Below, piece after piece: positions 1 to 64,000 of a stretch of 64,000 nt of DNA (position 1 is its first letter; every line of letters starts with the position of its first letter). The stretch comes from Chthonomonas sp. GTDB taxonomy: Bacteria; Armatimonadota; Fimbriimonadia; Fimbriimonadales; Fimbriimonadaceae. Location: assembly GCA_016788585.1 (NCBI GenBank), contig JAEURP010000003.1, forward strand, positions 1-64,000, written 5' to 3'. Made by a program: the position numbers and the translations under genes. The notes beneath the pieces are model-generated. The model did not search any database, was not told the DNA's origin, and worked only from the letters and a program-made list of their open reading frames with translations.

Positions 1-149
1 ACTGAAAACTGCTGTAAGATGAAATCATGCGGTGTTTTGACACTGGTGTAAGGTCGAGATCAGTTGGCGCAGGAGGAAGGGTGGTTGCGACCTTTCACCA
101 GTGCCACCCAACGTAGGTGCTATGCGAAACTCACCCCGGCCGCCCAGCC

Positions 150-185
150 CGCCTCCTCTGCGAAGAGGGGGCGGTTTTGTTTTTG
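150..185 (+). terminator. Rho-independent terminator (+ strand)
   Basis: A 10-bp stem (150-159 with 164-173, one G-U pair) around a GCGA tetraloop is followed by a T-rich run. Its polarity would end a transcript coming from before the window on the plus strand. Bases 1-149 show no convincing ORF. Confidence 0.65.
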
Positions 186-210
186 GGGTCAGAATGGAAT
201 TCCTCGCGCC

Positions 211-233
211 GGGTGGCGGACTGAAGTCCACCC
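211..233. repeat. Short palindromic element
   Basis: The perfect core GGACTGAAGTCC sits between outer GGGT and ACCC arms. A related palindrome, AGGCTAAAGCCT, lies at 12222-12233 in another 3' intergenic gap. Both have the form of a short REP-like or extragenic palindromic repeat, but two copies in one window are too few to define a family. Confidence 0.35.
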
Positions 234-254
234 TTCGGTTGGGAGAGGGGAGCT

Positions 255-1004
255 TTAGAAGCTCACCGAGTAGCCGGCGGCGAAGCGGAGGGCGGTGCGG
301 TCGGGGCCGAAGAGGTCGGTGGAGAGGCCGACATCGAAGACCGCGCGCGGGGACATTTGCTTCCTGAGTCCGAGTCCGATTGAGCCCATCGGGCCCTCGC
401 CTTTCGTGGGGCTCTGGTTCAGGGCGAACTCGGCGACCAGAGTTTGGTCGAAGCTTCTCGGGTAACCCAGTGGGGTCGAGTAGCCGAGGACCGCGCCGAG
501 GGCGAGGCTGCGCTCGCCGGGGGCGGGGTCGGTAGGGACGCTGAGGTCGAGGTTCAGATGGACCTTGTCGTATTGGCGCAGCGCTTTGGTCGCGACACCG
601 CGCAGGTGCACATCGACGCCGCGACTATCGCGGCCGGTCGGCAACGCGACATCGACTCGGTAGCCAAGCGCGGGCGCATTGCCGACCTCGCGGCGAACGC
701 CATGGAAATAACCAATCTCGACATCGCCAAAGTCGCCTCGACCCCCAGAAGAATGCGGATGAAAGGCGATCGCGAGGTCTTGATTCTTGGCGAACCCGAC
801 CTTGTATTCGGCCTTGAGGCCGTAGTCGGGTCCGCGACGGCGGAACGTGTCGATCGAGAAACCAAGCTCGAGAGCGCGCTCGCCATAGGCGATCGAATAG
901 GCATCATCGAAGGAAAGCGGACGACCGGCTTCGATATTGTTGTGGTCGCTGGCATGGGCGAACGCACCGGCGAGGGCCAACGGAAGAACCATCAAGACTT
1001 TCAT
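255..1004 (-). CDS. Secreted beta-barrel-like protein of the metal cluster
   Basis: About 249 residues. The chosen ATG at 1004 begins a signal peptide (MKVLMVLPLALAGAFAHA) and makes a 4-base ATGA overlap with the gene upstream, so a longer reading frame to 1232 is rejected. The mature part is rich in alternating hydrophobic and aromatic strands and ends in Ser-Phe, a common C-terminus for outer-membrane beta-barrels. I infer an outer-membrane or periplasmic protein; no substrate can be read. It is the last gene of the minus-strand run starting at 5189, so it probably works with the Cys/His-rich secreted proteins encoded upstream. Confidence 0.6.
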   Translation of the reverse strand: MKVLMVLPLALAGAFAHASDHNNIEAGRPLSFDDAYSIAYGERALELGFSIDTFRRRGPDYGLKAEYKVGFAKNQDLAIAFHPHSSGGRGDFGDVEIGYFHGVRREVGNAPALGYRVDVALPTGRDSRGVDVHLRGVATKALRQYDKVHLNLDLSVPTDPAPGERSLALGAVLGYSTPLGYPRSFDQTLVAEFALNQSPTKGEGPMGSIGLGLRKQMSPRAVFDVGLSTDLFGPDRTALRFAAGYSVSF

Positions 1005-2488
1005 GGCTTGTAGGGGTTGGGCTTGTCGATCCGGCGGAACGTGTCGGGCGTGCCGTTGTTGAGCTGGGCCCACTCGGTCAGGCTCAATGACGCGGTGCCT
1101 TTGAGCTCGGGCGTCTCGGCGATGAACTTGTCGAAGGCGGCTTGACTCGTGAAGGCGCGCGACCAATCGGAGCATTCGGGATGATCGCCGGCCTTCTCCA
1201 GGAAGACCACGCCGGGGATGTTTGAGGTCCAATTGCCCTCTTCATCGGAGATGAGCACGAGGAGGCGAGCGGGATCCTCGGTCGCGGCGCGGATGATCGC
1301 CTTGCCGGGCGTTTCGCTGGCCATGTCGCGCGCGCACATCATGCAACGCACGGTCATCGTCCAGCCATTGGCGCTGACGGTCGCTCCCCAAACCGGGCCA
1401 TCGGGGAACGGAATCTGGCAATGCGCGCAAACGCTCATATCCATCCAGCCCATGCCCGACATCCACATGAGGTCGCCGTCGGTGCCCTTCATCCAGCCCA
1501 TGCCGGGCATGCTCATCGGGTGGCGATGGTCGTGCAAGGTGTTCTCCTTGCCTTCGGTGTCCTCCCAGTCTTCGTTCTGATGAGTGCTTGCCAGAACGCG
1601 ATAGATGGCGATCTTGACTTGCTCTTGCTTTTCGCGCTCATTGAGGCTGGGCTCGACGAGGATGTCATTCACGTTGTCGTGCAGCATGTGTAGGTTGTCG
1701 AACGCGTTCGCGATCATCGGGAATCGCTTGGCAAACCTCGGGCTGAGCTCGGCGGTCATCGGCATGAAATCGCGGTCGGTTTTGTAAAGCTCGGCATCGT
1801 GATAGCGCTCGCCGATCACCGCGTATTGGGGTGCCTGGTCTTTGACCGGCACGCGGAACAGCATGTCGTAGTTGACCGTTTGCAGCCAGTGATAGCCCCA
1901 AAACAGGCCGTTGACCTTTGGGAATTGCGCCCGGAACTTGCCCGAATACGGGAAGCTGTCGAGAAATACCATGTTCATCGGCGCGCCAGTGATCGCGTAG
2001 GGTTGGGTGGTGTAGAACTTCCAAAGGGCCTCGATTTCCTGCTCGCGGCGCTCGTCGGTCCAGCCGGGATGGGCGAGCACGTCGATGGTCTGAAAGTGGA
2101 GCGTGTGGGCCCAATCGAAGACCTTCTCCAGCGCGCCGTATTGTCTTTGGAAGGTCGGCGAGATCGCGCCTTCGTCCACGGGCTTGGTCGGTTGGTGCTT
2201 CAGGACCCAATGGATTTGGTCGTAGACCTTGGTCTCCAGTTGAGGCGATTCGCCTCGAACAAGGGCCTCGTAGGCCATAGCATGGCCGACGCCGGTGGCG
2301 TACATGTCTTTGGCGAAGGCGGGAATGCGGTCGATCGCCCAGTTGTAGGGCGCGGGCTTGTAGAAAAGGTGATCCGCACCATTGGCATCAAGCCACTTCG
2401 GCAGGTCGTTGGGAGGCATTGGCATGCCCCCCTGCGCACCTGCTAAAGCGGCCACCGCTAGAGCTAGGGGTAGCGAAAGAGTTTTCAC
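1001..2488 (-). CDS. Secreted metal-binding protein with C-terminal NosL-like domain
   Basis: 495 residues with an N-terminal signal peptide. The first 300 residues match no family I recognise. The middle holds a Met/His-rich stretch with two copies of a GMGWM-type motif (MPGMGWM and MSGMGWM). A Cys domain follows with HCQ and CMMC motifs. The last 80 residues resemble the end of the 157-residue protein encoded next (2498-2971): both have WT..., a Cys before SRAFT, then an Ala-Phe-rich helix and an LT/LS-E segment. Met clusters and Cys pairs of this kind are known in copper-handling proteins. I infer periplasmic copper or soft-metal binding. Confidence 0.6.
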   Translation of the reverse strand: MKTLSLPLALAVAALAGAQGGMPMPPNDLPKWLDANGADHLFYKPAPYNWAIDRIPAFAKDMYATGVGHAMAYEALVRGESPQLETKVYDQIHWVLKHQPTKPVDEGAISPTFQRQYGALEKVFDWAHTLHFQTIDVLAHPGWTDERREQEIEALWKFYTTQPYAITGAPMNMVFLDSFPYSGKFRAQFPKVNGLFWGYHWLQTVNYDMLFRVPVKDQAPQYAVIGERYHDAELYKTDRDFMPMTAELSPRFAKRFPMIANAFDNLHMLHDNVNDILVEPSLNEREKQEQVKIAIYRVLASTHQNEDWEDTEGKENTLHDHRHPMSMPGMGWMKGTDGDLMWMSGMGWMDMSVCAHCQIPFPDGPVWGATVSANGWTMTVRCMMCARDMASETPGKAIIRAATEDPARLLVLISDEEGNWTSNIPGVVFLEKAGDHPECSDWSRAFTSQAAFDKFIAETPELKGTASLSLTEWAQLNNGTPDTFRRIDKPNPYKP

Positions 2489-2497
2489 TTTGCGCTC

Positions 2498-2971
2498 CTA
2501 ACTTGCGGCCTTAGCGGGCTTGGTGATCGCCGTGATGAACTGCTCCAAGGTGAGCGGCTTGGCTTCGGTTTGGCCGTGGGCTTTGGCGTACTTTGCGAAG
2601 GCTTCTTTCGTTGTGAAGGCCCTTGAGAGCGCGGCGCAATCCTTGTGGGCTTTGAAGGTGTTGAGGTAGACCGCATCCTTGGGGCCTGTCCACTTGCCTT
2701 CGGTTCGCTTGAGGATCACCGGCTCGCCGACCTTTTCGCTCGGCGCGTATACGACGAGGTCGCCTTTGTATCGTCCTTGATCTTTGATCACGCAATACAG
2801 GCACCGATACTCGATGCGCTTATTGCCAACCTTTAGCACGACTTCGTTATCTTGCTCCTTGGTGTTTTGAACGACCTTTATCTTGCAGTATGGGCAGTCG
2901 GCCTCGTGGGCAGAACCGATTGCAGCGAACGAGAGGGTGGAGAGAATCAGAATTGTTGTGAGAATTTTCAT
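2498..2971 (-). CDS. NosL-like secreted Cys-rich protein
   Basis: 157 residues with a signal peptide and two Cys pairs in the mature part, CPYC right after cleavage and CLYC about 30 residues on, followed by an SRAFT segment. This layout resembles NosL-type copper-binding proteins, although the usual lipobox Cys is not evident. It lies between the YHS protein (4 bases away) and the larger protein that carries a second copy of the same C-terminal module. A role in metal delivery or sensing in the periplasm is likely; the exact metal is unknown. Confidence 0.6.
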   Translation of the reverse strand: MKILTTILILSTLSFAAIGSAHEADCPYCKIKVVQNTKEQDNEVVLKVGNKRIEYRCLYCVIKDQGRYKGDLVVYAPSEKVGEPVILKRTEGKWTGPKDAVYLNTFKAHKDCAALSRAFTTKEAFAKYAKAHGQTEAKPLTLEQFITAITKPAKAAS

Positions 2972-2974
2972 GGG

Positions 2975-4663
2975 TTACTTGACCTCAAGGGCGAATCCGA
3001 GGGTGCGGATGGCGCCTCGCCAGGAGAACTGGGCGTAGACCTTGTAAAGGCCGGGCTTGGGGAAGCGGCCAGTGAAGCTGACCTTGCCTTGCTTGACTTG
3101 GGCGGTTGACGCAGCGGTCTCGTTGGGATGGCTGTGGACGACGGTCTTGCCATCTTGATGGAAGATCATCATGTGCCCAGCGGCGCCGAGCCACTTGACG
3201 GTATCGCCGGCTGGCTTGCCGGTCTTGGCGTCCTTGAGCTCCACGGTGAGCGTTGCCATTTTGCCGATCTCAATTCCGTGAGTCTTGAGAGTTCCTTGCA
3301 GACCGCCTGAGGTTGCTTGTGTCGAAGGAATTAGCTTGGTGTTCCAGGTCGGCTTAGGACCTTGGACGGCAACCTTTGCGATGAGAACTCGCGAGCCTTT
3401 GCCAGCTGGCGCGACGTCGCCATAGACCCAATAATCGCCGCCCGCCGGGAATTTGATCGGAATCGACCACGTGCCGTCCTTAGCCATGACCGGGTGCTCG
3501 TGGATGAACCAATTGAGGTCCTTGCTGGCGATGAGAAGGTGGAAGCGCTTCTCGTGGGCGAGGTCGAATGACTTCTGGGTTGCGCCGGACTTCGAATCGA
3601 CCACGCGCATCTTCAGCGGGATTGCCCGGCCGGCTAAAGCCTGCTTTGGCCAATCAACGACTTTGAGCGTATAGGGTTGGGCCGCTGGCGTCGTGGCGGG
3701 CTTCTCGTCTTTTACGTCGACGACGAAGGCCACCTTCTGCGGAGCCTGTCCGGGCATTTTTAGTGTGAGATCAATCTTGTACTCGCCTCCATGAGGGAAG
3801 AAGAGCTCGATGCCGTAATCGCCGGGGACACCTTCGCGATGAACCTTCGGCTTTGCTGGCGGCATACCGTGCATGCTCGGCATGGTAACGATCGCGGTGG
3901 CTTCGATTCCACCCACACCTTTGAATCCTTCCTCGACCGGATCCTTAGCGGTTGTGTCGGTCACGCGAAACTCGACGTCGATTTCCTTCTGAGCGTAGAG
4001 GCCGCCTTCGGGGATGCGGAGGACCGCTTCATACTTGCCGAACTTGACCTTGGTAGTTGACTTTGTTTCTGGCTCGGCTTGATGCCCGTGGTCGTGAGCC
4101 TGGGCGACAACCTTGATCGGATGAACGTGGCTCTCAAGACCGGCCACCAATGAATCCTTGGGCCCTCGCTCAAACACTCCTACGCAGTTCGAGCAACACA
4201 TGAACCAGCGCACGCCATTGTGGTCCATGTAGTCACTGGCCATCGAATGGGTCGGGATTTCTTCTTTACCGATTGGGCAATAGAGGGACTCCTTTGGTGG
4301 GACCGTCGCGTATTTTGCGGGCGATGCGAGAAAGGCTTGCTTGTTCGCTTCGCTGATAAATGGGTAGCGGATGGAGTCGAAGTCGGCGGTTGCCACAGCC
4401 TTGTCGATGTTGAGCCGCTGACGCGAAACGGGATCGAACAAGAAGGTGCCGACGGTTTGCTTCGCCTCGCGTCGTTTCGCGAGGAAGACCTCGGGAGTCT
4501 TGGTGAAGTTCGCATCGCAGCCAGCGCAGCAGAAGCTGAATTTTGAGCCCGCGTATTCTAGGCTTGGGGAGTTGGCGTTGACGGGACTGCCCATCACAGG
4601 GCAACGGAGGTCGGTAGTTTGGCCACTGGCCATCGCCACGAAGGCGAGTAAGGTTTGAATCAT
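2975..4663 (-). CDS. Secreted YHS-domain protein with YtkA/FixH-like repeats
   Basis: 562 residues, with a short signal peptide and a good AGGAAA ribosome site before the ATG at 4663. Residues about 20-65 and 125-170 are YHS-like metal modules, each with a CP(V/I)xG start and a CCxxC motif. The stretch between them (FDPVSRQRL to PAKY) looks like a third YHS module that has lost its cysteines. From about residue 205 there are Ig-like YtkA/FixH-type repeats with MHGM, FIHEHP and VHSHP motifs, which are common in copper-cluster proteins. I infer a periplasmic metal-binding scaffold. Confidence 0.65.
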   Translation of the reverse strand: MIQTLLAFVAMASGQTTDLRCPVMGSPVNANSPSLEYAGSKFSFCCAGCDANFTKTPEVFLAKRREAKQTVGTFLFDPVSRQRLNIDKAVATADFDSIRYPFISEANKQAFLASPAKYATVPPKESLYCPIGKEEIPTHSMASDYMDHNGVRWFMCCSNCVGVFERGPKDSLVAGLESHVHPIKVVAQAHDHGHQAEPETKSTTKVKFGKYEAVLRIPEGGLYAQKEIDVEFRVTDTTAKDPVEEGFKGVGGIEATAIVTMPSMHGMPPAKPKVHREGVPGDYGIELFFPHGGEYKIDLTLKMPGQAPQKVAFVVDVKDEKPATTPAAQPYTLKVVDWPKQALAGRAIPLKMRVVDSKSGATQKSFDLAHEKRFHLLIASKDLNWFIHEHPVMAKDGTWSIPIKFPAGGDYWVYGDVAPAGKGSRVLIAKVAVQGPKPTWNTKLIPSTQATSGGLQGTLKTHGIEIGKMATLTVELKDAKTGKPAGDTVKWLGAAGHMMIFHQDGKTVVHSHPNETAASTAQVKQGKVSFTGRFPKPGLYKVYAQFSWRGAIRTLGFALEVK

Positions 4664-4733
4664 AAGGATTTCCTGAGCTGAATTGACTTGCGTTAACGAG
4701 AGATGACCCTGCGGCTGCTAGGCAGGCAGGACG

Positions 4734-5189
4734 TTAGGCAAATCGCACAGGAGGTGCGCGACCCAAAGACGGGCTATGGTCCGGGGAACTGGGAGGACTG
4801 GAATCACTTCCAAAGACGATCGCCTCAGCTTGCGGTGCGCTTGAAGCCAGCGTGATGGGGCCCAGAGGCAATGTTGCGTGAGCGACTGGCTTCACGCTTG
4901 TGTCGATTATCTTGTTGAGAACGACCGGAGAATCTTCTCGCGGTGAATTGGACATCGTGCAGTTGCAGTCGTCCTGCGACTTCTCGCCAATCCTGGGAGC
5001 TTTTGGCTTGCTTTTTTCAGCGCAGGTCGATTCACAGGAATCGCTCTCAGGTTCGGGTTGCACCTCGACTTGGCAACACGCCATGTCGCATTTGGGCATG
5101 TCCTGCGAAGCTATCGCGCTTGTCGGAACTGCCCCGAGCACAAGCGCGAGCATTGCAACCACCATGATCACGATGCTTAGCTTTCGCAT
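4734..5189 (-). CDS. Small secreted Cys-rich protein, RAPP tail
   Basis: About 151 residues from the ATG at 5189. A longer frame to 5522 would place the hydrophobic signal segment in mid-protein, so it is rejected. After the signal peptide come a DMPKCDMACC motif and further CxxxC and CNC groups, typical of metal-binding secreted proteins. The C-terminus ends in GRAPP plus four residues. The divergent gene at 5300 ends in the very similar SARAPPFSA, so the two may be distant paralogues of the DUF2946 type often found beside metal efflux genes. First gene of the minus-strand run. Confidence 0.55.
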   Translation of the reverse strand: MRKLSIVIMVVAMLALVLGAVPTSAIASQDMPKCDMACCQVEVQPEPESDSCESTCAEKSKPKAPRIGEKSQDDCNCTMSNSPREDSPVVLNKIIDTSVKPVAHATLPLGPITLASSAPQAEAIVFGSDSSPPSSPDHSPSLGRAPPVRFA

Positions 5190-5196
5190 ACCCGTT

Positions 5197-5227
5197 ATTA
5201 TAAACAAAATCGTCTTGTGAAGCGTTC
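5197..5227 (-). promoter_or_regulatory. Promoter with operator-like inverted repeat
   Basis: On the minus strand a perfect TATAAT lies at 5202-5197, eight bases before the ATG at 5189. Just upstream, where a -10/-35 spacer would be, is an imperfect inverted repeat, ACAAGACGATTTTGT (5218-5204). No good -35 is present, which would suit an activator or a regulator acting on the spacer. No metal regulator gene is seen nearby. Confidence 0.4.
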
Positions 5228-5299
5228 CTCTACTCCATGGCCTGCACTTCGGAACGCGAGAAGCCAACCATCTGTTGTAGAAACGAAGTAATCTCGGCG

Positions 5300-5722
5300 A
5301 TGGTGACGATGTGGATATCCATAAGGAAGATGGGCGCGGCGGCGTTTGCCGTGTTCTTTCTGCTTGGGCAGTTTCACATGTGCCAATCGGCGTATGAATT
5401 GCCTTCGGGCGCGAAATGCGCGGTTTGCCCCACCTTGCAGCACGAAGAGGCTTCGCACAGTCACGGCCTGCAACTTTCAGCGCAGCATAACGACTGCCAC
5501 GACTGCTGCACCATCGCGGCATGCGAAGATCCGAAACTGCCCAAGACTTTGCTCGCGCCGACCGGACTTCAGTCTATTGATTTAGCGATCTTGCCCGAAC
5601 CCATCTTGGTCTTGCTGCCTGCTTTCGCCGTTGCTAGGCCAGTCCAGATTTGGCAATTTGCCGCCCCTCCAACCGGACCACCGAGCCTAACTTCTGCCCG
5701 CGCACCTCCCTTCTCAGCTTGA
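5300..5722 (+). CDS. Small secreted His/Cys-rich protein, RAPP tail
   Basis: About 140 residues. The start is uncertain: ATGs at 5300, 5309 and 5330 all precede the hydrophobic segment AAFAVFFLLGQF, and none has a strong ribosome site; 5300 is taken as the longest sensible one. The mature part carries KCAVC, HEEASHSHG and CHDCC motifs, then a hydrophobic segment and the tail SARAPPFSA. It is the first gene of the plus-strand RND operon and divergent from a similar small protein at 5189. A periplasmic metal-binding helper of the efflux system is the likeliest role. Confidence 0.5.
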   Translation: MVTMWISIRKMGAAAFAVFFLLGQFHMCQSAYELPSGAKCAVCPTLQHEEASHSHGLQLSAQHNDCHDCCTIAACEDPKLPKTLLAPTGLQSIDLAILPEPILVLLPAFAVARPVQIWQFAAPPTGPPSLTSARAPPFSA

Positions 5723-5779
5723 TCGTCCACGTGTGCCCATGCCTCTAATCGCTGGCACCCCGATCTCTCGCTGAACTTC

Positions 5780-6031
5780 ATGACAGAACAGAACTCCATG
5801 CTTTCCATGGCGGCGGCCTCGGCCCAAGCCTGGGGCCAGACTTTATCATTTCAAGAGGCCCTCACCTCGTACAACCTAAACCCCCTGGCCATTCGTGTGG
5901 CTCGACCGAACTCTGATCAACCGCGCCGTCTCGCGCGCGGCTGCAGAAAATGGTCCTTTGAGATGCTGAACATCCGCGACTCTTTGCGAAATGACACCGG
6001 CAAACGCGATCCACTTGGTGAAGTGATATGA
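5780..6031 (+). pseudogene. Remnant of a TolC/CzcC-type outer-membrane factor
   Basis: An 83-codon frame sits where heavy-metal RND operons normally carry the roughly 400-residue outer-membrane factor gene. Its first part (AQAWGQTLSFQEAL, then NPLAIRVAR) looks like the start of the mature TolC/CzcC fold. Its last part (FEMLNIRDSLR) is reminiscent of the conserved C-terminal helix of that family, and its stop overlaps the adaptor start as ATGA. I infer that about 1 kb of the middle was deleted while both ends remained. If this is wrong, it is an unrelated small protein. Confidence 0.4.
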
Positions 6032-7560
6032 GGAGTTTCTGGATACTCGGGCTCGCCTTCGCAACGTTGCTTGCCGGCTGCGAGCCAAGGGCTAGAGGTG
6101 ATGAGCATGCTCGGAAAGAAGAGGCTCATGAAGAAAGCGAAATCTCGCTGGATGCCGAGCAACAGAAGCTAGCAGGAATTCAAACCGAGACTGTTCGGAC
6201 GCAGAGCATCCAAGCAAACCTGAATGTCCCTGGCGCGGTGAGATCCACGACCCACGGCCGCGCTATTGTCACTCCGCCGGCTGCTGGTCGCATTGTTAGC
6301 CTCAATGCGCATATTGGACAACAGGTACGCCAAGGCCAAGTCCTCGCGGTCATCGAATCGACTGAACTTGCCCAAGCGGCTGCCAGTGTCGCCGATGCCC
6401 AAAGGGCAAAGGACTCCGCGGTTTCATTCTTAAAGGAGTCGAAGTCGCAAGTCCAGATTGCTCAGGCCAAGCTGAGTTCGGCGCTGGCAAATCTTGCTCG
6501 CCAAAAGCAGTTTGCAGCCTCTGGTGCCTTCGATCAGCCTGCGCTGCAGGCGGCTCAGGCCGAGCTCAACGATGCACAAGGCGACCTCCAAAGCGCTCAG
6601 CGTGAGCAGGCCGGCCATGCCGAAGTCGTACGGCGACTCGAAGCCCTATTCGCCGAAGGTATCGTCTCGCGCGCGGAGCTCGATGCCGCCAAGCTGGAGC
6701 TTCAGCAAGATGAAATTCGGCTCGCCCGCGCCCGCGCCAAAATTGACCTCGCTAAATCGGTCTTCGAGAGAGAGAAGACTTTGGTCCAACGGGGCCTCGC
6801 CAATGCTCGCGAAATTCAGACCGCGGAAACCGACGTAAAGACGAGTCAGCTTGAGCTCGTCCGAACCCGCATCACAGTAAGCTCCGCAGAAGCCGCTTTG
6901 CGAAATGCGAACCGAGCGATCAGTAATGCACAAGCAACTTACCGAGCTTTCGCTGGTGGTGGTGGAGGTAATGGCTCACGCGCCTCGTTAGTCGCCCCCA
7001 TTTCGGGCACGATCACACGGCTTGATGTCACCAATGGCCAAGCGGTTGACCGCACGCAGACGCTTTTCGAGATCGAGAATCTCACCTCGGTATGGGTCAC
7101 GGCAAACGTGCCTGAGCGAGATTCAAGCAAGGTTCGCAAAGGTGCTCGCGTTGAGATCACGATCGGTGCGGTTCCCAATGCAGAGTTTCAAGGCATCGTG
7201 CAAGTGGTCAGTAGCCGCGTCGATCCCAAAACTCGCGCTATCCCGGTCGAATGCCTCGTCACCAACTCCGGTGGGCGGCTGAAGCCTGACATGTTCGGCA
7301 CCGTCCACATTGGCTATGGAGAGTCCTCCAACTCTATTGCGATCCCTCGATCGGCACTCGTACAGGAAGCCGGCAAGTCATTCGTTTTCGTCAAGGATGA
7401 CCATGGATTTGCAAAGCGCGAGGTCACCCTTGGTGCGCGTGCCGGCAACCTAGTCGCCGTAAGCAAAGGCCTTGTTGAAGGCGAAACCCTTGTTACCAAA
7501 GGCGGCTTCGTTCTCGCCAGTGAACTGAAAAAGGGCGAGCTAAAGGGACACGAGCACTAA
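6028..7560 (+). CDS. Heavy-metal RND efflux periplasmic adaptor (CzcB/CusB-like)
   Basis: 510 residues, lipoprotein: the lipobox LLAGC places the acylated Cys near residue 18, followed by a His/Glu-rich stretch. A biotinyl-lipoyl-like half domain (about residues 75-115), a very long Ala/Gln-rich coiled coil (about 120-310), the second lipoyl half with LVAPISGTI, then beta-barrel and membrane-proximal domains follow the order of membrane-fusion proteins. It links the inner-membrane pump to an outer-membrane factor. ATGA overlap with the remnant upstream and a 1-base overlap with the pump gene show a single operon. Confidence 0.9.
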   Translation: MRSFWILGLAFATLLAGCEPRARGDEHARKEEAHEESEISLDAEQQKLAGIQTETVRTQSIQANLNVPGAVRSTTHGRAIVTPPAAGRIVSLNAHIGQQVRQGQVLAVIESTELAQAAASVADAQRAKDSAVSFLKESKSQVQIAQAKLSSALANLARQKQFAASGAFDQPALQAAQAELNDAQGDLQSAQREQAGHAEVVRRLEALFAEGIVSRAELDAAKLELQQDEIRLARARAKIDLAKSVFEREKTLVQRGLANAREIQTAETDVKTSQLELVRTRITVSSAEAALRNANRAISNAQATYRAFAGGGGGNGSRASLVAPISGTITRLDVTNGQAVDRTQTLFEIENLTSVWVTANVPERDSSKVRKGARVEITIGAVPNAEFQGIVQVVSSRVDPKTRAIPVECLVTNSGGRLKPDMFGTVHIGYGESSNSIAIPRSALVQEAGKSFVFVKDDHGFAKREVTLGARAGNLVAVSKGLVEGETLVTKGGFVLASELKKGELKGHEH

Positions 7561-10500
7561 TGTTAGAACGCATTTTGCGCTTCAGCCTCGCCCAGAGGTT
7601 CCTTGTTATCGCCGCGACCTGCCTCATGGTTGCGTACGGCGTGGTCTCGTGGCGGCAGCTCAACTTAGATGCTGTCCCCGACATCACTACCAACCAGGTT
7701 GCCATCAATACCGAAACCGGAGGAATGGGGCCGGAGGAAGTCGAGAAGCTCGTCACCTTTCCTATCGAGACTGCCATGGGCGGCCTCCCAGGGGTCGTCC
7801 AGGTGCGCAGCCTGAGCCAATTCGGCCTGTCTCAAGTTACGGTCACGTTCCGGGACGACGTGGACACCTACTTTGCCCGCCAAGTCGTCAATGAGCGGCT
7901 TAACAATGTCAAGGAACAACTCCCTGAGGGTCTGGAAGCCCCTCAAATGGGACCTATTTCGACCGGCCTCGGCGACATTTACATGTATGCGTTAGAGAGC
8001 AAAGAGCGCAACCCAATGGAACTCCGATCCTTGCAGGATTGGTTCGTTGCACCTCAGCTCAAGACCGTTCCCGGCGTGGCTGAAGTCAATGCCGCCGACG
8101 GCAGTGAAAAGCAATACCAAGTAGTCGTCAACCCTCGAGCCATGCTCGCCAGGGGCATCGCGGTGGATGAGGTCGTTACTGCTCTCCAGCGCAATAACCA
8201 GAACGCGGGCGGCGGGGTGTTAGAGCAGAACGGGCAACGTGTACTCATTCGCTCGGTCGGTATGGCGACCACCACGGACGATCTCGAACGCATCGTCATT
8301 AAGACCGAAGACGGCATTCCCATCCTCGTTAGCGATGTCGCGGAAGTCCGCCTCGGGATCCCAATCCTGACCGGTATCTCTACCAAGGATGGCCATGAAA
8401 CCATGATGGCCACCGTAATGATGCTGAAGGGCGCGAACGGCCAGGTCGTCGCCGACGCCGTCGACAAGCGCATCAACGAGATCAAGGCGCAGCTGCCCAG
8501 CGACGTCACGCTCACCCCGACCTACAACCGCGCTCACCTCGTGAAGGAGGTTCTGCACACGGTCGAAAAGAGCCTGCTTGAAGGGGCTGCGCTAGTCATC
8601 ATCGTGCTCGTGTTGCTACTCGGCAACTTCAGAGGCGCAATGGTCGTCGCGCTCGCGATTCCACTCAGCATGCTCTGCGCGATCATCGGCATGAACCGCT
8701 TTGGAATTTCGGGCAACCTCATGAGTCTTGGCGCGATTGACTTCGGCCTCATTGTGGATGGAGCCGTTGTCATGATCGAGAACGCCGTGCGGCGCGTTGC
8801 AGAGGCGCGCCACCACAAGGGCACCATTCTTACTCGCGAAGAGATCCGCCAATCCGTTTGGCAGTCCGCTCGCGAAATCGCGAAGCCAACCGCCTTCGCC
8901 GTCAGTATCATCACGGTCGTTTATCTGCCCATTCTCGCCCTCGAAGGAACCGAAGGCAAGATGTTCAAGCCGATGGCATTCACTGTGGTCTTCGCGCTTA
9001 TCGGAGCACTAATCTTGACGATGACCCTGGTCCCCGCCCTCGCGAGCATGGTCCTTTCGGGCGATACCAAGGAGGGCAAGAACCCCGTCATGGGCTTCTT
9101 CGACCGGCTTTACCGCGCCGCCCTCGCGTTTGCGCTTCGGCAGCGGACGGTCGTTGTGGGGGGTGCCATTGGCCTGCTTTTGCTCACGGGATTCGTCTTC
9201 ACTCGCCTGGGTTCGGAGTTTGTCCCCCAACTGGACGAAGGCTCCCTAGTCATCCAACCCGTTCGCCCGCGCACGGTGGACGTCGACCAAACCATCATCC
9301 TCGTCACGGCCTTCGAAAAGAAGGTCTTAGAAGTGCCAGAAGTGACCACGGTGTTCTCGCGAAGCGGGACGCCCGAGGTAGCCACGGACCCCATGCCGCT
9401 CAGTCTCACCGACTCCTTCATCATGCTCAAGCCCCACCACCAGTGGCGGCGCGGCATGACTAAAGAGAAGCTGATCGCCGAGCTAGAAGCCAAAGTCGCG
9501 GAGGTCCCGGGGCAAGGCTACAACTTCAGCCAACCCATCCAGATGCGGTTCGCGGAACTCGTCTCCGGCGTCAAGGCCGACATCGGCATTAAGGTATTCG
9601 GTGACGACCTTACCGAGCTAAAGGCGAAGGCCGATTCTATCGCCGATGTCGTGCGAGAGATTCCCGGCGCGCAGGATGTCGAGGTGGAGCAGGTGGACGA
9701 AGTTCCCGTGCTCCAGATCGAGATCGATCGAGAAGCCATCGCGCGCCTCGGTATCGATGTCGCTAGCATTCAGGAGCTCATCTCGGTGGCCCTCGGGCGC
9801 GAGCCAATCGGGCAGATCATCGAAGGCGACAAGCGTTTCGCGCTCACCGTCCAACTCCCCGACGCTACGCGGAACGACGTGGATGAAATTCGCAACCTGC
9901 TTGTCGAGACCCCAGGCGGCGGTGTGCCACTGTCCAGCGTGGCCCGCATCGACGACGTCCCCGCGCCTGCCCAAATCTCCCGCGAGATGGGCAAGCGCCG
10001 CGTAGTCGTCCAGCTCAATGTCCGCGGCGCGGACCTCGGCACATTCGTCGCCAAGGCGCAAGAGGCGATCAAGTCGAAAGTGCAGTTGAACGAAGGTTAC
10101 TACCTCACCTGGGGGGGACAGTTCGAGAACCTGCAGCAAGCCTCGCAGAGGCTAACGCTCGTGGTCCCCATCGCGCTTGCGCTGATCTTCATGCTCCTCT
10201 TCACGACGTTCGGATCGCTGAAGCAGGCCATCCTGATCTTCACCGGCGTCCCCCTCGCGATCACAGGCGGCGTGCTCGCCCTCGCCTTTCGCGGGATGCC
10301 GTTTAGCATTACCGCTGGCGTTGGGTTCATCGCGCTCTCCGGCGTGGCGGTGCTGAATGGAGTGGTGATGGTCTCTGCCATCAACCGCCTCCGCGAGAAC
10401 GGAATGTCGGTTCATGACGCTGTCCGAGAAGGCGCCATCCAACGCCTCCGTCCGGTGCTCATGACCGCCCTCGTCGCCGCCCTCGGATTCATCCCGATGG

Positions 10501-10652
10501 CGATCAACACCGGCATCGGCGCCGAGGTTCAGCGGCCCTTGGCCACGGTTGTCATTGGTGGCATACTGTCCGCAACCGCGTTGACGCTTCTGGTGCTTCC
10601 GGCGCTCTATGATTGGATTGAGCGAGATCAGGTGGCAAACTCACCGAGTTGA
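7560..10652 (+). CDS. czcA: Heavy-metal RND pump, CzcA family
   Basis: 1030 residues, full length for the family. It is a proton-driven inner-membrane exporter of divalent cations. Twelve transmembrane helices are expected, with two large periplasmic loops. The helix-4 motif DFGLIVDGAVVMIEN puts D394, D400 and E407 at the same spacing as the essential D402, D408 and E415 of CzcA, which favours the Zn/Co/Cd/Ni group over the Cu/Ag CusA group. Its adaptor lies directly upstream. The missing intact outer-membrane factor in the operon means it must borrow one from elsewhere, if it is functional. The gene symbol is by family, not by tested substrate. Confidence 0.9.
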   Translation: MLERILRFSLAQRFLVIAATCLMVAYGVVSWRQLNLDAVPDITTNQVAINTETGGMGPEEVEKLVTFPIETAMGGLPGVVQVRSLSQFGLSQVTVTFRDDVDTYFARQVVNERLNNVKEQLPEGLEAPQMGPISTGLGDIYMYALESKERNPMELRSLQDWFVAPQLKTVPGVAEVNAADGSEKQYQVVVNPRAMLARGIAVDEVVTALQRNNQNAGGGVLEQNGQRVLIRSVGMATTTDDLERIVIKTEDGIPILVSDVAEVRLGIPILTGISTKDGHETMMATVMMLKGANGQVVADAVDKRINEIKAQLPSDVTLTPTYNRAHLVKEVLHTVEKSLLEGAALVIIVLVLLLGNFRGAMVVALAIPLSMLCAIIGMNRFGISGNLMSLGAIDFGLIVDGAVVMIENAVRRVAEARHHKGTILTREEIRQSVWQSAREIAKPTAFAVSIITVVYLPILALEGTEGKMFKPMAFTVVFALIGALILTMTLVPALASMVLSGDTKEGKNPVMGFFDRLYRAALAFALRQRTVVVGGAIGLLLLTGFVFTRLGSEFVPQLDEGSLVIQPVRPRTVDVDQTIILVTAFEKKVLEVPEVTTVFSRSGTPEVATDPMPLSLTDSFIMLKPHHQWRRGMTKEKLIAELEAKVAEVPGQGYNFSQPIQMRFAELVSGVKADIGIKVFGDDLTELKAKADSIADVVREIPGAQDVEVEQVDEVPVLQIEIDREAIARLGIDVASIQELISVALGREPIGQIIEGDKRFALTVQLPDATRNDVDEIRNLLVETPGGGVPLSSVARIDDVPAPAQISREMGKRRVVVQLNVRGADLGTFVAKAQEAIKSKVQLNEGYYLTWGGQFENLQQASQRLTLVVPIALALIFMLLFTTFGSLKQAILIFTGVPLAITGGVLALAFRGMPFSITAGVGFIALSGVAVLNGVVMVSAINRLRENGMSVHDAVREGAIQRLRPVLMTALVAALGFIPMAINTGIGAEVQRPLATVVIGGILSATALTLLVLPALYDWIERDQVANSPS

Positions 10653-10677
10653 CGAAGTGGAATTGAACGTCACTATA

Positions 10678-11412
10678 ATGAAAACCATGAAGCACTGGCT
10701 TGCCCTTTCTGCTCTTCTCACCACAACCGCGTTCGCTCAGGACGACTGGCCAAAGCCCAGTGCGGCGAGCATTGCCTACAACGAGTATCGCAACACCAAT
10801 ACCACGCCGACCTTTGGCCTGAGCAAGGTGCAGGCGCTGATCAAGACGCTGAAACACGACCAGGACGGCGGCATGGCCGTGACGAGCGCGCAGTGGAACG
10901 CCCTGACGGTAGCCGAGCGGTTTACCTACACGATGATTCACGGCGAGGACGAGAACCAGAATTGCGACGCCAGCCCGCCGATCATCGACGAGAACCTGAA
11001 GATCTTTGCCTACACGCCGCCGGTCTTCACCAACGAGCGCGGCTGGAGCCTGCGCCAGCGCACCTATTTGGCGAACAATCGGGTCGCGATCGTGGGGCTG
11101 ATTCGGCAGATGATCACTTCGCAAAAGCGGCTGGGAGCGAACATCAAGGGCACGATTCAAGAGATCAATGGCTGGGAGTTCGTGCCCGACCTAGCCACCC
11201 TCTACAAGCGCGACCGCAAGGACCACGACCTGCTGACCACGATGATGGTGCTGATGGACAACAACAGGTTCCCCGAGTTCCTTGCGTCGACCACTTGGGC
11301 GAAGCTCTATGGGCCGGACTCGAACTATCAGGCTTTCATTAGCGCGAACACGGCGAATCAGGATCTGATCATGCAGCGCGGCGCGCGGTTCGTCACCTGG
11401 AAGAAGCAGTGA
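10678..11412 (+). CDS. Secreted protein of unknown function
   Basis: About 244 residues from the ATG at 10678, which begins a signal peptide (MKTMKHWLALSALLTTTAFA). An earlier in-frame start at 10609 lies inside the pump gene and is rejected. The mature protein is soluble, mainly helical and rich in charged residues, with no motif I recognise. It starts 25 bases after the RND pump and overlaps the next gene by GTGA, so it is probably co-transcribed with both. Confidence 0.6.
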   Translation: MKTMKHWLALSALLTTTAFAQDDWPKPSAASIAYNEYRNTNTTPTFGLSKVQALIKTLKHDQDGGMAVTSAQWNALTVAERFTYTMIHGEDENQNCDASPPIIDENLKIFAYTPPVFTNERGWSLRQRTYLANNRVAIVGLIRQMITSQKRLGANIKGTIQEINGWEFVPDLATLYKRDRKDHDLLTTMMVLMDNNRFPEFLASTTWAKLYGPDSNYQAFISANTANQDLIMQRGARFVTWKKQ

Positions 11413-12191
11413 TCCTTGCCTTAGTGATAGCCCTGACGCCCGATCCGGTGTGGGTCGAGGTGAAGGCAGGCACGTATCAGGTGGGCAAGGCGGGCTACCT
11501 GAACAACCCCGTGCGCAAGGTGCGACTGAAGGCCTTTCGCATCGCCGCCCACGAGACCACGAACGCGGAATTCGCGCGCTTTGTGCAGGCGACAGGCTAT
11601 GTGACCGACGCAGAGAAGATCCACAACGCGATGGTTTTCGAGCCCGGCCTGAAGGAGTTTCAGTGGATTCAAGACCGGACCGCCTTTTGGCGGTTTCCGA
11701 ACGGCAAATCGCGCGACGACATTTCGGACCGCGTGAACCATCCGGTAACCACGATCAGCTACCGTGACGCGCTGGCCTATTGCAAATGGGCAAAGGTCCG
11801 CCTGCCGACCCTGGACGAATGGGAAGTCGCCTGCCGCGCAGGCACGAATACGGATTATTTCTTCGGCTCGGATAAGTCGAACATGGCGGCGTTTGGGAAT
11901 ATCTGGCACGGCCGGAATCACCTGACGGCGGATCATTCCGATGGGTTCTTGGTGACGGCTCCGGTCGGCAGCTTCCGCCCCAACAGTTGGGGCCTTTTCG
12001 ACACGTATGGCAATGTATTCGAGTTCTGCTCGGGCCGCCTGCCGCGCGATAAGTCGCCGCGCACCGTCCACGCCCGCGGCGGCTCATGGTGGTGCAGTAA
12101 GAACGCGTGCAATTACTTCACGTCGATGGATATCGGCGGCGTGGATATCGGGGCGTCGTTTAGCAACCAGGGCTTCCGGGTAGCGAAGTAA
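11409..12191 (+). CDS. Formylglycine-generating enzyme (SUMF1) family protein
   Basis: 260 residues with a GTG start in a GTGA overlap. A short hydrophobic N-terminus precedes a complete FGE-sulfatase fold: the ETTNAEFARFV opening, HPVTTISYRDALAYCKW, RLPTLDEWEVACR, then YGNVFEFCSG, ARGGSWWC and a final GFRVAK. True sulfatase-activating enzymes use two C-terminal Cys; Cys residues do occur here near ARGGSWWC and NACNY, but many family members have other roles. No sulfatase gene is nearby, so the role is open. Confidence 0.8.
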   Translation: MILALVIALTPDPVWVEVKAGTYQVGKAGYLNNPVRKVRLKAFRIAAHETTNAEFARFVQATGYVTDAEKIHNAMVFEPGLKEFQWIQDRTAFWRFPNGKSRDDISDRVNHPVTTISYRDALAYCKWAKVRLPTLDEWEVACRAGTNTDYFFGSDKSNMAAFGNIWHGRNHLTADHSDGFLVTAPVGSFRPNSWGLFDTYGNVFEFCSGRLPRDKSPRTVHARGGSWWCSKNACNYFTSMDIGGVDIGASFSNQGFRVAK

Positions 12192-12192
12192 C

Positions 12193-12242
12193 GGAGGGCT
12201 GAAGTCTCAGGGCCAATTGACAGGCTAAAGCCTATCCTCCTG
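12193..12242. repeat. Intergenic inverted repeat with palindromic core
   Basis: GGAGGGCT near 12193 and AGCCTATCCTCC ending near 12240 form interrupted arms, and the perfect palindrome AGGCTAAAGCCT lies at 12222-12233. It separates two convergent genes and might act as a bidirectional terminator. It resembles the element at 211-233. Confidence 0.35.
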
Positions 12243-12891
12243 TGGCGGCTTTCGCGTGTTGGCGCAACCGCCTCGCCAGGTCTTCCTTGATCGAGGCCGG
12301 CTGCCAGGTCGGCATATTCCTGTCACCAAAAACTGAGAAGTAAATGCCGCAGGCGGCGAGGTAGGTGCCGGTTGGCGTGGCGTGGTTGCCGTCACTTTGC
12401 CAGAGGGCGAGGCCGGGGAATTCCTTGAGCACCGGAGGCCAGGAGAGGCTGATTTTGGCGATGGGGACGGCGGCCTTTTGTGCGGTCGGGCCGTATTGGC
12501 CGGCGATCCAGTCGGCCTCATCCCATCCTTTGCGGGGCCATTCGGCGAAGAATCGCGGGTGCTCGCTGTGCTTCTTGGCGAGCTGGCCGATCTCGACCGC
12601 ACCGGTGTGGTCGTACTGATACTTGTGCGAACTGCTGAGCTTGAGCCCTTGCAAGATGATGCCGTGCCATCGCCGCGAGGCGATGAGGTCTTTGACCGGC
12701 TCCTGCGCCGCGAATTCTTCGAGGAAACCCGACGTGCGCATTTGCACCATGACCTTGCGGCCCGAGCCATCGCTCTCGGCGAGCGACTTCACCATCGCGG
12801 GCAGGTTGTTCATGCTCGTGTGGCTATTGCCAAGGAAGAGCAGGTGCAGTGGCTCGGTCGTTGCGAGGATGCCGAAAAGCATCGAAGTCAT
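12232..12891 (-). CDS. SGNH/GDSL-type hydrolase (DUF4886-like)
   Basis: About 219 residues from the ATG at 12891; a GTG at 12939 in the same frame is an alternative start. The block FLGNSHTSMNNLP carries the Ser of block I in the SGNH fold (G-N-S-H instead of G-D-S), and DGNHATPTGTY near the C-terminus fits block V, where D and H complete the triad. The family hydrolyses esters, often on sugars or lipids. The substrate is unknown. It is divergent from the phospholipase-like gene at 12952, with which it shares a 60-base promoter gap. Confidence 0.65.
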   Translation of the reverse strand: MTSMLFGILATTEPLHLLFLGNSHTSMNNLPAMVKSLAESDGSGRKVMVQMRTSGFLEEFAAQEPVKDLIASRRWHGIILQGLKLSSSHKYQYDHTGAVEIGQLAKKHSEHPRFFAEWPRKGWDEADWIAGQYGPTAQKAAVPIAKISLSWPPVLKEFPGLALWQSDGNHATPTGTYLAACGIYFSVFGDRNMPTWQPASIKEDLARRLRQHAKAATGG

Positions 12892-12951
12892 ACGAAGATG
12901 ACGGATCAAGGCGCCTCTTCCGTTTGCCAATGAAACCACTATACTAACACT

Positions 12952-14493
12952 GTGAAAGCCCGGATTCTTGCGACACTAGGCGCGGCAATGGCTCTGGCGC
13001 CATATGCTGTGGCTTGGAAGCCAACCACTCACGTTTTGCTCGCGGACATCGCCTATGCGGACGCGGCAGACGACGGCAAAGTCACCCTCATGAGGCTCAA
13101 CAAGACGACTGGCGAGGCGACAAAGCTTGGGGATTATGAGGTGGAGCCAGCTTTGCTGGCAGCGCTTCAAAAGTCGCGCGCGCAGTACCGGGCCGGCGTT
13201 CTTGGGCCGGATGCCTTCCCAGATATCGCGACCGGCCAGTCGGCTATTCACCCTGGCGACGATCCAAAGACTGGCGGAACCGAGGGCAATGACCCCGGCG
13301 AGGGCTCCGATGCATGGTTGAAGTACCTCTATCGAACTAGCCGAGGCGAGTCGCCGCAGGTTCAAGCATGGGTCGCTGGGTTCATGACCCATGCGGCGGG
13401 CGACCTCTTCGCGCACACCTTTGTGAACCACTACGCGGGCGGTGAGTTCGAACCGGGCACCAACGCGGCTAGGCATATCGTTCTAGAGAGCTATATTGGA
13501 AAGCGGGCTGTCGATGTGGCGGACTACGATGCTTCGATCGACGGCGTGGAGAAGTACATTGCGAAAAACCTGTGCCACATGAAGCCTGACTCGGAGCTAT
13601 CCAAACTCCTAGTCGGCCCAGGCGCCGAGAAGTCGCCGCCTGCCTTTTTCGCAAATCTTCGTAAGGATCTGACCGACGAGATTGCCGCTTACGACAGGAG
13701 GTCGCCAGCCCAACAGGCTTCCTACAACGTGTCGTATCCGGGCCGGATACAGTATTTGCGCGCTTGGGTCAAAGACATCGACCGAGGCCTTGACGCCTGG
13801 CCCGGATTCAGCATGCGCCTGGCGTCACACCTGATGTTCAACCCAAAGGGGATGGATAAGCCCGCTGCCGATGCCGAAGTCAAGGCCTTCATGGACGATT
13901 ACCTCCTTTCGATGCTCGGCTTGCCCGATGCGGCTGGTCAAGTTCGGAAGTTTGCCGAAGCTCTGAGCCTAGCTCTGCTGACAAAGCCCCAGCGCGACGC
14001 GATCGCGCAAATGGAGAAGGACTTCCTAAATCAAGTCTGCACCGAAGCTTTTGGGATCTCCTACGACGACTTCGTGCAGATGGTCAAGAACCCAGAAACC
14101 AGCTTCGACGATACGCTTGGTCCCAAGAGCAAGGGCTCGCCAACGGCACATAACATCACGCTAAAGGACTTTAACCACTTGGTTTTGGAGCTCGACGATG
14201 ACGGCTACTCGAAACCCGATCTGCGCTGGGATTGGCAGAAGTTCCCCCCGGCATACAACACGGTGATGCTAACCAAGATCTCGTTCCTTGCCCCGGCAGA
14301 GGTGAATCGAGTCTTGATTGATTTGGGTGCACCGGTTGATTGGCAATTAAAGCCTGGGGCTCACGTTCTGTTTGACTTTCACAACAGCCTCGATGACGAC
14401 AACCAGTGGCATGTGAACTCGGGCAAGCTCATCTTTGAGCGAGCGGGCGTATACGAGCACTTGTTCAAGACTCAGATCGGCGAGCGACGTTGA
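12952..14493 (+). CDS. Zinc-dependent phospholipase C-like secreted protein
   Basis: 513 residues, GTG start, signal peptide of about 20 residues, then AWKPTTHVLLADIAY. In zinc-dependent phospholipases C the mature N-terminal Trp and several His/Asp bind three zinc ions. Here the WKPTTH start, GPDAFPDI and GFMTHAAGDLFAHTFVNHY fit the N-terminal metal-binding part. The C-terminal 250 residues are not recognisable. Probably a periplasmic or exported lipid hydrolase. Confidence 0.65.
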   Translation: MKARILATLGAAMALAPYAVAWKPTTHVLLADIAYADAADDGKVTLMRLNKTTGEATKLGDYEVEPALLAALQKSRAQYRAGVLGPDAFPDIATGQSAIHPGDDPKTGGTEGNDPGEGSDAWLKYLYRTSRGESPQVQAWVAGFMTHAAGDLFAHTFVNHYAGGEFEPGTNAARHIVLESYIGKRAVDVADYDASIDGVEKYIAKNLCHMKPDSELSKLLVGPGAEKSPPAFFANLRKDLTDEIAAYDRRSPAQQASYNVSYPGRIQYLRAWVKDIDRGLDAWPGFSMRLASHLMFNPKGMDKPAADAEVKAFMDDYLLSMLGLPDAAGQVRKFAEALSLALLTKPQRDAIAQMEKDFLNQVCTEAFGISYDDFVQMVKNPETSFDDTLGPKSKGSPTAHNITLKDFNHLVLELDDDGYSKPDLRWDWQKFPPAYNTVMLTKISFLAPAEVNRVLIDLGAPVDWQLKPGAHVLFDFHNSLDDDNQWHVNSGKLIFERAGVYEHLFKTQIGERR

Positions 14494-14497
14494 TTCG

Positions 14498-14758
14498 CTA
14501 ATGAAATTTGCGGACTTCGACGGGGGCGCGACAAGCTTTTGCCGCCTTCTTGCCCCACTCGATGGCTGTGGCTTCGTCGTCGCATTCGAGAACCCAAAAG
14601 CCGCCAACATTCTCGTCGGTCTTTAGATATGCGCCTTGAGTCTCACAGCCTTCGACGCTAATCGAGGTCGCCGTCTGAGCGTGGTGCAACCCGCCCACGA
14701 ATACCCGGACACCTTTCTCGACCATCTCATCGTTGAGCGCGTCGATGTCGGCGTGCAT
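14498..14758 (-). CDS. YCII-related protein, start codon missing or shortened
   Basis: 86 residues from the first ATG. They match the later part of the YCII/DGPF fold: a helix, VFVGGLHHAQTATSISVE, then VGGFWVLECDDEATAIEW and VEVRKFH. The normal first strand is encoded in frame just upstream (14827-14759, containing FWITIHHRNYYNP), but that stretch has no ATG, GTG or TTG after the in-frame stop at 14828-14830. Either a rare start such as ATA or ATC is used, or the 5' end has decayed. Function of the family is poorly defined. Confidence 0.6.
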   Translation of the reverse strand: MHADIDALNDEMVEKGVRVFVGGLHHAQTATSISVEGCETQGAYLKTDENVGGFWVLECDDEATAIEWGKKAAKACRAPVEVRKFH

Positions 14759-14852
14759 CGCGGCGTCTTCGGTCGCGGGATTGTAGTAGTTGCGGTGGTG
14801 GATGGTGATCCAGAAGCGGGGTATGAATCAATTATGAATTAGGAGTTTGGAA

Positions 14853-15590
14853 TTACGAATTACCTAATCGATAACCTGAATGCAAAAGAGTCAAAGCTTC
14901 GACTAGACCGTCGACCGCCTTGTCAAACAGGCGTTTTCCCTTCTCGGCTGTAGCCAAGGTTGCGAAGCCGCGAGAGCCTTCTTCGGTGACTTCATCGAAG
15001 AAGTGCACCATGCCTGCCACGGGCATCGAGAGGCCGTCATCACGAAGCTTGTCTTTGCGAACTAGGTCGGGCCTCACGTGCATCATGAGCGAGACTTCGG
15101 CCTCGCAGGAATGCTGAATCATCTTCACAGGCCCCTCAAGGACCTCGGCACAAAGATCGGCGCAGTAAGTGAAGTAGCCGCTGTGACCCAAAAGGAGATT
15201 GGGGTGGAGTTCCTTGATCTCTCGAAGCGCGATGTCATTCAGAGAAGTGTTTCCACCGTGCCCATTGACTACATAGAACTTCCAAAAGCCGTGGCGATCA
15301 AGGCTCTCGACGACAGCTTTGAGGGCTTCGTTGTAGCCCGCCATCGTGTTCGATAGTGATCCAGGAAACGCGAGGTGATGCCCACTCGCGCCCAACCAGA
15401 GGGTGGGTGTGAGGAGTAGCTTATTCCCGATCTTGGCTTCGACAGCTTCCGAAACTGCCGTCGCCAAGATCGAATCGGTAAAGACCGGCAGGTGAGGTCC
15501 ATGCTGCTCGTTCGAACCGGTTGGAATGATCACAACCATCTCGCGGTCAAGGGCTCCGACCTCGGGCCAAGTCATTTCGGCGAGCTTCAT
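14853..15590 (-). CDS. Creatininase family amidohydrolase
   Basis: 245 residues. The motif GSNEQHGPHLPVFTDS carries the Glu, His and Asp metal ligands of creatininase-like hydrolases, and NGHGGN supplies the next His; a later CEAE provides the acidic ligand. Members hydrolyse cyclic or linear amides, for example creatinine or formamide groups in cofactor biosynthesis; the substrate here cannot be read. The start overlaps the end of dnaA by 4 bases (ATGA), so it is probably co-transcribed with dnaA. Confidence 0.8.
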   Translation of the reverse strand: MKLAEMTWPEVGALDREMVVIIPTGSNEQHGPHLPVFTDSILATAVSEAVEAKIGNKLLLTPTLWLGASGHHLAFPGSLSNTMAGYNEALKAVVESLDRHGFWKFYVVNGHGGNTSLNDIALREIKELHPNLLLGHSGYFTYCADLCAEVLEGPVKMIQHSCEAEVSLMMHVRPDLVRKDKLRDDGLSMPVAGMVHFFDEVTEEGSRGFATLATAEKGKRLFDKAVDGLVEALTLLHSGYRLGNS

Positions 15591-16975
15591 TGACCGTCCG
15601 GGTTGAGGTTGCGTAGGAGTGATCGAACGACATTCGCGAAGTCACGATCGCCGCCGGCCATCTTGCTGATCTTCTCGTAGGCGTGCATCATGCTGGTGTG
15701 GTCTCGGTCGCCGAATTGGTGACCAATGTGCTTCCAGCTACCTTGCGTAACCTCTCGCGTGAGATAGACGGCAACGTGCCGCGCCAAGGCAATTGGAGCT
15801 TTTCGGCTTGTGCCTCGAATTTCCTCGACCGGGATGCGATAAAACTTGCTGACCACGTCGAGAATCTGTGTGAAGCTAGGCTTGGCTAGAGCGGCTTGGC
15901 TGTAGTGCAACTCCACCATTTCACGGGCCAAATCCATGCTGATTTCGTGGTCGTTGAGGCTCGATTGGACGGCTAGCTTGGTCATTGCGCCCTCGAGGTT
16001 ACGAATGTTGCCAGGCACGTGCTCTGCAAGATACAGTGCCACCTGAGTCGTAAGGGGAACCCCTTCCTCGTGGGCTTTGCTTAGCAGGATCGCGCTACGC
16101 GTCTCCGTGTCGGGCCATTGAATGTCGGCAACGAGGCCGCTTTCGAAGCGAGACCGCAAGCGCTCATCCATCAAATGCAGTTCACGCGGAGGGCGATCCG
16201 AGCACAGCACAATTTGCTTTCCGGTTTGGTGCAAGTGGTTAAACATGTAGAACAGTTCTTCTTGCGTTCGGTCCTTACCGGCAATGAATTGAATGTCATC
16301 GACGAGCCAAATTCCAACATTGCGCTGTGCTCGGCGGAAGGGCTCGATCTTTCCTTGTTGCAGACTGGAAATGAGTTCTTCGGCAAACTGCTGCGCACTG
16401 ATGTAGACCACAGGGAAGCTAGGATCGCGCAACAGGATTTCGCGTGCGATCGAATGTAACAAGTGGGTCTTTCCAAGGCCGCTTGGCCCATAGATAAAGA
16501 GCGGGTTGTACTTCTTTCCTGGCTCGGCGGCAATCGCTTTGGCGCCCGCGAAGGCGAGCCGGTTGCTTTGCCCCGTCACAAAATTGTCGAAGCGGTACTT
16601 ATCACTGGGGCTAAACCCGTTCGTGCTTCGCTCCACCACGACCGGCTGCGCCTTCACCTCTGCCATCGCCGTAATTTCGGGGCGGCGCGCGGCTGCGTTC
16701 ACTCGAAGCTCAACAAGTACGGTCTCACCCAACTCTTCGCTGATCGCCTCCTGCAAATCCGATAGGCACCGAGACCGAATCCACTCGCCATTAAACGAAT
16801 TCGGGACTTCCAAGACGGCGACACCATCGTGGAGCCCTGCTGGCCGAATTCGGCTCAAGAATCGCTCCGCCATTTTTGGCGCCATCATCGAAGACACTTT
16901 GGTAAGTACACCCTCCCAACATCCTCTTAGTCTTAGATCCTCCTCACGGGTCTCGAAAGTCAACTGGTCGTACAT
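15587..16975 (-). CDS. dnaA: Chromosomal replication initiator DnaA
   Basis: 462 residues. Domain I (about 1-90) and a short linker are followed by the AAA+ domain with Walker A GPSGLGKT (163-170) and Walker B WLVDDIQFI, and domain IV with FGDRDHTSMMHA, the DnaA-box recognition signature. It opens the replication origin and regulates its own promoter. The neighbours are unusual: instead of dnaN, recF or rpmH, dnaA is flanked by a creatininase-like gene downstream and a divergent thiamine diphosphokinase gene. Confidence 0.97.
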   Translation of the reverse strand: MYDQLTFETREEDLRLRGCWEGVLTKVSSMMAPKMAERFLSRIRPAGLHDGVAVLEVPNSFNGEWIRSRCLSDLQEAISEELGETVLVELRVNAAARRPEITAMAEVKAQPVVVERSTNGFSPSDKYRFDNFVTGQSNRLAFAGAKAIAAEPGKKYNPLFIYGPSGLGKTHLLHSIAREILLRDPSFPVVYISAQQFAEELISSLQQGKIEPFRRAQRNVGIWLVDDIQFIAGKDRTQEELFYMFNHLHQTGKQIVLCSDRPPRELHLMDERLRSRFESGLVADIQWPDTETRSAILLSKAHEEGVPLTTQVALYLAEHVPGNIRNLEGAMTKLAVQSSLNDHEISMDLAREMVELHYSQAALAKPSFTQILDVVSKFYRIPVEEIRGTSRKAPIALARHVAVYLTREVTQGSWKHIGHQFGDRDHTSMMHAYEKISKMAGGDRDFANVVRSLLRNLNPDGQ

Positions 16976-16995
16976 AGCACGTCAATGAAACAAAG

Positions 16996-17017
16996 CCCCT
17001 TTGGTTGGCCCAAGGGG
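16996..17017 (-). promoter_or_regulatory. Hairpin in the dnaA leader
   Basis: CCCCTT and AAGGGG arms (16996-17001 and 17012-17017), with GG/CC pairs inside, lie 20 bases before the dnaA start. It is not followed by a T-run in either direction, so an RNA structure in the leader is likelier than a terminator. Confidence 0.35.
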
Positions 17018-17140
17018 ATTAGAATTATGCCTGGGGTTTTCACCGGGCACCAAGAAGTACGACCTTGAGAAATCCCAGATATCATCCATTTTCGACACCA
17101 CTTACGATCACAGTCCTATGATTATCATCTATTTTCGTGA

Positions 17141-17170
17141 TTTTTCAACGTTTTCCACAAGTTCTCCACG
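17141..17170 (+). promoter_or_regulatory. Cluster of DnaA-box-like sequences
   Basis: Three ten-base steps read TTTTTCAACG, TTTTCCACAA and GTTCTCCACG. The middle one differs from the TTATCCACA consensus by one base; the flanking ones by two or three. They lie in an AT-richer stretch between dnaA and the divergent thiamine diphosphokinase gene, and another TTTTCCACA is at 17604-17612. They may serve dnaA autoregulation or be part of an origin. Confidence 0.45.
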
Positions 17171-17191
17171 AAGCACTGTGGGTGGTGACCG

Positions 17192-17827
17192 TTGAGGGTT
17201 TTGGGCGTCTTGGGGGGTGAAGGCATTGGCGCTGAGACCATCCGTGCCTGGGCAAAGGCAAGCGACATGGTCATTGCCGTCGATTCCGGAATTCACTATC
17301 TTGAAGAGGCTCGCCTGGAACCAGACTTGATCGTCGGAGACTTGGATTCCGCTGTTTCTGTTCGAGATTATGATCCTGATATTGTATATTTAGATCAAGA
17401 TGAGGACCGGAGCGACCTGCAAAAGCTCCTGGCGCTGGCAAAGAGATACCAAGCCAATGAAGTTGTCCTGTCCTGCGTACATGGCCGCCGTTTAGACCAC
17501 TTTCTTGCAAGTTTTTCGGCGGCGATTGCAACAGATATGTCGATTCGATGGATCCTGCCCCACGAACATGCAGTCCTTATTCGACCAGGATTTGCGGGCG
17601 TGTTTTCCACAGGGGTTGCTAAAATAATCTCCTTACTTCCGCTCGATGGGGAGTGCCTTACTTCGACCGAGGGCCTTAAATGGGATTTGAATTCCGCTGT
17701 GCTTCAAGTTGGGCGGCATTGGAGCCTTTCTAACGAATCGGTCAGGGATGCGATTTCTCTGCAGGTCTATGGCGGGCACCTTGTATTGATGGTCGAACAT
17801 CCGCCCCAAGAGGTGCCTCCGTGGTAA
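17192..17827 (+). CDS. Thiamine diphosphokinase
   Basis: 211 residues, TTG start after a weak GGGTGGTGA site. It transfers pyrophosphate from ATP to thiamine, giving thiamine diphosphate in the cytosol. The N-terminal Rossmann-like part shows AVDSGIHYL, PDLIVGDLDS and the DQDEDRSDLQK motif that binds Mg-ATP, as in the family; the C-terminal beta part is less conserved. It overlaps the next gene by 7 bases. Confidence 0.85.
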   Translation: MRVLGVLGGEGIGAETIRAWAKASDMVIAVDSGIHYLEEARLEPDLIVGDLDSAVSVRDYDPDIVYLDQDEDRSDLQKLLALAKRYQANEVVLSCVHGRRLDHFLASFSAAIATDMSIRWILPHEHAVLIRPGFAGVFSTGVAKIISLLPLDGECLTSTEGLKWDLNSAVLQVGRHWSLSNESVRDAISLQVYGGHLVLMVEHPPQEVPPW

Positions 17828-19239
17828 CCCTGGGCGCAGCGGACGCGGCCATAATCGCCCTCTTCGTCGCATGCCTTTTGGGGCTTGGGTTTTCAGCCCG
17901 GCTTCGAGATTCATCGCTCATTCAGTACCTGATGGCCGGTAGAAACTTGACCGTTCCAATGTTTGTGACCACGCTTGTGTGCACGTGGTACGGAGGCATT
18001 CTCGGGATGGGTGAGTCGGTAAGCTACTACGGCTTTGGAACCTTGCTGATGCTCGGGGTCCCGTACTATGTTTTTGGCACGCTCTACGCTCTCTTCTTAG
18101 TAAAGAAGGTCCGCAGTGCCGAAGAGATCTCCATTCCCGAACGCCTTGCGCTCACCTATGGGAGGCCCGTAGGGCTGGTAGGCGCCGGCCTCCTGTTTCT
18201 ACTCGCAGTCCCGAGCGCCCACGTATTAATGTTGGGCACTCTTGTACAAGCGATCACGAATTGGCCATTGCTTCCTGCCACCATTTTTGCCGCGATTGGC
18301 GGCTCGCTGTTTCTCTACCGAGGTGGTCTGTTGGCAGATGTTCGCGCCAGTATGCTGGCTTTCGTGATGATGTACGCTGGATTCGCGGTCATTGTCGCGA
18401 TATGCCTGAAGGACCACAGCAGTACCCTACATGCATTTCAGGGCCAGCCACTTGGAACACCAACGGGCGGTCAGAGCTGGACGATGATCCTCAGTTTCTT
18501 CATTCTAGGTGCGTGGACCCTGGTCGATCCCGGCTTCCATCAGCGGGTCGCATCGGCGGCATCGCCTGAGACGGGGCGAACGGGGCTTTTGTGGTGCGTC
18601 GCTTTCTGGGTCATTTTTGACCTTCTCTCGATCACGGCAGGGCTTTGTGCTGTAGCCCTTCTCAAGCAGCCTCCAACTAATGCCCTCCTCATGTATCCGT
18701 CACTGGCAAACCTCGTTTTGCCACCCGGATTGAAGGCGATGTTCCTGTGCGGGATCCTCGGCACCGTGCTCTGCGCTATGGTCGGCTATGCGTTAATTAG
18801 TGGGGCCACTTTTGGGCGCGAGATTATCGCACAGCTAAAGCCCGGGCTGACCGAGGGACAAGTCAAGCTCGCAACGAGGGCTGGAATTGCCTTTGGCGTT
18901 CTCCTTGCGATCGGCATTGGTGCGGTTACTCAGAGCGTTGTGCAGATTTGGTACTCATGGGGTGGAATTGTAACGGGAGCATTACTTATTCCGGTGCTCA
19001 CCTCATACTTGGCACCCCGATTTGCAGCGCCGCGAACAGCCCTCTTAGCGATGTGTTTCTCGGCGGCCTCCTCCTTGGCTCTTTGGATCAATGGCATGAG
19101 AAACGGTAATCCTTACTTGGTCTATCATTGGCAGGGTCAAGATTTCAGCGTCGGCACATTGATTCCCGGGTTGATCGTCTCCCTCGCGGTGTTTGGCTTG
19201 GGTAGCCTAAGCGCAAATGAAGGCAACAATCACCGTTAA
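17821..19239 (+). CDS. Sodium:solute symporter family transporter
   Basis: 472 residues with about 12-13 hydrophobic helices. The N-terminus AIIALFVACLLGLGFSARLRDSSLIQYLMAGRN-like layout, then WYGGILGMGESV, matches the SSS family (PutP, PanF and relatives), which import a solute with sodium. Because it is coupled to the thiamine diphosphokinase gene (7-base overlap), a vitamin or precursor is conceivable but not shown. GTG start. Confidence 0.8.
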   Translation: MVTLGAADAAIIALFVACLLGLGFSARLRDSSLIQYLMAGRNLTVPMFVTTLVCTWYGGILGMGESVSYYGFGTLLMLGVPYYVFGTLYALFLVKKVRSAEEISIPERLALTYGRPVGLVGAGLLFLLAVPSAHVLMLGTLVQAITNWPLLPATIFAAIGGSLFLYRGGLLADVRASMLAFVMMYAGFAVIVAICLKDHSSTLHAFQGQPLGTPTGGQSWTMILSFFILGAWTLVDPGFHQRVASAASPETGRTGLLWCVAFWVIFDLLSITAGLCAVALLKQPPTNALLMYPSLANLVLPPGLKAMFLCGILGTVLCAMVGYALISGATFGREIIAQLKPGLTEGQVKLATRAGIAFGVLLAIGIGAVTQSVVQIWYSWGGIVTGALLIPVLTSYLAPRFAAPRTALLAMCFSAASSLALWINGMRNGNPYLVYHWQGQDFSVGTLIPGLIVSLAVFGLGSLSANEGNNHR

Positions 19240-19600
19240 GCGTAATGGCGAGGAAACGAGCGAAATCTTCGAACTAAATCCACCATCCGTGATCGGGAGG
19301 TTTGATCCTGCTGTCGGACCGATAGACGTCGACCTTGGGCCACTTCCCGAAGGGGCCTATGTCTCAAGAAAGCACGCCAAGATCACATTCGAAGATGGAG
19401 TTTGGACCTTGGTCGACATGGGAAGCTCAAACGGAACATTTGTTTTGCGCGACGATTTCGAAAAGGTTGAGGAGTCTGCGCTCGAAAACGAAACCGAGTT
19501 TGCCCTTGGCAACGCGCGATTTGTTTTTCGCATTAGCGAAGAAGCAGAACTCCCTAATGACGCCGTCGATGAGGAAGCGCCGGAGACCCAGGAGGCTTAG
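19217..19600 (+). CDS. FHA domain protein
   Basis: 127 residues. A single forkhead-associated domain spans about residues 20-107: VIGR, then YVSRKHAKI with the phosphothreonine-binding Ser-Arg-Lys-His, then MGSSNGTFV. Such domains bind phosphothreonine peptides and often serve Ser/Thr kinase signalling or secretion machines. No kinase is in the window. The start lies 23 bases inside the symporter gene. The acidic tail is probably disordered. Confidence 0.85.
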   Translation: MKATITVKRNGEETSEIFELNPPSVIGRFDPAVGPIDVDLGPLPEGAYVSRKHAKITFEDGVWTLVDMGSSNGTFVLRDDFEKVEESALENETEFALGNARFVFRISEEAELPNDAVDEEAPETQEA

Positions 19601-20088
19601 TCGAGACCTTCTCTCGAAAGCGCCTCCAAATCCACAGGCTCGCTTCCCATCGCCAGCGTCCCGTCAGCAACTCGGGGCCATTGACTTTCTGGTTTGTCCC
19701 AAGTGAGTTCAACTCCATTCTGATCAGGGTCTCTCAGGTAGAGGGCAATGCTGACTCCATGGTCAGCTGCTCCGTCGAGCGGCCAACCTGCCGCGATGAG
19801 ACGCCTTAACGCATCCCCCAACTCCGCCAAGGTCGGATACAGAATCGCAAGATGAAACAGCCCCGTCGAGCCAGGAGGAGGTGAGGCGCCGCCAAGACTC
19901 TGCCATGTGTTAATGGCGATGTGATGGTGGTAGCCGCCTGCGGACAAGAAGACTGCCCCGCGCACTGATTGAGTCGGCTGAAATCCGAGAATGCCTTGAT
20001 AAAAGGCGAGCGAGCGATCCAGATCGGCGACACGCAAGTGAACATGACCAATTCGGACTGAGGGATGGATCGGAGGCCGGGATTCCAT
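19597..20088 (-). CDS. VOC (glyoxalase/dioxygenase) family protein
   Basis: 163 residues. The start IGHVHLRVADLDRSLAFYQGILGF is the first beta-alpha-beta module of the vicinal oxygen chelate fold; HHHIAINTW and later FHLAI and RDPDQNGVELTW give the second half with the Glu ligand. Members include glyoxalase I, ring-cleavage dioxygenases and CatE-like enzymes; substrate unknown. Converges with the FHA gene, with 4 bases of overlap. Confidence 0.85.
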   Translation of the reverse strand: MESRPPIHPSVRIGHVHLRVADLDRSLAFYQGILGFQPTQSVRGAVFLSAGGYHHHIAINTWQSLGGASPPPGSTGLFHLAILYPTLAELGDALRRLIAAGWPLDGAADHGVSIALYLRDPDQNGVELTWDKPESQWPRVADGTLAMGSEPVDLEALSREGLD

Positions 20089-20137
20089 GTCCAGATTCTA
20101 AACTAACGGCAACTCATTTGGCGTCTACAAGCTAAAC

Positions 20138-20611
20138 ATGAAGCCAAAAACGCTGATCATCATTTTCTGCATCGTTGGCTTGCTTGGCGGCTTCTTTGCC
20201 AAGGTCTGGCTCGACACTCCTTCAGACCAGGAGTTGATTCGAGAAACGTTGAGAGAAGCCACCCGAAATGGCAAAGAGGGCAAGCCGGGGGGCGTGCATG
20301 ACTACCTGAGCGGCAGCTTCAAGGTAGGCGACTACGAGCCCTCTGGCGCCGACATTAGCGAGTTCATCAAGAGCCAAAGACCTGAAGTCACAGTCCTGGA
20401 ACCAAACCCGGTGATTCGCGGCGAGGTCGCCGAGATTGTCTCTCCGGTGGAGATCAAGTTTGGAGTTGGCAATATTGGAGCTTCAAACCGGGTCGAGGGA
20501 GTGCGGATCGTGCTCCACAAGGAGTCCGCCCTCAAGTACGGAGTTTTTCCGACACCAAGGTGGAAGATTGTCGAAGTAACGGCCCCCACGGGAAACCCGT
20601 TTGGGCAGTAA
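20138..20611 (+). CDS. Membrane-anchored protein of unknown function
   Basis: 157 residues. One N-terminal transmembrane helix (about residues 5-24, IIIFCIVGLLGGFFAKVW) is followed by a soluble extracytoplasmic domain of alpha plus beta type with the block LIRETLREATRNGKEGKPGGVHDYLSG split over a helix and loop. Such small anchored domains often have an NTF2-like or SnoaL-like fold, but I cannot confirm this. A very small lipoprotein gene follows 4 bases later. Confidence 0.6.
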   Translation: MKPKTLIIIFCIVGLLGGFFAKVWLDTPSDQELIRETLREATRNGKEGKPGGVHDYLSGSFKVGDYEPSGADISEFIKSQRPEVTVLEPNPVIRGEVAEIVSPVEIKFGVGNIGASNRVEGVRIVLHKESALKYGVFPTPRWKIVEVTAPTGNPFGQ

Positions 20612-20615
20612 TCTT

Positions 20616-20762
20616 ATGCCCATGAAGTCAATCATCTTAATCTCGATTGCCGCTTTGATCATCGCTGGTTGCTCATCGCCGAAAGATGCCGGCACCAAGG
20701 AACCCCCAAAGCCCGAATCAGCCGAAATGTCGGATTCAACCCTTAAGAAGGGCACTGAGTAA
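20616..20762 (+). CDS. Small lipoprotein
   Basis: 48 residues from the ATG at 20616, or 46 from the second ATG at 20622. A signal peptide ends in the lipobox LIIAGC, followed by SSPKDAG and a Pro/Glu/Lys-rich tail with no fold. Tiny lipoproteins of this kind are common and of unknown use. Co-transcription with the anchored protein upstream is likely. Confidence 0.55.
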   Translation: MPMKSIILISIAALIIAGCSSPKDAGTKEPPKPESAEMSDSTLKKGTE

Positions 20763-20767
20763 TAGCC

Positions 20768-21991
20768 TCATGGTCGAATTCTCTTTGGGCGGTCGCCGTC
20801 GACGAATTCGCCGTAGGGGCGGCAAAGCGGGTCACCAATCACCATGTCTTTCCACTTGATCAGAGGCGTGGAAGCATAGAAGGACTCGGCGAGGTTATAA
20901 CCCTGCGTGTATCGCAAGAGCAATGTATCGACCCGACAGAGTGCAACCGTCCAAGGCTCACTCACATACCCCTTGACTCCGGTTACACCATCTTCGATGA
21001 GTCTCCCAATGAGACTCTGGCCCTGATCGGTTGGAATGAATGTACGGGCGCTGGTCGAAACAAAAGTTTCGGCAATCGAACCGGCTAGAAATGGCTGATT
21101 CTCATAAACCGACGCATCAAACGATGCGTCATTTGAACCCCAGGTCACATATCCCATCAGTGGCTCCTTCGCAGCCAAGAACTCGTCGCGATAGTTAAGG
21201 TTCTCGTCCTGCTCTTGAACCCGATTCGAGTCCTCGATTTGGGTCTTGAATCCGTCGCGAAGCAACCGGCGCTTTGCTGTTTCCATCTTTAGGCTATGCC
21301 ACCCGGAGCTCTCGTTCTCCGAGGGCTTATCGAACCGGTTCGGCGCCAGGTCAAAGAGAAAGAGCCCCTTTCGAGGCTTCGCTTTGATCGACCTCTCCAC
21401 CAAACGCTTGGCATCTTCGAGCGTGAATCCATCAAGGCGAGTCACGAGATAAATTCCAAATCGGCCAGAGGCAAATGGCTCCTCTGATTCAAAGTAGGGA
21501 TTCGCATGTCGCATTGCTGCCTCATACTGGGGCGGCAAGTTCGCTGGCTGCAATTCAAATGACTTGTTGATTCCTACCAGTAGGCTATCTACAGAATAGC
21601 CCCAAGAGTTTTCGACACGAAAAGGAACACCCTTGGTTAGAACGATGTAGTCAATGCGATTCTTGCTCTCTCGAAGGGCCTTGCGAATGGGCCTTTCGAT
21701 GTCCTTATCATAGATGCTCCGGACCACTTCTTCAATGGTAGGAGTCTGGATTTGTACAATGTTCTCGGTTGGAATCCTACGTTTTCTTGCGTAGTATTCA
21801 GTGAGCTTGATGCTATCGCTACTGTTGATATTGCACACGACCATGACGCGGCTCGACTCAACGGTTGGTTCCTGCTCTGGAATCTCCAGCTTAATCGGCT
21901 CCACTTCGTCGTAGAGCTGCACCGCCGGCGCTGTCCCCTTTTGGCAACCACCAGCAATACCTAGTGCAACTAACGCGAAAATCCGCTTCAT
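20768..21991 (-). CDS. TIGR03790-like lipoprotein
   Basis: 407 residues, with a signal peptide and lipobox (GIAGGC). The block RVMVVCNINSSDSIKLTEYYARKR, then IPTENI and DYIVLTKGVPFRV, fits the TIGR03790 family of secreted proteins found in several environmental phyla and in PEP-CTERM-bearing bacteria. The family has no established function; its core may be peptidase-like or binding. It ends close to the small lipoprotein gene on the other strand. Confidence 0.7.
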   Translation of the reverse strand: MKRIFALVALGIAGGCQKGTAPAVQLYDEVEPIKLEIPEQEPTVESSRVMVVCNINSSDSIKLTEYYARKRRIPTENIVQIQTPTIEEVVRSIYDKDIERPIRKALRESKNRIDYIVLTKGVPFRVENSWGYSVDSLLVGINKSFELQPANLPPQYEAAMRHANPYFESEEPFASGRFGIYLVTRLDGFTLEDAKRLVERSIKAKPRKGLFLFDLAPNRFDKPSENESSGWHSLKMETAKRRLLRDGFKTQIEDSNRVQEQDENLNYRDEFLAAKEPLMGYVTWGSNDASFDASVYENQPFLAGSIAETFVSTSARTFIPTDQGQSLIGRLIEDGVTGVKGYVSEPWTVALCRVDTLLLRYTQGYNLAESFYASTPLIKWKDMVIGDPLCRPYGEFVDGDRPKRIRP

Positions 21992-22010
21992 CTCTATGAT
22001 TATCGGCTAT

Positions 22011-22997
22011 TTACGTTTCAAGCTTATCGCGAAACCACTGATCGATGCGGTGGTGCATGATTGCCGCCTTCGCGACGGGCGAGGCATCCGCAGGCCAAAT
22101 CTGCCGGTAGTTGAGAACTCGGCGGTCAGGTTGCCACCGAAGTTTGTAAGCCTCTTCACCACGAAGAAAGTCGAACCACTCAAGGCCCTCATCTATGCTC
22201 CGTTTCATGAATTCGGCAATCATCACCGTGCCTGGACTAAGTGAAGAACGAGATGGACTAAATCCCGTTTGGTAGAAGAACGCTCGGTTACCAGAGATGA
22301 GGCCGTAAATCGCGCCGATGGGTTGTCCCTGGTGCTGTAATACGCCTGCTCTCAGAATCCGACCGCCTCGACGAGCGAATGCCTCGTGAAAGCGACGCCT
22401 GCCCGCGAACGCGAACGCCCCCGGGAGTCTCTTGCTCATCCAGCGCTGCCGATGGAGTTCGAAAAAAATGGGAAGGAACGTCTCGTCATCGATCCACTCA
22501 AACGTAAGTTCGGCCCTGCGCTCGGCCCGTTGAATGTCCTTGAAAAGGCTCGGCCGAAGGCCAGAGAGAAGCTCTTCATATGACCCAGGAAGATGCTTCT
22601 GCAGGCAAGTTGCTTGATTGAACCGTTGGGCGCCTGGCCATACCGGCATCTCTCCGTTGAGTTGGTGCCAATCGACAAGTGTGGGACGCAACTCGCCGAT
22701 AAAGTCTGCAATAGCCTCTATCTCGATCTTTGCCCTCGAAAGAGGCTCGAGGTAATCCGATACGCCCGACCCCGCGATGTACCAAGTTCGAAGCGTACTG
22801 GCGAAGGGCCAGACCATGACGAGATCTTGCCCCTCGTATCCGGCAAGGATTCTGGGCCAGAAGAGCCGGCCCGAGGTTTCGTACCAAGCGGTGACCCATT
22901 CCGGTGAATGAAATGGATGAGCGCTTGGATAATCCCGGTGCAGCGCCCGCCACTCAGGTACAAACCGATCGATATTAGGGACCCACTCGAGTCTCAT
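22011..22997 (-). CDS. GNAT (CelD/BioF2-like) acyltransferase
   Basis: 328 residues. HPFHSPEWVTAWYETSG near the N-terminus and a second GNAT half with GGRILRAGVLQHQGQPIGAIYGL, then FYQTGFSP and GTVMIAEFMKRSIDEGLEWFDFLRGEEAYK, are typical of the PF13480 group, which includes proteins of polysaccharide and peptide modification. Donor and acceptor are unknown. It overlaps acpS by 4 bases and ends the long minus-strand unit. Confidence 0.8.
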   Translation of the reverse strand: MRLEWVPNIDRFVPEWRALHRDYPSAHPFHSPEWVTAWYETSGRLFWPRILAGYEGQDLVMVWPFASTLRTWYIAGSGVSDYLEPLSRAKIEIEAIADFIGELRPTLVDWHQLNGEMPVWPGAQRFNQATCLQKHLPGSYEELLSGLRPSLFKDIQRAERRAELTFEWIDDETFLPIFFELHRQRWMSKRLPGAFAFAGRRRFHEAFARRGGRILRAGVLQHQGQPIGAIYGLISGNRAFFYQTGFSPSRSSLSPGTVMIAEFMKRSIDEGLEWFDFLRGEEAYKLRWQPDRRVLNYRQIWPADASPVAKAAIMHHRIDQWFRDKLET

Positions 22998-23335
22998 TCA
23001 AGCGATTCAACAACGGCGACGGCGACCGCGTTCTCACGTTCATGGCTCAGCGTGATGTGAATCTTAACCGGCCCAAAGTCACTGATATCTCGATGCCAAA
23101 TGATCATTGGCGCCCGAATGGTGTCGTTAACAATACTTAGATCCTGCCACTTGATCCCGCCGCCAAGTGCTTTGTAAATGGCTTCCTTGCAGGCCCAACG
23201 GCTCGCCACCCGCATCGGAACGAGGTCAAGGTCGAGCTCGTCGGGAGTCAGAATTCGCTCGAGGAAACCGTTTCTCCTCATCGCAACTTCGATTCGGGCA
23301 ACGCTCACAATATCTACGCCAATGCCCCGGATCAC
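22994..23335 (-). CDS. acpS: Holo-[acyl-carrier-protein] synthase
   Basis: 113 residues, usual size. It moves 4'-phosphopantetheine from CoA to acyl carrier protein. IRGIGVDIVSVARI holds the Mg-binding Asp (D8), and RWACKEAIYKALG carries the second ligand Glu (E51); SLSHERENAVAVAV is the usual C-terminal motif. It lies 9 bases after the DinG-type helicase gene. Confidence 0.95.
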   Translation of the reverse strand: MIRGIGVDIVSVARIEVAMRRNGFLERILTPDELDLDLVPMRVASRWACKEAIYKALGGGIKWQDLSIVNDTIRAPMIIWHRDISDFGPVKIHITLSHERENAVAVAVVESLE

Positions 23336-23344
23336 GCCTTGAGT

Positions 23345-25348
23345 TTACACGCCAGTCCAAGCCACAGCTTCGAGGATGTCATCGAATTGGCGCATATCGG
23401 GCGGTAGATTGGCCAGTATTTCCTCTCCATACCGTTTCGTCCTTAGCCTAGGATCGAGGAGGGCGATAATCCCTTTGTCTCCATCTCTTCGGATTAAGCG
23501 GCCAGACCCCTGTCGCACCATCATCTTGGCCATCGCCAAGGTATGGGCTTGAAATGGATCGAAGCCCTGACCGATCAAGTGTGCCATCCGAACCACAGCG
23601 GGCGGTTCCACGGGCACCTCAAACGGGACACGAACAATGATAACGCAACTCAGGGTTTCGCCCGGGGCATCAAATCCAGTCCAGTAGCTTCGCAAAGCAA
23701 GTAGCGAAGATTCGGGTTCCCGCCGAAATCGATCGCCAACTGCGCCAGCTCCTGACTTTCCTTGAATGTACACCGGGAGGTCTTCGCGAACGCGCAATCG
23801 TTCATAAACCGCTTCCATTTCTCGCCGGGAATGGAATAGGGCCAGCGTCCGCCCATTCATGGCCTCAATAATCTGACTAACCTCGCGGGCTACAGCCTGA
23901 AAGTAGTCTTCTTCCATCCCCTGCTTTCTGCTGAGCGAGGGATCTGGAATCGCATTTGCCGGCGGCAGATAGAGGGCCGCGTCCTTAGCGTAATCAAATG
24001 GTGAGGGCAAGATTTCTTCATAGTCAGGATCGCAGCCAACGGTGCGCCGGAAGAACTCGAATCGTCCATCGAGGGCTAGAGTCGCGCTGAGGCAGGCGGT
24101 GGGCAAGCGATCCCAAAGCAGCTCGCGAAGTGGTTCGGCAATGCCAACTGTATCAACTCGCAGCATTGGATCATTACCTGTGCGTCCCTGATAACTCACC
24201 GACACACCGTTCGGCGAGAGCATTGCGTCAGCGTGAAGGCCAGCATCCTCGATCACTTGCAAGTAGTTCCTAGCCGTATCTTGGGTGAGCTTTGGTGCCT
24301 CCCAACTCTCCAGTAATTGACGCGTTCGAGCGGAGTAGAGTCGGCTAGCATCCACCACGAGGTCAGTGACCTTTTCGACTCCAATGCTCGGAGTCTCCAT
24401 TTGCTTGACATTCGGATGCTCACTCACTTCGCTTGGCGACACTGCAAGAATCCCAGCTCGATTATTGACCAGACCATAAGCCATGAGCTCTTTCTTCGCC
24501 GAGTCCATATCTCGGCGATAGTCCTCGCAAACCTGCCGCCAAGTGGTTTCGTTCGGGCTCGCCACCGACAGCAGTTCTCGTTCGAGACGAGTGCTTAGCG
24601 ATTGAAGCGACGTGATTTTGTTCGGACTGAGCTCGAACTCGAGCGCATTCTGTGCTGATGAGTAGAGATCATGGGCCTCATCAATGATCGCGTAATCAAG
24701 CTTGCCAAGGAACCCATCACCATCGCCGCCAAGTCCGTTCAGGGCATCTTGAAGCAGCACATTATGATTGGTGATGACGACATGTGCCTTTTCTGCACGT
24801 CGTCGCGCCTCGTAGAAATAGCAATCCTGATAAAGCGGGCAACCGCGGCCGGCGCACGCTGCGGGGACAGATACCGATGACCAAAGTCGCGCGCTGCCCA
24901 TGGCAATCTTACGAAACTCGTTTTCCGTGCCATTCTCGGCAACCGAGCGAAACGCCCTGCCGCCGTCATCCATGATTTCATCCATCGCCATGAGGCAAAC
25001 ATAGCGCTGGCGTCCAATGATGAACGCCGTTTTGAGCCGCGACGCTTCCTCTTCAGAGAAGTCAAACAGACTCAATGCAAGGGGCAAATCCTTCTGCCAA
25101 TATTGCTCTGCCAATACATTGGTATAGGTGCTGATGACCGTACGCTTGCCGTCGACGCCATGAGCGATTGCCGGTATGAGGGCAGCGAGGCTCTTACCGA
25201 GGCCCGTTGGAGCCTCGACTAACGCGCTCTTCCCATCCGCCATCATGTCGCCCAGGATGTGGGCAAGTTGGATCTGGTTTTCTCGCAACACGAAGCCCTC
25301 GCGCTCGGCGAGCCGCGCGAAGGCTCTTTCGATGCGATCTCTAGGCAT
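23345..25348 (-). CDS. DinG/Rad3-type ATP-dependent helicase
   Basis: 667 residues. Walker A EAPTGLGKS (about 44-52), a four-Cys iron-sulphur region (C-L-M around residue 117, then CAGRGCPLYQDC), the DEAH box IIDEAH and a C-terminal GSGRLIRRDGDKG motif place it with the superfamily 2 iron-sulphur helicases DinG/YoaA. These unwind 5'-3' at damaged forks, R-loops or G-quadruplexes. It lacks an N-terminal exonuclease domain. The ATG shares its last base with the stop of the amidohydrolase gene upstream. Confidence 0.9.
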   Translation of the reverse strand: MPRDRIERAFARLAEREGFVLRENQIQLAHILGDMMADGKSALVEAPTGLGKSLAALIPAIAHGVDGKRTVISTYTNVLAEQYWQKDLPLALSLFDFSEEEASRLKTAFIIGRQRYVCLMAMDEIMDDGGRAFRSVAENGTENEFRKIAMGSARLWSSVSVPAACAGRGCPLYQDCYFYEARRRAEKAHVVITNHNVLLQDALNGLGGDGDGFLGKLDYAIIDEAHDLYSSAQNALEFELSPNKITSLQSLSTRLERELLSVASPNETTWRQVCEDYRRDMDSAKKELMAYGLVNNRAGILAVSPSEVSEHPNVKQMETPSIGVEKVTDLVVDASRLYSARTRQLLESWEAPKLTQDTARNYLQVIEDAGLHADAMLSPNGVSVSYQGRTGNDPMLRVDTVGIAEPLRELLWDRLPTACLSATLALDGRFEFFRRTVGCDPDYEEILPSPFDYAKDAALYLPPANAIPDPSLSRKQGMEEDYFQAVAREVSQIIEAMNGRTLALFHSRREMEAVYERLRVREDLPVYIQGKSGAGAVGDRFRREPESSLLALRSYWTGFDAPGETLSCVIIVRVPFEVPVEPPAVVRMAHLIGQGFDPFQAHTLAMAKMMVRQGSGRLIRRDGDKGIIALLDPRLRTKRYGEEILANLPPDMRQFDDILEAVAWTGV

Positions 25349-28008
25349 TACTTGGCGTACATAGCTTCACTAGCGTCAAGTCGTCTCATGTATTTGTCGC
25401 GAGCCATGGTGTGGATACTGCTCAATTCGATCGGTCGCCCGTCGATAAATGCCATTTTCACCCGACCAGTTGCGCTTAGGGCGTCTCCGTCGGTGATAAT
25501 AAGTGTTCCTCGCTTCCCTACCTCTATGGAGCCAAGCTCCTTCTGCCATCCGAGAATTTCTGCCGTTGAGAGCGTCAGGGCTCGTAGCGCTTGACCATTA
25601 TCGAGGCCATAAGCTTGACTCATGCCGACCTTGCTCGGCAGATTCATCGACATCGCATTATCATCACTCATGAAGCAGAACTTGATCCCTGCGCGAGAAA
25701 GCAATGTTGGGACTACGTAGGGCGTATCATACGGATCGAAAGCTTGAGTGGGTCGGTTTGCATCGAGCTCGACCGCGCCTGCCGGTGTAATGATAATTGG
25801 ATAGCCCGCCTTTTTGACCTCATCGGCGATGCGCCACGCTTCGTTGGCCCCAACCAAGATTGCCTTCAACTTGTATTTCTTCGCAAGCTGAATTGAACTT
25901 CGAATTGACTCAACATTTCGGACGCGCAGGAATACCGACATCTTGCCTTCGATCACAGGGATCATTGCTTCCTGTCGCAGGTCGATGGGGGTCTGGAGCG
26001 GCTTTTCCTTTCGATTCTTGGCGTATGCAATTGCGCCATCAAAAAAACTTTCAAGAACGCGCATTCGGCCACTGACTGGTGCTTGCTCGGGCTGATTGCC
26101 TTGACGCCCTTGCATGTCCTCATCTTGGATTTCCGAGTCATCATGAACATGACCACCGCCGAAGTTTCGGCCCGTCGTCGGCATGTTCACTTGCATCGCT
26201 AGGTGCCGATCGAGCGCCATCCCCACGCTATTCCAAGCCCAACTTTTCAGTAGCGCCGCTTGGCCAGAAATCATCCCACCGCCTGGGCGGGTCACGAGAG
26301 TGAGAAGGCCGTTGCATAGCGCCGGCCCGAAGTGCCCACTCGACCCCTGGACGGCTGTTGCACTCATCAGGTCGGCCTGAAACTCACCCTGCTCACTCGT
26401 GTCTTGCATCTGGCGAATGGTAGGGATTTCACTTAGGCCAAACGCAGCGCCTGCATCGATGAAACCAGGATAGACTCTTAGACCAGTCGCATTAACTGTC
26501 ACCGCGTTCGGTGCAAAGGGCCGACTCAATCGGCGACCAACGTAGGCGATTCTGCCGTTGCTAAGCACGACCTCGCCATTGGCAATCGGCTCCCCAGAGA
26601 CGGGATAGACGGTTGCCCCTTGAATTGAATAGACCTTTGCGGGCTTGGGCAAGGGTATCACCGAGGGCCCAGAAATGGAAACGAGGTCCAGCGATCGCAG
26701 AGGGCTCTTGCCAACCTTAAAGGCGTCTCGGCGCTCAAAGATGACCTCACCGTCGATGAGTGTCATCGTGTTCTTGCTTGTTACATTGAAAGGGTGGCCG
26801 TCATAGAAAGCAAGGTCGGCATCTTTGCCAACTTCAATGCTGCCAACCCGGTTGCTAATTCCCAATTGCTTGGCGGGACTCATCGTTACAAGGCGCAACG
26901 CTTCGTTTTCGTTCAGTCCTTCCCTTGTGGACCTTGCAGCGTCAAAAATGAGTGCCGTTGTGCCATTGGTGCCATCGGTGTTGATGCTCGTAAGCACACC
27001 TGCGCGAACGCAGATGACTGGTCCGCTGGGAATTGCCTCATACCCTTCGAGTTTGAATGACCAGTGATCAGCAAACATGCTGACACCAACGCCAAGTTCC
27101 GCCAGTTCGGGGGCAATCTTGTAGGCCTCCAAGGCATGGGTGAGCGTTGCAATCTTGAACCCAAGCTCCTTGCTGAGCTTTGCCATCATGAGCAGCTCGT
27201 CGGCCCGATAACCGTGGCAATTCACCCAGATGCGCCCTCGGAGAATATCGGCCAGAGCTTCCAGTCTCAGGTCCTTACGAGGCGGCGGCTGAGTGCGATC
27301 GCTCTTATTCCATCGATCCCATTCCGCCATGTACTGTTTGGCATCGCTAAAGGCACGACGGTAGACCGCTTCCTGCCCCATGCGCGACATAGGGAACCGA
27401 ACGGGTTGAGTTGTAGCCCCACCCCCGCCGTTCATCCTCGTCACATTCTCGCCAAGGGCGAACTTGACCATTCGAGGCGCACCGTCGAATAGGGCCTCCT
27501 TGGTCGTCTTCCCAAATCGGTACTTCGCGACAACACTTTGACCGCCGATGGCATTGGATGAGCCGTGCAGAAACAACGCCGTGGTCTCACCGCTGGCAGC
27601 CGCCTGCCACCAGGTGAGGCTGCTAGGATTCAGAACGTCAGCAACGCGAACTTCTGCGCTGATGGATTCTGCACCCTCGTTCGTCGACTCGATGCCTCGG
27701 TGAACGTGGGCATCAATGATTCCAGGCATCACGACCTGATCTTCAGCATCGATCACCGTCATTCCGGCGGGTGCCTTAAGATTCGTTCCGATCGCAGCGA
27801 TCCTGCCCTTCCGTACGATGATCTGTCCGTTCTTAATTGTCGCTCCGGTCACGGTAATGATCCGGCCCGCCTTGATGAAGCAATCGCCCCTCGTTACAAT
27901 CTTGGGTTTGCGATCAGCCTCAGTTTCGTAAGGGAGCTTATATTGGGCGTGACCGCACGTCGCGAGCAAGGCAAGGCAAGCCAGTGTGCTTGTTTTCAAT
28001 TGACTCAC
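25348..28008 (-). CDS. Secreted double amidohydrolase-family protein
   Basis: 886 residues with a signal peptide (MSQLKTSTLACLALLATCGHA). Two imidazolonepropionase/dihydroorotase-like modules are in tandem. The first (about 35-430) keeps the metal motif DAHVH and a TDGTNG region. The second (about 465-870) has DAGAAFG instead of HxH, so it is probably inactive, although its barrel and the final GSIEVGK strand are intact. I infer one active metal hydrolase with a structural partner domain. The start overlaps the next amidohydrolase-like gene by 4 bases. Confidence 0.8.
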   Translation of the reverse strand: MSQLKTSTLACLALLATCGHAQYKLPYETEADRKPKIVTRGDCFIKAGRIITVTGATIKNGQIIVRKGRIAAIGTNLKAPAGMTVIDAEDQVVMPGIIDAHVHRGIESTNEGAESISAEVRVADVLNPSSLTWWQAAASGETTALFLHGSSNAIGGQSVVAKYRFGKTTKEALFDGAPRMVKFALGENVTRMNGGGGATTQPVRFPMSRMGQEAVYRRAFSDAKQYMAEWDRWNKSDRTQPPPRKDLRLEALADILRGRIWVNCHGYRADELLMMAKLSKELGFKIATLTHALEAYKIAPELAELGVGVSMFADHWSFKLEGYEAIPSGPVICVRAGVLTSINTDGTNGTTALIFDAARSTREGLNENEALRLVTMSPAKQLGISNRVGSIEVGKDADLAFYDGHPFNVTSKNTMTLIDGEVIFERRDAFKVGKSPLRSLDLVSISGPSVIPLPKPAKVYSIQGATVYPVSGEPIANGEVVLSNGRIAYVGRRLSRPFAPNAVTVNATGLRVYPGFIDAGAAFGLSEIPTIRQMQDTSEQGEFQADLMSATAVQGSSGHFGPALCNGLLTLVTRPGGGMISGQAALLKSWAWNSVGMALDRHLAMQVNMPTTGRNFGGGHVHDDSEIQDEDMQGRQGNQPEQAPVSGRMRVLESFFDGAIAYAKNRKEKPLQTPIDLRQEAMIPVIEGKMSVFLRVRNVESIRSSIQLAKKYKLKAILVGANEAWRIADEVKKAGYPIIITPAGAVELDANRPTQAFDPYDTPYVVPTLLSRAGIKFCFMSDDNAMSMNLPSKVGMSQAYGLDNGQALRALTLSTAEILGWQKELGSIEVGKRGTLIITDGDALSATGRVKMAFIDGRPIELSSIHTMARDKYMRRLDASEAMYAK

Positions 28009-29252
28009 TGCTTTTCCTCCGAAAAGGCGCCATCGACGACTACGAATTGAACATCCGTACTCTTCGCAAAGGGGTCGCCGGAAAACACGGTAAGGCAGGC
28101 TCGCTTTCCATCAGAGATCGAGCCAAGTTGGTCTTGCACACCTAACAGCCTCGCTGGACGAATCGTTAATGCTTGTATCGCACCCTCTTTCGAAAGTCCG
28201 AATTCGACGACCTTGCGCAGATTTGGCCAGAAATTATTTGAAACATCACCAAGGGAAGTAAGAACAAACTCAACACCTTGCTTCTCCAATTGGACCAAGT
28301 TCATCGCCGACAGCTTCCATTGGTCCTTACGCTGCTTCAAATAACCCGCAGGTTGTGGATTGTCCTCCGATTGCTCGGGCTCCGGACCTATGGCGACGCC
28401 AGCGATCAAAGGAATATTTCGCTCCTTTATCTGATTGGATAACCGATAGGCATCTCGGCCACCGATGATCCAGGGAATCGCTCCAAATTCGTAGGAGAGG
28501 TCGATTACACGTGTTATGTCGAGATCGGAGTCAGCAAACCAAACCAATGGCTGCTTCCTCTGCAAGACTGCGAGCAGGGGATTAAGGGGCTCAAGATCCT
28601 TGGATCGCTGGCTCGGTGGAAACTGTGCATACCGTTGGGCATCGAGCATCGTTTGGCGGATTAGCGCCATAACCCCAAACTTGGTGCTCGGAAAGCCTTG
28701 CCCGACGCCGGGCGTAAGCCCCATAGCCTGACCAAGCCCCGCCTTGAGAACCGACCCCCTCGCTTCGCTTAAGCTAACGACCGCGCCTTGACCACGAAAT
28801 GAACCAACGCCGGGGACAATAAATGCTGAGGTGAATCCGGCACTATATTGGGCGGGTAGAGCTGGACCCAAGTCAAGGCAATCGGCAGCGCTGATGTCTG
28901 GGCGGACACCCTTTCGATTGAGCGGACGCAATCGGGTTGGTACTGTTGTTGAATCATCTCGAACTTCGTTGACCGGTGGCTCTGGTAACTTAAGTCCTCG
29001 GGTCATCGCGCCATCGATCAAGCCGGGATAAACCCAAGCTCCTTTGAGGTCGACCACTTTGAATCCGTTTGGGGCACCGCCTGTTCCAACGTATGTAATC
29101 TTTCCTTCCCTAAAAGCGATGGTGCCTTTGTCTATGGCGGGGCCCTGCATCCCCTCAATGCGGCAATTAGTGAGCGCGACTCCTTGGTCTTGAGCGTGCG
29201 CAACTGTCGCCAAGGAAGCCAGCACGACGAGTGTGCGAGTAAACCGAAACAT
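28005..29252 (-). CDS. Amidohydrolase-family protein lacking the HxH motif
   Basis: 415 residues with a signal peptide ending in AHA and a good GAGGGGAT ribosome site. Overall shape follows the amidohydrolase fold: TNCRIEGMQG, GTIAFREGKITYVGTG, VYPGLIDGAMTRG, and at the end RPARLLGVQDQLGSISDGKRA. The usual DxHxH is replaced by DGAMT, as in the second half of the 886-residue neighbour, so it may be a non-catalytic partner of that protein. It starts 24 bases after pstA. Confidence 0.7.
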   Translation of the reverse strand: MFRFTRTLVVLASLATVAHAQDQGVALTNCRIEGMQGPAIDKGTIAFREGKITYVGTGGAPNGFKVVDLKGAWVYPGLIDGAMTRGLKLPEPPVNEVRDDSTTVPTRLRPLNRKGVRPDISAADCLDLGPALPAQYSAGFTSAFIVPGVGSFRGQGAVVSLSEARGSVLKAGLGQAMGLTPGVGQGFPSTKFGVMALIRQTMLDAQRYAQFPPSQRSKDLEPLNPLLAVLQRKQPLVWFADSDLDITRVIDLSYEFGAIPWIIGGRDAYRLSNQIKERNIPLIAGVAIGPEPEQSEDNPQPAGYLKQRKDQWKLSAMNLVQLEKQGVEFVLTSLGDVSNNFWPNLRKVVEFGLSKEGAIQALTIRPARLLGVQDQLGSISDGKRACLTVFSGDPFAKSTDVQFVVVDGAFSEEKQ

Positions 29253-29276
29253 ATCCCCTCTAACCTGGAGAATACG

Positions 29277-30152
29277 CTAAACGCGGCGCGCTTTGTTTCG
29301 TAAGATAATCGCGATTGCATTTAGCGCCAAAAGCATCACCAAGAGCACAATAATGGCCCCCGCTGCTTTCTCGTGCCAACCCTGTTGCGGCATACCCGAC
29401 CAGTTGAAGATTTGGATCGGGAGAACAGTATATGGGTCGCTCAGCCGGCTGGGAATCTCTCTTGTCGAGGCAACTGCGCCGACCACGAGTAGCGGGGCCG
29501 TTTCACCGATGGCCCGACTTGCCGCAAGAATGACACCAGTGAGGATAGGTGCGACGGCACACGGAAGTGTCATGCGAAGAATGGTTTGCCACTGAGTTGC
29601 ACCGCATGCCAGCGAGCCCTCGCGGTACGACTTCGGGACCGTTCGTAGCGCTTCTTGAGTGGTCAGAATCACTGTTGGCAAGACGAGAAGGCTCATGGTA
29701 CAACCCGCGGCAAGGATCGAGTTACCCATACCAAAGAACCGAACAAACGCCGCCAAGCCCAATATTCCGTAGATGATGCTAGGCACACCAGCGAGATTCG
29801 CGATATTGGCCTGAATGAGGGCGTTGAGCCGTGTCTTCTTCGCGATCTCCTCCAAGTAAATGGCCGCCGCAATTCCAACCGGTAGTGAGATGGCAAGCGT
29901 GAGCAAAACGATCCACACCGTGCCGATCAGCGCGGGCTTGATGCCGGCTCGAGACATACTCGCTGTGGGGAATCCGTTAAAGAATTTAGGCGTAAGCGAC
30001 GAGAACCCTTCTCGAACAGCGCCCCAAAGGACAATGGCGAGTAGCAAGACTCCAATGGCCGCGGCCCCGTAACAGAGGGATTGGAAAATGCGGTCCTTAT
30101 TTCGCCGACCTGTCGAAATTTGGCCGGAGCCTATTGTGAAGTGATCAGGCAT
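29277..30152 (-). CDS. pstA: Phosphate ABC transporter permease PstA
   Basis: 291 residues with six membrane helices. The cytoplasmic loop motif EALRTVPKSYREGSLACGATQWQTI is the EAA-type contact for the ATPase, typical of PstA. With PstC it forms the channel of the high-affinity phosphate importer. It overlaps pstC by 8 bases. The next gene downstream is not pstB, which usually follows. Confidence 0.93.
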   Translation of the reverse strand: MPDHFTIGSGQISTGRRNKDRIFQSLCYGAAAIGVLLLAIVLWGAVREGFSSLTPKFFNGFPTASMSRAGIKPALIGTVWIVLLTLAISLPVGIAAAIYLEEIAKKTRLNALIQANIANLAGVPSIIYGILGLAAFVRFFGMGNSILAAGCTMSLLVLPTVILTTQEALRTVPKSYREGSLACGATQWQTILRMTLPCAVAPILTGVILAASRAIGETAPLLVVGAVASTREIPSRLSDPYTVLPIQIFNWSGMPQQGWHEKAAGAIIVLLVMLLALNAIAIILRNKARRV

Positions 30153-31068
30153 GGTGCCTCTTGAGCCGCTTTACGAGCTTGATTGAGAGAAGGTTGAGGG
30201 CCAGCGTTAGGACAAACAGAGTAAAGCCAACAGCAAAGAGAGTCTGGTAACCCGTGGATCCGTACGGCACGTCGCCCTTGACTGTGGCGGCAATGTAAGC
30301 AGTCATCGTCTGCACTTGCTCAAAGGGACTAAGAGTGAAATTCGGCTTCGCGCCTGCGGCTAACGTTACCGCCATCGTTTCGCCGACGGCTCGAGAAATG
30401 GCTAAGATGAAACTTGCGGCAATCCCGCTACTGGCGGATTTCAGGACGACGCTACCAATGACTTCAGCCTTGCTCGCACCGAGACCATATGCGGCCTCAC
30501 GAGTCGCCTTTGGGACCGCAGAAATTGCGTCTTCCGATAGCGAAGTAACCAACGGAATGATCATGATTCCGACGACAATCGAGCCACTAAGCGCATTAAA
30601 GGTATCGATCGGAAGACCCCAAGATTTCAAGATTGGCGTGATGAAAGTCAGCCCAAGAAAGCCATAAACCACAGTTGGAATCCCAGCGAGAATTTCCAGT
30701 GCTGGCTTGACGATGCTACGCGTTCGCGGACTTGCATATTCGCTCAAGAAGATTGCAATAAGTAGTCCGACTGGTAGCGCGATGAGCGCGGAACCCACCG
30801 CAATCTGAAATGTGCCGAGAATCAGCGGTAAAGACCCAAACTTTGGTTCGGCAAACAGAGGTTGCCATTCTCTACCAAGATAGAACTCACTTGGCGATAC
30901 AACAGCGAAGAACTTGCGCGCCTCGTTGAAGAGGACGAAAATGATCGCAATCGTGGTAAAGATCGACAAGAGCCCAGCCAGCAAGCATATGTTGGTTAGG
31001 CACCATTCACGAAAGACTCGGGAAGAGGCCTTTAACTGGAACTTACTGGCTGTGCGTTCAGAGATCAC
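30145..31068 (-). CDS. pstC: Phosphate ABC transporter permease PstC
   Basis: 307 residues with six helices. The N-terminal hydrophobic helix, ALPVGLLIAIFLSEYA, ILAGIPTVVYGFLGL and the EAA loop AISAVPKATREAAYGLGASKAEVI mark PstC. It pairs with PstA. The start overlaps the end of pstS by 4 bases. Confidence 0.93.
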   Translation of the reverse strand: MISERTASKFQLKASSRVFREWCLTNICLLAGLLSIFTTIAIIFVLFNEARKFFAVVSPSEFYLGREWQPLFAEPKFGSLPLILGTFQIAVGSALIALPVGLLIAIFLSEYASPRTRSIVKPALEILAGIPTVVYGFLGLTFITPILKSWGLPIDTFNALSGSIVVGIMIIPLVTSLSEDAISAVPKATREAAYGLGASKAEVIGSVVLKSASSGIAASFILAISRAVGETMAVTLAAGAKPNFTLSPFEQVQTMTAYIAATVKGDVPYGSTGYQTLFAVGFTLFVLTLALNLLSIKLVKRLKRHHA

Positions 31069-32078
31069 TTGAAGACCGCTTCAACAGGTTCGCCCATTTT
31101 GCCCGCGAAAAGCGTTCCGGTCTTTCCAGACTTCACATGGGTCGTGATCATCTCATAGACCGTCGTGCTAAAGGGAATGTATCCCGACTCTTTGATCAGT
31201 TCCTGCCCTTCTGGGCTCAAGTAGAACTCGACGAAAGCCGCAACATAAGGCTTGTCCATCGCGGACTTCTTGATGTAGATGAACTCCGGTCGGCTGAGCG
31301 GCTCATAGCTACGGTTCTCAATCGTCTCGGGACTCGGTGCAACCGGCCCTTTGCCTGAATCGATCGGGACCGCCTTCAGCTTGTCCGTGTTCTCCAAATA
31401 GTAGGCATAGCCAAAGTAGCCGAGCGCGCCCTTGTCACCAGCGACCCCAACTACGAGTTGGTTATCGTCTTCGCTTGGAGTGTAGTCTGCCCGACTGGAC
31501 TTTTCTTTTCCAACAATCACCTTCGTGAAATAGTCAAAGGTGCCCGAGCCTGTGCCCGGTCCGTAGAGCTTTAGAGGAGTAGCAGGCCATCCAGCCCTGA
31601 CGTCGCTCCACTTCATGACCTTTCCTTGAGCCTCCGGCTCCCACATTTTCTTGAGTTCGTCAACGGTCAGCTTGTCCACCCAAGTGTTCTCTTTGCTGAC
31701 AACGACGGTCAGGCCATCATATGCAACCGGCACCTCGATGAAGTCAATCTTCGCTTCTTCCAAAGCCTTGATTTCCTTCTCCTCAATCGGCCTTGAAGCA
31801 TTTGAAATATCCGTTTCGCCGGCGGCAAATTTCTTGAAGCCGTTTCCGGTTCCCGAGAAGCTCACGTTGATGCTGGTCTCTGGATGAAGGTCCATATAAC
31901 CCTCAGCAACTTGGTTCGTGACCACAAAAACCGTGCTCGAACCGTCGATAGTGATTCGACCACCCTCGGTTTTCTTGCCGCTAGTGTCCTCATGTGCTTT
32001 GGCAGGTTCACTGGGGCCGCAACCGGCAATGATAAGGGCGCAACTCAGCGCGGCGAACGTCACTCCTTTCCAACTCAT
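31065..32078 (-). CDS. pstS: Phosphate-binding protein PstS
   Basis: 337 residues, lipoprotein with lipobox IIAGC (Cys about residue 20). The phosphate-binding loops are visible as DGSSTVFVVT, SFSGTGNGFKKF and DISNASRPI; GPGTGSGTFDYF follows. It captures phosphate outside the inner membrane and delivers it to PstC-PstA. A Pho box lies just before the gene. Confidence 0.93.
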   Translation of the reverse strand: MSWKGVTFAALSCALIIAGCGPSEPAKAHEDTSGKKTEGGRITIDGSSTVFVVTNQVAEGYMDLHPETSINVSFSGTGNGFKKFAAGETDISNASRPIEEKEIKALEEAKIDFIEVPVAYDGLTVVVSKENTWVDKLTVDELKKMWEPEAQGKVMKWSDVRAGWPATPLKLYGPGTGSGTFDYFTKVIVGKEKSSRADYTPSEDDNQLVVGVAGDKGALGYFGYAYYLENTDKLKAVPIDSGKGPVAPSPETIENRSYEPLSRPEFIYIKKSAMDKPYVAAFVEFYLSPEGQELIKESGYIPFSTTVYEMITTHVKSGKTGTLFAGKMGEPVEAVFK

Positions 32079-32092
32079 GACACTAGGAAGTT

Positions 32093-32120
32093 TGTCGGCG
32101 AACTGTTAAGACAATGTTAA
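32093..32120 (-). promoter_or_regulatory. PhoP/PhoB-type box upstream of pstS
   Basis: On the minus strand TTAACA, TTAACA and a weaker CCGACA recur at an exact 11-base period (32120-32115, 32109-32104, 32098-32093), as in PhoP-type boxes of direct hexamer repeats. It lies 15-42 bases upstream of the pstS ATG. mutS2 begins 22 bases away on the other strand. Confidence 0.6.
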
Positions 32121-32141
32121 GAGGGATACACTTGGTTCGTC

Positions 32142-34472
32142 TTGACAAGCCCAGCCGAGCCTATTACGCACGCCCTTCGCGTCCTGGAGTTTGAGCGTGT
32201 TTTGGAGCGACTTGCAGATCATTGCCAGTCGTCGCTCGGTCATGCTTTGGCCAAAGACCTTCGGCCATCGTTCGATGAGGACGCGGTCAAACGTCGCTTG
32301 GCCTTAACCGACGAGGCTTTTCGCCTTTTGGCTTCGGAAAAGCTGCCGCAGCTCGGGGCAATACGCGACCTTCGCCGACCCGCCGAAGTCGCGGCCAAGG
32401 GCGGCGTTTTGGATGGTGTTACGCTGTTCCAAATCGGTGAGGCCCTGTCGGCGATGCGCGAATTTCGTGGGGTTTTATCGGCAAAGCGAACCGAATACGT
32501 CGGACTTTGGCGGCTCGCCGAGTCTTGGGTCGAAGAACCCAAAACCGAAGAAGCCCTCGCGCGCAGCATTGATTCTGGGGGCGAGGTGCTCGATGCAGCT
32601 AGTCCCGAGCTTGGTCGACTCCGCCGTGCCAAACGGAATGCAGCTCAGCGACTTACCGATAAGGTCCATAGCTACACAACCGGATCACACCGGGACCACT
32701 TAAGTGACCCCATCGTGACCCAGCGCAATGGACGGTTTGTGGTGCCCGTAAGATCTGAGCATCGCTCGAAGATCAAGGGCATCGTGCACGACACTAGCGC
32801 CAGCGGTCAAACCATATTTATTGAGCCTTCGGATGTCGTGGAAATCGCAAACTCCTTGCGAGAAGCAGAGGCTGCCGAAGTTGCAGAAGTCGCCCGTGTA
32901 TTGGCGGCGCTGTCGTCGCGCGTTGGAAGTTTCGGGGCGGCGCTGGTTGAAAGCCTGGAGGTAGCCGGGGCAACGGACTTGATCCTTGCCAAGGCCCGCT
33001 ATGGCTACGAGTTACGCGGGTGCGTACCGGAGGCGAGCCTCCCCGCCCACCTCCTAATCGAGTTGGGTCGCCACCCTTTGCTTGATCCTACTTATGCGGT
33101 CCCGCTAGATATCGAGTTAGGTGGACCCTTGGATGGCGTTCTGATCACGGGGCCCAATACCGGAGGTAAGACCGTGGCCCTCAAGTCAGTAGGCTTATTC
33201 GTGGCCATGGCCCAAAGTGGAATGATGTTGCCAGCCCGTCGCGCCAGAATTGGTCACTTCAGCGGAATATGGGCCGATATTGGAGACGAACAAAGCATGC
33301 AACAATCGCTGTCGACTTTCTCGGCCCACATCAAGAACATTGCGGAAGCCCTGACTCAGTTGCAGGCTGGCGACCTCGTCATTCTCGACGAAATCGGCGC
33401 CGGTACCGACCCCGCTGAAGGCGCCGCCCTGGCCAAAGCCGTCTTACGCGAAATCCAAAGAAAGAAAGCCAAGGTGATCGCGAGCACTCACTACGGCGAA
33501 CTGAAGCTGTTTGCAACGAATGCGGAAGGGTTCATCAACAGTTCGATGGAGTTCGACGTGAAGACACTACGACCAACCTATCGCCTCCTGACCGGGACGC
33601 CGGGTAGCAGTCACGCACTTCGTATTGCGGAGCGCTATGGCCTGCCAAAGAACGTAGTCGAGGAAGCGAAGGCGGACCAAGGTGTTGAAGAACAAGATGT
33701 TGCGCGGATGCTAGAGCAATTGGAGATCGCTCAGAAGCGCGCACAAAAAGCACAAGGCGAAAGCGATCGCCTGACTCACCGGTTGAAAGAAGTCGAGGCT
33801 GAGGCGGAGCGAAAGCTCCAAGAGGCTGACCAAATCCGTCGGGCCGCCCGACAGAAGGCAGCCGACGCCGTGGAAGAGGAAATGCGAAGGATACGTCTCG
33901 ATGCTGCAGAGGCCATGGAGATGATCAAGAGAGGTAAGGCAGACGAAGCTCGTGAACTCCTTAAAGCTCTGAATGCTCAGGGGGCCGAGATCGTGGCTAA
34001 GAATCGACCAAGTCAAGTGAGCTTTGAGATCACAAAGGGGATGTCTGTCAAGCTAAGAGGTACCTCCCAGTCGGGCACTGTTCTTGATACTCCGCGCGAT
34101 GGTAAGGTCAACGTTCAACTAGGGGCGCTAAAAATGTCTTTGAAAACCAGCGAACTTGAGCCTCAGCACAAACCCGATCCGACCAAGATGAAGGCCCGCA
34201 AGAGCCATCAGCTTGAAAAGGCTCAAACCGCCCGGGTCGAGCTCAACATTGTTGGTTTCCGAGCTGAACAGGCTGAACATGAGCTGGAACGGTTTCTTGA
34301 TGATAGTGTTCTGGCCGGAATGGAGAGTGTGAGAATCGTCCATGGAAAAGGAGAGGGCATACTTCGTAGCATCACACGGCAAGTATTGAAATCGCACAAA
34401 GGCATCAAGTCGTTCCGCGACGGACAAGCTGAAGAAGGTGGTCAGGGAGCGACAATTGCAGAACTTCGATGA
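32142..34472 (+). CDS. mutS2: MutS2 family protein
   Basis: 776 residues, TTG start. The lever and clamp region lacks the mismatch-binding domain of MutS. The ATPase has Walker A GPNTGGKT, DIGDEQSMQQSLSTFS, and Walker B VILDEIGAGTDP. A long coiled coil (about 510-640) and a C-terminal Smr nuclease domain follow, with HGKGEG; the usual LDLRG appears as LNIVG. MutS2 suppresses recombination or rescues collided ribosomes, depending on the species. Confidence 0.95.
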   Translation: MTSPAEPITHALRVLEFERVLERLADHCQSSLGHALAKDLRPSFDEDAVKRRLALTDEAFRLLASEKLPQLGAIRDLRRPAEVAAKGGVLDGVTLFQIGEALSAMREFRGVLSAKRTEYVGLWRLAESWVEEPKTEEALARSIDSGGEVLDAASPELGRLRRAKRNAAQRLTDKVHSYTTGSHRDHLSDPIVTQRNGRFVVPVRSEHRSKIKGIVHDTSASGQTIFIEPSDVVEIANSLREAEAAEVAEVARVLAALSSRVGSFGAALVESLEVAGATDLILAKARYGYELRGCVPEASLPAHLLIELGRHPLLDPTYAVPLDIELGGPLDGVLITGPNTGGKTVALKSVGLFVAMAQSGMMLPARRARIGHFSGIWADIGDEQSMQQSLSTFSAHIKNIAEALTQLQAGDLVILDEIGAGTDPAEGAALAKAVLREIQRKKAKVIASTHYGELKLFATNAEGFINSSMEFDVKTLRPTYRLLTGTPGSSHALRIAERYGLPKNVVEEAKADQGVEEQDVARMLEQLEIAQKRAQKAQGESDRLTHRLKEVEAEAERKLQEADQIRRAARQKAADAVEEEMRRIRLDAAEAMEMIKRGKADEARELLKALNAQGAEIVAKNRPSQVSFEITKGMSVKLRGTSQSGTVLDTPRDGKVNVQLGALKMSLKTSELEPQHKPDPTKMKARKSHQLEKAQTARVELNIVGFRAEQAEHELERFLDDSVLAGMESVRIVHGKGEGILRSITRQVLKSHKGIKSFRDGQAEEGGQGATIAELR

Positions 34473-34836
34473 ACTGGTCCTGGCTGCTCGCGCGTCAAGA
34501 ACGCGAGCCTATGCCCCTTACAGCAACTATGCGGTGGGAGCTGCCGTTCTCGGATCTGATGGTGAAATCTACAAGGGGTGCAATGTGGAGAACGCAAGTT
34601 TCGGCCTAACCATCTGCGCTGAGCGAAACGCCATTGCGGCCATGGTCGCCGCGGGTTGCACTTCGGCGCGGGCTGTGGTTGTTGTAACGAGCGACGCTGG
34701 AACGCCTTGTGGCGCTTGCCGACAAGTGCTCGCCGAGTTCTCTGGACCCAATGCGCCAGTCGTGTGCATAGGCGAAGGTTCTGAACAACACTTCACTGTC
34801 GGTGAACTGCTACCATCATCTTTCAAATTCCAATGA
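34438..34836 (+). CDS. cdd: Cytidine deaminase
   Basis: 132 residues. It converts cytidine or deoxycytidine to uridine forms. CAERNAI supplies the zinc Cys and the catalytic Glu, and PCGACRQ the other two zinc Cys; YAPYSNYAVGAA is the usual N-terminal block. GTG start at 34438 overlaps mutS2 by 35 bases. The 3' end overlaps the next ATG by 4 bases. Confidence 0.93.
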   Translation: MVRERQLQNFDELVLAARASRTRAYAPYSNYAVGAAVLGSDGEIYKGCNVENASFGLTICAERNAIAAMVAAGCTSARAVVVVTSDAGTPCGACRQVLAEFSGPNAPVVCIGEGSEQHFTVGELLPSSFKFQ

Positions 34837-35327
34837 AATCGCGAAACCTCATTCCTTGGCTCATCCTGCCTTTGACCTATGTCGCCCTATTCGGCTGTGG
34901 TGGGGGCGGAGGTGGTGGTGGGGGCGGAGGTGGTGGGGGCTGCTTAGCTGACACCAGCGATATTGGCGACGGCACCGGAACGATCGTTCAAGGCGTCGTT
35001 CGCGATCAAAACCTTACTAACGTTCCCAACGCCCAAGTCGAGTTCTACACTTCTGGCGGAACCCTCATCAAGCGGGCACGAACTTCGTGCACCGGGCAGT
35101 ACGCAGTGCAGTTGACCAGCGTTCCTGCGCGCGTGTCAGTTCAGTCGTCATCGCTAACCGGCTACTATCGAATGTTCAGCTACCAGGGAGATTGGTTCAC
35201 CTTGGCATCCGATTGTCGCGCGCCGCTAACGGGTATCAACATTGGAGGCACGACAAACTTGCCCGCCATCTATGTGATGTCGCAATCCAGCCCGCCACCG
35301 CCGCCGCCGACGGGCTGCTTGTTGTAA
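34833..35327 (+). CDS. Lipoprotein with polyglycine tract and Ig-like domain
   Basis: 164 residues. The signal peptide ends at a lipobox (ALFGC) and the Cys is followed directly by 14 Gly, then a second Cys. A carboxypeptidase-regulatory-like beta-sandwich follows (GTIVQGVVRDQNLTNVPNAQVEFY), and near the end a run of six Pro before TGCLL. The glycine run probably acts as a flexible tether from the membrane. Function unknown. Confidence 0.7.
   Translation: MKSRNLIPWLILPLTYVALFGCGGGGGGGGGGGGGGCLADTSDIGDGTGTIVQGVVRDQNLTNVPNAQVEFYTSGGTLIKRARTSCTGQYAVQLTSVPARVSVQSSSLTGYYRMFSYQGDWFTLASDCRAPLTGINIGGTTNLPAIYVMSQSSPPPPPPTGCLL
34899..34940 (+). repeat. 18-bp tandem repeat encoding polyglycine
   Basis: Two perfect copies of GGTGGGGGCGGAGGTGGT are followed by GGGGGC, all in frame. 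Slippage would change the glycine run in steps of six residues without breaking the reading frame. Confidence 0.85.
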
Positions 35328-35341
35328 CGATTCTTGCTGTT

Positions 35342-36604
35342 CTAAGCGGCCCTGGCTTGGCCTTCTTCGCCAAACATCCCTTCGGCTTCCGAGAGGAGTT
35401 GGGACGAGGTCTTGGCTTGCCCATCGACATAGGCGTAACCGGCGACCACGGCAACCGCGCCAGATGGAACTCTGCGCTGAAGTAGCCACGGGGCAAACTT
35501 CGCCTGAAGTCTCGCTGTCACGACTGCTGCGGTTGCACCGGTAGATGGAAGGATGATGCCAAATCCATCTGGCCCGTAGCAGCAGGTCACATCCAGTCGA
35601 CGAATGTTCTCTTTGCAGAACTCGGCTGCATCGGCCATAAAGTCAGACACGCAAGCCCCACCGTAGTAACCCTTCAGCGATTCCAAGTTTTCAAACTTGA
35701 TGAGTACGATGCTCATCGGCGAACGCTCGGCATTGGCCCGGTGCACCTCTTCTTCCAGCCGCGCCAAGAAGTAGTCCTGGCTGTACAGACCCGTCACGGA
35801 GTCGAGCACCTCGGGCTCAAGATTCTCTTGCGCCTTCTTGAGCACTCGATCGCTGACATCTTCGTTGGTCAGAATTCGGCGCAACTTGCCCAAGGACTGG
35901 CGAAGAATATGGCTGACGTAATTGCATGAAATACTAAGGCGATTGGCGATTTCCGTTTGGCTGAGGCTCTCGAAGTGGAATGCCATCAGGACCTCTCGCT
36001 CAAGGTCACGTAATTGACCCATTGCGCTTTCCAGCAATAGCCGCTCTTCAACACCGAGGCTTTCGGTCGTGTATGCCGGCATGTTGTCGATCTCACTGCT
36101 CTCGTCATCGCCGGGCAGAACATTGTCGAACGAACTCACCTTTAGCAGGTCAGCAGTAGCCTGGACTTCGTCGATCGACGATTCGCTGACGCCAATGTCG
36201 CGAGCAATCTCGGCATTTGTTGGCACTCTACCGAGTTCCGACTGTAGTCGAGTTGCGGCCTTGGACGCTTTGTGGCGAAGTTCCTGCAGCCACGCGGGGT
36301 GACGAATCACTTGTGACTTGTCTCGAAGGTGGTGCTTAATCTCACCAGCGATCAAGTGCGTGGCATAAGTGTTGAACCGAACGCCCGACTCAGGATCAAA
36401 GCGCTTGATCGCGTTCAATAGCCCGATGTAACCCACCTGCACCAGGTCTTCGAAAGTCTCGATGCCGGCGAATCGGCGTGCGACTCTCTCAACAGTTGGC
36501 CCAAATTGGACCAAGATCATATCCTTCAGTTCGGGGCGTGGATTGGCGAAATATCGCTGCACCAACATCTCCGGGTCTGTAATTGCCTTTTGTAGTTCTC
36601 CCAT
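35342..36604 (-). CDS. Sigma factor (SigB/SigF type) fused to degenerate GGDEF domain
   Basis: 420 residues from the ATG at 36604, which has GGAG nine bases before it; an upstream frame to 36706 lacks this. Region 2 (about 54-106, DLVQVGYIGLLNAIKRFDP and the FNTYATHLIAGEIKHHLRD motif), region 3 (about 107-180) and region 4 (203-243, SLSQTEIANRLSISCNYVSHI) form a complete SigB/F/G-like sigma. Residues about 265-400 are a GGDEF fold: DSVTGLYSQ, and GPDGF (344-348) for GGDEF. The metal-binding Asp is Lys or missing, but R335-x-x-D338 sits exactly five residues before the signature, as the c-di-GMP I-site does. Not recognised as a known architecture. Confidence 0.88.
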   Translation of the reverse strand: MGELQKAITDPEMLVQRYFANPRPELKDMILVQFGPTVERVARRFAGIETFEDLVQVGYIGLLNAIKRFDPESGVRFNTYATHLIAGEIKHHLRDKSQVIRHPAWLQELRHKASKAATRLQSELGRVPTNAEIARDIGVSESSIDEVQATADLLKVSSFDNVLPGDDESSEIDNMPAYTTESLGVEERLLLESAMGQLRDLEREVLMAFHFESLSQTEIANRLSISCNYVSHILRQSLGKLRRILTNEDVSDRVLKKAQENLEPEVLDSVTGLYSQDYFLARLEEEVHRANAERSPMSIVLIKFENLESLKGYYGGACVSDFMADAAEFCKENIRRLDVTCCYGPDGFGIILPSTGATAAVVTARLQAKFAPWLLQRRVPSGAVAVVAGYAYVDGQAKTSSQLLSEAEGMFGEEGQARAA

Positions 36605-36666
36605 TGTTGCGTCACTCCATGACTTTGTGGGCTTGTGGTTCCATCCTGGAATCACTCCACTGACTA

Positions 36667-36699
36667 GCTCCTCCCTGCCCCCAATGAGTGAGGAGGAGC
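36667..36699 (-). promoter_or_regulatory. Hairpin in the sigma-GGDEF gene leader
   Basis: Perfect 8-bp arms GCTCCTCC and GGAGGAGC enclose a 17-base loop rich in G. No T-run follows, so it is unlikely to be a strong terminator of the gene upstream. It lies about 65 bases before the sigma start and could be a leader structure. Confidence 0.35.
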
Positions 36700-36713
36700 C
36701 AGCCAAAAGCTCG

Positions 36714-37916
36714 CTATTTAATTTCGTTGACGATCGTGAAGATCGGGCTCATGACTGAGATGGCGATGAAGCCAACAATCACACCCATGAAGATGATCAG
36801 CATCGGCTCGATCATCGAGGTGAGACCCTTCACGGTTTGGGCCACTTCTTCGTCGTAGAAGTCGCCAATCTTGACTAGCATTTCGCTGAGGCGACCCGAC
36901 TCTTCGCCGATGTCGATCATTTGCGTGACCATCTGTGGGAAGAGGCCGCTCGCCGAAAGCGGAGCGCTCAGTCGATTTCCTTCGCGAATGCTGAGGCGTG
37001 TGTTATCGACGGCCAGCGTGAGCACCGAATTGTTCAATGTCTCGCCGACAATCTCCAAACTGCGCATCATTGGCACGCCTGAATTGATCAATGTGCCAAA
37101 GGTGCGCGTAAATCGTGCCACCGACATCTTGAGCACGAGATCACCGATGATCGGGAATCGCAACTTCATGAAGTCGATGTTGTAACGGCCCTTCTCAGAT
37201 CGCCCGTACCACTTGAATCCGGCGAACAGCGAAGCCCAAAAGAGCAATTGCATCCACCAAGTGGCAGCCATGAAGTCGCCGAAATTGAACAAGGTGTTCG
37301 TGAGGGGCGGAAGCTTGGCATCCATATCGGTGAAGATCTCTTTGAACTTCGGAAGGACGAAACTGAACAAAACGAAGAGCATGAGGACGCTGAAGCACAG
37401 CACCATCACCGGGTACATCATTGCGCCCTTGATCTTGCCGCGAACTTCCATTTCGTACTCAAGGAATCCGCTAAGTCGGTCAAGGATGATGTCCAAAATA
37501 CCGCCCAATTCGGCCGCTCGAACCATGTTAATGTAGAGCTTGCTGAATACGTGCGGGTGCTTGACTAGGGCCTCATTGAGTGCCGATCCTCCCTTGACAT
37601 CCAACGTGATGGCCTCAATCGCCACCTTGAGGACGGGGTCCTTGCAACTGCTGCCTAAGATTTCAAGGCAACGAAGCATTGGGATACCGGCATCAATCAT
37701 CGTGGCGAATTGGCGCGAGAACACAACCAAGGCCTTCGGCTTCATCTTGCCCTTGCTGCGAATGCCTGCCTTTGGGCCCTTCGCTTCAACAACGTCAAGC
37801 ACATGAAGTCCCCCCTCTCGAAGGCGATTGATCAAGGCCTGCTGGTTTTCGGCCTCGACGATTGACTTGACGGTCCTACCGCCAGCGTCCATTGCAGTGT
37901 ATTGAAAATGCGGCAT
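36714..37916 (-). CDS. Type IV pilus / type II secretion inner-membrane protein (PilC/GspF)
   Basis: 400 residues. The ATG at 37916 (GGCAGG before it, then MPHFQYTAMDAGGRTV) is chosen over the frame start at 38000. Two T2SSF domains (about 65-190 and 270-390) each have the conserved FSRQFATMIDAGIPMLRCLEIL and FTRTFGTLINSGVPMMRSLEIV segments, with helices around 165-225 and 370-395. It is the platform protein of a pilus or pseudopilus. No other pilus gene is in the window. Confidence 0.92.
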   Translation of the reverse strand: MPHFQYTAMDAGGRTVKSIVEAENQQALINRLREGGLHVLDVVEAKGPKAGIRSKGKMKPKALVVFSRQFATMIDAGIPMLRCLEILGSSCKDPVLKVAIEAITLDVKGGSALNEALVKHPHVFSKLYINMVRAAELGGILDIILDRLSGFLEYEMEVRGKIKGAMMYPVMVLCFSVLMLFVLFSFVLPKFKEIFTDMDAKLPPLTNTLFNFGDFMAATWWMQLLFWASLFAGFKWYGRSEKGRYNIDFMKLRFPIIGDLVLKMSVARFTRTFGTLINSGVPMMRSLEIVGETLNNSVLTLAVDNTRLSIREGNRLSAPLSASGLFPQMVTQMIDIGEESGRLSEMLVKIGDFYDEEVAQTVKGLTSMIEPMLIIFMGVIVGFIAISVMSPIFTIVNEIK

Positions 37917-38050
37917 CCTGCCTCTTGAACCTCCATAGGATCCGAAAATCCCATTCTCAAAAAGGAGTGTTGGCATAAACGGCACTTCATGCAGGGCCAT
38001 TTTTTGGCTATCTCAGGTTCCCAGGAACGCCGCATTCAAGTTGATTGTTA

Positions 38051-38088
38051 GGTTTTGCCACCAAAACCCGTACCCTTACCGGCGGTAA
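38051..38088. promoter_or_regulatory. Two adjacent perfect inverted repeats
   Basis: GGTTTTGCCACCAAAACC (38051-38068, 7-bp arms) and TTACCGGCGGTAA (38076-38088, 6-bp arms) lie directly before the ChaN-like gene at 38098. The second ends ten bases from that start, where a repressor would block the ribosome or polymerase. Confidence 0.4.
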
Positions 38089-38097
38089 CCTTACTGA

Positions 38098-38946
38098 GTG
38101 ATTCTCGCCGCATTACTCCAAGTTGCCGACGTCCTGATGCTCCCCATCGAGCCATTGGGAACTGTCCAAGTTGGACCTGAATACACTGACATTAAGAGCG
38201 GGAAGCCATCGAGCCCGGTAGAGATTGCTAAAGCGTCTCGAGGAGTCCAGTACCTGATTTTTGGCGAGAGTCACGATAGCAAACCCCACAAAGAGGCGGT
38301 TGCCGAGATCCTCAGGGCCCTCGATGCTGACGGACGTGCGGTGGTCTTGGGCTTGGAGATGTTTACCCGTCCAAACCAACCCAATCTTGCGCCTTGGACG
38401 ATGGGTTATTGGAGCGAAGAGCAATTTCAACGGGAGGCGCGGTGGAAGGAAGAGTGGGGGTTCGACTACTCGATTTACAAGCCTACTTTTGATGCCGTTA
38501 AGGCTCTGAGAATTCCGATGGTCGCCCTGAACGCGCCGCGCGACTGGGTTCGGACGGTTTCTCGCCAAGGTTGGGAGGCTCTTGCCCCAGAAATCAAAGC
38601 ACAACTGCCACCTTTGGACACGAGCAATCGTCAACATCGGCTGGTGTTTGACACCCTGATGGGTGGGCACCCTGCTGGAGCCAATCTCGATCGGGTCTAT
38701 GCAGCGCAAACCCTCTGGGACACGGCCATGGCTGACTCTGCCTTAAAGGCGATGCACCGATGGCCGGAGAATCCAAGGCGAATCATGGTCATCTTGGCTG
38801 GGTCGGGGCATGCTTTGTACAAACAGGCCATTAACTACCGCCTTTGGCAACAAGCAAAGGCTGCTTCCGTCACGGTGATAGGAATCGATGGAAAGGAACC
38901 GCGAAGGGTCCGACAATCGGTCGGAGACTTTACGCTTATGAGATAG
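38098..38946 (+). CDS. ChaN family haem-binding-like protein
   Basis: 282 residues, GTG start, short hydrophobic N-terminus. The core has IFGESHDSKPHKEAV near residue 57, the typical GExH motif of the ChaN/Tiki superfamily, LGLEMFTR, then FDYSIYKPTFD and MVALNAP, and late ILAGSGHALY. ChaN binds haem on the outer membrane and is iron-regulated in Campylobacter; TIKI-type homologues are metalloproteases. Which applies here is open. The 3' end overlaps the queC end by 11 bases. Confidence 0.75.
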   Translation: MILAALLQVADVLMLPIEPLGTVQVGPEYTDIKSGKPSSPVEIAKASRGVQYLIFGESHDSKPHKEAVAEILRALDADGRAVVLGLEMFTRPNQPNLAPWTMGYWSEEQFQREARWKEEWGFDYSIYKPTFDAVKALRIPMVALNAPRDWVRTVSRQGWEALAPEIKAQLPPLDTSNRQHRLVFDTLMGGHPAGANLDRVYAAQTLWDTAMADSALKAMHRWPENPRRIMVILAGSGHALYKQAINYRLWQQAKAASVTVIGIDGKEPRRVRQSVGDFTLMR

Positions 38947-39619
38947 CGGTAATGGCTGGATCGGGTATCCCTAGTTCCGCGAACGCACGGGCCCGGATTA
39001 CGCAACTGTCACACTCACCACAGGGCGCCCCATCCGGTGCAGGATCGTAACATGAGTGAGTTTTGCCGAAGTCCACGTCAAGCCGAAGCCCCTCGCGAAG
39101 GATTTCCGTCTTCGTCATGTTCACGAGAGGGGTGTGAATCGCAAACCGGGTGCCCTCGATGCCCGCCTTTGTGCCCAAATTCGCGGTGCGCTCGAATGCC
39201 TCGATGAACTCAGGACGGCAGTCTGGGTAACCACTGTAGTCAACCGCATTAACCCCAATGGCAAGGTCTCGCGCACCCAAGACTTCTGCCCACGCAAGGG
39301 CAAAGCTCAAAAACAAAGTGTTCCTCGCCGGAACGTAAGTGATCGGGATGTCCTCCGCAATCTCACGACCCTTGGGAACATCGATTTCATCGGTCAGAGC
39401 CGAGCCACCGAAGGCCCGCAGGTCAATCTCAACAACCTTGTGCTGGGCAGCTCTTAACATTTTTGCGGACTCATAGCAGGACCTTAGCTCTATTCGATGC
39501 CTCTGACCATAGTCAAACGACAGGGCATAGAGGTCGTACCCAGCTTCACGCAGAATCGCTCCGGTAGTCGTCGAATCGACACCGCCGCTGAGTAAGAGCA
39601 CGACTGGACGATTTCTCAC
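38936..39619 (-). CDS. queC: 7-cyano-7-deazaguanine synthase QueC
   Basis: 227 residues, GTG start. It uses ATP and ammonia to make preQ0, the queuosine precursor. The PP-loop LLSGGVDSTT at the N-terminus and the zinc motif CYDPAPDGAPCGECDSC at the end are diagnostic. No queD, queE or queF is nearby. Confidence 0.95.
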   Translation of the reverse strand: MRNRPVVLLLSGGVDSTTTGAILREAGYDLYALSFDYGQRHRIELRSCYESAKMLRAAQHKVVEIDLRAFGGSALTDEIDVPKGREIAEDIPITYVPARNTLFLSFALAWAEVLGARDLAIGVNAVDYSGYPDCRPEFIEAFERTANLGTKAGIEGTRFAIHTPLVNMTKTEILREGLRLDVDFGKTHSCYDPAPDGAPCGECDSCVIRARAFAELGIPDPAITAIS

Positions 39620-39647
39620 CTGCCCATTATGGCGAGCGAATTAGACA

Positions 39648-40010
39648 ATGAGGGTTCCCAACGCATACCTATCAAAACGAGAGCAACAGATATTGGAGGC
39701 TCTTTACCGACACGACCGACTCACGGCAAATGAAGTGCTCGAGAAGATGCCAAAACAGGTTCACAACTCGACAATCAGAACTCAACTTCGAATCCTCGAA
39801 AAGAAGGGACTTGTCCGGCACGAAGTCATCCTCGGCAAGTTCTACTTCGCTCCCGTTTTTGACCGAGACGAAGCCGCCGAAGCTGCTTTGGCCGCCATTG
39901 TAAACAGCTTTTTTAAGGGCTCCCGTGGCGCAGCGGCGGTAGCGCTTCTCAGTAGCGCAGCCAAACTCAGCGCCGATGAGAAGCAGACGATCGCCGACCT
40001 CGTGAGGTGA
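39648..40010 (+). CDS. BlaI/MecI/CopY family regulator
   Basis: 120 residues. A winged helix with LSKREQQILEALYRHDRLTANEVLEKM and NSTIRTQLRILEKKGLVRHEVILGKFYFAPV matches the family, and the C-terminus is the dimer region. Members repress beta-lactamase, copper or other genes and are usually cleaved by a BlaR-type sensor encoded next to them. No M56 peptidase gene is adjacent, so its signal and targets are unknown. Confidence 0.88.
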   Translation: MRVPNAYLSKREQQILEALYRHDRLTANEVLEKMPKQVHNSTIRTQLRILEKKGLVRHEVILGKFYFAPVFDRDEAAEAALAAIVNSFFKGSRGAAAVALLSSAAKLSADEKQTIADLVR

Positions 40011-40012
40011 GC

Positions 40013-41470
40013 TTAGAGTACGCGCTTGTAAGCGAACTTCAACTGTCGCTTCTCGTTGGCCTTCAGTCGAAGAGTCCATTTGATGCGTGACATGGGATTA
40101 AGTTCGGTCAGTCGTTCTGCGAGGCGCCTAATCTCTCCGCCGCTATCGGCCGACTGAACTTCCCCCTGGGCGATCGCTTGAACCTCGATCACTACCTCTT
40201 CTGGCTTGGTGTTGTGAATCGTCACCGTGCCAGTACGAATCGCAACCTGATGGGTCCGATCATTGATGGTTAGAGTGCCTCCCGAGGTCTCTGATGAGTT
40301 ATAGACACTAGAAATATCGACTGCCCGAGCAAGCTTTAGCGTGCCCTCTGAACCGGAAGGCGTGTACTTGAGGATATCTTGGCCGATGAGCTTGCTCTCG
40401 CGATAGGCCGTCGCTACGGCCGTGGTCAACGGTACGCCGCTAGTGTTCTTGAACTTGATCGATTGCCATGTCTCAAGCGGCGCATCATCGGCAACGTCTG
40501 CCGAGAAGTCGGTCGTGTAAAGTGTGCTGTACGTCGTTGCCGCTTCGAAGAGCACGTAGTACCCCTTTTCATCTTTGGCAAGATTCACCTTCTGGCGTTT
40601 GTAATAAAAGAGCTCACCCATGCTCTCGCCCGACGCGTCACCTGGGTCAAAAACATCTCCCATCTCAAACCCGCCGCTCATGGCCGGAGCGGCATTCTGC
40701 ATCTGCGAAGGTCGCCCTCCTCCAGACCCGCCCATCGGTGGCCGATAGGCGGCCCCAAACAAGGTAAATGGATCGAACTGACCCACCATTGGAAGGTTTG
40801 GCGAACCAGCAACAAAGCTGAGATCTGCCCCGGCGAGGTTACCAATCTCATTTTCGACCGTGGTTCGCATCGTGAACTTTAGATGGCTATTGTCCAAGAT
40901 GTCGAACCAGTACTGAGGATGCCAATCCAGTCCAGTTTCGACGCTCAGTAAATAAAGAGTCCCTTTTCCATTCGCCTTAACTCGCAAGCCGCCGGACGGA
41001 ACACTCGTTTCCGATGAGAGCTTCGCCACGCCGTGGACCGTCACCCGAACAACGTCATTTACGTTGACCGCGATGGTTCCATCTGCTGTTTCGAGCATGG
41101 CGATACTGGTGATCTGGACGAGTTTGCCTTTGAGCGACGTATCCTTCAAATGCAACGTAACTTGGGCGCCCTTATTGAGCCTGAGAACTTCGGGCACGGA
41201 ACTGGCTACCACCTCGGTCTTGTTCGTGACGGTTGTATTCACGATTGAGTCGAGCTTTAGGCCCGGCGACCCGTAAATCCAAAATGTCCCCATCATCGAC
41301 GGTCGGATGTCGCCGATCATCGTATCGCCATCGGCGTCCAGCTCCACTCTTCGAACCAGGGCGCTATAGCCATTTTTATAGAGCGCGGCATCGATGATTT
41401 GAGGAGACTTGACATCGGATGCCTGGGCGGCAGTAAGGGCGAGCAACGTTGTTAGCAAACTCATACCCAT
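40013..41470 (-). CDS. Secreted DUF4139-like protein
   Basis: 485 residues from the ATG at 41470, which opens a signal peptide (MGMSLLTTLLALTAAQA); a frame to 41758 has no signal and is rejected. The start of the mature domain (AALYKNGYSALVRRVELDADGDT) and the mid region GLDWHPQYWFDIL fit DUF4139-type proteins. A Gly/Pro/Met-rich loop (about 255-310) is probably disordered. The C-terminus has Ig-like strands. Function unknown; probably periplasmic or surface. Confidence 0.6.
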   Translation of the reverse strand: MGMSLLTTLLALTAAQASDVKSPQIIDAALYKNGYSALVRRVELDADGDTMIGDIRPSMMGTFWIYGSPGLKLDSIVNTTVTNKTEVVASSVPEVLRLNKGAQVTLHLKDTSLKGKLVQITSIAMLETADGTIAVNVNDVVRVTVHGVAKLSSETSVPSGGLRVKANGKGTLYLLSVETGLDWHPQYWFDILDNSHLKFTMRTTVENEIGNLAGADLSFVAGSPNLPMVGQFDPFTLFGAAYRPPMGGSGGGRPSQMQNAAPAMSGGFEMGDVFDPGDASGESMGELFYYKRQKVNLAKDEKGYYVLFEAATTYSTLYTTDFSADVADDAPLETWQSIKFKNTSGVPLTTAVATAYRESKLIGQDILKYTPSGSEGTLKLARAVDISSVYNSSETSGGTLTINDRTHQVAIRTGTVTIHNTKPEEVVIEVQAIAQGEVQSADSGGEIRRLAERLTELNPMSRIKWTLRLKANEKRQLKFAYKRVL

Positions 41471-41660
41471 AAGACGGGCGAGGCCTGAAAGCGGTTTTTT
41501 TGGGGCTTTTGTTGTGGACTCTAGTATTTCTCGCACAGCGAGGTTGCCGGTTTTTGCGATCTGCACTACCACTTCTCGAGGTTTAGGTTGGATAATTGCG
41601 TACCCGTGAAGGGTGGGCTTAGACCTAACTTGGCTGAGCTCTTGATTACAGTGAGTTCTT

Positions 41661-42299
41661 ATGAAGAGAAATTTTTCCTTGGTTATGTTGGGCGCGTTTT
41701 GCCTTGTCGCAGCTTCGCAGGCAGAGAGCCTCAAGTTCACCGGCACTGATCTTGACAATCCTCACACGGTTTCGATTAGAGTCAACGGTAGTAATGCAGT
41801 GAGCGTTAAGGCTGGTCGATTGGTATTTACTGACGGCTCACGGACGTTTGCCACCTACTGCGCTGACGCGCTACGGTTCTTGAATTACAGCTGGAACAAC
41901 TACTCATCCAGCACGGTGGACACTACGGGTCTTGACGGGCTTGCTAAGGCAGGACGAATCGTTGGAGCTCACTTCAACGACGCCAACACCGCGAATCAAC
42001 AAGCCGGACTTCAACTCGCTGTTTGGTCTGCTTTGTACGACAATGGCGCAGCGTTCAACGCGAACGGCACGAACTTCAAAGTCACTGGCGCCAATTCGCA
42101 GTCGTTGAGCCTTGCCGAGATGTACTACCAGTCGGCGAGCCAACAACTTCCTCCGACCACTTTGGTTCGCCACTACGCAGGTCAGGGCAACCACGCCCAA
42201 AATCAGCTGACTGTTGAGTGCGTTCCTGAGCCAGTCTCGATGGCGGCACTTGGTCTTGGCTTGGCCGGAATGATCCGGCGGCGACGAAGCGCTAAGTAA
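41661..42299 (+). CDS. PEP-CTERM sorted secreted protein
   Basis: 212 residues with a signal peptide ([21 protein letters not shown]), and a C-terminal VPEP motif, a hydrophobic helix and an RRRR tail. That tail is the exosortase sorting signal in PEP-CTERM bacteria. The mature part is Asn/Ser/Thr-rich with [10 protein letters not shown] and [12 protein letters not shown] blocks. No exosortase lies in the window. A terminator follows directly. Confidence 0.85.
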
Positions 42300-42320
42300 C
42301 TTAGGCAAATCTCTCCACCT

Positions 42321-42360
42321 TCCCTGCGAGTCACCTTTGACTTTGCAGGGATTTGTTTTG
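42321..42360 (+). terminator. Rho-independent terminator after the PEP-CTERM gene
   Basis: A two-part stem, TCCCTGC with GCAGGGA and AGTC with GACT inside it, precedes TTTGTTTTG. Polarity suits the gene ending at 42299. Confidence 0.75.
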
Positions 42361-42386
42361 GTAAAAGGGAGTACAATCGTCTACCT

Positions 42387-44249
42387 ATGGGTCTCGATAA
42401 GATCGTCGTTGTCGGCGCACGTGAAAATAACCTCAAGAACATCACGGTCGAGATTCCTAGAGATAAGTTGGTGGTCATTACTGGGCTTTCGGGATCTGGC
42501 AAATCGAGCCTAGCTTTTGACACCATCTATGCCGAAGGGCAGCGACGATATGTGGAATCGCTGAGTGCTTACGCCCGGCAGTTTTTGGGGCAAATGGACA
42601 AACCTGATGTCGATCACATCGAGGGACTCAGCCCTGCGGTAAGCATCGATCAGAAGAGTGCGAGTAAGAATCCGCGCTCGACGGTCGGCACGGTCACCGA
42701 AATCTACGACTACCTGAGGATTCTTTACGCGCGGGCGGGTACTCCCTTTTGCCCGAACGGCCACGGCGCAATCGAACGACAAAGCACAGACCAAATCGTG
42801 GACCGCGTAATGGAGCTACCCGACGGAGCGCGGCTACAAGTTCTCGCCCCGATTGTTCGTGGGCGAAAGGGCGAGTACAAGAAGGAGATTGCCGAGGCAG
42901 CAAAGGCTGGCTATGTTCGAGTCCGCGTCGACGGTGAGATGTACGAGGTCACCGACGACATCCCAATGGACCGCTACAAGCAGCATACGATTGAAGTCGT
43001 GGTCGATCGTTTGGTAAAAAAGGAGGGCCTCGATCGGCGGCTCGCCGACTCGGTGGAAAGCGCCCTCAAGATGGGAAGCGGCAGCGTTTGCATTTCCCAC
43101 CAGACGACTGAGGGCGAGACTTGGCAGGACGAGCAGTTCTCGGAGTCTTACTCGTGTGCTGAATGCGGCTTCAATATGCCCGAACCCGAACCCCGAATCT
43201 TTTCCTTTAACTCGCCTTATGGGGCTTGCCCTGATTGTACGGGTCTTGGCACCAAGACTGAGTTTGACAAGGATCTTCTCGTCCCGGATTGGACCCGACC
43301 CGTTAGGCATGGCGCCATCGCACCATTTGTGTACAAGAGCGGCGAAACGAGAGAATGGTGGCCCGATGTTTTGACTGCCGTGGGCGAAAAGATGGGATTC
43401 GATGCATATCAGCCGATCTCCAATCTCACCGAGGAGCAACTTGAGGTCATCTGGCATGGCCTGAAGGAGCAAGTCGTCGTGAAGATGAAGTTCGGCAGCG
43501 GGGAACGCAAGTTCAACGCGAACTGGGAGGGAGTATTTGGAATCCTTCGCAAAAAGTACGAGCAAACCGAAAGCGAGTGGGTGAAGCGAGACTTAGAGCA
43601 GTACATGACGACCAAGCCCTGTCCCGCCTGCAGTGGGCAGAGGCTTAAGCCAGAGAGCTTAAGTGTCAAGCTCGACGGCAAGAGCGTCGCCGACATCACC
43701 TGCATGGCTGTTGAAGATGCCGACCGGTTCTTTGAACGCCTGCCATCCAAGCTCACAAAACGTCAATTGGCAATCGCCGAACGAGCCGTAAAGGAGATTC
43801 AAGAGCGGCTGAGGTTCCTCAACAATGTGGGCCTGTCCTATTTGGCTCTCGACCGAAATGCACGAACTCTTGCCGGTGGCGAAGCCCAGCGTATTCGGCT
43901 CGCGACTCAGATCGGTAGCGGCCTTATGGGTTGTCTCTATGTCCTCGACGAACCATCGATCGGGCTCCACCAACGAGATAATCGGAAACTCATCTCCACG
44001 TTGGAGCGTTTGCGCGACCTTGGAAACACCGTTATTGTCGTGGAGCACGATGAAGAGACCATGCTGGCTGCTGATTGGCTGATCGACCTTGGGCCAGGGG
44101 CGGGCGAGCACGGCGGCGAAGTCGTGAATGAAGGGACCCTGTCAACGTTCCTAAGGAAATCCGGCGGAACCTCCGATTGGCTTAACGGGACGCGCGAGAT
44201 TGCGATCCCAGCGGTTCGGCGCAAGCCGCGCTCCTCTTGCCCGCTGTGA
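42387..44249 (+). CDS. Half-length UvrA-like protein (first ABC unit only)
   Basis: 620 residues; normal UvrA has about 940. The N-terminal half is canonical: Walker A GLSGSGKS (33-40), [31 protein letters not shown], a zinc motif CAECGF to [13 protein letters not shown], and the signature [12 protein letters not shown] with [14 protein letters not shown]. It stops ([21 protein letters not shown]) just where the second ABC unit should begin. No second half follows in any frame; the next gene is a membrane protein. Either an excised paralogue or a specialised half-UvrA; a full uvrA elsewhere is expected. Confidence 0.85.
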
Positions 44250-44833
44250 CCATCTTAGATGTCGTTAAGGCCCTCTTCACGTTACTTGTAACGGCGAATT
44301 TCATCCTCTACGCGCGCTCGGGACAGGCGAAACGTCACTTGACGATCTTTGTTCGCCGTTCGGTCGCCGACTGGACAAAAGCACTGGCATTGGCCACCCT
44401 CGAAGTTACCGTTGTCTGTCTGGCCATCTTCACCATCATGCAGTTTGGACCGACGCCGATGAGGTTCTCTTGGTTGAGCCTACTGGCAAAGGGCCAAGAA
44501 GGTGCCAACCTCATGGTCGCGCCAGCTCAGATTCCATGGTTCGGAATCATCTTCGTTGGCCTGCTTGCGCTGAACCTTCCACGGCTGGCAAGGCGAGAGG
44601 AAGAGATGTTTCGGCGCGGTACCAAAGATTGGCAAGACGCGACATTTCGCTCGCTGAAATTTGGGTTAATCCACATGGTAGTTGGCGTCCCACTTGGCGC
44701 GGCACTAGCGCTTTGGATCGCAGGAATGTTCTTCTCGTGGCGGTACTTCGTAGGTGGAATCCGAGAGAGCACCTTCTATCACACCCTTCACAATGGCGTG
44801 ATTCTTGGGTTTCTAGCGATCACTCTCATCTAA
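44246..44833 (+). CDS. CPBP-type intramembrane metalloprotease
   Basis: 195 residues, GTG start forming a GTGA overlap with the UvrA-like gene. A TTG nine bases earlier is an alternative. Five or so helices. EEEMFRRG matches EExxxR, FGLIH the FxxxH motif, and HTLHN the HxxxN motif, in the order of CPBP (CAAX, type II) proteases. Such proteins process prenylated or other peptides, or aid immunity and resistance. Its coupling to the half-UvrA gene is unusual. The 3' end overlaps pyrD on the opposite strand by 21 bases. Confidence 0.6.
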   Translation: MTILDVVKALFTLLVTANFILYARSGQAKRHLTIFVRRSVADWTKALALATLEVTVVCLAIFTIMQFGPTPMRFSWLSLLAKGQEGANLMVAPAQIPWFGIIFVGLLALNLPRLARREEEMFRRGTKDWQDATFRSLKFGLIHMVVGVPLGAALALWIAGMFFSWRYFVGGIRESTFYHTLHNGVILGFLAITLI

Positions 44834-45811
44834 AAGTGCCAAGTACTCGATCAGGGTACGGAAGGGCATCATTGGGCCGCCGTAAACCCAGCCTGTGTAC
44901 ACCTGCACCCACGAAGCACCAGCGTCGAGTTTGGCCTTCAAGTCCGCCCCGCTGAAGACGCCCCCTACCCCAACGATCGTGAGTTCCGGAGCGAGCGATT
45001 TGATATGCCGAATCACCGCGTTTGACTTTTCGAAGAGTGGCGCGCCAGAGAGCCCGCCGGACTGATTCATCACCGATGGGATCGACGAATGGTCGAGAGT
45101 CGTATTGGTCGCGACGATACCTGCGAGGCCGATCTGTTTGGCCAACATCGCAATCTCGGCAATGTCATCGAAATGCAGGTCGGGAGCGATCTTGACAAAC
45201 AGAGGGCGCTGCACGGGCTCCGCCAACAGAGGCAATAGAATCTCACGAAGCGCGGAGGCCCCTTGGAGATCTCGGAGCCCTGGCGTGTTTGGAGAAGACA
45301 CGTTAACAACCACATAATCAGCGAACTTAGCTAGGTGGCGATAGCTGAAGAGATAATCCTGAGGGGCCTCCGCAAGGGGCGTGACCTTTGACTTGCCAAT
45401 GTTTACGCCGACTGGAATCTGCGTGCACTTTCGCTGAGCAAGCGCGAGTGACAAATCGCGCGCACCGTGGTTGTTGAAACCCATGCGGTTGATAACGGCA
45501 CGCTGCTCCGGAAACCGAAACAGGCGGGGGCGCACATTCCCCGACTGTGGAATCGCTGTTACCGTCCCAATTTCGGCCGATCCGAACCCCATTTGCGCCC
45601 AACGGTCGATAGCAATGCCATTCTTGTCGACCCCGGCCGCGAGCCCCAGCGGGTTTGGGAACTCTAGGCCGCATGCGGAAACTCGCAACCTTGGATCCGC
45701 CAGGATCTTTCCCTTCACGATCCCCTTTGCGATGGCCCACAGCGCAGCATTGTGGGCAACCTCCGGGTCCAAGCGGAAGAGCCAGGGACGAAGGAGTTTC
45801 TCGTAGCTCAT
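44813..45811 (-). CDS. pyrD: Dihydroorotate dehydrogenase (quinone)
   Basis: 332 residues, the class 2 type: an N-terminal amphipathic membrane-binding region, then LAAGVDKNGIAID, RMGFNNHGA, NVSSPNTPGLRDLQG with the catalytic Ser, and TNTTLDH. It oxidises dihydroorotate to orotate and passes electrons to quinone, in pyrimidine synthesis. Overlaps crcB by 4 bases. Confidence 0.95.
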   Translation of the reverse strand: MSYEKLLRPWLFRLDPEVAHNAALWAIAKGIVKGKILADPRLRVSACGLEFPNPLGLAAGVDKNGIAIDRWAQMGFGSAEIGTVTAIPQSGNVRPRLFRFPEQRAVINRMGFNNHGARDLSLALAQRKCTQIPVGVNIGKSKVTPLAEAPQDYLFSYRHLAKFADYVVVNVSSPNTPGLRDLQGASALREILLPLLAEPVQRPLFVKIAPDLHFDDIAEIAMLAKQIGLAGIVATNTTLDHSSIPSVMNQSGGLSGAPLFEKSNAVIRHIKSLAPELTIVGVGGVFSGADLKAKLDAGASWVQVYTGWVYGGPMMPFRTLIEYLALLDESDR

Positions 45812-46176
45812 CGAGCGAATGTAGCCCTTAACCAGTAACCCAAGGCACAGAATCCGATGGCACCAACGTTTGTTGCCAAGAAGTAGCTGAAGGCAGCGCC
45901 ATACGCCTTGGAATTGAACAATGAAACGAGCTCGATTGAAAAGGCGCTAAATGTGGTGAATCCCCCCAAGACTCCAACCATCCAGAAGTTTCGCGATGGG
46001 GAGTCGGCCTCCATCGAAGAAGCCACAATTCCGATTAGCAGTCCTCCGAGCAGATTGACGCACAGTGTGCTCCATGGAAAGCTTCGGTTAGCGATGAGCG
46101 TCCCAAGCCAATAGCGGCAGACGGCACCCAAGCCAGCACCGGCAAACACCCACCCCGACGCGCTCAGCCCGTTCAT
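45808..46176 (-). CDS. crcB: Fluoride exporter CrcB/Fluc
   Basis: 122 residues with four helices. GAVCRYWLG near the start, NLLGGLLIG, GVLGGFTTFSAFS and the final Asn-Ala-rich helix are typical. It forms dimeric fluoride channels. No fluoride riboswitch fits in the 19-base gap before it. Confidence 0.93.
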   Translation of the reverse strand: MNGLSASGWVFAGAGLGAVCRYWLGTLIANRSFPWSTLCVNLLGGLLIGIVASSMEADSPSRNFWMVGVLGGFTTFSAFSIELVSLFNSKAYGAAFSYFLATNVGAIGFCALGYWLRATFAR

Positions 46177-46195
46177 CGCAATACAATCATGTCAC

Positions 46196-46735
46196 ATGGC
46201 CGAGGGCACGAGCAAAAAGACCATTCACAGTAAGACCGGAGTACGGCAACTGCACAAGGAGTTTATCGGCAAAGCTCGCGAGATCGAAGTGGCTTTCCTC
46301 TTGCAGGACCTCGATGACCCTTACAATGTCGGCGGCATGTTTCGCGTGGCCGATGGCTGCGGCGCAAAGCTAATCGTCACCACGGGAAAGACCCCGGTGC
46401 CGCCTCATCCTCAGATTCATGTGACGAGCATGGGACACCATCGCCGCATTGCGCATCGCCACTTTTCAGTCCACGAGGACGCGGCGGTTTGGCTTAAGCA
46501 AGAAGGCTATAGCCTTGTTGCCATCGAAATTGCCGAAGGCGCCGTACCCTACATCGAGTTTGAATGGCCCGACAAGGTTTGCCTAATCTTGGGAAACGAA
46601 GTGAACGGCGTTTATGGGTCGGTCATGAAACATCGGGATGCCGCGGTCTACATCCCGATGTTTGGAAAGGGTCGGTCACTCAACGTGCATGTGAGCGCCG
46701 CCATCGTCGCCTTTGACCTTCGAGTTAGATCTTAA
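46196..46735 (+). CDS. TrmH/SpoU family RNA methyltransferase
   Basis: 179 residues. It has the SPOUT knot: LLQDLDDPYNVGGMFRVADG, LILGNEVNGV and the C-terminal IPMFGKGRSLNVHVSAAIVAFDL, where the loop binds S-adenosylmethionine. Such enzymes 2'-O-methylate tRNA or rRNA. The N-terminal substrate domain of RlmB is absent, which suggests a tRNA enzyme such as TrmH or TrmL, but the target is not provable here. Confidence 0.9.
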   Translation: MAEGTSKKTIHSKTGVRQLHKEFIGKAREIEVAFLLQDLDDPYNVGGMFRVADGCGAKLIVTTGKTPVPPHPQIHVTSMGHHRRIAHRHFSVHEDAAVWLKQEGYSLVAIEIAEGAVPYIEFEWPDKVCLILGNEVNGVYGSVMKHRDAAVYIPMFGKGRSLNVHVSAAIVAFDLRVRS

Positions 46736-47153
46736 GGTCGACGATGCCGCTGACGCCTACGCCGTCGACAGTCTCGAACGTGTCCGAGATGGTCTTGTTG
46801 GACGTTGGAATCAATGCTCGCAGACGAATCTCTTTGCCAAAGAGCTCAGCTTCGGGAGAGGCAACCGCCTTAACCTTGTCGACAAGGTAGCGAGGACCCA
46901 TGACTTGCGCGGCCCCAATTGCGCTGGAACGACCGATGCCAACAGAAAGGATGGGAACGACCTTTGTGTATCGCGCATCAGTGTCCGTGTGCTTCGTGAG
47001 TCGATTTAGGGCCTTGTTCATGTCTGGGCCGAACTTCTGAACCGCGGCTCCAACGCCAATAATCTTTATCGCTTGTCGAAATTGAGGCGTTGCGAACGCA
47101 GTCAGGGCAAACAACCCTGCGGCAATCAAAGCTACTCGCTTGTTGAGCTTCAT
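46725..47153 (-). CDS. Secreted protein of unknown function
   Basis: 142 residues with a signal peptide (LIAAGLFALTAFA). The mature part has a helix (FRQAIKIIGVGAAVQKFGPDMNKALNRLTKH) and a beta region rich in Gly and Val. I do not recognise a family. It is the last gene of the dut unit, and its end overlaps the methyltransferase gene by 11 bases. Confidence 0.6.
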   Translation of the reverse strand: MKLNKRVALIAAGLFALTAFATPQFRQAIKIIGVGAAVQKFGPDMNKALNRLTKHTDTDARYTKVVPILSVGIGRSSAIGAAQVMGPRYLVDKVKAVASPEAELFGKEIRLRALIPTSNKTISDTFETVDGVGVSGIVDLKI

Positions 47154-47164
47154 AGTATTAAGAC

Positions 47165-48106
47165 TTACGGTCCAGCAGGGGTTTCTGTTTCAGGCTCGCG
47201 TGGATCCGGACTAGGTGGCGAGTTCTGCTCTTGTTCAGAAGTCGGCGTCGACGATAGTGAGGGCCAAACCTCCTCCAAAGCCGTTCCAAGGTCTTTATTC
47301 GATGCTACGGCAGCATCATAATTTTGCCGCGTCATGGTCGCCATCGCTAAATTTTCACCATTGCGCATGTACCGAATCGTGACCCGGGCTGATTCCTGGT
47401 CATCTCTCAAAATCTGTGCGGCATCGAGGCCCAGCGCTGTGACTGTGAACTCTCCTGCGGGCGCCTCCAAGGTCACAACCAAGGACGGTCCCCGGGGATC
47501 GCGATATGCCAGTAACACCCGGCTTCCCAAGATCGACCCCTTCAGCAGATTAAGTACTCGTTCGTCGCTTGCTGGAAGAGAAAAGGATGGCTTGGGAACA
47601 TCTTGGGGCTTTTGAGTAGTGCCCGGTGCGGGCGACAACTCTAACGGAGCCTTAATTGTCTTCGCTGGCTCTTGCTTTCCGAATTGTCCACCCAAATAAA
47701 ACGCAAGCAAACATACCGCCGCCACTATTCCAAGGAAGAGGCCAGCCCAAACGTTCAGTTTATTCCGTGAAGTCGGAATGCCTAGTCGCTTCGTGGCCGC
47801 TAAGGCTTCCACCTCTTGAACTCGGCGTCTTGCCAATTCGGCTCGTTCATGCAAAATCGGCGACTCTTCTGAGTTGGCCGCTGCCATATCGAACCAGTCC
47901 GCGGCCTTCATGAAGTCCCCGGAGTCCATACAAAGGTCTCCCATTAGCGCCTGAGCCTGGGCAAAGTCCGGCTTTTGTGCGAGCAACTCTGCACAAAGGT
48001 GCTTGGCCGTTTGGATGTCACCTCGCAATCGCATCACGTTGATGCGAGCCAAATCTGCCTCAAGCTGAGCCAGACCCTTATTGCCGACCGGTACTTCCAA
48101 AGCCAC
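47165..48106 (-). CDS. TPR and single-helix membrane protein
   Basis: 313 residues. The first 105 residues form TPR-like helix pairs (AELLAQKPDFAQAQALMGDL, then GDFMKAADWFDMA). A transmembrane helix lies at about 125-145, then a Pro-rich linker and a compact domain of about 100 residues outside, with a disordered Pro/Glu tail. The start lies 29 bases inside dut. Possible scaffold; function unknown. Confidence 0.65.
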   Translation of the reverse strand: MALEVPVGNKGLAQLEADLARINVMRLRGDIQTAKHLCAELLAQKPDFAQAQALMGDLCMDSGDFMKAADWFDMAAANSEESPILHERAELARRRVQEVEALAATKRLGIPTSRNKLNVWAGLFLGIVAAVCLLAFYLGGQFGKQEPAKTIKAPLELSPAPGTTQKPQDVPKPSFSLPASDERVLNLLKGSILGSRVLLAYRDPRGPSLVVTLEAPAGEFTVTALGLDAAQILRDDQESARVTIRYMRNGENLAMATMTRQNYDAAVASNKDLGTALEEVWPSLSSTPTSEQEQNSPPSPDPREPETETPAGP

Positions 48107-48515
48107 CTTCTCCTCGCTCCGAATCCGGTAGCGCGCCGACCACTTGCCATTCCGCGCGAGCTACCGGACAAATCACCAATTGGGCGATCCGATCGCCTAT
48201 TTCGATTGTATAGCTTTCTTCTCCAAAGTTAACAACTAGGACGTTGATTTCGCCCCGAAAATCACTGTCGATGGTTCCGGGCGGATTAATCAGGGTGAGG
48301 CCATGCTTGATCGACAAGCCACTCCGCGGCCGTACCTGGGCCTCGAATCCTTCTGGGACCGATATCCGTAAGCCAGTTGGCACCATGGCTCTCCCCATGC
48401 TCGAAACCACCACTGATGCGCTGGCGCGCAAGTCCATTCCAGCCGCACCCGGCGTTGCATATTCGGGCAGGTCTGCACCATCGGTCACCACTATGGGAAT
48501 CGGGACTTGTTGCAT
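48078..48515 (-). CDS. dut: dUTP diphosphatase
   Basis: 145 residues from the ATG at 48515, the family's usual length; a longer frame to 48572 adds no conserved sequence. All five motifs are present: PGAAGMDLRA, RPRSGLSIKHGL, GTIDSDFRGEI, GDRIAQLV and RGEGGFGSTGRQ. It converts dUTP to dUMP, limiting uracil in DNA. Confidence 0.95.
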   Translation of the reverse strand: MQQVPIPIVVTDGADLPEYATPGAAGMDLRASASVVVSSMGRAMVPTGLRISVPEGFEAQVRPRSGLSIKHGLTLINPPGTIDSDFRGEINVLVVNFGEESYTIEIGDRIAQLVICPVARAEWQVVGALPDSERGEGGFGSTGRQ

Positions 48516-48593
48516 GAAAGCGTCAATCGAAAGGGACGGACGGACCGAGCAAACAAGTTCGCGACCGCTCAAAACGTATAATTCAAAGGACTT

Positions 48594-49466
48594 ATGGAGT
48601 TAACGCCCTCCAAGAAGCTGCCCAATTTCAGCCAGTACCTCGCGACTGAGTTGGCGGAAGCCAAGAAGCGGACCCGAACCGCTTGGAAATTTGGCATAGC
48701 CGGCCTCGGATTCATCGGTGCGGCTGGGGCGGCATTCTTCAGCCAGCGGCTTGGATGGCCCCTCTGGGTCGCTTTGCCCACCTTCATGGTGAGCACGAGT
48801 TTCATCCTCAACCAAGTTGATTTGTGGCTGAAGAAGCCGAGATCGACCGACGAGCGTTACTACTTAGAACTCGATGCCATTGCGACCAAATATGCTTTAA
48901 GCATGAATCGGCGGCGACTGCATCGCGAGCTCGATTACACTGCTGCCCAGCTCCTGGAAGCTAGCGCTTATTATTGGGTGCGAATTGTCAACCACCTAAA
49001 CACTCCCGCGTGGAACAGTGACGCCACGCCAGCCCACTTGCGGGCGATTCGTCTGCAAACAATGCAGGCCGCTACTGAAGCGATGCGAGAACAAATGGCG
49101 CTCTGCGCCCGCTGCCTTGCGATGCCTGGCCACAACAAGGGCACGGACTTGCGCGAGGTTCTCGAAGACACGCTCGGAATCGACGTGGAGAAGATTCTCG
49201 ATAGTCTGCGCGCCAGCCCAATCATGAAGAAAGGGATCCAGAGTGAGCACCTGCCAGAGATCTTTGACTCTTCTCGAAACCTGGCCGAGAAGCTCAAGCG
49301 CTTGAGCGGCGAGATCGACCAGATGGCGATAGAAAATATGAAGACCTTTCAAGGCGATGGGTCGGGCGCCGTGGCTTCGATCGACGCCGTCCTTCGAGGG
49401 CTCCACGAAGTGCGTGCGGCCGAGACCGAGTTGAGCGACGGCGAATCACTTCGCGAACGCCTCTAG
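48594..49466 (+). CDS. Membrane protein with helical cytosolic domain, unknown function
   Basis: 290 residues. Two helices form a hairpin (about 30-75, FGIAGLGFIGAAGAAFFSQ and WPLWVALPTFMVSTSFI). The remaining 200 residues are all helical and soluble, with an LCARCLAMP segment. No family recognised. It shares a 78-base gap with the divergent dut gene; the 3' end overlaps the HAD gene by 4 bases. Confidence 0.6.
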   Translation: MELTPSKKLPNFSQYLATELAEAKKRTRTAWKFGIAGLGFIGAAGAAFFSQRLGWPLWVALPTFMVSTSFILNQVDLWLKKPRSTDERYYLELDAIATKYALSMNRRRLHRELDYTAAQLLEASAYYWVRIVNHLNTPAWNSDATPAHLRAIRLQTMQAATEAMREQMALCARCLAMPGHNKGTDLREVLEDTLGIDVEKILDSLRASPIMKKGIQSEHLPEIFDSSRNLAEKLKRLSGEIDQMAIENMKTFQGDGSGAVASIDAVLRGLHEVRAAETELSDGESLRERL

Positions 49467-50209
49467 TCGAAAGGAGTACTGAGGAGATCGGGCACGCTGA
49501 CAGCGACCCGAACACCTGACACTGGATCTATGGTTGCTCCGGTAAGTACCAAGGCCGTTTGACATCCAGCCGCCTGACCAGCGGCAATGTCCGTTTCCAT
49601 CCGATCGCCGACGACAAGGCAATCGCCAGGCTCAACCCCCGCCTCGTCCAGCAGCTGGTTGATCATTGCGGGATTGGGCTTGCCGAGCACCTCGGGTGCG
49701 ACTCCACTTGCCGCCTCGATTGCGGCCACGATGGCCCCCGCTCCGGGTTCAACCCGACCGCCCTCCAAGGGGTAAGTCGCATCTCGGTTCGTCGCAATAA
49801 ATCTCGCCCCCCTGCGAATGAGCTGGAGGGCGCGGCTGCACTTATCGTAAGTAAAGCCACGATCTATTCCGACAACGACCGCATCCGCGTCGGCCCCCGC
49901 CTTATCAAAGGATGAAAACTCCCTTTCTAAGGCCGGGCCGCCGACAACATACACGGACCTCATTCCCCGCGACTGGCAGACTTGAGCTGAAAACGGACCA
50001 CTGCCCATCACTTCGTGGCGGTTGGCTTCAAAGCCCATTCCCGTCAGCTTTCTTGCAACTTCTTCTGAAGAGATCGAAGAGTTGTTCGTGAGAAATCTGA
50101 TTTGAACCGACTTGCGCCGCAACTCACTGAGGCTCTCGGCAGCTCCCTGGATGGGCTCATTCCCACGCCACAGAGTGCCATCAAGGTCAAAAATGACCAG
50201 CCGAATCAT
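49463..50209 (-). CDS. HAD-IIA (NagD-like) phosphatase
   Basis: 248 residues. DLDGTLWRG holds the nucleophile Asp, FLTNNSS is motif II, GKPNP motif III, and VVGDRMETDIAAG motif IV, with a type IIA cap between. Members dephosphorylate nucleotides, glycolytic side products or sugar phosphates. Overlaps the polyprenyl synthase gene by 4 bases. Confidence 0.9.
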   Translation of the reverse strand: MIRLVIFDLDGTLWRGNEPIQGAAESLSELRRKSVQIRFLTNNSSISSEEVARKLTGMGFEANRHEVMGSGPFSAQVCQSRGMRSVYVVGGPALEREFSSFDKAGADADAVVVGIDRGFTYDKCSRALQLIRRGARFIATNRDATYPLEGGRVEPGAGAIVAAIEAASGVAPEVLGKPNPAMINQLLDEAGVEPGDCLVVGDRMETDIAAGQAAGCQTALVLTGATIDPVSGVRVAVSVPDLLSTPFD

Positions 50210-51210
50210 GCTTGCCGCTCGATCACGTACCGTCCCGCAACCCGTAGCAACTCACGATGCGGCGAGTTCGGAAGACGATCGAGTGCACTCAAAGCCAGCG
50301 TAAGGTGTTGCTCCGCAAGACCAAGGGCCCGAGCAAACGCCCCTCGCTCTGCCATCCATCGAACGATGGTCTCCAATTCGCCGTCGGTCGGATTCCCTTC
50401 GAAGGCAGCTCGAACAAATCGCGTCTCGCTAGGCTCGAGTTCCTTTAGCAATTCAATGAGTGGAAGAGTGACGCATCCCTCTCGAAAATCCGTCCCACGA
50501 GGCTTGCCGGTCTGCTTTGCGGCACCGCGGAAATCGAGCACGTCATCGGCAATCTGAAATGCAAGACCTAGGTGCCTTCCATAGACTGCAAGGGAGTCGG
50601 TTGTGGTTCGATCAGCCTTAGCAACCAAGCCACCAAGGGTGCAACAGCACTCCACAAATGCCGCCGTTTTCATTCCGAGAATTCGCAGGTGGTCGTCGAT
50701 TGACAAATCAAACTGGCCGCGAACTTCAACCTCGCGTGCCTCGCCCTCTGCCATTTCAACCACCATTTGGCTTGCGATTCGGATGATCTCGATATCGCCA
50801 TCCGCGGCCAGAATTGTCATTGCCTTGGCCAGGAAGTAGTCCCCACTCAGGATGCTCGCCGTATTCCCGTAGACTGATGAAGCCGTTGGTCGGCCCCGAC
50901 GTGTGGCGCTCTCGTCGATCACGTCGTCGTGAATGAGCGTCGCCATATGGATCATCTCCATGCACGCCCCTAGTTCCAGCGTTCGTTGCGGGTCATAGTC
51001 GAGGCCGGTTGCCTTCGCGCTAAGAATCAGGAAGACCGGGCGCAACCGTTTGCCACCCGCGTCCAGCGTGTGGCGCAAAACTTTCTGTACCGTTTCTACT
51101 CGAGATTCACTCTGTGCTTGTAGCTGCTTCTCAATTGCTGCAACGTCCTGCGCGATTTGAACCAGGCTCGCGCTAGCGACACCCGCCGCTTCGAAGAGCC
51201 CGGCTTTCAT
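50206..51210 (-). CDS. Polyprenyl diphosphate synthase
   Basis: 334 residues. The first Asp-rich motif LIHDDVIDESATRRG and the second QIADDVLDF bind the magnesium and allylic diphosphate. The residues before the first motif are MIHMATLI, small and aliphatic as in medium to long-chain enzymes. It probably makes the menaquinone side chain, as it overlaps menG by 4 bases; it could instead serve undecaprenyl-type lipids. Confidence 0.9.
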   Translation of the reverse strand: MKAGLFEAAGVASASLVQIAQDVAAIEKQLQAQSESRVETVQKVLRHTLDAGGKRLRPVFLILSAKATGLDYDPQRTLELGACMEMIHMATLIHDDVIDESATRRGRPTASSVYGNTASILSGDYFLAKAMTILAADGDIEIIRIASQMVVEMAEGEAREVEVRGQFDLSIDDHLRILGMKTAAFVECCCTLGGLVAKADRTTTDSLAVYGRHLGLAFQIADDVLDFRGAAKQTGKPRGTDFREGCVTLPLIELLKELEPSETRFVRAAFEGNPTDGELETIVRWMAERGAFARALGLAEQHLTLALSALDRLPNSPHRELLRVAGRYVIERQA

Positions 51211-51926
51211 TCTTTAACCCCCCAATGCATGCAGACATTGCCAAATGCGAAATCTCTGAATTTGACTGCTTTGAAGCCAGCCGCTTCCATGCTCGCCCTA
51301 AGGTCCTCGCGGGACATAAATCGTTGAGCGCTTTCAGGCAAGTATTCATAGGCCTCGCGGTTGCTGAGGAGCGCTCCAACCTTCGGCAGTACTTTGCCGG
51401 TGAAGACTCCGCAGGCTGCCCGAATCCATGGTTGCCGAGGAATAGCCATGTCGATACTGACGAACCGGCCCCCTGGCTTCAATACTCGTGCGATCTCGCG
51501 ATGAGCGCGGTCGATATCCGGAACATTTCGAATTCCCCATCCGACGGTCACGACATCAAAACTCGCGGTTGCTAATGGCAATTGGCAGGCATCTCCAAGC
51601 GACAGGGGCGACTGAGACTTGCCCTTGGCAATGGCGAGCATGGGCAAACAAAAATCGATACCAACTACTCTCGCTCCGGCTAACTCCAGAATGGAAATGA
51701 AGTCGCCCGTGCCGCAGCAAAGATCGAGAGCAACCTCCCCGGGCTCCACACCAATGGTTCTTACCGCAGTCCGCCGCCAAGCCCGATCAAGGTTGGCTGT
51801 CATCAGCCGGTTCATGCGATCATATGAGGGCGCGATATTGCCGAACATCTCCTGAACGGCCTGCCTTTTCTCCTCACCTTGGGTGAGCCATGGTTTCTTG
51901 CTTTCGGTCGGCTTCGCCAAGTTCAT
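51207..51926 (-). CDS. menG: Demethylmenaquinone methyltransferase (MenG/UbiE)
   Basis: 239 residues from the ATG at 51926; a longer frame starts at 51977. I prefer the shorter start because it leaves a TACAAT -10 and a palindrome upstream, and the family usually begins about 25 residues before IAPSYDRMNRLM. The methionine-dependent fold is shown by ALDLCCGTGDF and RVLKPGGRFVSIDM. It adds the last methyl group of menaquinone. Confidence 0.9.
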   Translation of the reverse strand: MNLAKPTESKKPWLTQGEEKRQAVQEMFGNIAPSYDRMNRLMTANLDRAWRRTAVRTIGVEPGEVALDLCCGTGDFISILELAGARVVGIDFCLPMLAIAKGKSQSPLSLGDACQLPLATASFDVVTVGWGIRNVPDIDRAHREIARVLKPGGRFVSIDMAIPRQPWIRAACGVFTGKVLPKVGALLSNREAYEYLPESAQRFMSREDLRASMEAAGFKAVKFRDFAFGNVCMHWGVKE

Positions 51927-51937
51927 TCGCAGGCAAG

Positions 51938-51971
51938 TTTCAGAAGATTCTGAAAGTTCAGCCTTATTGTA
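51938..51971 (-). promoter_or_regulatory. menG promoter with palindromic operator
   Basis: TACAAT lies at 51971-51966 on the minus strand, with only a weak -35. The perfect palindrome TTTCAGAAGATTCTGAAA (8-bp arms, 51938-51955) covers the expected transcript start and lies just before the chosen ATG, a good place for a repressor. Confidence 0.45.
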
Positions 51972-51988
51972 CGCCATTCGGTAATCTC

Positions 51989-52114
51989 ATGCCGATGAGA
52001 AACCGCTGGATTGTTCCGCTACTCCTGCTGATTGCAAGTCTAGTCGTTTTCTGGCTTCTCCCCGCTCAACTTCGTGATGGTCCCGTCAAGGTCGAGTTCT
52101 CCGATCCTGACTAG
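51989..52114 (+). CDS. Small single-helix membrane protein
   Basis: 41 residues (MPMRNRWIVPLLLLIASLVV, then FWLLPAQ and a polar tail ending PVKVEFSDPD). One membrane helix with a positive N-terminus. It lies in the gap between menG and the response regulator gene, whose end it overlaps by 4 bases. It may be real; there is no family evidence. Confidence 0.35.
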   Translation: MPMRNRWIVPLLLLIASLVVFWLLPAQLRDGPVKVEFSDPD

Positions 52115-52806
52115 CTGGGCGGCTGGAATTTGAACCCGAAGCCTCGAATTGTCGTCAGCGCGTCGTCGATACCGGCCTGCTTTAGCTTCGCCCTCAATCG
52201 ATACACAAGTACATCAAGTGAATTGCTTGCAAACTCCGAGTTAAATCCCCAAACCGCTTGAAAGATTTTGTCTCGCTCCAATGCCAATCCTGGGCGATTC
52301 ACGAAGTAAAGGAGTAAGTCGTATTCAGTTTGTGTCAATGGCACGGGCATGCCACCGACCTCGACGGTTCGAGAATCCTGGTTCAACGCAAACTCTCCGA
52401 ATCGTATGATCTGGTTCCCGCTTGCCCTTCCCAGACCATATTGATTATTGCGGCGAAGAATAGCCTTGATCCTTGCCGTAAGTTCGTGCACATCGAACGG
52501 CTTTGCTAAGTAGTCGTCGGCTCCAGCCTCAAGGCCAACGACCTTGTCGATCGAATCGCCACTCGAGGTAAGCATCATGATTGGAAAGCTATATCGATCT
52601 CGAAGGTGGCGACACAACGCTAAGCCGTCGCCATCCGGCAAGCTCAGATCCAATATCAAGAGGTCCGGCGGCTGTTGATCAATCATGGCCCGACCCTCTT
52701 CCACCGTATGTGCCCATGAAACTTGATTGCCCTGCCCCACCAGGAGTCTTGCCAAACTCTGGGTCAGGAATTGGTCGTCGTCGATAATCTGAATTCTTCC
52801 GGTCAT
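52111..52806 (-). CDS. OmpR/PhoB-type response regulator
   Basis: 231 residues. The receiver has IIDDDQF, the phosphorylated D53 (LLILDLSLPDGDGL), MLTSSG and LAKPF; a winged-helix DNA-binding domain follows with LTQTEYDLLLYFVNRPG and SNSLDVLVYRLRAKL. Such regulators usually bind direct repeats spaced 10-11 bases. The kinase gene is directly upstream with ATGA overlap. Confidence 0.93.
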   Translation of the reverse strand: MTGRIQIIDDDQFLTQSLARLLVGQGNQVSWAHTVEEGRAMIDQQPPDLLILDLSLPDGDGLALCRHLRDRYSFPIMMLTSSGDSIDKVVGLEAGADDYLAKPFDVHELTARIKAILRRNNQYGLGRASGNQIIRFGEFALNQDSRTVEVGGMPVPLTQTEYDLLLYFVNRPGLALERDKIFQAVWGFNSEFASNSLDVLVYRLRAKLKQAGIDDALTTIRGFGFKFQPPS

Positions 52807-54392
52807 GCAGTGGGGATCTCCACTCGAAAGGTTGTGCCTTGCCCTTGAGACGACCGCAATGTGATTGATCCCTTACAGTCCTCTACGATCTGCTTGCAAC
52901 TATAAAGTCCGAGGCCGAATCCACCTCGGCGGCTGGTCCGAAACGGCTCGAAGGCGTGAACAACCATTTCTTCTGTCATTCCCGAGCCGCTGTCCTCGAC
53001 TTCTATTACAACATTGCTGCCCTCGACAAACGTGCGTACTTCCAATCGTCCGCCAGCACTCATTGCCTGGATGGCATTCATCATGAGATTAAGAAACAGG
53101 TGGTCCAGCCGACTTGGATCCGTCAATGCGCAGGTGTCGGCAGACTCGATTTTTGCTTTGCATTCAATCCGGGCAACGCGAAAATGCTGCTCAAGCAAGT
53201 CCAACACACGTTGAATTGACTCGGCAATATTGGTCCTCTGAAGAACTACCTCCTTTGGCCGTGCATAGCTGAGAAGCCGATGTGCAAGAACACTAAAGCG
53301 ATCCAGGTGCATTTGGACCTTTCTGACCGTTTCACTGGAGCTGGAGTCCATTTCCATCTCTAGGGACATCGCCGTCACGATATTGCGAATATCATGTGCA
53401 ATCGCGGCCGAAAGAGTTCCCGTGGTCGCCAACTTCTCGTTTTGTATCACTTGCGCTTGGGCAACCCGCAAGTCTCGTTCAAGCCCCTTGAGCTGAGCTT
53501 CCCTTTCCAGTTCGCTACTGATTCGCATCGCCATCACACTCAAAAACTGGAGATCTGCCTCCGTGAGAAGTTCATGAGTCCTCGTGTCCAGAATGCACAA
53601 TGTGCCGATGACAGTGCCGTCTGGAGAGTTGAGCGGCACACCTGCATATCTCGTGAATCCAAGCCGAGCTGGCATCAAATTCGCGGCGAGCGGATTCGTA
53701 GAAGCATCCTGCACGATCACGCCCGAGTTAGACTCAAGGCAAAACTGGCAGTAAGCTTCCTCAACAGGATTCCCAGGCAAGGCTCGGGCTTCCGCATAAG
53801 GCCCGCCAACCGCATGAAACTCCATAAAATCTCCCTTGCGAATAGACAGGACAGCGATAGATTGATATAGATCGCCAATTTGCTCGACTATTCTCTGGTA
53901 CACCCTCTTTGGGTCTGGATCAAAGTGCAAGCTCGCTTCATGGAGGGCTTCTCGAAATCTCTCTTGCTTTCTCTCCTTCGTGATATCGAGGAATGTCCAC
54001 AACCGCCCTACGGGCGTGGCGGTGGCATCGCGAATGGGCCCAGAGTGGCGAAGCAAAGTCGCTGATGGATTGCGCAGTTCGAGGATGTCGTTTTGAACGC
54101 TCTCCGGATCTGCGTAAACTCTGCTTAGGTTATCCCGCCAATCCTCGAAGGCGCCGATCCTAGACTCAACCATTTGGCGAACCGCATCCACCTCGCTTTG
54201 GACTACAACATCTGGGTTGATGCCGAATAGCTCACCGAATCGACGGTTAGCCGCGATTGCGACATGATCTAGGTCGGTTAGCAGCACACCATATTCAACG
54301 GCGCCCAGGATTGCCGAGAGAACCAGTGACGCGTCGCCAGTAAGTCTTGGTCGAACCGATACTTCACCAGAGTGTGAGCCAAGGCGATCCAT
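52803..54392 (-). CDS. Cytoplasmic PAS-GAF sensor histidine kinase
   Basis: 529 residues with no membrane helix. A PAS domain (about 20-135, GVLLTDLDHVAIAANRRFGELFG) and a GAF domain (about 150-300, YCQFCLESNSGVIVQDAST and GTVIGTLCILD) precede a HisKA-type helix with AAIAHDIRN, and an ATPase with LMMNAIQAM, VEDSGSGM and GGFGLGLYSCKQIV. It probably senses a soluble signal, redox or a small ligand in the cytosol, and phosphorylates D53 of the regulator. Confidence 0.9.
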   Translation of the reverse strand: MDRLGSHSGEVSVRPRLTGDASLVLSAILGAVEYGVLLTDLDHVAIAANRRFGELFGINPDVVVQSEVDAVRQMVESRIGAFEDWRDNLSRVYADPESVQNDILELRNPSATLLRHSGPIRDATATPVGRLWTFLDITKERKQERFREALHEASLHFDPDPKRVYQRIVEQIGDLYQSIAVLSIRKGDFMEFHAVGGPYAEARALPGNPVEEAYCQFCLESNSGVIVQDASTNPLAANLMPARLGFTRYAGVPLNSPDGTVIGTLCILDTRTHELLTEADLQFLSVMAMRISSELEREAQLKGLERDLRVAQAQVIQNEKLATTGTLSAAIAHDIRNIVTAMSLEMEMDSSSSETVRKVQMHLDRFSVLAHRLLSYARPKEVVLQRTNIAESIQRVLDLLEQHFRVARIECKAKIESADTCALTDPSRLDHLFLNLMMNAIQAMSAGGRLEVRTFVEGSNVVIEVEDSGSGMTEEMVVHAFEPFRTSRRGGFGLGLYSCKQIVEDCKGSITLRSSQGQGTTFRVEIPTA

Positions 54393-54422
54393 GCTTGTTG
54401 CTAGCTAAGCATATTCCGGTCC

Positions 54423-54460
54423 AAAAAAGCCCCCGGCCGGATGACGACCGGACCGGAGGC
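54423..54460 (-). terminator. Rho-independent terminator of the DUF4394 gene
   Basis: On the minus strand a GC-rich stem of about 12 pairs (GCCTCCGGTCCGG with CCGGCCGGGGGC) is followed by TTTTTT. It lies 28 bases after the stop of the PEP-CTERM gene at 54488. Confidence 0.88.
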
Positions 54461-54487
54461 AATGACCAGTTAGATAGGCAGGCAAAG

Positions 54488-55375
54488 CTATTTCTTTTTG
54501 CGTCGAAGAGCTCCGGCCAAGCCGATGCCAAGGGCGACCATGGAGGCTGGCTCTGGAACCGGCATTACTGCAATGTCGCGGATGGCCATTGAGTCACTTG
54601 TTTGCTCTTGGCCAATTGAGCCCACAAAACTAGCGGCTCCAGTAGCCAGGTTGATCGTTGCTAGGCGCGAGCCCGGGGTGCCGGCGATTTGAAGCGCCGC
54701 ATAAGCTGTATTCGTCGAGCCGACCGTAAGAATATCCATCCCGGCAAGAGCCGTAACATCCGCACCGAGCATTCCGACATTGACCTGTGTTCCATTGTTT
54801 GGCGGGTTTTGAATCGTCAGCATGTTGCTTAGCGAATCAATGTTGTAGAGAGTCGTCGATGTTGCACCAGCAATGCTGTTCGTATAGGCAGAAGCAACGA
54901 TATACGGCGCGCCATTGGGTTGGTTAAGCATTCCATCGACCGTTGTCGAACCAGTGGACACATTAACGCGCAGGTTTTGACCCAAGTTACTGGTGATTCG
55001 AAGGCGATCCGGAACCGGATTGAAGTCCACGCCAAATTCACTACCGCTAAGCAGAATTGGCTGGCCATTCGCCTGATTAAAAAGTGACGATACAAAAGTG
55101 GCTGCGCCGGTTGTAGTATTTAGGGTGTACAGCCTGCCGAACGAGCCCAATGCATAGAGCTGACCGCCATTTGGACGAAAGTCAATGCCGAGCAAGCCCT
55201 CGTTTGCAGAAAGGCCAGTGACAAATGTGGCCTGCATTAGGTTATTCGGGGAGGAGGAGTCGAAGCTCACGAGCTCATTACGAGTCGAGATTCCATAAAT
55301 GGTAACTGCCGGCGCGGATGCCGACATCCCTTCTACAACAACTGCAATTGCAGCAATAACAATGTGATTTCGCAT
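54488..55375 (-). CDS. DUF4394 PEP-CTERM protein
   Basis: 295 residues from the ATG at 55375; the frame start at 55396 is not needed. Signal peptide ending in APAV, then the DUF4394 core: repeated blocks such as LLGIDFRPNGGQLYALGSFGRLYTLNTTTGAA and FGVDFNPVPDRLRITSNLGQNLRVN, probably a beta-propeller. The tail VPEPASMVALGIGLAG plus RRKKK is a PEP-CTERM sorting signal. Secreted and surface-bound, function unknown. Confidence 0.88.
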   Translation of the reverse strand: MRNHIVIAAIAVVVEGMSASAPAVTIYGISTRNELVSFDSSSPNNLMQATFVTGLSANEGLLGIDFRPNGGQLYALGSFGRLYTLNTTTGAATFVSSLFNQANGQPILLSGSEFGVDFNPVPDRLRITSNLGQNLRVNVSTGSTTVDGMLNQPNGAPYIVASAYTNSIAGATSTTLYNIDSLSNMLTIQNPPNNGTQVNVGMLGADVTALAGMDILTVGSTNTAYAALQIAGTPGSRLATINLATGAASFVGSIGQEQTSDSMAIRDIAVMPVPEPASMVALGIGLAGALRRKKK

Positions 55376-55462
55376 CTTGTAACGATCCTTGCCCACGTTT
55401 TGTCGTGGGTCTGAACTTACGATACAAGACCTCCAGCTAAAAGCGAACCTATCTTACACAAC

Positions 55463-55492
55463 GTTCACGCACTGTCATGAATCGTTCATGAA
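55463..55492. promoter_or_regulatory. Direct repeats upstream of the DUF4394 gene
   Basis: GTTCACG (55463-55469), TGTCATG (55473-55479) and GTTCATG (55484-55490) recur at 10 and 11 bases. TCATGAA is perfect in the last two copies. This spacing suits an OmpR/PhoB-type regulator, and one is encoded just downstream of the gene (52111-52806). Confidence 0.4.
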
Positions 55493-55504
55493 GGCAATTT
55501 GGGG

Positions 55505-56623
55505 TTACCCGAGATTGCCCGGATTTAGGCCCTGTAACTCAGGCAAGGTGAAGATGCCGTCTTTGCGAATGAGTACACCGTCGAACCAAATCTCTCCACC
55601 ACCGTACTCAGGTCGCTGGATCACCACTTTGTCCCAATGGATGGCGCTGGTGTTTCCGTTGCCTCCCGGCGGCTCATAGGCATTGCCCGGCGTCAAGTGA
55701 AATGAACCTCCAATCTTCTCATCGAACAACGTGTCCTTCATCGGGTGGAGGATGTGCGGATTGAATCCGAGAGCCCATTCTCCGAAATAGCGGGCTCCTT
55801 CATCGGTATCCAGAATGTCGTTTAGCTTCTGGGTGTGCTCGCCCGCCGAAGCTTCAAATATTCTGCCGTCTTTGATCTTATAATGAATCTCGTTGAACTC
55901 TGTGCCTTGATAAAGGGAGACCGTGTTGTAGGTGACGTGGCCCTGCATCGAGTCGCGAACTGGGGCCGTGAAGCACTCGCCGTCCGGAATGTTTCGTTCA
56001 CCGGTGCAAGGCACAGCTCCAATCCCTTTAATGCTGAACTTAAGATCGGTTCCAGGACCCGTGATGTGAACCTGATCAGTTCGGTTCATCAGGTCCTCCA
56101 GCGGTTTGCATGCTTCTGCCATCTTGGCGTAGTTCACGGTTGTCACTCTGAAGAAGAAGTCCTCAAAGGCCGGCGTACTCATGCTAGCTTGTTGTGCCAT
56201 GGACGGGGCCGGCCACCGCGTCACGACCCAACGCGTCTTCCGCACTCGATGCTGCACTACGGTTTGACCGTATAGCTTTTGCCAACTCGCCATGATCTCA
56301 CTCGGAACATCGCCTTGCTCGGCGTAGTTGCCGCCGCCACGAAGGGCGATGTACGCCGTCATGTTCTGCATTTCATGCAATTCGTTATCGGCAATCGTGC
56401 GAATGCCGTCGTCGGTAGCCCCCATTAGTAGCTGACGCTTTACAAGGCTACTTTCAAGGCGAACTGCCGCTTGCGCCCCCTTACTTTGGGCTACGCGAAC
56501 AAACTCTGCAACCGCTTCTTCCGGCAGATCAAAGGCGTGGATGAGTACGTTATCTGTGGGTCCGAGCTTTGTGGAGTGGCTACACATTAGCTCGGCGAGC
56601 TGAGTTACGCGGGGGTCAAGCAT
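55505..56623 (-). CDS. M29-family aminopeptidase
   Basis: 372 residues. It follows the M29 thermophilic aminopeptidase layout: N-terminal LVRVA-type Rossmann-like part, then the metal site region with GERNIPDGECFTAPV, two His (NEIHYKIKDGR, EHTQKLND), EWALGFNP, and DTLFDEKIGGSFHLTPGNAY with Glu and His ligands, and IHWDKV near the end with the last Asp. Cleaves N-terminal residues in the cytosol. Confidence 0.9.
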   Translation of the reverse strand: MLDPRVTQLAELMCSHSTKLGPTDNVLIHAFDLPEEAVAEFVRVAQSKGAQAAVRLESSLVKRQLLMGATDDGIRTIADNELHEMQNMTAYIALRGGGNYAEQGDVPSEIMASWQKLYGQTVVQHRVRKTRWVVTRWPAPSMAQQASMSTPAFEDFFFRVTTVNYAKMAEACKPLEDLMNRTDQVHITGPGTDLKFSIKGIGAVPCTGERNIPDGECFTAPVRDSMQGHVTYNTVSLYQGTEFNEIHYKIKDGRIFEASAGEHTQKLNDILDTDEGARYFGEWALGFNPHILHPMKDTLFDEKIGGSFHLTPGNAYEPPGGNGNTSAIHWDKVVIQRPEYGGGEIWFDGVLIRKDGIFTLPELQGLNPGNLG

Positions 56624-56678
56624 TGTCCGAGTTTAGCCGAGAACGAATGCCCTCGGGGACTCCTCGAACGGCTACGGG

Positions 56679-56708
56679 TTTCAAATCCGGTCGCCGACAA
56701 TGTATAAT
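56679..56708 (+). promoter_or_regulatory. rpsU promoter
   Basis: A perfect -10 TATAAT at 56703-56708 is preceded by TTTCAA at 56679-56684, 18 bases away. A GGAGGA ribosome site follows at 56718, leaving a short leader. Confidence 0.6.
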
Positions 56709-56734
56709 AGCGCCTCTGGAGGAAATCCGATAAA

Positions 56735-56905
56735 TTGATTCACGTTGCAGTCCAGTCTAACGAGACCATTGATAGCGCCCTCAAGCGATTTAACTTGAAG
56801 GTGCAGCAAAGCGGTGTTTTGCGCGACCTAAAGGAGCACGCGCATTATGAGAAGCCAAGCGAGAAGCGACGACGCGCTAAGCGACGAAGTCGACGCCCAC
56901 TCTGA
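56735..56905 (+). CDS. rpsU: 30S ribosomal protein S21
   Basis: 56 residues, TTG start, GGAGGA site 12 bases before it. IHVAVQSNETIDSALKRF, VLRDLKEHAHYEKPSEKRRRA and the Arg/Lys-rich tail are typical of S21, which binds the head or platform of the small subunit and helps choose start sites. The next gene begins 42 bases on; the cluster rpsU, PgpH, ybeY, dgkA, corC is widespread. Confidence 0.93.
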   Translation: MIHVAVQSNETIDSALKRFNLKVQQSGVLRDLKEHAHYEKPSEKRRRAKRRSRRPL

Positions 56906-56922
56906 ACCCTTGAACATCCTGG

Positions 56923-56940
56923 CGACCCTGTAAGGGGTCG
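56923..56940 (+). promoter_or_regulatory. Hairpin before the HD phosphohydrolase gene
   Basis: CGACCC and GGGTCG arms (56923-56928, 56935-56940) flank TGTAAG. It abuts the GAAGG ribosome site of the gene at 56947, so it could modulate its translation. No T-run is present. Confidence 0.35.
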
Positions 56941-56946
56941 AAGGTT

Positions 56947-58449
56947 ATGAAGGACGACAGCTTTAAACCCCTCCAGAAGCTAGAGGCCACCAAAGGCAAA
57001 ATCTTGCGATTCCTGACGGAAAGCGCTTGGGTCGTTGGTTGCGCTCTCACCATGGCTGCGGCACTCATCCTCCACAGGGGATGGCCGCCAGACTGGCTGA
57101 GCGCGGGCGGCATGGCAATTCTCAGCCTTGCGGTAATAGTCCTGACGCGATTCCATATCCGCCACACACCGCTTTATGGCCTACCTGTTTCGACGGCCGA
57201 ACGAATTTTGTGGGTTGGTTGCTTGGCGTCCATTTTTGGTGTCCAAATCATCACGCACACCCTCGGACCGCGTGGGCTTATTGGTGTCGGCTTTGTTCTT
57301 GCGGCGCCGCTGCTGGCTCAAGCCATGCTCGTTTCGGCCCTCATCGGTCCCGCGATTTCGATGTTCGCCCTAACCACGGTTTCCTTGGTCCTCGGGATCG
57401 GAGGCGCCCTACCGATCGACACGATTGTGGCGGGCTGGCTGGCTGGCGCAGTTGGTGCCCACGCAGTGAATCCACTGAAGCAACGAAGCGACTTGATTCG
57501 CGCAATGGCTGTTGTCAGCGCTGCCTCCGTGGTCATCGCTGCTTCGGCCGCCGCAATGAGCACAGCCGCGTTTCGACCCGTTCTCGAAAGCGCTTCTTGG
57601 GCCTGCTTAGGGGCAATCGTCGCGACCAGCGTGTTCTGGTTCGGCGTTCTGATTCTTGAGAAGGGCTTCGGTCTCACAAGCGACTGGTCACTCCTTGAGC
57701 TTTGCTCCCCTGACCATCCTCTTCTCCGTGATCTCACTATGCAGGCTCCGGGGACTTATGCGCACAGCGTAATGGTTGGCAATCTCGCCGAAGCCGCGGC
57801 TCGTGATATCGGCGCAAATGCGGTGCTTTGCCGCGCCATGGCGTATTTCCACGACATTGGGAAGACTCTGCGCCCCAGCTATTTCATTGAAAACCAAATG
57901 GGTGAGAACCTGCACGACGAACTCCCGCCCGCTGTCAGCGCAAAGATCATCGGCGAGCACGTCAAAGACGGGCTCGAGTTGGCCAAAAAGCACCGGCTTC
58001 CAAAGGTGATTCGCGATGGAATCGAGCAGCACCATGGAACCTCGCTTATTTCCTTCTTCTACGGCAAAGCCCTCAGGACTCAAGAGCCAACTGAAGAGCT
58101 TGAAACGTCTTTCCGATACAATGGCCCCAAGCCCCAGACTCGCGAGACAGCGATCTTGCACCTGGCAGACTGCGTCGAAGCCGTCAGCCGCGTTATTCCA
58201 AGAGGCAGTAGCGAGGAACTGGAGATTGCCATCCGAAGGGTCATAGAAGAACGCCGGGCCGATGGACAACTCGACGAATGCGACCTAACCTTCCGCGATC
58301 TGCAAACAATCGAACTGGCTTTCCTAAGAGCGCTTGGAGCGCTGAGGCATGAGCGCATCGAATACCCGGATGGACTCACGCCCTCAAGTTACGATCTCGA
58401 ACAACTCCGGACATCGTATCCGGATGAGCGTCCTAAGAATGGCTCTTAA
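56947..58449 (+). CDS. PgpH-like HD phosphohydrolase, without extracellular domain
   Basis: 500 residues. About seven membrane helices (about 28-240) precede a cytosolic HD domain: TYAHSVMVGNLAEAAARD, YFHDIGKTLRPSYFIENQ, SAKIIGEHVKDGLELAKKH and IEQHHGT, all typical of the c-di-AMP phosphodiesterase PgpH/YqfF. The large N-terminal extracellular 7TMR-HDED domain of PgpH is missing. I infer c-di-AMP breakdown; the pppGpp inhibition site cannot be judged. Confidence 0.85.
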   Translation: MKDDSFKPLQKLEATKGKILRFLTESAWVVGCALTMAAALILHRGWPPDWLSAGGMAILSLAVIVLTRFHIRHTPLYGLPVSTAERILWVGCLASIFGVQIITHTLGPRGLIGVGFVLAAPLLAQAMLVSALIGPAISMFALTTVSLVLGIGGALPIDTIVAGWLAGAVGAHAVNPLKQRSDLIRAMAVVSAASVVIAASAAAMSTAAFRPVLESASWACLGAIVATSVFWFGVLILEKGFGLTSDWSLLELCSPDHPLLRDLTMQAPGTYAHSVMVGNLAEAAARDIGANAVLCRAMAYFHDIGKTLRPSYFIENQMGENLHDELPPAVSAKIIGEHVKDGLELAKKHRLPKVIRDGIEQHHGTSLISFFYGKALRTQEPTEELETSFRYNGPKPQTRETAILHLADCVEAVSRVIPRGSSEELEIAIRRVIEERRADGQLDECDLTFRDLQTIELAFLRALGALRHERIEYPDGLTPSSYDLEQLRTSYPDERPKNGS

Positions 58450-58837
58450 TACGGTACTAGAAATCCACCAGCCAAGCCGTCGAGGTATCTCTGTCCTCCT
58501 CACTGATGACGAAGAGATTCGAGCGCTCAACAAAGCCTGGCGAGCCCAAGACAAGGCGACGGACGTCCTCAGCTGGCCCGCACCAGATATCCCCGGCAAT
58601 CATCTCGGTGACATTGCGATCTCAATTGAAACGGCTCAAAGGCAAGCCCAGCATCATGGTGTCAGCCTCTCGAACGAAGTTGCAGTTCTGGGTATTCACG
58701 GTGCACTGCACCTACTGGGATTCGATGATCTAACCGAAACTGAATATGAGGAAATGCAAGCAAAAATGCGAGAGGCCGCGGAAAGAGCAGGTCTGTCGAT
58801 AAAAGGTGACTGGGGGTCAATTGCCGAACCCTCGTAA
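58349..58837 (+). CDS. ybeY: Endoribonuclease YbeY
   Basis: 162 residues from the ATG at 58349, which has GGAG nine bases before it; 58370 (MDSRPQVTISN) is an alternative start. It matures rRNA. VLLTDDEEIRALNKAWRAQDKATDVLSWP and HGALHLLGFDDLTE are conserved. The third zinc ligand, usually His in the HxxxHxxxxxH motif, is Asp here. Overlaps the PgpH-like gene by about 100 bases and the next gene by 32. Confidence 0.93.
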   Translation: MSASNTRMDSRPQVTISNNSGHRIRMSVLRMALNTVLEIHQPSRRGISVLLTDDEEIRALNKAWRAQDKATDVLSWPAPDIPGNHLGDIAISIETAQRQAQHHGVSLSNEVAVLGIHGALHLLGFDDLTETEYEEMQAKMREAAERAGLSIKGDWGSIAEPS

Positions 58838-59534
58838 TGTTTTGGCCCCGTTTGCGGTGGCGTTTTCGGGCGTGTTGTACACGTTTCGAACGCAACGCCA
58901 TATGCGCATTCACCTCTATGTGACGGCGTTCATCATCATTGGCGCCCTCTTATTGAACCTGAGGACCCGTGAGATTCTTGTCTTGCTCTTTATGATCAAC
59001 TTCGTCCTTGTGGCGGAAATGTTCAACAGCGCGATCGAGGCAACGGTCGACCTGGTGAGTCCCAACTATCACCCGCTCGCGAAGTTTGCAAAAGACATTT
59101 CTGCTGGCGCCGTGTTGGTAACAACTATCATGGCGGTAACAGTCGGTGCCCTCATCGCCGTTGGCGACGACGCCTGGGACCGCATCCGCGTCGCTCTCAC
59201 GGCCGAGCAGCCAGCGACACCAGTGATGTGGCGTATTTTGCTCGGTTGTCTCCTTCTTTTCATCATTGTTGTGATCGGTAAGGGTCTAGGCAAGCGTGGC
59301 TCGGTGCTGAAGGGCGGCCTAGTTTCCGGTCACGCGGCCTACGGATTCTTCTTCGCTGGCACCGTTCTGTTCATCTCTGATTCGCCTCTGGTCACGGCTC
59401 TCGCCCTTGTTCTCGCGATGATCGTGGCTCAAAGTCGCTGGGAGGCCAAAATCCACTCAATTTCTGAACTTGTCCTTGGGGCAACCGTCGGCATGGTTCT
59501 TTCCTTGCTCGCCTTTGGACTGATGCCCAAGTAA
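58806..59534 (+). CDS. Diacylglycerol kinase DgkA fused to a PAP2-like domain
   Basis: 242 residues, GTG start. The first 120 residues are DgkA-like with three helices and EMFNSAIEATVDLVSPNYHPLAKFAKDISAGAVL, which holds the active site. The second part has GLVSGHAAYGFFF and SRWEAKIHSISELVLGATVG, matching the C-terminal motifs of PAP2 phosphatases. Kinase and phosphatase on lipids such as diacylglycerol or undecaprenol in one protein. Confidence 0.85.
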   Translation: MTGGQLPNPRNVLAPFAVAFSGVLYTFRTQRHMRIHLYVTAFIIIGALLLNLRTREILVLLFMINFVLVAEMFNSAIEATVDLVSPNYHPLAKFAKDISAGAVLVTTIMAVTVGALIAVGDDAWDRIRVALTAEQPATPVMWRILLGCLLLFIIVVIGKGLGKRGSVLKGGLVSGHAAYGFFFAGTVLFISDSPLVTALALVLAMIVAQSRWEAKIHSISELVLGATVGMVLSLLAFGLMPK

Positions 59535-59537
59535 CCT

Positions 59538-60977
59538 ATGAACGCCGAACCTCCTGAACGTCTGCCGCTAACGCGGTTCCTCACCTGCCTCCTCTTGTTG
59601 GCGCCTCTTGGTGCCTCAGCGCAAGACACGGCGCCCGGTACGCTGTCGACGGCAATTCCAAGCTTTGCTCTCCCAACGGCCGCGGTACTGACATTGCTGG
59701 TCCTGCTAAACGGCGTCTTTGTCGCCGCAGGAACGGCGATCGAGCTCTTGCGACCAGCCCACGTCAAGATGCACGAGAATGGAGTCGCCTCGCGGCTACA
59801 GGCAATTCTCGATGCAAAGGTTCGCTCGATTGCGGCGTGTAGCCTTGCCAGCCAAACGTTACGCGCTTGGATGATCATCCTCTGTTTCGTTCCCGCGCCT
59901 TTCATCGCCAACTCTTTCGCAAAGACGAAGGGTATCGACGATGCGTGGTGGCACATCCTTGCCGCTGGCGTCATTACTACTATTCCAGTTGCCGCCATTA
60001 ATGCAGTCATTGGGGAGCTGGTTCCGCGGAGCCTCGCCGCGTTGTATCCACACCGAATCGCCTTAAGAACCAAGAAGGTTGTCGGAGCGGCGACCCTATT
60101 GCTCAGTGCTCCAAGCTTACTGATCACGAGTGCCGCAAATCTGATTTCGCGCCGTTTCGGCGCAGTTGCGAGCTTCAGTTTCCCGAATCAGGCCGAGCAC
60201 GAAATCCGGTCGCTGGTTGAGACTGCCCAAGAAACTGGCGAAATCGAGCAAGAAGAAAAGGACCTGTTGCACAGCGTGTTCGAGTTCTCGGACACGGTCG
60301 TCCGCGAGGTGATGACGCCGAGAGTTGACGTCGATGCCGTTTCGGTCAACACGCCTCCCGATGAGTTGATTCAGCTCATTCAAGATTCCGGGCACAGCCG
60401 AATCCCTATTTTCGAAGAAACCGATGACCAAATAATCGGAATCATTCACGCTAAGGACTTGATGCTGTCCCAGCTCCGCAAGAACGGTAAGCCCGTCAAC
60501 TTACGAACGCTGCTGCGCCCGGCATTCTTCGTCCCGGAGAACAAGGATCTCCACGACCTCTTACGAGAAATGCGGATGCACAGAACTCAGATGGCAATTG
60601 TCCAAGATGAGTTTGGAGGCACAGCTGGAATCGTGACCATCGAGGACATTGTCGAAGAACTCGTGGGAGACATCATCGACGAGTACGACACCGAGGAGAA
60701 GTCCATCCTTAGTGATGGTGATGGTTGGATTATTCAGGGTCGAACCAATGTTTACGATGTAAACGAGGCAACAGGGTCAACTTTTGAAACTGACGAATTC
60801 GATACGATCGGCGGCTATGTCTTCGGCCTCTTTGGAAGACAGCCAAAGGAGCAGGAAGTACTAGAGGACAATGGTTTCCGTTTCACGGTTGTCGAAACCG
60901 ATGGACGGCGCATCTCCAGGCTCAAGCTGGAACGCGATAACTCGCTATTCGCTTCATTGGACGAGGCCCTGGGCTAG
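59538..60977 (+). CDS. CorC/HlyC-type CNNM-like membrane protein
   Basis: 479 residues. An N-terminal hydrophobic start with a possible signal, a DUF21 (CNNM) membrane domain to about residue 200 (INAVIGELVPRSLAA), two CBS domains (VVREVMTPRVDVDAVS, and FVPENKDLHDLLREMR plus VQDEFGGTAGIVTIEDIVEELVGDI), and the CorC_HlyC domain at the end. Probably magnesium or cobalt efflux. Starts 3 bases after the DgkA gene. Confidence 0.9.
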   Translation: MNAEPPERLPLTRFLTCLLLLAPLGASAQDTAPGTLSTAIPSFALPTAAVLTLLVLLNGVFVAAGTAIELLRPAHVKMHENGVASRLQAILDAKVRSIAACSLASQTLRAWMIILCFVPAPFIANSFAKTKGIDDAWWHILAAGVITTIPVAAINAVIGELVPRSLAALYPHRIALRTKKVVGAATLLLSAPSLLITSAANLISRRFGAVASFSFPNQAEHEIRSLVETAQETGEIEQEEKDLLHSVFEFSDTVVREVMTPRVDVDAVSVNTPPDELIQLIQDSGHSRIPIFEETDDQIIGIIHAKDLMLSQLRKNGKPVNLRTLLRPAFFVPENKDLHDLLREMRMHRTQMAIVQDEFGGTAGIVTIEDIVEELVGDIIDEYDTEEKSILSDGDGWIIQGRTNVYDVNEATGSTFETDEFDTIGGYVFGLFGRQPKEQEVLEDNGFRFTVVETDGRRISRLKLERDNSLFASLDEALG

Positions 60978-60978
60978 G

Positions 60979-61878
60979 CTACATACCGCGACCGTAGACC
61001 TTTCGAACGTTGGGCACAGTTGTGTACCTAGGAATCCGCATAAGCAAGTACGGCGTGCAACGGGTGGAATTTACGCCACGGCCGGAGTCCTCGAACCACG
61101 TGATCGTCACCCGACCGCTCTGATCCACGACTGCACGGTCGATCTCGATACTGGTCAAACGAGTCTCCATCCCTCCATGGATAGCTACCACCATTTCTGT
61201 GTCCCAGCGAATATCGCGCTCGAGTTGAGCCATCTCTTCGTTGTTTGGAAAAGCGCCGTTCAAGTAGGACGAGAACTCACGCCGGGTTGCCAAAGCAAAG
61301 ACCCTTTCCGATGTGACATTCGAGTAGGGCCCGCGATCCATTAATGACCATCGCAAGGGTCGCTCCGAGTCTTCGTAGTAGGGCGGCAAAAGTACGGTTG
61401 AGCCGCCCATGTTGTAACCAAAGTCATCGCATCGAACGAACTGCGGAGTTCCGCCCGATCGCTCGACCCTCAAAACCACATAAGGTGAGGTAATCACCTG
61501 GGTGGAAACGCCCCCAGAGTGAGGCGTTGTCAATACGTATTCGACCTGGATATTCCTAGCATCGACGTACCGAGCACTTCTTACATAAATATTGTAGCCG
61601 CCCGATTGACGTTCGCCCGCCGCGATAACCCAAAGCTCTTCCTTGGCCCATTCGATCCCCTTTGGGGCCGTTGAAGCAGGATTTCCCGTGAGTTTGGTCC
61701 AATAGGTTTGCCAAGTCCCTTCGGTGCTAATCACACGAGTCTCGAATGACTTGACGCGGCTCATGGTGCCTCCCTGAAAAGTGCTCCACTTCACCGTTGG
61801 AAGGGCTTGCCCATGGACTTGCCCCATCGCGAAGCAACTGAGGATAATCGTTGCGAAAACAAACCAAACTCGCATCAT
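60979..61878 (-). CDS. Secreted protein with two PrcB-like domains
   Basis: 299 residues with a signal peptide (AMGQVHGQA). Two similar halves: EELWVIAAGERQSGGYNIYVRSARYVDA then YVVLRVERSGG; and MVVAIHGGMETRLTSIEIDRAVVDQSGRVTITWFED then YLLMRIPR. This is the PrcB_C pattern, in which the protein partners a subtilisin-like protease. No such protease is in the window. The halves differ much in sequence. Confidence 0.6.
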   Translation of the reverse strand: MMRVWFVFATIILSCFAMGQVHGQALPTVKWSTFQGGTMSRVKSFETRVISTEGTWQTYWTKLTGNPASTAPKGIEWAKEELWVIAAGERQSGGYNIYVRSARYVDARNIQVEYVLTTPHSGGVSTQVITSPYVVLRVERSGGTPQFVRCDDFGYNMGGSTVLLPPYYEDSERPLRWSLMDRGPYSNVTSERVFALATRREFSSYLNGAFPNNEEMAQLERDIRWDTEMVVAIHGGMETRLTSIEIDRAVVDQSGRVTITWFEDSGRGVNSTRCTPYLLMRIPRYTTVPNVRKVYGRGM

Positions 61879-61935
61879 TCTTATTGTACGACGCTTTGGG
61901 GACCAGCTCGTTTCTTGGGCTCATAATGGAGACTC

Positions 61936-62592
61936 ATGAATTCGGGATCGCTCTGGTACCGCGCTGTCCGCTGGTTTGTGCGCTCCGTGGTGCTCAATAT
62001 TCTCGGTCCAGTGAGAGTAATGAATGAGGAGAATGAGCCGCTTGTGGGACCAGTTATCGTGGCACCGATTCACCTGAGTTACCTAGACCCTCCGCTAGTT
62101 GCTTGTTGCATGCGCCGAGCAATCACCTTCATGGCCAAAGAGGAGTTGTTCAAACCCGGCCTTGGGGCTCTCATTCGCTCCCTTGGAGCCTTTCCGGTTC
62201 AACGTGGAGCAGGCGATACCGAGGCCATCCGAATTGCTTTAAAGCTTCTCGAAGAGGGCCGTGCCGTACTCCTGTTTCCAGAAGGAACCCGTGGAGACGG
62301 GGTCAAGATGGGCAAATTGACCGCTGGGGTCGCGATGTTGGCCCGAAGAACTGGCGCAAGGGTCTTTCCGATCGGAATTAGAGGATGTGAAAAAGTCTGG
62401 CCGCGACACCAGAAATGGCCCCGGCGATCACCCATTACCGTTGTCTTTGGCGCGCCCATGACCTATGCTGAGGTTGTCGCCGATCCCAAAGACAAAGAGG
62501 GCCGAGAGCGATTTAATGCCGAACTGGAGCGAAGGCTTCTTGCCTTAAACGAAGAGGCCGGCCTACCGCTTAAAACCGCTTCGAAAACGTAG
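61936..62592 (+). CDS. plsC: 1-acyl-sn-glycerol-3-phosphate acyltransferase
   Basis: 218 residues. APIHLSYLDPPL carries the HxxxxD catalytic motif and LFPEGTRGDG the phosphate-binding motif. It makes phosphatidic acid in membrane lipid synthesis. A second acyltransferase role is possible, as such genes are often duplicated. Its end overlaps the next gene, on the other strand, by 23 bases. Confidence 0.93.
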   Translation: MNSGSLWYRAVRWFVRSVVLNILGPVRVMNEENEPLVGPVIVAPIHLSYLDPPLVACCMRRAITFMAKEELFKPGLGALIRSLGAFPVQRGAGDTEAIRIALKLLEEGRAVLLFPEGTRGDGVKMGKLTAGVAMLARRTGARVFPIGIRGCEKVWPRHQKWPRRSPITVVFGAPMTYAEVVADPKDKEGRERFNAELERRLLALNEEAGLPLKTASKT

Positions 62593-63199
62593 CGCCGACG
62601 AGGGTCTCCCGCCCTCGGACTGCCCACCGCAGAAGGAGCCCACTCGTGGGCTGCAACTCGACACCAGAAGTAATGCGGCGACTGTCGTACTCGAACAAGA
62701 ACCTCAAGGTATCAGTCGCGGGCATTCGAGCTCCGGCAAAGAGCCCCTTGTACCTGCCAGTTCCAACACCAATCGTCAGCTCACTCGGCGTATTGGCATT
62801 GAAGTCTTCGTAGTTGTTCGTTCGGTTGGAAACGGCTACATAAAAGCTGCGGCTCGCTGCATCGTTCATCACATCCTGCACACCGATGGAGACTCCGATT
62901 CCAAAATCTGGGACAGCCGGGATGTAATTGTATGAAAAGTCGATCAGGCCCTCATCACCGTGCCCGCCCAAGCCTTCCAAAAAGGTGACCTCCGCATCGA
63001 ATGCATTGCCAAAGCCAAACCCGAGGAATGTGTACCGGTGATCGAGAGACTTACCGTCGAGAAGCGACTCGATGCGAACGTCCCGATTGGCGTAGCGATC
63101 GCCCATCGGGAGAAAGAGCAATCGCTCGCCCAATGCAAACGATGAACTCGCGGTAACCAAAAGCAGAAAGGCAATACGCACGGGCGAATGGTACACCAA
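62570..63199 (-). CDS. Outer-membrane beta-barrel-like protein
   Basis: 209 residues with a signal peptide ending ASSSFA. The mature part shows repeated amphipathic strands (FYVAVSNRTNN, ELTIGVGTGRYKGLFAGAR, LRFLFEYDSRR, GVELQPTSGLLLRWAV) and ends with FSKRF, all typical of small porin-like barrels (YjbH or similar). Function unknown. Confidence 0.6.
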   Translation of the reverse strand: MVYHSPVRIAFLLLVTASSSFALGERLLFLPMGDRYANRDVRIESLLDGKSLDHRYTFLGFGFGNAFDAEVTFLEGLGGHGDEGLIDFSYNYIPAVPDFGIGVSIGVQDVMNDAASRSFYVAVSNRTNNYEDFNANTPSELTIGVGTGRYKGLFAGARMPATDTLRFLFEYDSRRITSGVELQPTSGLLLRWAVRGRETLVGATFSKRF

Positions 63200-63216
63200 G
63201 CGAGTACCCTACGCGC

Positions 63217-64000
63217 ATGGACGACCGCGCCAACGCCCGTAGCTCTGAGAGGCTTGGGTTCATTGAGGGTCTTCGGGGCCTGGCGGCGCTCTACGTTGTT
63301 GCGCAACACATCTGTACGATGGTCGATCCACGCTTCTTGCTCATGAGAAAGGGAGCCGAGCCAGCTTGGTTGGCTTCCGTCATGGCCCCGTTTTGGTATG
63401 GACACTTTGCCGTTTCGGCCTTTATCGTGCTCTCCGGCTTCTGTCTGCAGATGTCGCTTTACACTTCTGGCACGGGCCAACTTCGTGATCTCCGCCGATT
63501 CCTGAAACGAAGATGCTGGAGAATTCTCCCGCCATATTACGCCTGCTTGGCTCTATCTCTAATCACCGTGCATTTTGTCACCTCGAAGCACAGCGGTCCG
63601 CCATGGAATCAGTACATCCCAGTAACGGGCGAGAATCTGGCCGCCCACATATTGATGATCCACAACTTCTCGAGAGAATGGATGTACAAGATCAATGGTG
63701 TTTTATGGTCTATTTCTATCGAGTTTCAACTTTACTTCCTGTTCCCCGCCTTGTGTCTCGCCCTTTGGCGTTTCGGTAGCCGTTCGGTCGTCCCATTGAC
63801 TGCTTTGACAGTCGCGTCCGCACTAAGCGTATATGATTCCGCCGACAAACTTTATGTTTGGTACTTTGGTTTGTTCGTTCTAGGAATGGCCGGCGCACGA
63901 TGGGCCTTCGATCGCAGACTGCCCAAGGTTCCAACCGGTCCGATGACCGCTCTAGCGGTGTTTGCCCTTGCCGCCGCGATAATGAGTATTGGTTGGACCA
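63217..64000 (+). CDS. Acyltransferase-3 (OafA/YrhL) family protein, partial
   Basis: At least 261 residues; the gene runs off the window. ATG at 63217. The N-terminus GFIEGLRGLAALYVVAQH is the first helix motif of the family with the Arg and the catalytic His region, then FFAVSAFIVLSGFCLQM-type helix (GHFAVSAFIVLSGF), RRFLKRRCWRILPPYY and LWSISIEFQLYFLFP. Transfers acetyl or acyl groups to surface sugars. Divergent from the barrel-like protein. Confidence 0.9.
   Translation, partial: MDDRANARSSERLGFIEGLRGLAALYVVAQHICTMVDPRFLLMRKGAEPAWLASVMAPFWYGHFAVSAFIVLSGFCLQMSLYTSGTGQLRDLRRFLKRRCWRILPPYYACLALSLITVHFVTSKHSGPPWNQYIPVTGENLAAHILMIHNFSREWMYKINGVLWSISIEFQLYFLFPALCLALWRFGSRSVVPLTALTVASALSVYDSADKLYVWYFGLFVLGMAGARWAFDRRLPKVPTGPMTALAVFALAAAIMSIGWT

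Follow-up and report, generated by a model that had tools for sequence, protein, structure and literature searches.

The window, by which we mean the whole 64,000-nt stretch of DNA analysed here, encodes a sigma factor fused to a degenerate GGDEF domain. We favor the reading, at a probability of about 0.6, that this protein is a one-piece, c-di-GMP-responsive and proteolytically controlled sigma factor linked to the type IV pilus machinery of the Armatimonadota. The architecture, the loss of catalysis, the retention of the I- and I′-site residues, the selection for a C-terminal Ala-Ala (-AA), the linkage to a pil operon and the co-absence with it were established from sequence comparison. The -AA terminus, the pil operon and the phylum-wide conservation had no part in the original prediction.

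Gene and Domain Architecture

The original prediction placed the gene correctly, and its strand is minus; the plus strand over the same interval was full of stops. A longer start at a TTG codon (36706) is possible, and most orthologues used a start near the ATG at 36604. All four domains (sigma-70 regions 2, 3, and 4 and GGDEF) lay on a single uninterrupted protein with scores above the Pfam cut-offs (Table 1). The three sigma regions assigned the protein to the sigma-70 family, and the Pfam match together with the GGDEF fold assigned its C-terminal half to the GGDEF domain (PF00990). The recognition helix in region 4 was SCNYVSHILRQSLGKLR, which was mostly invariant among the orthologues. Convergent with the fusion gene, the window carried a small predicted lipoprotein-like ORF (34833–35327, plus strand) in which 14 consecutive glycines follow the signal peptide.

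Table 1. Coordinates of the sigma-pseudoGGDEF fusion gene, its features and the upstream gene in the window.
Feature	Position	Strand	Details and evidence
pilC (type IV pilus/T2SS platform protein, T2SSF)	36714..37913	-	PF00482, 201.6 bits
Sigma-pseudoGGDEF fusion gene	35342..36604	-	420 aa; ATG at 36604, stop ends at 35342
Sigma-70 region 2	36314..36508	-	residues 33–97; Pfam PF04542, 59.6 bits
Sigma-70 region 3	36152..36283	-	residues 108–151; Pfam PF04539, 35.3 bits
Sigma-70 region 4	35879..36025	-	residues 194–242; Pfam PF04545, 39.5 bits
Long continuous helix, sigma region 4 to GGDEF	35828..35926	-	residues 227–259; predicted, AlphaFold2 model
Degenerate GGDEF domain	35375..35806	-	residues 267–410; Pfam PF00990, 64.0 bits (cut-off 23.8)
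R289, PleD R313 equivalent (I′ site)	35738..35740	-	82/83 in the family; alignment spacing
K303-F304-E305, replacing the metal-binding DxD	35690..35698	-	alignment of orthologues
RxxD primary I-site, R335-R-L-D338	35591..35602	-	R and D each 83/83; aligned with PleD R359/D362
Degenerate signature GPDGF	35561..35575	-	residues 344–348; orthologue alignment
R365, PleD R390 equivalent, third primary I-site residue	35510..35512	-	79/83
C-terminal Ala-Ala (A419, A420), candidate ClpXP-type degron	35345..35350	-	74/83 orthologues

The sigma half had been described as a complete sigma factor of the SigB/SigF type. Its completeness was confirmed by regions 2, 3, and 4, and the type held only in part: SigBFG (TIGR02980) was the best NCBIfam match (171.2 bits), below the curated cut-off of 234.35 for membership. 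The second match was PRK07408 (SigF, 150.5 bits), which we take to be the cyanobacterial SigF model, and SigB came third (137.2 bits). The score against FliA_WhiG (TIGR02479) was 107.6 bits, also below the cut-off (189.6). By these profile scores, the sigma half is a diverged relative of SigBFG without formal membership, i.e., a group-3 sigma factor between SigB/F and the WhiG/FliA clade. A separate WhiG-like sigma factor, which passed the FliA/WhiG cut-off with 225 bits, was encoded in the genome of the window.

The AlphaFold2 model, computed from a 47-row alignment, had an overall pLDDT of 84 and contained the sigma domains, the GGDEF fold and the long helix running from region 4 into the GGDEF domain; its pTM was 0.44, which makes the relative placement of GGDEF and sigma unreliable. 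With this one model, Foldseek returned sigma structures (including SigB and WhiG) as well as GGDEF structures (SiaD, WspR, and PleD). The claim of a GGDEF fold was thereby upheld, and neither Pfam, HMM alignment nor Foldseek gave a better alignment to another fold.

Distribution in the Armatimonadota

The gene belongs to the genome of a Fimbriimonadaceae bacterium in the phylum Armatimonadota, and a protein of 86% identity was found in named Fimbriimonadaceae MAGs. A full-length orthologue was detected in 58 of the 61 genomes of the order, counting one (G003) that was cut by a contig end; the three negatives were incomplete assemblies. Each of the 47 order-level orthologues scanned with Pfam contained regions 2, 3, and 4 and the GGDEF domain (47/47). 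With the profile built from 47 orthologues, most of the phylum's families yielded full-length matches, and its tally of 284/291 does not equal 284 fusions, as many genomes match weakly via sigma paralogues. Some nearly complete Armatimonadota genomes lacked the fusion. Orthologues across most genomes of the phylum led us to reject both a chimera or assembly artefact and a one-off fusion. Outside the phylum, none was found in 72,556 plasmid records when a place covering 80% of the query was demanded, and a scan of genome contigs with exact peptide patterns returned near relatives only.

Lost Catalysis and Retained I-Site

Residue counts were taken over 83 distinct orthologues. None of them had the motif GG(D/E)EF: a variety of residues stood at its second glycine, and the E/D pair was scattered. 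Where all 34 active GGDEFs of the order have the metal-binding Asp, the orthologues had Arg, Glu, Gln, Lys, or other residues, and the active-site Asn and Asp that bind guanine were not conserved. The GPDGF signature and the Lys/Phe-Glu in the DxD segment had both been read correctly in the original prediction, and they stand where an active diguanylate cyclase has GG(D/E)EF and the metal-binding Asp. Its expectation of no cyclase activity agreed with the absence of the catalytic residues from every orthologue, by which the fusion GGDEF is judged catalytically dead throughout the family; the reading as an active cyclase was rejected on the same ground. In the window's own genome, an active-type GGDEF protein with N-terminal CBS-like repeats (L320, 2693–3565) had GESD in place of RxxD and probably has no I-site.

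The HMM alignment with PleD matched R335, D338, and R365 to R359, D362, and R390, and R289 corresponded to R313 by spacing. In PleD, R359, D362, and R390 of one GGDEF domain and R313 of its neighbour bind c-di-GMP dimers (PMC7288161). The R335-x-x-D338 motif did lie five residues ahead of the signature as predicted, at the position of PleD R359/D362. Poor conservation of RxxD, named beforehand as a sign against the prediction, was not seen, as R335 and D338 were both retained in 83/83 orthologues, along with R289 (82/83) and R365 (79/83). RxxD by itself was insufficient evidence for a receptor: in related genomes the majority of active GGDEFs carry it (30 of 33 GGDEF/GGEEF-type matches). R365 and R289 were therefore brought into the comparison, and the telling point is retention without catalysis. 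An Arg at the position of R289 occurred in two of 32 active GGDEFs from related genomes of the order vs. 82 of 83 fusions. The I/I′ residues were kept and the catalytic ones lost, which suggested that a receptor, and probably also its dimer-forming half-site, has been selected and an enzyme has not. The domain had the sequence features of degenerate GGDEF receptors of the PopA/PelD type, namely lost catalysis with RxxD and an accessory I-site Arg kept, and by its conserved residues it is quite likely to bind c-di-GMP. An LPSTG string at the strand of P353 (LPHTG in relatives) was regarded as part of the GGDEF fold and rejected as a sortase signal.

C-Terminal Ala-Ala Tail

The protein ended with Ala-Ala in 74 of the 83 orthologues vs. 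eight of 420 further long ORFs from these loci (Fisher p about 1e-68, with rows that are not independent). Pairwise identity was 0.82 and 0.88 at the last two positions and 0.06–0.12, i.e., near random, at the 12 preceding ones. A conserved -AA after a near-random tail is what a degron would be expected to show, and the comparison indicated that this dipeptide is under selection. The key recognition element of ClpXP is Ala-Ala-COO− (PMC7652416), and CtrA was stabilised once its C-terminal alanines were changed to aspartates (PMC4433202). The fusion has such a terminus in its predicted protein, ClpX was encoded in the window's genome, and the tmRNA tag of this genome was ANNNFAYAA, which ends in -YAA. 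Degradation by ClpXP via -AA is thus probable, as judged from the tail.

The tail did not follow the other features in every lineage. The deepest lineages retained the Arg and Asp of RxxD and had no -AA; two divergent orthologues, in G030 (L048) and G032 (L047, from a 1.5-Mb genome), had neither -AA nor an adjoining pilC; and several other lineages kept -AA with the adjacent pilC missing. The WhiG/FliA-like sigma factor ended with -SAA in the window's own genome (L310, 402–1202) and with -VA in relatives (L313, L315, L316, L317, and L318), so degron-like tails may be common on the alternative sigma factors of this lineage.

Type IV Pilus Gene Neighbourhood and Promoter Box

The upstream gene of the fusion's operon was pilC (Table 1), for which an alternative start at 38000 would add 29 residues. 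Among 102 orthologous loci, a number that includes duplicates, pilC was the immediate upstream neighbour in the same orientation in 77 by a strict rule and in seven more with an overlapping stop-to-stop frame. Six deeper lineages had the operon order secretin (pilQ)-PilB (MshEN)-PilT-PilC-sigma, with the sigma gene last. Within one genus, pilC and the fusion were present together in eight species and absent together in eight (16/16). The eight fusion-positive genomes all had the same pilC at 63–68% identity and also carried a pilC paralogue. The fusion-negative ones (G128, G129, G130, G137, G139, G141, G142, and G144 of genus g20) were nearly complete, lacked the fusion and its pilC, and kept only this paralogue of roughly 40% identity. 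This indicated that pilC and the fusion were acquired or lost jointly.

Among type IV pilus proteins, MshE is known to be a receptor for c-di-GMP (PMC8325347; PMC10333796). In one family (G040, G044, G048, and G050 of f5; L149, 6199–7077), an active-type GGDEF gene was divergently oriented beside the pilC-sigma operon. This gene, four GGDEF proteins besides the fusion and four MshEN domains point to c-di-GMP being in use. Pilus or surface genes are, somewhat more probably than not, the main targets of the fusion sigma.

In Fimbriimonadales, a box CCGANNAT (best form T(G/T)CCGACAAT) was located 10–80 nt upstream of the pilC start in 35 of 44 distinct upstream regions vs. 0.77 in shuffles. It resembled the flagellar/WhiG (FliA-like) -10 box GCCGATAA, and in Rubrobacter radiotolerans a GCCGATAA -10 box is reported to precede type IV pilus genes under a c-di-GMP-controlled WhiG (PMC8325347). 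The window's own genus had no good match to the pilC box; the TAACAAT form upstream of pilC is our guess at a promoter there. The TGCCGACAAT box also preceded genes reading as motA and flgK (L242 and L271; G011 and G033), so a WhiG/FliA-type sigma factor probably reads the same box. The sequence TKCCGACAAT occurred 74 times vs. 12 in the control, about six-fold, in six genomes, with many sites inside genes. Given the intragenic sites and the motA/flgK sites, this regulon could not be assigned to the fusion sigma rather than to the WhiG-like one. Prepilin genes (PF07963) were too numerous for a clean comparison of targets. Given the WhiG-like sigma and the WhiG/FliA-like -10 box before pilC, the operon may not depend on the fusion for its transcription; the fusion may transcribe it, or it may act below WhiG in a cascade.

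Proposed Mechanism and Alternative Explanations

Here, we propose that intercalated c-di-GMP dimers would bind R335, D338, and R365 of one protomer and R289 of another, and that the GGDEF domains would thus cross-link two fusion molecules, in the manner of PleD or WspR. The dimer state would be passed along the rigid helix from sigma region 4 and would change RNA polymerase entry, c-di-GMP turning the sigma factor off. This negative direction is a guess made by analogy with RsiG-WhiG, and we hold it tentatively, at rather less than even odds. ClpXP would remove the fusion via its C-terminal Ala-Ala, so that activity and amount could both be set without a separate anti-sigma factor. Taken in full, as a phylum-wide switch on a single polypeptide in which c-di-GMP cross-links the sigma factor, RNA polymerase access and ClpXP turnover are both controlled, and pilus/surface transcription is regulated with no anti-sigma factor, the scheme is plausible at a little short of an even chance.

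The output might instead lie in stability: the ligand would expose or hide -AA and set the amount of sigma factor, with RNA polymerase binding not directly affected. Within the tail, only the C-terminal dipeptide is conserved. PopA of Caulobacter, a degenerate GGDEF protein that has RxxD, takes part in CtrA degradation (PMC10333796), and the change of alanine to aspartate at the C-terminus that stabilised CtrA (PMC4433202) fits as well. However, the long helix between region 4 and GGDEF in the structure model suggests direct coupling, and the deep lineages have the RxxD Arg and Asp yet no -AA. We consider stability as the only output unlikely.

It is also unlikely, to a slightly greater degree, that the GGDEF fold is only a module for dimerisation or protein binding, for example to an anti-sigma factor or a pilus protein, with the arginines serving this partner and not c-di-GMP. 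Degenerate GGDEF scaffolds such as FimX are known (PMC7288161) and the loss of the catalytic residues would suit such a role, but it is precisely the four I/I′ residues that are kept, among them the R289 that is rare at this position in active GGDEFs. A nucleotide other than c-di-GMP (GTP, ppGpp, or a further cyclic dinucleotide) might be sensed at the I-site or at the former active site, and CC3396, a degenerate GGDEF protein that is a GTP sensor, is a precedent (cited in PMC7288161). The active-site Asn and Asp for guanine binding were, however, not conserved, for which reason the GTP sensor was rejected, and nucleotide sensing of this kind is very improbable. The one-piece c-di-GMP-responsive sigma factor remains our preferred reading.

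Comparison With Known Systems

Degenerate GGDEF receptors, a c-di-GMP-controlled sigma factor, sigma control of pili and domains fused to ECF sigma factors are each known singly; a protein that combines them was not found in the open-licence full texts. The architecture was new to the author of the original prediction, and a full-text search of open-licence papers gave no published description of it. The Fimbriimonas genome paper does not mention a sigma-GGDEF fusion.

PopA and PelD are similar in that catalysis is lost and RxxD kept, and PopA acts in the regulated proteolysis of CtrA, whereas neither has a sigma factor joined to its degenerate GGDEF domain. We know of no GGDEF domain in cyanobacterial SigF. 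That protein is likewise a group-3 sigma factor controlling type IV pili (Synechocystis; PMC2758279), but it has its own promoter boxes, TAGGC/GGTAA. ECF41 and ECF56 also have a C-terminal domain fused to sigma (PMC3426412; PMC7730460); these are SnoaL-like extensions on two-domain ECF sigma factors, in contrast to a receptor-type GGDEF on a three-domain group-3 sigma. CtrA and the ssrA-tagged proteins, which are ClpXP substrates, share the C-terminal Ala-Ala with the fusion, a protein known from sequence alone. The fusion combines a candidate receptor domain and a candidate C-terminal degron on one sigma factor.

The closest parallel is RsiG-WhiG, described in 2021 as the one sigma/anti-sigma pair then known to be a target of c-di-GMP (PMC8325347). 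Both systems involve a group-3 sigma factor, under c-di-GMP control in RsiG-WhiG, and type IV pili in R. radiotolerans, and the WhiG promoter has a GCCGATAA -10 box similar to the one before pilC here. The c-di-GMP receptor of RsiG-WhiG is a separate coiled-coil anti-sigma factor, unlike the fused GGDEF domain; among the genes neighbouring pilC and the fusion, no RsiG was recognised. The fusion is conserved across a phylum whose gene regulation has hardly been studied by experiment, with a link to pili as in Rubrobacter and the cyanobacteria. If our reading is true, a sigma factor with a built-in receptor would be another solution beside RsiG-WhiG, and a simpler one.
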